From a virus: a DNA stretch of 23,503 bases. This document shows, piece after piece, positions 1 to 23,503 of this stretch. The notes under the pieces are model-generated. The model did not search any database. It worked only from the letters and a program-made list of their open reading frames with translations, and was not told the DNA's origin. Location: positions 1 through 23,503 of the IMG/VR virus record IMGVR_UViG_3300025086_000250, one strand, 5' to 3'. The stretch's first letter is position 1. Every line of letters begins with the position of its first letter. Both the position numbers and the translations under genes were made by a program.

Positions 1-843
1 ACTGATCCAACTCAATTAAATTTAATAACGCTTCAGCAAGATCTTTTCAAGTCAGTTACAGGTGCTCCAGAAACTTACAGTTTGACTGCTGGTCAAGGTG
101 CAATTATTACGCTGCCTGATGGAAGAACTGTTGCAAAAGCTTTTCAAGGAATAACTACAGCGTCAGCAGATTTATTAGCAAAAGAAGTAAGGACTGGATT
201 GTTACAAGGACAAACAACAGACGAAATAGTAAGGAAATTAAAAGGCCGCTTATTGTTTAATCAAAAGGGAAGTGTAAAACAAATAGCAAAAGCAGGGGGG
301 AGTTTAACGGCTGCAACAAACAGACAAGTTACGGCAATTGTTAGAACAAGTGTTAATCAAGTCTCAAATGCTGCTAGTCAAAATGTTTATAAATCAAATA
401 GTGATATAACTCAGAAATACAGATATGTAGCAACGCTTGATAGTAAAACTTCATCTATTTGTGCTTCTTTAGACGGTCAAGTTTTTGAATATGGTGATGG
501 CCCCTTACCTCCTCAACATTTTAATTGTCGCTCTACTACTGTTGCTGTTGTTGATTATGAAGGATTAAAAAAACAAGGCTATGATTTTGAACCACCAAGA
601 GTAGGAAAAAGATCAGCATCAGGTGGAATGGTTCCTTCAAATATGACTTATGGGCAATGGTTGAAAGATACTCCTGCTGGTAAAGCTGCTCAATTAGATG
701 TTTTTGGTAGTCCTAGTCGTGTTAAATATTTTAATAAAATATCTAAGAATGGTGGCCCTCAAGCAGCTTTACAAAAAATGATTAGAGATGATGGAAGTGA
801 ACTCACACTAAATCAACTGCAAAGACGCTACGGTAGGGTTTAG
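1..843 (+). CDS. MuF/SPP1 gp7-like minor head protein, 5' end missing
   Basis: The frame is open from the first base, so the start lies outside the window; 280 residues are visible. The C-terminal third carries the SPP1 gp7/Mu F signature at about nt 430-553: a Cys-x-x-Leu-Asp-Gly-Gln-Val-Phe stretch, then PPQHFNCRS. In the family this conserved Cys/His-rich block marks minor head proteins that bind the portal and are packaged in small numbers; some act in DNA ejection. The preceding part is helical and rich in Gln, Lys and Ala, as is usual for the family. Its place just before scaffold and major capsid genes fits the standard order terminase-portal-MuF-scaffold-capsid. No fused toxin domain is visible after the MuF block, only about 95 residues without a recognised motif. 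An internal TTG at 82 could be read as a start but has no ribosome site and would cut off continuous coding sequence. Confidence 0.85.
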   Translation, partial: TDPTQLNLITLQQDLFKSVTGAPETYSLTAGQGAIITLPDGRTVAKAFQGITTASADLLAKEVRTGLLQGQTTDEIVRKLKGRLLFNQKGSVKQIAKAGGSLTAATNRQVTAIVRTSVNQVSNAASQNVYKSNSDITQKYRYVATLDSKTSSICASLDGQVFEYGDGPLPPQHFNCRSTTVAVVDYEGLKKQGYDFEPPRVGKRSASGGMVPSNMTYGQWLKDTPAGKAAQLDVFGSPSRVKYFNKISKNGGPQAALQKMIRDDGSELTLNQLQRRYGRV

Positions 844-856
844 TTGCTTTTTTTGT

Positions 857-910
857 ATGCCAGCATCTATTTATAAAAAAAAGAAAAAAAAAGGAGGTAA
901 AAAGAAATGA
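857..910 (+). CDS. possible 17-aa Lys-rich leader ORF
   Basis: A short frame begins at ATG 857 and encodes 17 residues, of which nine are lysine and which end in a Lys/Gly tail. Its TGA (908-910) overlaps the ATG of the next gene (907) as ATGA, and the strong ribosome site of that gene lies inside the frame. No clear ribosome site precedes its own ATG. The long A-run could slip during transcription or translation. It may be a translated basic peptide, a coupling leader, or just the A-rich spacer before the next gene; the ATGA junction is the main reason to record it. Confidence 0.25.
   Translation: MPASIYKKKKKKGGKKK
892..898 (+). promoter_or_regulatory. strong Shine-Dalgarno site
   Basis: AGGAGGT lies 8 nt before the ATG at 907. 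It is one of the few near-consensus ribosome sites in the window, where most genes rely on stop/start overlap. It fixes the start of the small basic protein gene. Confidence 0.8.
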
Positions 911-1185
911 GTATAAAAAAAGGTGGTCATACGTTTGAACGTGTTAATAAGCCCATCAGAACACCAAGCCATAAAAGTGGTAAATCTCATGCAGTTGTAA
1001 TTAAAAAAGGTGAAGGATATAAATTAATACGATTTGGGATGCAAGGGGCAAAAACAAAACCACCTAGAAAAAACGAATCAGAAGCAGACAAAGCAAAAAG
1101 AAAAAGTTTTAAAGCGAGACACGCAAAGAACATTGCAAAAGGTAAAACAAGTGCTGCTTATTGGGCTGACAAAGTTAAATGGTAA
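907..1185 (+). CDS. small basic phage protein of unknown function
   Basis: This encodes 92 residues, strongly basic (many Lys and Arg). It has a central LIRFGMQGAK stretch, a KSFKARHAKNIAKGK stretch and a C-terminal AAYWADKVKW motif. That pattern resembles a small conserved protein family I recall from marine phages, located between head genes, whose function has not been worked out; I cannot name the family with certainty. The charge suggests nucleic-acid or capsid-interior binding, but that is inference. The start is set by the AGGAGGT at 892-898. No membrane segment or signal peptide is seen. It sits between the MuF-like and scaffold genes, so a role in head assembly or as a packaged internal protein is plausible. 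Confidence 0.8.
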   Translation: MSIKKGGHTFERVNKPIRTPSHKSGKSHAVVIKKGEGYKLIRFGMQGAKTKPPRKNESEADKAKRKSFKARHAKNIAKGKTSAAYWADKVKW

Positions 1186-1222
1186 TTATGCCAAAAAGTT
1201 GTTATGGTTAGATCACCTAAAT

Positions 1223-1238
1223 AACCCTGTGGGTTTTT
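1223..1238 (+). terminator. weak hairpin with T-run just before the scaffold gene
   Basis: AACCC (1223-1227) pairs with GGGTT (1231-1235) across a 3-nt loop, and T continues to 1238, one base before the scaffold ATG. The stem is only 5 bp with two A-T pairs, so termination would be partial at best. It may equally be an RNA structure or U-rich leader affecting translation of the scaffold gene. Confidence 0.25.
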
Positions 1239-1919
1239 ATGCCTGACGAAACAACTGCTCCTGTGGAGCAAGCTGTTGATTCCGAAAAAGAGAATCTAAA
1301 AGCCGAACTAGAAGCAATGCGTAAAAAAAACGCAGAGCTATTAGACGAATACAAGAAAGCAAAGGAAAAGTCTAAAGCTGTTCCTGCTGATGTTGATGTT
1401 CAATCTTTGATTGATTTCAAAAACAATGCTGAGCAAGCTGAACTTGAAAAACAAGGCAAGTACACAGAAGCTCGAACAAAACTAGAAGAACAATATCGAG
1501 AAAGGTCTTCTGAAAAAGAAAAGAAGATTGCAGAACTTGAAGCCAAAGTTCGTGAATTGGAATTAGTTTCACCTGCTGTTCAAGCTTTAGCTGAAATTGT
1601 CCATGATCCTAATCTTGTCTTAAATAACTTCTTACCAAAAGACAAAATAGAAGTTGATAACGGTGTTCCTGTCGTTGTTGATGGATATGAAAGAACTCCT
1701 GTTTCTGATTGGGCTAAAGGCAAACTTCCTGATTATATTTTGAAACAACCAAAGCCTAAAGGCGGTGGTGCTTCTGCAAGTAGATCAAGTGGAGGTGATA
1801 TTCCTGCTGGAACTAAAAACCCATTTGCTGCTGAAAGTTTCAACATTACAGAACAGATGAGGCTATATAGAACTGACAAAGATTTGTATGATCGTTTGAA
1901 AAATTCAGTTGCACGCTAA
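1239..1919 (+). CDS. capsid scaffolding protein
   Basis: This encodes 226 residues. It is acidic and helical, with a long charged coiled coil from about residue 14 to 112 (repeated Lys/Glu/Leu heptads, for example ENLKAELEAMRKKNAELLDE). A Gly/Pro-poor middle follows, then a Gly/Ser-rich linker near residues 174-190 and a short C-terminal helix ending in MRLYRTDKDLYDRLKNSVAR. This architecture, directly upstream of the major capsid gene, is that of siphovirus scaffold proteins: a coiled-coil core plus a small C-terminal helical segment that binds capsid protein during procapsid assembly. No protease domain is visible here or nearby, so scaffold removal would not depend on a gene in this window. 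No Shine-Dalgarno site precedes ATG 1239; the leader is a weak hairpin with a T-run. Confidence 0.8.
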   Translation: MPDETTAPVEQAVDSEKENLKAELEAMRKKNAELLDEYKKAKEKSKAVPADVDVQSLIDFKNNAEQAELEKQGKYTEARTKLEEQYRERSSEKEKKIAELEAKVRELELVSPAVQALAEIVHDPNLVLNNFLPKDKIEVDNGVPVVVDGYERTPVSDWAKGKLPDYILKQPKPKGGGASASRSSGGDIPAGTKNPFAAESFNITEQMRLYRTDKDLYDRLKNSVAR

Positions 1920-1998
1920 TATATTGTCATAAGGCAAGGCTGTGCTGAGCCGTAAGGGTTTGTGACCCACATCGTAAAACTAATTTCTGGTAATTTTT
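1920..1998 (+). promoter_or_regulatory. capsid gene leader with two small hairpins
   Basis: The 79-nt gap before the major capsid gene contains GGCT (1938-1941) paired with AGCC (1948-1951), and GGGT (1956-1959) paired with ACCC (1965-1968). An unstructured U-rich stretch then runs into the ATG. Nearly all other head genes here overlap, so a structured gap before the most highly expressed gene suggests a control or mRNA-stability role. No good -35/-10 pair is evident. There is no strong ribosome site; the nearest purine patch is GGTAA. Confidence 0.35.
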
Positions 1999-3024
1999 AT
2001 GGCCACCGTAAGGTCGGACGTAATCATTCCTGAGGTCTTTACGCCGTACTTGATTGAGCAGACAACTCAGCGTGATGCCTTTTTGGCTAGCGGTGTGGTT
2101 CAACCAATGGCTGAGCTTAATGCGACTGAAGGTGGTGATTTCGTCAATGTTCCATTTTGGAAAGCAAATCTCTCAGGAGATTTTGAAGTTCTAAGTGATA
2201 GCACTTCATTAACACCTGGCAAGATTCAAGCTGACAAGCAGATTTCTGTGATCCTTCATAGAGGTCGTGCATGGGAAGCAAGAGACTTAGCTGCTTTAGC
2301 TGCTGGTTCTGATCCAATGGCTGCTATTGGGGCAAAAGTTGGTGCTTACATTGCCAACCAAAGACAAAAAGATTTGCTTTCAGCATTGTCTGGTGTATTT
2401 GGTTCAATCAATGCAAATGACAGTAACTCTGCTTTGTTTGCTAATTGTATTGACTCAGAAAGTGGCGATACTCCTACAGGATTAAGCCCTAAGCATGTAG
2501 CAAAAGCTAAATCAATTCTTGGAGATGCTGGCGATCAGCTAACTGCTGTTTGTATGCACTCAAAGGTTTATTACGACTTAGTTGAGCGTAAGCTTGTTGA
2601 TTATGTTGTAGCTGGTGACACTAATGCTGGTGCAACAGCTTCTGGTGGTTCAATTGTTGCTGCTTACGGTAGCAATGGTGCTGTTCCTACTTATTGCGGT
2701 TTAAGAGTTATCGTTTCTGATGATGTAGCGACAACTGGTTCAGGTGCTTCTACTGAGTATTCAACTTACTTCTTTACTGCTGGAGCAATCGCATCTGGTG
2801 AGCAAGCAGGTTTGAGTACTGAGACAGACAGAGACATCCTTGCAAAATCTGATGCAATGGCTGTTGATCTTCATTACACATATCATCCTGTTGGTACTAA
2901 GTGGGCTGTTACAACAACAAACCCAACTCGTGCTCAGCTTGAAACCGTAGCCAACTGGTCGAAGGTTTACGAAACAAAGAATATTGGAATCGTGAGAGCG
3001 ACCAATGTTTCTGCTCAAGATTAG
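1999..3024 (+). CDS. major capsid protein (HK97-fold type)
   Basis: This encodes 341 residues. The N-terminus has the DVIIPEVFTPYLIEQTTQRD type of opening, followed by GGDFVNVPFWKANLSGDFEV and a stretch with HRGRAWEARDLAALAAGSDP. These are features of phage coat proteins of the gp13-like HK97-fold group: an N-arm contacting neighbours, an extended loop, and a long spine helix around residues 100-130 (IGAKVGAYIANQRQKDLL). The size is typical for an HK97-fold subunit without a fused protease. Placement after the scaffold and before a decoration protein agrees. The ATG at 1999 is preceded by a T-rich stretch rather than a Shine-Dalgarno site. The fold assignment rests on recognised sequence style and synteny. 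Confidence 0.9.
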   Translation: MATVRSDVIIPEVFTPYLIEQTTQRDAFLASGVVQPMAELNATEGGDFVNVPFWKANLSGDFEVLSDSTSLTPGKIQADKQISVILHRGRAWEARDLAALAAGSDPMAAIGAKVGAYIANQRQKDLLSALSGVFGSINANDSNSALFANCIDSESGDTPTGLSPKHVAKAKSILGDAGDQLTAVCMHSKVYYDLVERKLVDYVVAGDTNAGATASGGSIVAAYGSNGAVPTYCGLRVIVSDDVATTGSGASTEYSTYFFTAGAIASGEQAGLSTETDRDILAKSDAMAVDLHYTYHPVGTKWAVTTTNPTRAQLETVANWSKVYETKNIGIVRATNVSAQD

Positions 3025-3036
3025 AGGTAAAAACTA

Positions 3037-3402
3037 ATGCCATCTAAATTTGAAGTAACTGCTGGTAAGGCTGCTGGTCCTACAACTGGTGGAACTGTTA
3101 CTCAGGCAACTAACAAGTCAACTGCTGTCACTCTAAATACAGAGTCAGGACAGATCACCATGAACAATGCTGCTCTAGCTGATGCAGCAGAAGTTACATT
3201 CCAAGTAAACAATGATCGTGTAGCTGCAACTGATGTTGTAGTTGTCAATCATGGTTCTGCTGGAACTGCTGGTGCTTATTGGTTAGTTGTTTCGGCTGTT
3301 GCTGCTGGTTCTTTTAAAGTTACTGTTGGAAATCTTTCTGGCGGTTCTTTAAGCCAAGCAATTGTCCTTAACTTTGTGCTCCTAAAAGGTGCATCTAGCT
3401 AA
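3037..3402 (+). CDS. capsid decoration / head fibre-like protein
   Basis: This encodes 121 residues, rich in Ala, Val, Thr and Gly with alternating hydrophobics, so probably an all-beta fold. The segment from about residue 25 to the end (NKSTAVTLNTESGQITMNN, then VTFQVNNDRVAATDVVVVNH and GSFKVTVGNLSGGSLSQAIV) has the look of small beta-sandwich virion proteins repeated along capsids or tails. Directly following the major capsid gene, it most likely stabilises or decorates the capsid surface. AGAGGTAAAA upstream gives a reasonable ribosome site for ATG 3037. The stop overlaps the next ATG as TAATG. It could instead be a minor head or neck-whisker protein; the fold class is more certain than the location in the virion. 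Confidence 0.7.
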   Translation: MPSKFEVTAGKAAGPTTGGTVTQATNKSTAVTLNTESGQITMNNAALADAAEVTFQVNNDRVAATDVVVVNHGSAGTAGAYWLVVSAVAAGSFKVTVGNLSGGSLSQAIVLNFVLLKGASS

Positions 3403-3560
3403 TGGGAATGTTCGCATTTAGGCGAATGAAGGAAAGGGAGGCTGCCGCACAGGTGGCCTCTATTCCTGTTGAAGCTCCTAAGCCAAAACAAAAACGTAAG
3501 CGTAAACCTAAAGCAACTACTGATGGCAATAACAATTCATCACACGGCGGGAGCAGCTAA
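3402..3560 (+). CDS. 52-aa basic protein overlapping connector gene
   Basis: A 52-codon frame starts at the TAATG overlap with the decoration gene and ends at TAA 3558-3560. The N-terminal half is helical (MGMFAFRRMKEREAAAQVAS). The C-terminal half is Pro/Lys/Arg-rich (KPKQKRKRKPKAT) and ends in Asn, Ser, His and Gly. It overlaps the following gene by 38 nt in another frame. The TAATG coupling used by most neighbours, and the bipartite helical plus basic composition, argue that it is a real gene. I recall short basic proteins at this position in marine phages but cannot name a family. A role in the head-tail junction or DNA binding is inference only. Confidence 0.6.
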   Translation: MGMFAFRRMKEREAAAQVASIPVEAPKPKQKRKRKPKATTDGNNNSSHGGSS

Positions 3561-4089
3561 CGCAAACAGCTACATCTCTTTAGCAGAAGCAAATGAACTG
3601 ATTGAAGGTTTAGTTGCTGATGATGATGTAATTGCTTGGGAAGCTGGATCAACAAGTGACGACTACAGAAATCGTGCTTTATATACAGCAGCACAAAGAA
3701 TTGATCGTGAAAGATTTTTAGGTGCTAGAGCCACAGATACACAATCAATGCAATGGCCTAGAACTGGAGTAAGGAAGCCAGACACTTATATCAATACTTA
3801 TGCAACTGGGTTTCCTTTCCGTATTACAACTGATTATTTTACAGACACAGAAATACCTGATCAATTAAAGAAAGCACAAGCCGTATTAGCTGCTTATTTG
3901 AATAACAATAAAGACGGCCTTGGGCTTAGTGGATTAGAAGATTATAAAAACATCAAGGTTGGATCTTTGGATGCAACTCCTAATTCTTATGGTGCTGTTG
4001 GTGCTGATCGTGTCCCACCAATGTTTGAAAGATACTTCACAGGCATTAGAATTAGTGGACCTGGCAACATCGCTGTAAAACGAAGCTAA
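3523..4089 (+). CDS. head-tail connector, DnaT-like/Ad1 adaptor
   Basis: This encodes 188 residues from ATG 3523 (MAITIHHTAGAANANSYISL). A TTG at 3469 would add 18 residues that are in fact the basic tail of the overlapping 52-aa gene read in another frame, so the ATG is preferred. The opening NSYISLAEANELI, the middle NRALYTAAQRIDRERFLGAR followed by QSMQWPRTGV, and the late helix PDQLKKAQAVLAAYL are typical of the phage family annotated as DnaT-like ssDNA-binding protein. That family acts as the head-tail adaptor (gp6/gp15-like, Ad1) bound beneath the portal. The helical-bundle content fits. The DNA-binding label is historical; nothing here shows DNA binding. The stop overlaps the next start as TAATG. 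Confidence 0.75.
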   Translation: MAITIHHTAGAANANSYISLAEANELIEGLVADDDVIAWEAGSTSDDYRNRALYTAAQRIDRERFLGARATDTQSMQWPRTGVRKPDTYINTYATGFPFRITTDYFTDTEIPDQLKKAQAVLAAYLNNNKDGLGLSGLEDYKNIKVGSLDATPNSYGAVGADRVPPMFERYFTGIRISGPGNIAVKRS

Positions 4090-4325
4090 TGGGAATGTCT
4101 TATCCTGCTGCACTCATCATCACAGATACAAACGCCCATACAGGGAGGTTTGGAAAAATCACTTGCTTAACAGATTCGACTGTTACTTTGGTTTCTCCAA
4201 ATGTCACCAAGAATGGTTCTTCAACTGTTTCTGGAATTGATTTAAAAGCAAGCACAGAAATTGAAGGAGTCTTTACCAGCATTACTCAAACAAGTGCAGG
4301 ATCAGTTATTGCTTATAGGATCTAA
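4089..4325 (+). CDS. small beta-rich structural protein
   Basis: This encodes 78 residues with short beta strands separated by Gly/Thr turns: HTGRFGKITCLTDSTVTLVS, then GIDLKASTEIEGVFTSITQT and SGSVIAYRI-like ending. Such small beta proteins with a GxFxxIT...GSVIAY pattern occur among phage head genes and may form trimers on capsids or necks; a definite function is not known to me. Both junctions are 1-nt TAATG overlaps, so it is translated with its connector neighbours and probably made in similar amounts. It is too short for an enzyme. Candidate roles are decoration protein or neck component. Confidence 0.6.
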   Translation: MGMSYPAALIITDTNAHTGRFGKITCLTDSTVTLVSPNVTKNGSSTVSGIDLKASTEIEGVFTSITQTSAGSVIAYRI

Positions 4326-4684
4326 TGCCAGTAAAACCTAAAGGCTTTAGAAAAGCAGCAAGCAAAGTCCTTAAGGCTGTAGGTGGTAATGTTACGATTC
4401 GTAAAGTTACAGGAAGTGCTTATAACACCACTACAGGTGCTATGGGAGAGACAACCGCAGATACAACTGTTAAAGGTTTTGTTGAAGGTGTTTCTAAAAG
4501 AGAAGTAGGCGAATTAATAAAAGCAACTGATAAACGGTTAACAATTGCTGCATCTGATTTGGATTACACGCCGACTGTTTCAGATCGAGTTGTTATTAGT
4601 TCTACAGTTCATCAAATTATTAGGATTGAAACAACAGAACAAGGTAATACTGCTATTAGTTATGAATTAATCCTGAGGTCGTAA
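4325..4684 (+). CDS. head closure / head-tail stopper protein
   Basis: This encodes 119 residues: a basic N-terminus followed by a beta-barrel-like region. NVTIRKVTGSAYNTTTGAMG is the usual opening strand pair of head-closure proteins (HK97 gp7/SPP1 gp16 class). DYTPTVSDRVVISSTVHQII and a final ISYELILRS strand complete the barrel. Members cap the adaptor ring, stop DNA leaking from the filled head and provide the tail docking surface. Length and order (adaptor, closure, gp10-like, terminator) match siphoviruses. It is linked to both neighbours by TAATG overlaps. Confidence 0.7.
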   Translation: MPVKPKGFRKAASKVLKAVGGNVTIRKVTGSAYNTTTGAMGETTADTTVKGFVEGVSKREVGELIKATDKRLTIAASDLDYTPTVSDRVVISSTVHQIIRIETTEQGNTAISYELILRS

Positions 4685-5112
4685 TGGCTAAAAAGATCCG
4701 CATTGACCAGATAGGAGATTTTGCAGAGGAAGCTTTTAATACAATGCTTCGAGAAGTGGTGTTATTGGCTGATGAAAAAATTAAAGTAGGAACACCAGTT
4801 GATTCAGGTCGGCTAAGAGCTAATTGGCAAGTTGCAGAAACATCTGAATCTGGTACATCTAGTTTGCTACCTGGAAAATATCCTTCAATACCACCTATTA
4901 AAAAAGTTAATTACACAAAAGAAAAAATAGGAAAAAATTATTTTATTTTAAATAACCTTCCTTATGCTGAACCTAATGTTTTAGGAACGAATCTTCCTAA
5001 GTCATGGGGTGGTCAATTTAGAAGTAGAGAAAATAAAGTGTCAAAAGGTTGGTTCCAACAAGTAGCAAAAGAAGTCGCTGATTTTGCTAAGTCCATCAAA
5101 TACAAAGGATAA
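4684..5112 (+). CDS. HK97 gp10-like neck / tail completion protein
   Basis: This encodes 142 residues. The N-terminal helix (FAEEAFNTMLREVVLLADEK) is followed by the diagnostic GTPVDSGRLRANWQV motif and, later, a LNNLPYAEPN turn. These define the HK97-gp10/lambda gpZ-like family, which joins the tail end to the head connector. The C-terminal helix (WFQQVAKEVADFAKSI) is also typical. Order between head closure and tail terminator is canonical, and both junctions overlap by one base. Confidence 0.8.
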   Translation: MAKKIRIDQIGDFAEEAFNTMLREVVLLADEKIKVGTPVDSGRLRANWQVAETSESGTSSLLPGKYPSIPPIKKVNYTKEKIGKNYFILNNLPYAEPNVLGTNLPKSWGGQFRSRENKVSKGWFQQVAKEVADFAKSIKYKG

Positions 5113-5537
5113 TGAGCAGCACTTTTAATGATGTCAGAGCAGCCATAGAAGGCCGCATTGCTACAGAGATGGCACTAAGTCCTGCTTATCCTGTTAGCTA
5201 TCAAAACGCTCCATTCACGCCGCCTAACAACACACCTTGGATTGCTGTTTATCTTTTGTTTGGTCAAAATAATTATGCAACTTTAGAAGCACCTGCTACT
5301 GGCAAATCATTTAACAGACAAACAGGAACTTTAACGATTGATATTTTTACACCTGCTGGAGTTGGTGCTGGAGCTAATTACACCATTGGTGAAAGAGTAA
5401 AAGATAAGTTTGACAGAGCAAAGTTTAGTAGTCTTATTTTTGATCCTTGTTCTGGATTAGCTACAATAAGACCAGCAGAGCAAGAAGCGTTCTTTCAAAC
5501 GCAATTCTCAGCTACATTTGACGCATACTTAGATTGA
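5112..5537 (+). CDS. tail terminator protein (gpU/DUF4128-like)
   Basis: This encodes 141 residues. The opening FNDVRAAIEGRIATEMAL helix, then PWIAVYLLFGQNN and the central strand RQTGTLTIDIFTPAGVGAG, followed by the helix IGERVKDKFDRAK, are the pattern of phage tail terminator proteins of the DUF4128 type. The family forms a hexameric ring that caps the growing tail tube and docks to the head. The last strand (FFQTQFSATFDAYLD) closes the fold. It directly precedes the tail tube gene, as expected. Confidence 0.8.
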   Translation: MSSTFNDVRAAIEGRIATEMALSPAYPVSYQNAPFTPPNNTPWIAVYLLFGQNNYATLEAPATGKSFNRQTGTLTIDIFTPAGVGAGANYTIGERVKDKFDRAKFSSLIFDPCSGLATIRPAEQEAFFQTQFSATFDAYLD

Positions 5538-5546
5538 TTTAATCCA

Positions 5547-6305
5547 ATGGCTGTTACTGTTTTATCAGGTACGTCTGGAGCCTTGTACTACAAACCTGCT
5601 GGTACTACAGGAACATTCGGGCCTTCTAATGTCACGATAGGAACTGAAACAATGATTGTTCAGACCTATTTAAACCTTAAAGTTAATGATCCAGTTAAGT
5701 TTCAAGTTATTGATTCTTCTACAGGAGGATCAGGAACAGGAACTTTACCTGCTGGATTAACTGCTGGTACAACTTATTACGTTAATACCTATACACCAGC
5801 AACAGGAGCATTAATTGTGTCGGCTTCTTCTGGTGGATCTGCTTTAAACCTAACTGATGTTGGAACAGCAGCAGCTCCAAATAAGTTTCAGGTTTATTAC
5901 AACGATTACGCTTCTGTTGGGCAAGTTCAAAACTGGTCTTTTGAGATTTCCAGAAGTGAAATTGATGTAACAACAATTGGTCAATCAGTTGGTCAATACG
6001 CACCATTTAAAACTTATATTTCAGGTTTTGCTGATGGCGAAGGTTCTGCCAGCGTGTATATCACCAATGAGGATTCAACTTTAGCTAATCGTTTAGTTGA
6101 AGATGTTATCCAACGTCAGCAAGATGGAGCAGCATTTAAGCTTTATCAAGACAAGCAAGGTACAGAAGCATTAAGTCGCAGTATTGCTATGGATGCTGTT
6201 TTACTTTCTGCAAGTTTCTCTGTTAACCCAGATGATGCACAGATGGTTGAGGTTAATTTCAGACCTAACAACGTACCAAGCTTCGACTTTAGTACTTCTT
6301 CATAA
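5547..6305 (+). CDS. major tail tube protein with inserted beta domain
   Basis: This encodes 252 residues. The tube core appears split. A first strand region (GTSGALYYKPAG, residues about 8-19) is followed by an inserted beta domain at about residues 25-115 (DPVKFQVIDSS, then TLPAGLTAGTTYYVNTYTPA). The tube core then resumes with VQNWSFEISRSEIDVTTIGQ and a GFADGEGSASVYIT strand, and ends in a VEVNFRP strand. The position between the tail terminator and the frameshifted chaperone identifies it as the tail tube subunit. The inserted domain probably projects from the tail surface (inference). Two genes at 14310 and 14771 share its core motif. An intrinsic terminator follows. The only visible start is ATG 5547, with no clear ribosome site. 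Confidence 0.85.
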   Translation: MAVTVLSGTSGALYYKPAGTTGTFGPSNVTIGTETMIVQTYLNLKVNDPVKFQVIDSSTGGSGTGTLPAGLTAGTTYYVNTYTPATGALIVSASSGGSALNLTDVGTAAAPNKFQVYYNDYASVGQVQNWSFEISRSEIDVTTIGQSVGQYAPFKTYISGFADGEGSASVYITNEDSTLANRLVEDVIQRQQDGAAFKLYQDKQGTEALSRSIAMDAVLLSASFSVNPDDAQMVEVNFRPNNVPSFDFSTSS

Positions 6306-6314
6306 TCGGTTTAT

Positions 6315-6345
6315 ACCCCTTTGCCTTATTGCCGAGGGGTTTTTT
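6315..6345 (+). terminator. intrinsic terminator after the tail tube gene
   Basis: ACCCCT (6315-6320) pairs with AGGGGT (6335-6340), with a 14-nt loop and TTTTTT at 6340-6345. It lies 10 nt after the tail tube stop. Being inside the tail operon, it probably lets only part of the transcription through, giving more capsid and tube mRNA than chaperone and tape-measure mRNA. Confidence 0.7.
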
Positions 6346-6383
6346 ATTGTCTAAATTTGTATATACAACCCCGCTTATTTGAA

Positions 6384-6737
6384 ATGGCTTCACCAAAGGC
6401 AAAGCTTAGTCCATTAGAACAATTAAAAAAAGCATCTAATTTAACTCCAGAAAGAAAAGTTATTAGGATTACAGGCAAGGAAGATTTTGAATTTTGGATA
6501 ACTCCTTTAACTATTGCTGAAAGAGAATCAGCAATGAAGATTGCTAAAGATGATGCTAATGCCTTGGCTTTGCGTTTGTTTGTTAGTAAAGCAATGTTTG
6601 AAGATGGGCGAAGAATGTTTGGAGATGGTCAAATTGATGAGTTGAAAAATGAGGTTACAGCCGAAATTATGGATAAATTAATGCTTGTATTGTTGCCTGA
6701 TTCAGAGGAGGTAGAAGGACTTGACCCAAAAGATTAA
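6384..6737 (+). CDS. tail assembly chaperone, unshifted product (gpG-like)
   Basis: This encodes 117 residues from ATG 6384 (MASPKAKLSPLEQLKK). A TTG at 6321 would start inside the terminator hairpin and is rejected. The protein is an alpha/beta fold with KVIRITGKEDFEFWITPLTI followed by a helix with AERESAMKIAKDDANALALR. It ends in an acidic tail (LLPDSEEVEGLDPKD). This matches phage tail assembly chaperones that bind the tape measure before tube polymerisation. The stop is immediately preceded by a slippery heptamer, and a second frame continues for 62 codons. In lambda the short G form is the major product, with GT made by a minority of ribosomes; the same is expected here. Confidence 0.8.
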   Translation: MASPKAKLSPLEQLKKASNLTPERKVIRITGKEDFEFWITPLTIAERESAMKIAKDDANALALRLFVSKAMFEDGRRMFGDGQIDELKNEVTAEIMDKLMLVLLPDSEEVEGLDPKD

Positions 6738-6919
6738 AGGAAGCTCTTAAAAAAGATAATTTTTTACAGCTTCAATTAGGTGTAGCAAAAGAATTGGGTT
6801 ATACCTTGCAAGAATTAAATAAAAAAATTACTTTAGAAGAATTATTTTTATGGTCGGCTTATTTTGATCTTTTAAACGAGGAACAGGAAAAAAGTATAAG
6901 AAGGAGCAAATACAGCTAA
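6384..6919 (+). CDS. tail assembly chaperone, -1 frameshift fusion (gpGT-like)
   Basis: Ribosomes slipping by -1 on CCCAAAA (6725-6731) would read 116 codons of the upstream frame and then 62 more from 6731 to TAA 6917-6919, giving 178 residues. The extension starts RLKEALKKDNFLQLQLGVAK and contains a helical LEELFLWSAYFDLLNEEQEK segment. The WSAYF...L pattern resembles the T domains of phage chaperones that recruit tail tube protein. The downstream frame has no convincing own start and lies exactly between chaperone and tape measure, as in lambda G-T. Together these make programmed frameshifting very likely, although the efficiency cannot be judged from sequence. Confidence 0.8.
6725..6772 (+). 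promoter_or_regulatory. programmed -1 frameshift signal
   Basis: CCCAAAA at 6725-6731 is in the correct phase (C CCA AAA to CCC AAA) for tandem -1 slippage, two codons before the zero-frame stop. Nine nt downstream, 6741-6745 can pair with 6768-6772, and an A6 run (6749-6754) with a T6 run (6760-6765) around a GATAA loop. This gives an imperfect AU-rich stem-loop with one mismatch and one bulge. The heptamer is canonical; the stem's contribution is uncertain. Confidence 0.75.
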
Positions 6920-6944
6920 GATCTAGGCATAACGAAAGGAACCC

Positions 6945-8792
6945 GTGGCTCTTGCTTCAGTAAAACTTGAATTACTTACAGGGCAAGCGGAAAGATCTGC
7001 GAGAAGATTGCAAGATAGAACAAATGAATTGTCAAAAAGATTTCGAGATGTAAAAAATCGTTCTAATGCTGCTGGTAATAGGATTCAGAAATTTGGTCGT
7101 CAATCACAGACCGCAAGCCGAGGTGTAAACAGGTTAGGGGCTTCAGTCCGAAAATTATTAACAGGGTTGGCTTTATTGCAATCAGCCCGTTTTATTATTG
7201 GGAAAGGAGCCGAAATTGAGACACAAAGAAAAAGTTTAGAGGTCTTAACAGGTTCATTAGTTAAGACAAATCAAATCATTAAAGAGCTGCAAGCTTTTGG
7301 TGCTGTTACACCTTTCAAAAGTTCTGATTTAATAGAAACAGCAAAAAGGTTGAAAGCATTTGGATTTGAAACGAATGAATTAGTAGACACAACGAAAAGA
7401 TTGGGAGATATTGCTGGAGCCACAGGAGCAGAGTTGAATGGTATTGTTACAGCCTTTGGTCAAATAAGAGCAAAAGGAAAACTACAGCAAGAAGAAAATT
7501 TACAACTTTTAGAAAGAGGAGTTGACATTACAAGTGAATTAAAAAAAATAACAGGTTTACAAGGAACAGAGTTTGAATCAGCAATGAGGAAAGGGCAAAT
7601 ATCTTCTCAGTTAGTCAATCAAGCTTTGTTAAACCTTACTAATACAGGTGGAAAATACGCTGGAGGTGCTATTGCTCAAAGTACAACATTAGCTGGTAAA
7701 TTTAGTACTTTAATAGATAATATTGAAGCGTTAGCAAGAGTTATTGCAAAGACTTTAGAACCTGCATTGAAAAATATTTTAGATATTGCAAATAAAGCTT
7801 TAGGAGCTATAAATAAATTATTAGCAAGTGAATTTCAAAGAGGTATAAGTTCAAGGAGAGCTAAATTAGCAATTCCTGGTAACACCGTATCAGATGTAAA
7901 TAGTTTAACTAATTTTGTAAAAGGAATAACTACAGAAGGATTAGGAGTAGGAAGTATTAATGAAATAATGAGCCAAATTGCTGGAACTCAAACTGATGTT
8001 GCAAATGTTGGAGCAAGTATAAATGCAACTAGAGGTCAAGTTGGTTTAGGCATGACAAACAAAGAAAATAAAGCATTTTTAGAATTTCAACAAACAGCAC
8101 AGGCAAAAATCAATCAATTGTTGGAAAGGAGAAAAGTTTTACTGGGTGAAAATAATAATAAGAAGCAAGAGGGAAATGCAAAAGATATAGAAACACTTAA
8201 TAATGCTGAGAAAGTAAATGTAAAATGGGAGCAAATTAGAGAAACGATTGCTAGTGGTTTAACAAGTGCAGTACAAGGTTTGATTGATGGCACAAAGTCA
8301 TTAGGTGAATCATTAGCTGGTATTGCTAAATCAATTGCAAGTATGTATTTAAAAGCAGCATTTATGAATATGTTGCCTGGATTACCAACAGGAGCAGAAG
8401 GAGCTTTTGTTTCTAATGGCATAAAGCCGTTTGCTTCAGGAGGCATGGCTACAAAGCCTACCCTTGGTCTCATAGGAGAAGCTGGTGAGGATGAGTATGT
8501 AATTCCTGCCTCAAAGATGGCTGCAAGTATGCAACGCTACTCAGCAGGTGCTAGAGGTGAAGCTGTAATACCTGGCACTGGTTCGTCTTATGCAGGTGGA
8601 GGTACAGGAGGTTCTACTACTGTTAATTATTCTGGGCCTATATTGAACTTCAACTCTGAAGAGTTTGTTCCTAAGTCTGCTGTAGGACAAATTATTGCAA
8701 CTGCTACATCTCAAGGTGCAAAAGCTGGAGAAAATAGAACTTTATCTACACTAAGAAATAGTAGAAGTGCTAGATCGAGGTTAGGAATGTAA
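6945..8792 (+). CDS. tail tape measure protein
   Basis: This encodes 615 residues from GTG 6945, with an AAAGGA ribosome site just upstream. The basic helical N-terminus (repeated Arg/Lys/Asn) leads to a tape-measure N-terminal domain at about residues 90-300. That domain includes LEVLTGSLVKTNQIIKELQ, FGAVTPFKSSDLIETAKRLK and a RLGDIAGATGAELNGIVTAF stretch. A small hydrophobic helix near residues 440-480 follows. The C-terminus has the usual SGGMATKPTLGLIGEAGEDE motif followed by YVIPASKM, typical of lambda gpH-like rulers. At the usual 0.15 nm per residue this length implies a tail of roughly 90 nm. It determines tail length and is ejected before DNA. It is short for a siphovirus, and I see no peptidoglycan hydrolase domain. 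Confidence 0.88.
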   Translation: MALASVKLELLTGQAERSARRLQDRTNELSKRFRDVKNRSNAAGNRIQKFGRQSQTASRGVNRLGASVRKLLTGLALLQSARFIIGKGAEIETQRKSLEVLTGSLVKTNQIIKELQAFGAVTPFKSSDLIETAKRLKAFGFETNELVDTTKRLGDIAGATGAELNGIVTAFGQIRAKGKLQQEENLQLLERGVDITSELKKITGLQGTEFESAMRKGQISSQLVNQALLNLTNTGGKYAGGAIAQSTTLAGKFSTLIDNIEALARVIAKTLEPALKNILDIANKALGAINKLLASEFQRGISSRRAKLAIPGNTVSDVNSLTNFVKGITTEGLGVGSINEIMSQIAGTQTDVANVGASINATRGQVGLGMTNKENKAFLEFQQTAQAKINQLLERRKVLLGENNNKKQEGNAKDIETLNNAEKVNVKWEQIRETIASGLTSAVQGLIDGTKSLGESLAGIAKSIASMYLKAAFMNMLPGLPTGAEGAFVSNGIKPFASGGMATKPTLGLIGEAGEDEYVIPASKMAASMQRYSAGARGEAVIPGTGSSYAGGGTGGSTTVNYSGPILNFNSEEFVPKSAVGQIIATATSQGAKAGENRTLSTLRNSRSARSRLGM

Positions 8793-9319
8793 TGACTGTT
8801 GTTGCCTTAACTGCTTTTATTACTGTTACAGACAAAGACGGAAATGTGCCTTCTTCTTTTGCTGATTTTGATGGGAATCAAGTAACAGCTACTTCTACTT
8901 CTGGCTTAAATAAGTTCCAAAATGGAAAACATGAAGGAGTTGATGACTATAAATATCTTTCTTTTATTTATCAAGGTGCAGCAATGAATAGATCGGGAGA
9001 TAATTTAGAAGCTTCAATTATCCTTGCTAATAATCCTTTAAGTATGGCTTTTGTAAAAGAATTTGTGCAGAAGAAATATTATTTGTTAGTTGAAACATTT
9101 TTAATGACAAGCGATTTTAACAAAGATGTTGCTGCTGCAAATGGAGGAAAAATATCTGGTGAATATTGGTTAGCTGCTGGCATGAGATACGATCCAGAAT
9201 CAATTGAACTGTTGTTAAGTTCTGCTATTGATGCTGTTGGTGCTAACGCTCCACAACAAATCCTGACTAGAAAAAGGTGTGCCCATCTTCCTTTGACAGG
9301 TCAATTACAAAATCTTTGA
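8792..9319 (+). CDS. minor tail protein (distal tail / gpL-position)
   Basis: This encodes 175 residues, starting at a TAATG overlap with the tape measure. It is a mostly beta protein with an acidic N-terminal half (FITVTDKDGNVPSSFADFDG), a central DNLEASIILANNPLSM strand-turn, and EFVQKKYYLLVETFLM. The C-terminus is RKRCAHLPLTGQLQNL with one Cys. Location between tape measure and the NlpC/P60-like gene corresponds to the gpM/gpL slot of lambda, where proteins cap the tail tube and start the tip. I do not see the four-Cys iron-sulphur cluster of gpL. The family name is uncertain (DUF1833-like is possible). Confidence 0.6.
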   Translation: MTVVALTAFITVTDKDGNVPSSFADFDGNQVTATSTSGLNKFQNGKHEGVDDYKYLSFIYQGAAMNRSGDNLEASIILANNPLSMAFVKEFVQKKYYLLVETFLMTSDFNKDVAAANGGKISGEYWLAAGMRYDPESIELLLSSAIDAVGANAPQQILTRKRCAHLPLTGQLQNL

Positions 9320-9723
9320 AACCTTACGAATTAATAGGTCTTGAGTATCGTTTAGGGTCTGATCCCGTTAAGCATGGAACTGGTGATTGTTTATCTTTGG
9401 TTCGTACAGTATTAGGTCATTATGGTTTTACTGTTCCAAAAGGAGAGCGTGATTGGTATCGAAGATTAAAAAGAAAAGACTATAGTATCTTTTTTGAAGA
9501 ATTAAATCGGTGGGGAGTTGAATCACCCCCTAAACTAGGAACAATTGGTTTATGTCATAGCGAAGATGATTCCTATGGTATGGCTGCTTATTACGAGGAA
9601 GGATGGCTGAGTTACCGAAAGACATTAGAAAGCCAGGTGGTGATTTGGTCTCCGCTAGAAGCCCTTTCACTCGCAGGGTGTTACTTCCAACGGAAGCCGA
9701 TCTCTGTAACCTCCTTGGATTAA
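9277..9723 (+). CDS. NlpC/P60-like tail tip protein (gpK-like)
   Basis: This encodes 148 residues from GTG 9277; a TTG at 9316, overlapping the previous stop as TTGA, is an alternative that leaves 135 residues. The motif HGTGDCLSLVRTVLGHYG, with Cys38 at the start of a helix, is the active-site region of NlpC/P60 cysteine peptidases. The following WYRRLKRKDYSIFFEELNRW helices are usual in phage members. At the place of the catalytic His (normally an HVGIYLG-like strand) the sequence is SYGMAAYYEEGWLSY, without His, so peptidase activity is doubtful. Known members cut cell-wall peptide crosslinks during entry or only help assemble the tip. The last 120 nt are also the start of the tip gene. 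Confidence 0.7.
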   Translation: MCPSSFDRSITKSLKPYELIGLEYRLGSDPVKHGTGDCLSLVRTVLGHYGFTVPKGERDWYRRLKRKDYSIFFEELNRWGVESPPKLGTIGLCHSEDDSYGMAAYYEEGWLSYRKTLESQVVIWSPLEALSLAGCYFQRKPISVTSLD

Positions 9724-12700
9724 CAGAAGAGGAATATTTTCAATTTTTAGAAGGTGTAGCAGCAAAAGTAAAAGAACGACCAGAAGCCTATGGATTAATC
9801 CCTGATATTAGATGTGATCCTGTTTCTCTTGGTTTAGCCGTTAAATCAGCGACAGGTGCGTATACGCTAACTATGTTGGGGCAGGTAGCCGTTGGTATCG
9901 CTTTAAGTGTTGCAGCGTATCTTTTAACTCCCAAGCCTAAAAGCATGAAGCAAGGCACAGCCGAAAGAACGGCTGACATGGCAGGGATGAAGCGTTTTGC
10001 TCCTCAATTTTCATTTAACAGCGTTCAAGATTTAGCAAATTTAGGCGACTTAGTTCCCCTTGTTTTTTCTTACCGTAGAGAAGTAACTATTAATGGAACA
10101 AAAAATACTTATGGTGGAATCAGAGTTAATTCACAACTTCTTTGGAGTCAGCTTGTCTCTTTGGGTCGTTATCAACAATTAAAAATACTTGCTTTATTTT
10201 CTTTAGGAGAAATAGCAAAGAGACCAGATCTTAAAGGTTATGCCATTGGTGATTTGTTATTAGAAAATTATCATGCAGAAAAACTATATAAATTAAATTA
10301 CACAGCAGATGAATATGGTTCAGCAGGTCCAAATATTCCTTTTTTGCCTGTTGGAGGAACTATTGATAATGACATTTTTAGGATTGATGATTTAAAACAT
10401 TTTTCTGGTACAAGAAACCCAACAACACAAGCAATGTTTGGTTTAAGTAATCCAGTGCCAAACGCAACTGCTTATCATTTGCCTTACGAACTAATTAGAA
10501 CAGCTAGTGATATAAGTGATGACGAACAAAGACCAGCAGGAAGAATAACTCTTAAAAAGAGAAGAAAACTTCTTGGTGCGTGGCCTATGAGAGCAGGGTT
10601 TGTTAATTCTGGAACTACTCTTCAGCAATCAGGTGGTGCTGATGCAACTGTCGGTGATGTATTGACATACCAGATAGTAGGTAGTGGAAGACTTGGTTTA
10701 TATGAAGGTATTGGATACCAGCAAGACAGTAGTGACGAAGATCTAACGATGGATCCTCATGGAGTAGAAGATGTAAATGCTGGCACAAAAACTGTAAGAG
10801 AGGCTACTGATTCATATCTTGCTGTAGGTGAACAATATATGGCTGGTTCAGCATTAGTAAGTTGTTTTCAAATTCAAGAAGATTCAAAAATTATTACTGG
10901 AGAACCTTGGGATGGTACGAAGATCAGATCATTTTCTTTTAAAGTTATAGAAACTGGAAGGTATGAATCTATTGACGACCCTAATGGTGGTTTAGGTACT
11001 CATTGCGGTAATCCTTATTGGAATAAAAATGGACCCTTTTTTGCTGTACGTCAGGGAGATCAACGCAGTTTTTATTATGAACAAAATTATCAAGATATTT
11101 TCAATGCTAATAGTAGATACACATTGCAAAAAGCAACTTTAGGAACTATTTCTAATAACAGAAAATGTCACATTACAGAAATAGGTATTAAGTCAAAAGT
11201 ATTCAAAGAAATGCAATTTGCAAATGTAAATAGCAAACCTTCAGAAGATAAAATTTACGAAGTTTATGACAATAAATCTACTCTTACACTAGGTAATGTT
11301 AATAAATATATTACTAGATATAGCTTTTTTAAATTACAAGTAAGGAAGTCTGGAGAAGACAATTGGAAGTGGTTAAAACCTACAACAAATATGGAAGCAC
11401 ATACAGGTTTGTTTTGTGTAAGAGGTAACACTCCAGAGTTTCAATATAATTATATAAGAATAGATCATCCAAGTTTTGACCAATATGAATATAGATTTTT
11501 CCCTCACCCTGGTGCTGCTGTTGTTAAAGAAGTAGAAGAATATGAAGCCGCAAATAGATATAATCCTGTTTATGCAATGATGCTAAATGCCAATGGAGTA
11601 AGAGAAGAAATTGATATTCAACAATTTGAATGTGATAATTATTTTGTTAAATTTGCAGGAGAACGTGAGCATTTATTAAACAAACAAAATTTAAGTAATA
11701 AAGAATGGAATTTAGGAGAACCAAGTAAAACAAAAATACAAAGTGCAGCTAAAAGAATTACTGGTTTTTTCCCTAATCAAGCAGGAAATTACTCTGGTGC
11801 ATCAATAAGTAATTTGCCAGAAGTAAGAACATCTAATCGAATATTCACAGATCATTTTTTATATCCACCTAATTATGGTGGTTATGTCTCAGGACACGGA
11901 ACAACAATTGCTGCTTTTCCGAACGACCCTTCACCTGGATTAACTAAGTGGAGATTGTATATCAACAGAGCAGATTTATCTGATATGCAGAATCAGGATG
12001 CTTTGCATGATGGAGAAGGAACATGGACAGGTTTAGTAGCTAATAATTATCAAGGATCAGACCCTTCTCAAGTTGAATTTCACTACACAACAAAGGCTGG
12101 AAATGGAGGTAAATTTACTCCGCACAGTTATAAAATAAACCACCCTGGATCGACTACTAAGCTATATAGCGTTAATAAGGATGAGCAAGAAGATATAAGT
12201 GCTGTAACTCCAGCATTTGATGGGGAGGTGATGGTTGACGGAGGAGAAGGATCAGCAATGTATGTGAATTTAACTATTTATACGGCTGGTTCTGGAAGCA
12301 CTATGAAATATTTTGCTATGTGGTCTTTGCATGATTCAGGTAATAACGCTTATGAAAATGATGATGATGTATTTATACATAAAGGTAACGACACTATTGA
12401 TCATCTAGGCTTACCTGAACATATACGTTTTCAAGTAAAAGTTTCTACTGTTGGAGATATTTATGGCGATGAAATATTAAGTGAATTAAATCCTTATGAT
12501 GCTGCTGCTGACTTTTGGCAATATGAAGGTGATAGATCAAGTCATTTAGACGGCCCAGAGCATCAGATAACGTATTGTAATGAGATAGTTAGAACTGCTA
12601 ATGATCCAACTACAAATTATATTCCTGAAGGAACTCCAGCAACGTATGAAAATTTAGCCTATGCAGGTTTAAGGATCGATAGTTCAAAAGAATGGACAAA

Positions 12701-13874
12701 TTTTAGTCAATTTTCTGCTTACTTTAAAGAAGGAATTAAGGTTAAAAGATTAATAAGTGATTCTGGTAATGATGCTGTAAATGGTTCTGATGGAGTAGAT
12801 AGTGAAGGGAAAGGGGCTACAAATATCTTTCCTGAAATCGCTTATGCGTTATTAACAGATAAAACAATAGGAGCTGGAGCGGTGATTAATGCTTCCTCTG
12901 TTGACGAAGATAACATGAGAATTGCAGCAAAGTTTTGTAGAGCGAATGGATTATTTTGGGACGGAATACTTTCAAACAAAGTTAATTTAAGAGAGTTTAT
13001 TTATGAACAAGCTGTTTATTCTTTATTAGATTTTACAATTATTGGTGGGAAATTTAGTTTATTTCCCACTGTTCCTTATAACAGTGATTTCACTATAAAT
13101 TATGACGGCAAACCAACAATTAAGGCAATGTTTACTGATGGAAATATTAAAGATTTGAATGTATCTTTTTTATCTTCAGAAGACAGACAAGCCTTTAAAG
13201 CAAATGTCCTTTACCGTTTAGAACAAGAAAATGGTTTCCCTGAAATAAAATCTGCTGTTGTCCGATTAGCTGGTTCAGATCATGTCGATGATCCATTAGA
13301 AACTTTTGATTTAAGTGGTTTTTGTACTAGCAGACAAACAGCACTTTTATTTGCAAAGTACACATTAGCTTTGCGTAAGCATTTAGATCACACAGTAAGT
13401 TTTAAAACAGCACCTCATTTTATTAACGGAGTAAAGCCTGGTGATTACATCAGAGTTTTTTCAACAACACAACATGTAGATCGTTTTAACAATGGAGCAA
13501 TTCTTGATGATGGTAGTGTCGTTTGTAAGGACTTAAGTGAACTAACAAGTGGAAGTCAGCCTAAAGCTTTTTATTACTGGAACCCTTCGACAATAGTAAA
13601 TAATGAAATGATGTCAGTAACAGAAGCTTCAGTAGACTTTACTAATGCAAGTGCTGTAAAGGCATTTGCTGGTTCTTTGTTTACTCTTAAAGAAACAGAA
13701 GCGGCTAATCAGTGTTATAAGGTTGAAAGTATTACGTTTGGAGAGGACGGTCTTGTTGAATTAACTGGTTCGTATGCCAAGTTAAGCACCGATGCTGGAA
13801 ATGAAGGTAAACTAGAAATGCTACAGAATTGGTCTAGTGTGAGCAATCCTGTCTTTGATTATGAAGAGGTTTAA
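9603..13874 (+). CDS. gpI/gpJ-like central tail tip protein
   Basis: This encodes 1423 residues from ATG 9603, supported by GAGGAAGG directly upstream even though the start lies 120 nt inside the previous gene. Residues 1-85 are a charged segment. Residues 87-109 are hydrophobic (TLTMLGQVAVGIALSVAAYL) and followed by LTPKPK, the pattern seen in lambda gpI-like proteins, here fused to the tip protein. About residues 135-260 give an N-terminal tip domain (SVQDLANLGDLVPLVFSYRR). About 260-960 are long beta-rich insertions. Residues about 965-1225 hold the conserved gpJ-type domain (AKFCRANGLFWDGILSN, YEQAVYSLLDFTIIGGKFSL). The C-terminus includes HFINGVKPGDYIRVFS. The protein should form the trimeric central tip that carries fibres and contacts the cell. 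It has no fibronectin repeats that I can see. Confidence 0.8.
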   Translation: MAELPKDIRKPGGDLVSARSPFTRRVLLPTEADLCNLLGLTEEEYFQFLEGVAAKVKERPEAYGLIPDIRCDPVSLGLAVKSATGAYTLTMLGQVAVGIALSVAAYLLTPKPKSMKQGTAERTADMAGMKRFAPQFSFNSVQDLANLGDLVPLVFSYRREVTINGTKNTYGGIRVNSQLLWSQLVSLGRYQQLKILALFSLGEIAKRPDLKGYAIGDLLLENYHAEKLYKLNYTADEYGSAGPNIPFLPVGGTIDNDIFRIDDLKHFSGTRNPTTQAMFGLSNPVPNATAYHLPYELIRTASDISDDEQRPAGRITLKKRRKLLGAWPMRAGFVNSGTTLQQSGGADATVGDVLTYQIVGSGRLGLYEGIGYQQDSSDEDLTMDPHGVEDVNAGTKTVREATDSYLAVGEQYMAGSALVSCFQIQEDSKIITGEPWDGTKIRSFSFKVIETGRYESIDDPNGGLGTHCGNPYWNKNGPFFAVRQGDQRSFYYEQNYQDIFNANSRYTLQKATLGTISNNRKCHITEIGIKSKVFKEMQFANVNSKPSEDKIYEVYDNKSTLTLGNVNKYITRYSFFKLQVRKSGEDNWKWLKPTTNMEAHTGLFCVRGNTPEFQYNYIRIDHPSFDQYEYRFFPHPGAAVVKEVEEYEAANRYNPVYAMMLNANGVREEIDIQQFECDNYFVKFAGEREHLLNKQNLSNKEWNLGEPSKTKIQSAAKRITGFFPNQAGNYSGASISNLPEVRTSNRIFTDHFLYPPNYGGYVSGHGTTIAAFPNDPSPGLTKWRLYINRADLSDMQNQDALHDGEGTWTGLVANNYQGSDPSQVEFHYTTKAGNGGKFTPHSYKINHPGSTTKLYSVNKDEQEDISAVTPAFDGEVMVDGGEGSAMYVNLTIYTAGSGSTMKYFAMWSLHDSGNNAYENDDDVFIHKGNDTIDHLGLPEHIRFQVKVSTVGDIYGDEILSELNPYDAAADFWQYEGDRSSHLDGPEHQITYCNEIVRTANDPTTNYIPEGTPATYENLAYAGLRIDSSKEWTNFSQFSAYFKEGIKVKRLISDSGNDAVNGSDGVDSEGKGATNIFPEIAYALLTDKTIGAGAVINASSVDEDNMRIAAKFCRANGLFWDGILSNKVNLREFIYEQAVYSLLDFTIIGGKFSLFPTVPYNSDFTINYDGKPTIKAMFTDGNIKDLNVSFLSSEDRQAFKANVLYRLEQENGFPEIKSAVVRLAGSDHVDDPLETFDLSGFCTSRQTALLFAKYTLALRKHLDHTVSFKTAPHFINGVKPGDYIRVFSTTQHVDRFNNGAILDDGSVVCKDLSELTSGSQPKAFYYWNPSTIVNNEMMSVTEASVDFTNASAVKAFAGSLFTLKETEAANQCYKVESITFGEDGLVELTGSYAKLSTDAGNEGKLEMLQNWSSVSNPVFDYEEV

Positions 13875-14281
13875 TGGCAACAGCACAACCATTTCCTACC
13901 GTTAAGCCAACGTCCAGAAGTTATAACCCTGGGACATATCCAAGTACCACGTTTGAATCGTTAGATGGTACAAAGACACATTTACGTTTTGGTAATAAAC
14001 GAGTTAATGCAACTTTGACTCTAGGGTTTTCAAATATTTCTGATGCTGAAGCAGCTTTAATTCTTGAAAATTATGAGGATGTTAATTCTACTTGGGATTA
14101 TGTAACTTTTGATCGTGGTTATGCAACTTCAGGTGTGACAGACACTAGCCTTTTGGCTTATTTAAAAGAGTCTGGATCAAGTTTGAAATGGAGATATTCT
14201 GCCCCTCCAAGTGTCACAAGTAGTTTTAAAGGAAAGAGTAATGTTAGTTGTAGTTTTGTTGCTTGCCTAGATTCACCGTAG
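13874..14281 (+). CDS. minor tail protein, unknown family
   Basis: This encodes 135 residues, starting at a TAATG overlap with the tip gene. Pro-rich N-terminus (MATAQPFPTVKPTSRSYNPG), then TFESLDGTKTHLRFGNKRVN and strands LTLGFSNISDAEAALILENY. The latter helix-turn is typical of minor tail proteins that follow the tip gene in marine siphoviruses, with an R-F-G-N strand and an AxLxxxYxx helix. The C-terminal half is beta (SLKWRYSAPPSVTSSFKGKS). It has no enzyme motifs. It may be a tip-attached adaptor for the tube-like proteins that follow; function not known to me. Confidence 0.55.
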   Translation: MATAQPFPTVKPTSRSYNPGTYPSTTFESLDGTKTHLRFGNKRVNATLTLGFSNISDAEAALILENYEDVNSTWDYVTFDRGYATSGVTDTSLLAYLKESGSSLKWRYSAPPSVTSSFKGKSNVSCSFVACLDSP

Positions 14282-14309
14282 AATAGACTCAATGTTTTAA
14301 TTTAAGGTC

Positions 14310-14771
14310 GTGGGTTTTTATTCAGGCAGAGATGGAGAACTTTATGTTGCTGGTACGAAAGCAGCAAAAGTTCAGTCATGGTCTTTCTCTAGCTCAATGG
14401 CGGTATTGGAAACAACCTCATTAGGCGATACAGATAGAACACTTGAATCAGGCGTTAGAAGCTATAGCGGAAGTGCAAGACTGTTTTATTATGTTGAAAC
14501 TCCTGGCTCTGGTGCTAACTCAAACCTAAATGCCTTGTTAACTTCTGCAATTAAGACAGGTAGTGCAGCAGGTGATGGTGATAACGATCCATCAACACAA
14601 GTTGTTTTAAAGCTGCGAATGACGACAGGCTCAACGGATGTTCGAGATATTCAATTCTCTGTCTTTATTACAGGTGTTTCAATGAATAGTGCAGTAGGAG
14701 AAGTTGCTTCTGCTGATATTAGTTGGGAAGCTAATGGTGCTCCTTATGGCAACACAACTCTGGTTGATTAA
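14310..14771 (+). CDS. tail-tube-like protein, short paralogue
   Basis: This encodes 153 residues from GTG 14310. The start is backed by the matching N-terminus of the next gene (MGFYSGRDGEL here, MGVYFGQWGEV there). The core VQSWSFSSSMAVLETTSLGD, then RSYSGSARLFYY and the final SADISWEANG strand, matches the tail tube subunit encoded at 5547 in order and spacing, without the inserted domain. It is therefore probably a tube-fold protein located at the tip or on a side structure rather than in the main tube. It ends in a TAATG overlap with the next gene, so the two are likely made together. Confidence 0.65.
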   Translation: MGFYSGRDGELYVAGTKAAKVQSWSFSSSMAVLETTSLGDTDRTLESGVRSYSGSARLFYYVETPGSGANSNLNALLTSAIKTGSAAGDGDNDPSTQVVLKLRMTTGSTDVRDIQFSVFITGVSMNSAVGEVASADISWEANGAPYGNTTLVD

Positions 14772-15637
14772 TGGGTGTTTATTTTGGTCAATGGGGTGAA
14801 GTAGCCCTTAAAAGAGATACGCTTCAATCTGCTTTGCAGACGAAGTTAGATCCTTTTGACGTAAACACATCAACAAAAAGATTTAGTGTTGACCATAGTT
14901 CTGGTTCGTTAATAACTGGAGATGAAGTTGAGATAGAAACGGCTGATGGTTCGACACTTGAATTAGTTAACGGTCATAGTTATCCAGATGGGAAATGGTT
15001 TATTAATGTTGATCAAGTAGGAGGTATTCGTTTATTTGATTCTTTTGCAAAGGCAATTGAAGGTTTAACAGCTAATGCTTTAACTCTTGTTGCTCCTAGT
15101 TCTGCAAAAGATATTTTAATTCGTACCAGAAACGAAAGATTTAGGCACGTAGCAGGTGTTAGAGAATTTGAAATGACAACGAGTAGAGAGCAAGTTGATT
15201 TAACAAATCTTGGAGATGAATTTAGAAATCAATATGAAGCTGGCTTAATTAGTGGTCAAGGATCAATGACCTGTATCTGGGAGCATGATTATGACACAGG
15301 CGATAGGGCTAATGAATACGGAACAGACCCAGAATTTCCATTTTATTTAGCTCAATTGCTGGTTCGTACTCAGCAAGGATCAGATTTTGATGGATTATTT
15401 TATATTTACCGTGATCCTGATAATTCAAAGAAAAATGTCTTCTATGAAGCTAATTGCATTATTACTAATATCGCTGTAACGGTGTCTGTGACTGAGGTTA
15501 TAGAGACAAGAATAGAATTTGTAACAAATGGAGTAATTAGTTTAAAGACAGGAGATACACCAGGATTCTTGTTACAGGAGAACTCAGATAAGATATTACA
15601 AGAAAATCAGAGTCGCATATTGCTCGAACAGGTTTAA
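14771..15637 (+). CDS. tail-tube-like protein with inserted domain
   Basis: This encodes 288 residues. It opens MGVYFGQWGEVALKRDTLQ. An inserted beta domain follows at about residues 24-112 (DEVEIETADGSTLELVNGHS, then PDGKWFINVDQVGGIRLFDS). The tube core is recovered with VREFEMTTSREQVDLTNLGD, RNQYEAGLISGQGSMTCIW and a VSVTEVIETRIEFVTNGVI strand. The organisation is the same as in the tail tube gene at 5547: short strand, inserted domain, core. The last about 22 residues are a Leu/Gln/Glu/Asn repeat (LLQENSDKI, LQENQSRI, LLEQV), a tail I recall from marine phage virion proteins, possibly an assembly or fibre-binding segment. The role, tip ring or fibre-base platform, is inference. Confidence 0.65.
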   Translation: MGVYFGQWGEVALKRDTLQSALQTKLDPFDVNTSTKRFSVDHSSGSLITGDEVEIETADGSTLELVNGHSYPDGKWFINVDQVGGIRLFDSFAKAIEGLTANALTLVAPSSAKDILIRTRNERFRHVAGVREFEMTTSREQVDLTNLGDEFRNQYEAGLISGQGSMTCIWEHDYDTGDRANEYGTDPEFPFYLAQLLVRTQQGSDFDGLFYIYRDPDNSKKNVFYEANCIITNIAVTVSVTEVIETRIEFVTNGVISLKTGDTPGFLLQENSDKILQENQSRILLEQV

Positions 15638-15668
15638 ACTGCTGGTATTGGTTTTTAGTTAGTCGGCA

Positions 15669-18600
15669 ATGGCAGATCTCCAGATTACGGGTTTACCCGC
15701 TTTAGCAGAAGCAGGTATTCAAGCAACAGACGTAGCGGCGGTTGCTGATATTAGTGCAACTGAGACTAAAAAAGTAACGATTAAAGATTTAATTGCTGCT
15801 GGTGTTGCCTTAATTGATGACGGAGATATACCTGCTGCAAAAGTTGGGACATTAGGCACGAACCAAGTAGCAAGTGCAGCTATACAAGCTAATGCTGTTA
15901 CTGCTGCCAAGATTGCAAGTGGAACGATAACTGCAACAGAAATAGCAGATGCAACGATAACTGGAGCGAAGTTAGTTAACGATACTGTTACTGCAACACA
16001 GATAGCTGCTAATGCGATAACTGCTTCTGAATTAGCTGATAATGCTGTAGATACTGCTGCTATTGCTGCAAACGCCGTAACAACTGCGAAGATTACAGAT
16101 GCAAATGTTACTTATGCAAAGTTAAGTCTTAGTGATGGAGATATTCCTGGGGCAAAAATTGCAACAGGTGGAATCACAGCAACACAATTAGCAGCAAATT
16201 CTGTAACGGCCTCTGAACTTGCTGACGATGCAGTTGACACCGCAGCCATTGTTGACGGTGCTATTACAGCAGTAAAGATTGCAACAAATACAATTACTGC
16301 TAATCAAATAGCGGCAAATGCTGTTGGTGCTAGTGAGTTAGCAGATAACGCCGTTGACACGGCTGCTATTGCTGATGGTGCTGTTACCTCTGCAAAACTT
16401 TCTGGAGCGTTATCTTCTAGTGCGATTGCTGATAATGCAGTTACGACAGCGAAGATTGCTGATGACGCTGTAACAAGTGCGAAGCTTGCAGCAAACGCTG
16501 TTGATGCAGCAGCTTTAGCTGATAACGCTGTTGATTCTGGAGCGATAGCTAGTAGTGCCGTTATAGAAGCAAAGATCGCTTCAAGTGCTGTAACTGTCAC
16601 CAAAATTGCTGATGGCACGATTACACCAGCAAAGTTAAATACTTCTAATCTTGATCGTTCGTTAAATGTAGCTAGTGGAAATCTCGGAATTAATAACACA
16701 ATTACTGCCGCAACTCGTTCAGGAATTACATATAACGCTCAAGGATTAATTACAGGAACAGTTGCTCTTGCGGCTGGAGATTTACCTGTTGCTACTACAT
16801 CTGCTGTTGGTGGTGTTTCTGTTAGTACTGGTCTGACTGTTAATGGGGCAGGTGCATTATCTCTTACTAATAGCGTTACTGGAGCAACAGTTAGTGGAAT
16901 AACTTTTAACAATCAAGGAATGATTACTGCTGCAACTGCTTTGGTTGCAAGTGACTTACCAGTATCAACAACAAGTGCCAAAGGTGCAGTTCAAATTACA
17001 TCTGGAGGAGGATTAACTGTTGACGGTTCTGGTAATTTATCAACCTCAACAAGTGGAATTAGTGCTGGAACGTATCAATCAATAACTGTAAATAATAAAG
17101 GTGTAGCAACAGCAGGTGCAGCATTAACAGCAGGTTTAATTCCTGATCTTGCGGCAAGCAAAATAACAAGTGGAAGTTTTGATGCTGCGAGGATAGCTAA
17201 TGATTCTATTGATGGATCAAAGTTAAGTAATGCTTCTACAGCAGTCTTTCAGTCAATTGCTCAAAGTGGCTATCCAACAGCACAATTTAATGGTCAAATT
17301 CTTTTTGATACTGTTTCTGAGGATGCGTTCATCTGGGATGGTAACGCTTGGCAAGCCATCACCACGCTGACAAAAGGAAGTCTTGTTTTTGGTGGAACAT
17401 ATAACGCAAGCACTAGCAAAATGGCTAGTACTACTACCGCAGGAATAGCGGCTGGTCTAGCAGTTGGAAGTAATTTACCTAGTCCAAGTGCTACTACTGA
17501 TGGTGTTTATGTTGTTGTAGATGTTGCTGGAACGCCTTCCGCACCAGCTCCAGTTGTATCTCTTTCTCCTCCTGACTATATCCTTGGTGTGACAAATAGT
17601 GCTGGGTCGTCATGGAATGAGATCGACCTTTCACAAACAGTTGCAGGTCAAGTTGCAAGTAACATTACTTTCACACCTTACGGTCAGTTAAGTTCAACTA
17701 ACGTACAAGATGCAATTCAAGAATTAGAGACAGAAAAACTAGCACTTGCTGGTGGTACTATCACAGGTCAGGTGTTAATTGGTAATACTGGAAGCCTTGT
17801 ATTTGAAGGATCTACGATTGATGCTTATGAAACAACAATAACAGTTGCAGATCCAACATCATCAGATAAAACTATTACTTTTCCAGACACAACAGGAACA
17901 GTAATTACAACTGGAGATACTGGAACTGTTACTGGAACGATGCTTGCTAATGGCACGATCCAGAACGTAGATATACACGCTGATGCTGCAATTGCATTTA
18001 CCAAATTAGCTGATTTAACTTCTGCTCAAATCCTTGTAGGTAACGGGTCGAATGAGGTTACAGCAGTAGCAGTTACAGGTGATATTGGAATCAATAATGC
18101 AGGTTTAACTTCTATTACTGCTGGTGCAATTGTTAATGCTGATATATCTGGATCGGCTGCAATTACAGGTTCAAAAGTAACTACTGGAACGACAAGTGCC
18201 GTTGGTGTTCTTCAGTTAACTGATAGTGCAACATCAACTTCTGCTACGACTGCTGCTACTCCTGCTGCTGTAAAGATTGCGAAGGATGCTGCTGACGCTG
18301 CTGCTACAACAGCCAATGCTGCTTTGCCTAAAGCTGGTGGCACAATGACAGATAATTTGATTATTGATAATGGGAAAGAATTAAGGCTAAGTGAATCAGA
18401 TGGAGATGGTACTAATTACACAGGTTTAAAAGCACAGGCTCAATCAGGAGATATAACTCTTACTCTTCCTGCTGTTGCTCCTACTGCTGGTCAAGTTCTT
18501 AAGGCTAATGCGTCAACACCTACGACTTTGGAGTGGGGAACTGATAGTGCAACTGACTCAACAAAAATGCCTCTTGCTGGTGGCACGTTCACAGGAGATG

Positions 18601-19838
18601 TCACTTTTACTGGGGATGCTAGTAATGGGTTATGGGATAAGTCAGCGAGTGCCTTTGTTGCGAACTTAACTGGAAATGTCACAGGTAATGTTTCTGGAAG
18701 TGCTGCAACGGTTACGGGTGCTGCTCAATCTGCAATTACTTCTCTTGGAACGCTTACTGGGTTAACTGTTGATGGTGATGTCACTCTGACAGGTTCAAGT
18801 GCAAATGTTACTTGGGATAAGTCAACAGATGATTTGATCTTTAATGACAATGCAAAAGCAATATTCGGTACAAGTTCAGATGGACTAGAGATATTTCACG
18901 ATGCAAGTAATTCTCGGATTAAAGACACAGGAACGGGAGCTTTAAAATTAAGTGGAAATGTTGTAGCGATAGAAAATGCAGGAACTACAGCAACAATGGC
19001 AACTTTTAATGACGGAGCCTCAGTAGAGTTATATCACGCCACCAGTAAGAAGTTTGAGACTACAGCTTATGGTGCTGCTTTAACTGATAATGATGCTTCC
19101 ACAGAATTAAGGTTCACTACAACAACAGGTCAAGTAGGAAGTCTATGGGGTAATAGCAATACAACTTTTGGATTATTAGATGGTCAAGGTCATTTTTCTG
19201 TTATTTGCACAAAAGACGGAGGCGTAGAATTATATCACAATAACGTCAAAGTTTTCGACACAGATCCCAATGGCATTATGGTTGTTGGGCCAGAAGGTGG
19301 TAATGGACTTATAAAACTATATGCTGATGAAGGAGATGATAATGCTGATAAACGTCAACTTCTTGTAGATACTAACGGTGATTTCTATATTCAAAACTAT
19401 GCGGATGGTGCTTGGGAAACCGACATCATGGTATATCAATCTGAAGTACGTTTGTACTATGACAATAGTATTAAATTACAAACCGCCTCTACTGGCATTA
19501 CGGTCACTGGAACGGTATCAGACAGCAAAGGCGATTTAAGAAAGATAATTAAATCTACAAAATCTTCTGCTTATACATTAGTTGCTTCTGATGCTGGTAA
19601 AGCCATTTATACTGATAGTGGAGTTACTCTGAATAACAATATATTTGGTAATGGAGATGCGGTTACAATTATAAATCAAAGTGGTGCAGATATAACAATT
19701 ACTTCAGGTAGTGGAGTAACTATATTTAACACCGCAGATGCCACCACAGGGAATAGAACTTTAGCTGGTAGGGGTATGGCTACTATGTGGTTTGCTGATC
19801 CGTCTACTGCCTACATCTCAGGTGCAGGGTTGTCATAA
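15669..19838 (+). CDS. large tail fibre protein
   Basis: This encodes 1389 residues with very low Cys and high Ala, Thr, Gly, Ser and Asn. Domain order: a short N-terminal tip-binding part (1-70); about 25 decapeptide repeats (71-323); three copies of a 50-65-residue module containing SGITYNAQG- or SGITFNNQG-type strands and DLPVATTSAVGGVSV-type strands (about 336-500); a central part with QFNGQILFDTVSEDAFIWDG (about 539-690); further beta modules with LAGGTITGQVLI (693) and PLAGGTFTGDVTFTGD (968); and three LYH..K.F.T strands (about 1120, 1187, 1261). The C-terminal domain (1290-1389) ends AYISGAGLS. Such proteins are trimeric fibrous receptor-binding structures. No intramolecular chaperone (S74-type) domain is seen at the end. 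No clear ribosome site precedes ATG 15669. Confidence 0.85.
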   Translation: MADLQITGLPALAEAGIQATDVAAVADISATETKKVTIKDLIAAGVALIDDGDIPAAKVGTLGTNQVASAAIQANAVTAAKIASGTITATEIADATITGAKLVNDTVTATQIAANAITASELADNAVDTAAIAANAVTTAKITDANVTYAKLSLSDGDIPGAKIATGGITATQLAANSVTASELADDAVDTAAIVDGAITAVKIATNTITANQIAANAVGASELADNAVDTAAIADGAVTSAKLSGALSSSAIADNAVTTAKIADDAVTSAKLAANAVDAAALADNAVDSGAIASSAVIEAKIASSAVTVTKIADGTITPAKLNTSNLDRSLNVASGNLGINNTITAATRSGITYNAQGLITGTVALAAGDLPVATTSAVGGVSVSTGLTVNGAGALSLTNSVTGATVSGITFNNQGMITAATALVASDLPVSTTSAKGAVQITSGGGLTVDGSGNLSTSTSGISAGTYQSITVNNKGVATAGAALTAGLIPDLAASKITSGSFDAARIANDSIDGSKLSNASTAVFQSIAQSGYPTAQFNGQILFDTVSEDAFIWDGNAWQAITTLTKGSLVFGGTYNASTSKMASTTTAGIAAGLAVGSNLPSPSATTDGVYVVVDVAGTPSAPAPVVSLSPPDYILGVTNSAGSSWNEIDLSQTVAGQVASNITFTPYGQLSSTNVQDAIQELETEKLALAGGTITGQVLIGNTGSLVFEGSTIDAYETTITVADPTSSDKTITFPDTTGTVITTGDTGTVTGTMLANGTIQNVDIHADAAIAFTKLADLTSAQILVGNGSNEVTAVAVTGDIGINNAGLTSITAGAIVNADISGSAAITGSKVTTGTTSAVGVLQLTDSATSTSATTAATPAAVKIAKDAADAAATTANAALPKAGGTMTDNLIIDNGKELRLSESDGDGTNYTGLKAQAQSGDITLTLPAVAPTAGQVLKANASTPTTLEWGTDSATDSTKMPLAGGTFTGDVTFTGDASNGLWDKSASAFVANLTGNVTGNVSGSAATVTGAAQSAITSLGTLTGLTVDGDVTLTGSSANVTWDKSTDDLIFNDNAKAIFGTSSDGLEIFHDASNSRIKDTGTGALKLSGNVVAIENAGTTATMATFNDGASVELYHATSKKFETTAYGAALTDNDASTELRFTTTTGQVGSLWGNSNTTFGLLDGQGHFSVICTKDGGVELYHNNVKVFDTDPNGIMVVGPEGGNGLIKLYADEGDDNADKRQLLVDTNGDFYIQNYADGAWETDIMVYQSEVRLYYDNSIKLQTASTGITVTGTVSDSKGDLRKIIKSTKSSAYTLVASDAGKAIYTDSGVTLNNNIFGNGDAVTIINQSGADITITSGSGVTIFNTADATTGNRTLAGRGMATMWFADPSTAYISGAGLS
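15879..16637 (+). repeat. 30-bp in-frame repeats coding decapeptides in the fibre
   Basis: About 25 tandem in-frame units encode ten-residue repeats with the pattern (K/E/A)-(I/L)-A-x-(N/D)-(A/T)-(V/I)-(T/D)-x-A, for example KIADDAVTSA, KLAANAVDAA and ALADNAVDSG. One unit near residues 152-162 (SLSDGDIPGA) breaks the register. Nucleotide identity between units is moderate, so the array is old or selected for sequence rather than a recent expansion. Such strict decapeptide periodicity suggests a regular fibrous fold in the fibre shaft. Confidence 0.85.
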
Positions 19839-19874
19839 ATGTACCTACTAACTAACACACAAAGGAGCTATTAA
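19839..19874 (+). CDS. possible 11-aa leader peptide before the adhesin gene
   Basis: Directly after the fibre stop an ATG opens an 11-codon frame (MYLLTNTQRSY) that ends 2 nt before the adhesin ATG. The ribosome site for the adhesin is inside this frame. With no separate ribosome site, translation would rely on reinitiation from the abutting fibre stop. It could couple fibre and adhesin translation or be chance. Confidence 0.2.
   Translation: MYLLTNTQRSY
19861..19867 (+). promoter_or_regulatory. strong Shine-Dalgarno site of the adhesin gene
   Basis: AAAGGAG sits 9 nt before ATG 19877. Like the site at 892-898 it is near-consensus, in contrast to most genes here, and decides the adhesin start. 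Confidence 0.75.
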
Positions 19875-19876
19875 TT

Positions 19877-22438
19877 ATGTCACCAATGCAGCAGATGTTA
19901 CTGGGGGTAGGGGCAAAAAAATCCTCTGTTTTCATTGACGATTGTTTTTACACTCATGTCTATACAGGAGATGGTAATTCTAGCGGTCAAAATATAACTG
20001 GATCAGACTTTGAACCAGATTTAGTATGGATAAAAGGTAGAAATCATTCTGCAAATCATATACTTGTAGATTCAGTTAGAGGTAATAATAAAGTTCTATA
20101 TAGCAATACAGACGATGATCAGGATACAAATGAAGATTATGTAAATTCAAGATTTGTAGGTGGATTTAAAGTTGGTAATTCTGGTATTACAAACGGTAGT
20201 AATGAAACCAATGTTGGTTGGACATGGAAAAAAACACCTGGGTTCTTTGATTGTGTTCAAATAACTGGGGACGGTACTGGGGCTAAGGCTATATCACATA
20301 ATTTAGAAAGTATCCCCGGACTTATTCTTGTAAAAACAACAGGTGTTACTGGTAACTGGTTTGTATATCATAGAGGTGTAGGTTTTTCTAATGGGTTACT
20401 ACTTAATGATAGTTATGGAGCTTCGTTTGCAAGTCCAGTTTCTGCCGTAAGTGATACAACCTTTACGATTACAAATGCTATAAATGAAAATGGTAGAACA
20501 TATATTTGCTATGTATTCGCAGGAGGTGAAAGCAACGCCAGCGAGGCAAGGTCTGTTGATTTTGATGGGTCGGATGATTACTTAAGTATCGGTTCTAGTA
20601 GTGATTATGATTATGGAACTGGTGATTTTTGCATTGAAGGTTGGTATTTAGCCGACTCTCTTAGCTCTGGTGGATACCACAAAAGATTGTTTTTAAATGG
20701 ATCGTCTAATACCGATTCACTTCAAATATTTGTACGAAAAGATAATAATAAAATATATTTTAATGTTACTGGGTCACCGCTTGTTAGTTCTTCTGAACCA
20801 ATGGCTATAGGTCAATGGACTCATATTGCAGTAGTGAGATATTCCTCTGTTATAACGCTTTATGTAAATGGGGTTTCAGTAGATTCAGCCAGTTACAGTT
20901 CTGATATTGATCATCAAAGTTCTAGTTTTTACATTGGTACGCATCCAGAAGATAGTAATGCTACTTGGAATGGAAAAATCTCTAATTTCCGTGTAGTAAA
21001 AGGATCAGCAGTTTATACATCATCATTTAAACCACCAACTGAGCCATTAACAAACATAACTAATACCACAATTTTATGCTGCAATAATATTTCTGTTATT
21101 GGTTCAACCGTAACCCCTGGAACGATTACCGCTAATAGTTCACCAACAGCATCAACAGATAGCCCCTTCGATGACCCTGCTGGTTTTGTCTTTGGAGACG
21201 CAGGGGATCAAAACGTAATCAAGTGCGGTACATTTGTACCTGATTCTTCAACTGGTAAGGCAACTGTAAATTTAGGTTGGGAACCTCAATGGTGGATGTG
21301 GAAGAAAAGCAGTGGTACAGGCGGTTGGGGTGTCTATGACTCAATGCGTGGAGTCGTTACAGGCGGAAATGATCAAAATTTAGAGCTTAATGATAGTGCA
21401 GCGGAAGGTAGCGTAGATGTTTTAAGCTTTACTCCTACAGGTGTAGAAGTATCTTTAAATGCGGGTGCTCACGGTGGAAGTACGTTTATTTTTGTTGCCC
21501 TAAGAAGACCAGATGGATACGTTGGCAAGCCTCCCGAACTTGGTACGGGTGTATTCGCTATGGATACGGGTAATGGTAGTTCAGATATTCCTGCAATGGA
21601 TAGTGGTTTCCCTGTTGACTTTGCATTAAAGAGAGAACCTGCCAGTTCAAACAGTTGGAGAACTACAGCAAGATTAATGGGTTCAAAAGGTCTATTTACT
21701 GATACTACTGGTGCTGAATATAGTGCGTCTAGTTTTGAATGGGATAGCAATGTTGGTTGGCTTATAGGAGCAAGTTCATCAGAATTTTCATGGATGTGGA
21801 AACGCCACGCTGGTTTTGACTGTATTGCCTACAAAGGGGACGGAGTTGCAGGTCGGCAAATACCGCATAGCCTCTCGAAAACTCCTGAGATGATGTGGAT
21901 AAAAAATAGAGATAAAGATGACAGTTGGACTGTTTATCATAAAGGATTAAATGGAGGAACTAACCCTAGTTCCTATTACCTAAAATTAAATTTGAATGCG
22001 AGTGAGTATTCTGATAGTAGTGGAATTATGTTTAATCAGGTAGAACCCACTGCATTAGCTTTTACTCTGGGAAACAATGCAAGAGTAAATGAAAATAATA
22101 GTAATCATCTTGCCATGCTCTTCGCCAGCGTAAAAGGAATATCTCATGTTGGGTCTTATACAGGAAATGGCACAGGCCAAACAATTACAATTCCAAATGG
22201 AGGTTTCCAACCAAGATTTCTACTGCTTAAACGAACAGAAAATACATCAGATTGGTTTTTACTAGACACAACAAGAGGATGGGGTTCAGGTAACGATAAT
22301 TACATACAACTTAGTGATTCAGATGCTCAGTCATCTTACGATTTTGGTGCTCCAACTTCTACAGGATTTACATTAACTGCCGCTGGTGATGGTTACAATG
22401 CTAATGGGGAAGTCTATATTTACTACGCCCATGCTTAG
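19877..22438 (+). CDS. modular adhesin with LamG-like domain and six repeated modules
   Basis: This encodes 853 residues. Six copies of a roughly 45-residue module are visible at about residues 27-70, 124-168, 448-492, 558-605, 647-690 and 757-801. Each has a (T/N)GDG-type turn, a hydrophobic strand with F-x-P or equivalent, L-(V/I)-x-x-K, a Trp, and VYD/VYH/LLD followed by an RG-like end. The module resembles the DUF7483-type repeats I recall from marine phage tail proteins. Between modules 2 and 3 (about residues 224-404) lies a LamG/concanavalin-like domain: ARSVDFDGSDDYLSIGSSSD, then WTHIAVVRYSSVITLYVNGV and WNGKISNFRVVKGSAVY. LamG-like domains bind glycans or proteins, so cell-surface binding is the likely role, together with the preceding fibre. 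No signal peptide or enzyme motif is seen. The start is fixed by AAAGGAG. Confidence 0.8.
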   Translation: MSPMQQMLLGVGAKKSSVFIDDCFYTHVYTGDGNSSGQNITGSDFEPDLVWIKGRNHSANHILVDSVRGNNKVLYSNTDDDQDTNEDYVNSRFVGGFKVGNSGITNGSNETNVGWTWKKTPGFFDCVQITGDGTGAKAISHNLESIPGLILVKTTGVTGNWFVYHRGVGFSNGLLLNDSYGASFASPVSAVSDTTFTITNAINENGRTYICYVFAGGESNASEARSVDFDGSDDYLSIGSSSDYDYGTGDFCIEGWYLADSLSSGGYHKRLFLNGSSNTDSLQIFVRKDNNKIYFNVTGSPLVSSSEPMAIGQWTHIAVVRYSSVITLYVNGVSVDSASYSSDIDHQSSSFYIGTHPEDSNATWNGKISNFRVVKGSAVYTSSFKPPTEPLTNITNTTILCCNNISVIGSTVTPGTITANSSPTASTDSPFDDPAGFVFGDAGDQNVIKCGTFVPDSSTGKATVNLGWEPQWWMWKKSSGTGGWGVYDSMRGVVTGGNDQNLELNDSAAEGSVDVLSFTPTGVEVSLNAGAHGGSTFIFVALRRPDGYVGKPPELGTGVFAMDTGNGSSDIPAMDSGFPVDFALKREPASSNSWRTTARLMGSKGLFTDTTGAEYSASSFEWDSNVGWLIGASSSEFSWMWKRHAGFDCIAYKGDGVAGRQIPHSLSKTPEMMWIKNRDKDDSWTVYHKGLNGGTNPSSYYLKLNLNASEYSDSSGIMFNQVEPTALAFTLGNNARVNENNSNHLAMLFASVKGISHVGSYTGNGTGQTITIPNGGFQPRFLLLKRTENTSDWFLLDTTRGWGSGNDNYIQLSDSDAQSSYDFGAPTSTGFTLTAAGDGYNANGEVYIYYAHA

Positions 22439-22440
22439 TG

Positions 22441-22457
22441 CTGGCCGAATAGGTCAG
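22441..22457 (+). other. hairpin after the adhesin gene
   Basis: CTGGCC (22441-22446) pairs with GGTCAG (22452-22457) with one G-T pair and a GAATA loop, starting two bases after the adhesin stop codon. No T-run follows, so it is not a classical intrinsic terminator. It may protect the 3' end of the message or act in factor-dependent termination. Confidence 0.4.
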
Positions 22458-22473
22458 GGATAGACAGTAGGTA

Positions 22474-22479
22474 TATAAT
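22474..22479 (+). promoter_or_regulatory. possible -10 box for the small-gene cassette
   Basis: A perfect TATAAT lies 23 nt before the ATG at 22502, in a 63-nt intergenic gap that is large for this window. No convincing -35 box is found 16-18 nt upstream, where AGGTCA-like sequence lies. If used, it would give the downstream small genes a transcript separate from the structural operon. In AT-rich DNA a chance match is quite possible. Confidence 0.35.
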
Positions 22480-22501
22480 TTGAGGGCAATGTATTATTTT
22501 T

Positions 22502-22648
22502 ATGGCTGATCGAGTTCAACTTACACAAGAAGTTAAGCAACTTAAAGCAGAACAAGAAGAAAGAGCTGCTGCTTGGAAGGAAGCACAAGTACAGCTAGAA
22601 ACCAAAGCTGCGGAATTGGTTCAAGCAAATATAGATGAACTTGGATGA
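22502..22648 (+). CDS. 48-aa coiled-coil protein
   Basis: A 48-codon frame from ATG 22502 encodes an almost purely helical, charged protein (MADRVQLTQEVKQLKAEQEE, then AAWKEAQVQLETKAAELVQ). Heptad-like Val/Leu/Ala spacing suggests a coiled coil. It has no Cys and no membrane segment. Its TGA (22646-22648) overlaps the next ATG (22645) as ATGA, tying it to the membrane protein gene. I recall no family by name. It may partner with the next protein. The leader ends in a T-rich stretch directly before the ATG. Confidence 0.65.
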   Translation: MADRVQLTQEVKQLKAEQEERAAAWKEAQVQLETKAAELVQANIDELG

Positions 22649-22848
22649 TTAAAATCCTTACCTACATCAATACTGCTGCTCTTGTAGTGGCAGTAGGTGG
22701 TGGTACGTTGGCTTACTTTAATCGTGGCAAGATTACAGAATCCATAATGAGCGAAGTGCAAAAGCAATTGCCTTCTCTTGTTAAAGGAGCGATGCCATCA
22801 ATACCAAGCGTTCCATCATCAACTGGCTCTGTGCTTCCTTTTAAATGA
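22645..22848 (+). CDS. small single-pass membrane protein
   Basis: This encodes 67 residues. One hydrophobic N-terminal segment at about residues 4-24 (ILTYINTAALVVAVGGGTLA) is followed by a Lys/Glu-containing amphipathic helix (GKITESIMSEVQKQL). The tail is rich in Pro, Ser and Val (PSIPSVPSSTGSVLPFK). Similar short proteins, a transmembrane helix followed by a Pro-rich tail, occur in cyanophages in my recollection, without established function. It is joined to both neighbours by ATGA overlaps. A holin-like or membrane-assembly role is possible but unproven; one segment with a long soluble tail is not diagnostic. Confidence 0.7.
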   Translation: MIKILTYINTAALVVAVGGGTLAYFNRGKITESIMSEVQKQLPSLVKGAMPSIPSVPSSTGSVLPFK

Positions 22849-23402
22849 TTCAATTCAAGTCATTTAACGGCCTGACTTCTTTAGTCTTAGGCGGTGGTTT
22901 GATTGCTACGAATTTTATGAGTCTTTCTTTATTGGCTCGTAAAGATTCTGGCATCCCTGATATTGCTAAGCTTTCTAGCACTCCATATAGTTCAATTCAA
23001 ATTAGAAGCGAAACTGGTGCTGATGGTGGAGAGGAATGGAGTTTTGCCAGCCGTCAACACGATCCAAAAACAATGCTTCAATATGAAACTAGTGAAGCTC
23101 CTAGCTTTAATGGTGGTATAAAAACTAGACATACACATAAAGAATCTGTTGCTCAGTTCATTACATATCCGCAAGGCTCAGACGGAAAACTTACTGATAA
23201 ACAAATTGAATGTATAGAAAAGATGGCACAGGGTAAAAGTAATGGACAGATGATTGCCGATGCTGGATCGGTTCAAGTAACACCAGCCTTGGCAGGGGTT
23301 CCAATTGTAGGGCCAGTATTAGCAGGAATTTTCTTTGGACAAGCTAGAAAACAAGTTGGTAATTTAAGTAGTGATCTTGCTGGTCAATGGAACGACTGCT
23401 AA
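22845..23402 (+). CDS. unknown protein with hydrophobic segments at both ends
   Basis: This encodes 185 residues. The first hydrophobic segment is at about residues 10-31 (LTSLVLGGGLIATNFMSLSL). A soluble middle follows, with SSIQIRSETGADGGEEWSFA, HDPKTMLQYETSEAPSF, KTRHTHKESVAQFITYPQG and LTDKQIECIEKMAQGKS. A second hydrophobic stretch is at about residues 146-165 (ALAGVPIVGPVLAGIFFGQA), and the protein ends QWNDC. I do not recognise the family. The two flanking hydrophobic parts suggest a membrane-bound protein with its middle on one side, or an N-terminal anchor plus a membrane-inserting peptide. The ATGA coupling places it in one unit with the two genes before it. Confidence 0.65.
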   Translation: MIQFKSFNGLTSLVLGGGLIATNFMSLSLLARKDSGIPDIAKLSSTPYSSIQIRSETGADGGEEWSFASRQHDPKTMLQYETSEAPSFNGGIKTRHTHKESVAQFITYPQGSDGKLTDKQIECIEKMAQGKSNGQMIADAGSVQVTPALAGVPIVGPVLAGIFFGQARKQVGNLSSDLAGQWNDC

Positions 23403-23503
23403 ATGGAAATAGAAGATATTTCTGTTAGGGAGATACCTGAAGCTTCGATAGATACAACAATAATTCCTACACCTAAAGCTGTATTGCCTAACAACATAGG
23501 CTT
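23403..23503 (+). CDS. unknown protein, 3' part outside the window
   Basis: ATG 23403 directly abuts the previous TAA, and the frame is open to the end of the window (33 full codons). The visible part (MEIEDISVREIPEASIDTTI, then PTPKAVLPNNIG) is acidic and rich in Ile and Pro. It resembles the N-terminus of cyanophage virion-associated proteins as I recall them, but not enough is present to assign it. The abutting start suggests it belongs to the same unit as the preceding three genes. Confidence 0.55.
   Translation, partial: MEIEDISVREIPEASIDTTIIPTPKAVLPNNIG

What the first reader, a model, noticed from the sequence alone, without database searches (positions are those of the whole stretch)
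14310..15637. Two extra tail-tube-fold proteins behind the tip gene, one with the same domain insertion as the tube
The proteins at 5547, 14310 and 14771 share the core pattern V-x-x-(W/F)-x-(F/M)-x-x-(S/T)-x-x-x-x-(D/E)-(V/T)-T-x-(I/L)-G, followed by a Gly-x-(G/A)-Ser strand. The 5547 and 14771 proteins both carry an about 90-residue beta insertion at the same place. The 14310 and 14771 proteins share their N-termini. A phage with three tube-like subunits, two encoded among fibre genes, suggests a tube-like ring, cap or side stalk at the distal end that carries the fibre.
Basis: partly seen in the sequence, partly recalled or inferred. Interest (0 to 1): 0.6.

Follow-up and report, generated by a model that had tools for sequence, protein, structure and literature searches.

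The report
Tail-tube paralogue pair before fibre gene
A group of uncultured aquatic phages, close to known cyanobacterial phages, carries two extra relatives of its own tail-tube protein, always encoded as a pair between the tail-tip gene and the fibre gene, which probably build extra rings at the tail's end that help hold the fibre.

Summary
Call the proteins at 5547, 14310 and 14771 T, B and C. They are true paralogues. Family profiles match at E 4e-9 (T-B), 2e-7 (B-C) and about 1e-5 (T-C), against 0.016 or worse for unrelated window proteins. T is the main tube by gene position. B matches major-tail-protein families and finds the tubes of isolated cyanophages. C's model resembles tail tubes, modestly. 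T and C carry a roughly 100-residue insertion in the same beta1-beta2 loop, but the inserts are not demonstrably homologous.

B and C are not accidental copies. In the contigs every testable C follows B (196 of 196), every testable B follows tip gene J or J plus minor tail gene A (170 of 170), and every testable C precedes a fibre gene with a conserved N-terminus (174 of 174). Cyanophage KBS-S-2A keeps T (72%) but has another tip and no B or C. So the pair belongs to the tip and fibre module, not the shaft.

Most likely B and C form tube-fold rings at the distal end, B undecorated like T5 p140 and C decorated, which help mount the fibre. Rings and fibre contact are inferred, not shown. New variant of a known kind.

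The parts
5547..6305 (+). T: major tail tube protein, tube core plus about 100-residue beta insertion between strands 1 and 2
   Evidence: Lies between tail terminator (PF13554, 1.6e-13) and the chaperone/tape-measure genes; phrog_158 major tail protein 2.8e-7; predicted model matches tail tubes
9603..13874 (+). J: tail tip / central hub gene that precedes the A-B-C cassette
   Evidence: phrog_27845 tail protein 1.1e-31; conserved upstream neighbour of the B-C pair
13874..14281 (+). A: minor tail protein, probably the distal-ring (lambda gpM-position) protein, relocated behind J in this clade
   Evidence: phrog_15525 minor tail protein 2.6e-18; sits between TMP and L in relatives such as L154, L165, L287, L359
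14310..14771 (+). B: undecorated tail-tube paralogue
   Evidence: phrog_10528 major tail protein 9.2e-6; T-B 4e-9, B-C 2e-7; family profile finds main tubes of S-H1, MED4-117, MED4-184 and KBS-S-2A
14771..15637 (+). C: decorated tail-tube paralogue, insertion about residues 16-123 in the beta1-beta2 loop, charged C-terminal tail LLQENSDKILQENQSRILLEQV
   Evidence: profile-profile with B and T; AlphaFold2 model pLDDT 72.6 whose best PDB matches are mostly tail tubes, Hcp and baseplate tube domains, Z up to 6.8
15669..19838 (+). F: tail fibre with conserved roughly 45-residue N-terminal domain, always next to C
   Evidence: phrog_892 tail fiber 2e-39; 174 of 174 C genes with sequence downstream are followed by this N-terminus; 68% mean identity in first 45 aa against 20% in last 150

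Best explanation
B and C are ancient duplicates of a siphophage tail-tube subunit that have become tip parts. Each probably assembles, as tube-fold proteins do, into a ring on the distal end of the tail near the A/J tip complex. B gives a bare ring; C gives a ring whose beta1-beta2 loop, which in lambda gpV faces outward, carries an extra beta domain. Together they form the collar on which the N-terminal 45-50 residues of the following fibre F are mounted. Shown here: common ancestry of T, B and C, same-place insertion in T and C, invariant gene order J-(A)-B-C-F, and independence from the tube gene. Inferred: virion location, ring form, order along the tail and contact with the fibre.
For: Homology T-B-C with clean controls. 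B profile run on whole genomes finds the known main tubes of isolated cyanophages, E 1e-18 to 4e-7. The C model lists tail tubes, Hcp and baseplate tube domains as its leading PDB matches. J or J+A precedes B in 170 of 170, B precedes C in 196 of 196, F follows C in 174 of 174 testable distinct cases, with B/C stop-start overlaps of 1 or 4 bases in 125. KBS-S-2A (T 72%, MCP 80%) and contigs G010, G011 and G012 keep T but have other tips and lack B and C. C divergence tracks B and the F N-terminus (partial rank correlation 0.43 [0.33-0.55] and 0.36 [0.21-0.48], 73 genomes) and not T (about 0.1 in the 25 genomes with T). Precedent from T5: p140 is a TTP duplicate without the Ig decoration, ringed by the collar that anchors fibres, probably through about 50 N-terminal residues (PMC10038345). 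In lambda the beta1-beta2 O-loop lies on the ring's outer surface (PMC10721106).
Against: No virion proteomics or structure exists. B was not modelled. The C model is of moderate confidence (pTM 0.60) and no PDB match passes Foldseek E 0.001. The co-divergence signal is confounded by gene adjacency: A's partial correlations shift with its gene position. KBS-S-2A fibres with a similar N-terminus sit after J with no B or C. No p132-like collar gene was identified.
Confidence: 0.55

Rival explanations
1. B and C are extra axial rings between tube and tip (spacer or symmetry-matching rings, as T5 p140 or lambda gpM) with no direct role in holding the fibre, which attaches to J.
For: T5 p140 and lambda gpM are precedents for such rings. 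KBS-S-2A mounts F-type fibres without B or C. B and C move with the J/L/A tip type.
Against: C is directly followed by F in all 174 testable cases and C-F divergence correlates after controlling for J and A. A phage that already has a distal-ring candidate A would need two more rings.
Confidence: 0.25
2. B and C are minor or alternative tube subunits mixed into the tail shaft.
For: Same fold and ancestry as T; S-H1 has two tandem tube-like genes at the tube position.
Against: B and C sit with the tip and fibre genes, never beside T, and are lost when the tip is exchanged while T stays. Their divergence does not follow T.
Confidence: 0.07
3. B and C are assembly factors for the fibre or tip and are not in the mature virion.
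For: Placement next to the fibre gene, where phages often encode fibre chaperones (general knowledge).
Against: They are tube-fold proteins, which are structural in the characterised phages cited here; no chaperone family matched B or C in Pfam, PHROGs or NCBIfam.
Confidence: 0.07
4. B and C form a separate stalk or cap off the tail axis, made of tube-like rings, that carries the fibre.
For: Allowed by the tube fold and the gene position.
Against: No precedent found in the papers searched.
Confidence: 0.06

Closest known systems
T5 p140 (tube-like baseplate ring) with p132 collar
   Same: Duplicate of the phage's own tube protein; the undecorated copy (B, p140) lacks the domain carried by the main tube; gene lies with tip genes; fibre probably mounted through about 50 N-terminal residues (PMC10038345)
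   Different: B is still recognisable by sequence profile; it is paired with a second, decorated tube paralogue C instead of an Ig-like p132 collar; the pair lies behind the tip gene next to the fibre gene
Lambda gpM / siphophage distal tail protein ring
   Different: The gpM position in relatives is taken by A, not by B or C; B and C show no sequence match to gpM
Major tail proteins of S-H1, MED4-117, MED4-184 (phrog_10528, phrog_1407)
   Same: B core is homologous and without insertion, E 1e-18 to 1e-15; the tree groups B with them, support 86/73
   Different: Those are the main tubes, upstream of the tape measure; B is an extra copy behind the tip gene
Acinetobacter phage Mystique tail tube (9n71)
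   Same: Its residues 103-180 match C residues 16-123, the insertion (Z 5.4, 3.1 A, 77 residues, 20% identity)
   Different: It is a main tube protein; the match is modest

Membership tests
Siphophage tail-tube (gpV/Hcp-fold) protein family | Sequence-profile homology to bona fide major tail proteins | tested here: met
   B: phrog_10528 9.2e-6 and main tubes of isolates; C: via B and T profiles, 2e-7 and 9e-6, direct phrog_10528 only 2.5e-4 over 37 residues
Siphophage tail-tube (gpV/Hcp-fold) protein family | Tube beta-sandwich fold of the monomer | tested here: inconclusive
   C model: most leading matches are tubes, Hcp or baseplate tube domains, but Z at most 6.8 and Foldseek E at least 0.017. 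B was not modelled.
Siphophage tail-tube (gpV/Hcp-fold) protein family | Gene between terminator and chaperone/tape measure (main tube) | tested here: not met
   T meets it; B and C lie behind J. So B and C are paralogues, not the main tube.
Siphophage tail-tube (gpV/Hcp-fold) protein family | Assembly into hexameric rings | not testable with these tools
   No multimer prediction or experiment available
T5 p140-type baseplate tube ring | Paralogue of the phage's own tube lacking its decoration domain | tested here: met
   B aligns to T residues 121-245 and lacks the insertion; C keeps an insertion
T5 p140-type baseplate tube ring | Partner Ig-like p132 collar protein | tested here: inconclusive
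   Only C lies between B and the fibre gene; a collar protein elsewhere was not searched for
T5 p140-type baseplate tube ring | Ring located between last tube ring and distal tail protein | not testable with these tools
   Needs cryo-EM
Lambda gpM / distal tail protein | Gene between tape measure and L | tested here: not met
   B and C are always behind J; A occupies this place in relatives
Lambda gpM / distal tail protein | Sequence homology to gpM | tested here: inconclusive
   hhalign of A, B and C families with single-sequence lambda gpM gives E 0.12-0.46; a single sequence is a weak target

The most novel reading that the evidence does not exclude
A tube paralogue pair is itself the fibre-bearing collar: C's outward-facing loop domain is the fibre socket and B the base ring, so these phages mount fibres on modified tube rings rather than on a Dit, hub or Ig-type collar, a design not described in the papers searched.
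Probability: 0.35. Interest if true: 0.55.

Novelty: new variant of a known kind. Interest (0 to 1): 0.45.

Why it matters
It shows, from sequence alone, a tail tube diversified into tip parts that remain recognisable as paralogues (in T5, p140 shares only 9% identity with its tube, PMC10038345). It gives a testable route for how distal-tail rings and fibre collars evolve. Annotation by best hit would call B a second major tail protein and leave C nameless.

Tried and rejected
Insert-only comparison of T and C gave no significant homology with small or large families, so the claim of the same domain was not adopted. PDB sequence searches with B, C and T profiles gave nothing credible. C has no match in GTDB genomes with the one conserved pattern used, a weak test. 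A versus lambda gpM was not significant; A as the distal ring rests on gene position only. An off-axis stalk was considered; no evidence found. Co-divergence was tried as interaction evidence; B-C and C-F persist in most subsets but adjacency confounds it. Search of the fibre N-terminus in isolates by tblastn found nothing, although a profile scored the KBS-S-2A fibres weakly (33 bits). [quoted passage not shown]

Full report
Setting. The window is a 23.5 kb linear virus record with a siphophage structural order: terminator U 5112, tube T 5547, chaperone, tape measure 6945, L 8792, K 9277, J 9603, A 13874, B 14310, C 14771, fibre F 15669 and a second large fibre-like gene 19877 (the letters L and K follow lambda gene order, with sequence support only for K). 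Its major capsid protein is 80% identical to that of cyanophage KBS-S-2A and its tube protein 72%, so a picocyanobacterial host is likely (inference).

Observation. T, B and C are homologous. Profile-profile comparison of strict families gave T-B 4e-9, B-C 2e-7, T-C 1.2e-4 and 9e-6 in the two directions, against 0.016 or worse for nine other window families. Larger families gave 1e-12, 1.4e-8 and 7.5e-8. The B family profile, run on whole records, finds the annotated main tubes of MED4-117, MED4-184 and DSL-LC06, the tube-position genes of S-H1, and in KBS-S-2A only its T gene, E 3.7e-7.

Insertion. T and C each have a stretch of about 100 residues between the N-terminal strand (T: SGTSGALYYKP; C: YFGQWGEVALKR) and the V-x-x-W/F strand; B has a short turn there. 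Predicted strands follow a similar order: T 35-38, 49-56, 77-83, 88-92, 112-118; C 22-26, 52-57, 73-80, 86-89, 113-119. In lambda gpV the beta1-beta2 connection is the O-loop on the ring's outside (PMC10721106), so both inserts should point outward (inference). Direct homology of the inserts is not shown: E 0.02-0.11, close to the control range. The T insert fold also resembles a domain of ubiquitin-activating enzymes (Z 6.8, 2.3 A, 74 residues), the C insert a part of the Mystique tail tube (Z 5.4). T-insert-like sequence recurs in an otherwise different 194-aa protein of a relative (L359), so it is probably a mobile domain.

Structure. C model: pLDDT 72.6, pTM 0.60. Its best PDB matches are the R4C tail tube (Z 6.8, 101 residues), an 80alpha baseplate chain (6.4), Hcp proteins, and YSD1, SPP1 and P74-26 tubes; Foldseek E-values are weak, best 0.017. 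T model: pLDDT 69.5, Foldseek best 1.5e-4 to the T1 tail tube, VIA Z up to 9.1 to an Hcp.

Gene neighbourhood. Across all loci there are 214 distinct C proteins: B directly upstream in 196 of 196 testable, usually with a 1- or 4-base overlap or a gap of 2-3 bases; J or J plus A before B in 170 of 170; a fibre with the same N-terminus after C in 174 of 174 (N-termini listed). These loci were found by similarity to B, C or T, so the counts describe this lineage and its relatives, not all phages. A sits between tape measure and L in some relatives, the place of lambda gpM, and behind J in the window's clade, while B-C never leave the J-F interval. Relatives with T but another tip (KBS-S-2A; contigs G010 and G011; G012 with J-A-A) have no B or C; G011 and G012 may be fragments. 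So B-C is inherited with the tip and fibre, not with the shaft.

History. In a tree of the cores T and C are each one clade (100/98, 100/99) and B groups with insertion-less main tubes of other cyanophages rather than with T (86/73, a soft branch). One B-labelled row was the DSL-LC06 tube itself, entered twice, which explains the two-change result for B. The duplications are therefore old, and the T insertion may be later than the split from B. T is conserved (median 72% identity) while B (43%), C (55%) and J (35%) change faster.

Mechanism. The F protein keeps its first 45 residues (68% mean identity) while its last 150 vary (20%), as expected of a docking end plus an adaptable distal end. 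C divergence follows B and the F N-terminus and hardly T (partial rank correlations 0.43, 0.36 and about 0.1); gene adjacency could produce part of this, since A's correlations change with its position. The best parallel is T5: p140, a duplicate of the tube protein without its Ig decoration, forms a ring between tube and distal tail protein, surrounded by the p132 collar that holds the fibres, probably by about 50 N-terminal residues (PMC10038345). I propose that B plays the bare ring and C the decorated ring or collar. Against strict dependence: KBS-S-2A has fibres with a similar N-terminal motif after J without B or C.

Verdict. Tube paralogy: about 0.95. Tip association: about 0.85. Fibre mounting: about 0.5. 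New variant of a known kind.

Noticed in passing
13874-14281: Minor tail gene A occupies the lambda gpM position (between tape measure and L) in many relatives but lies behind J in the window's clade: a gene relocation inside the tail operon.
   Followed up: partly
15669-15803: Fibre N-terminus MADLQITxLPALxEAxIQATD...SATETKKVTxKDL is conserved across 161 fibres while the remainder diverges; a weaker version starts two KBS-S-2A fibres.
   Followed up: partly
L359:18693-19277: A 194-aa protein behind the fibre carries a domain like the T insertion (LP.GLT..T.YFV...GGSAI), suggesting a mobile decoration domain.
   Followed up: partly
L188:19582-20423 (S-H1 record 32532-33373): Synechococcus phage S-H1 has two tandem tube-like genes at the tube position, both matched by the B profile.
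   Followed up: no
9603-9723: The ORF calls of K (9277-9723) and J (9603-13874) overlap by 121 bases; the true J start may be later, or the overlap may be real as with lambda K and I.
   Followed up: no
L295:1-3080: A C-bearing contig with over 1.5 kb upstream of the tape measure shows no T-family gene; it may use a different tube or be truncated.
   Followed up: no
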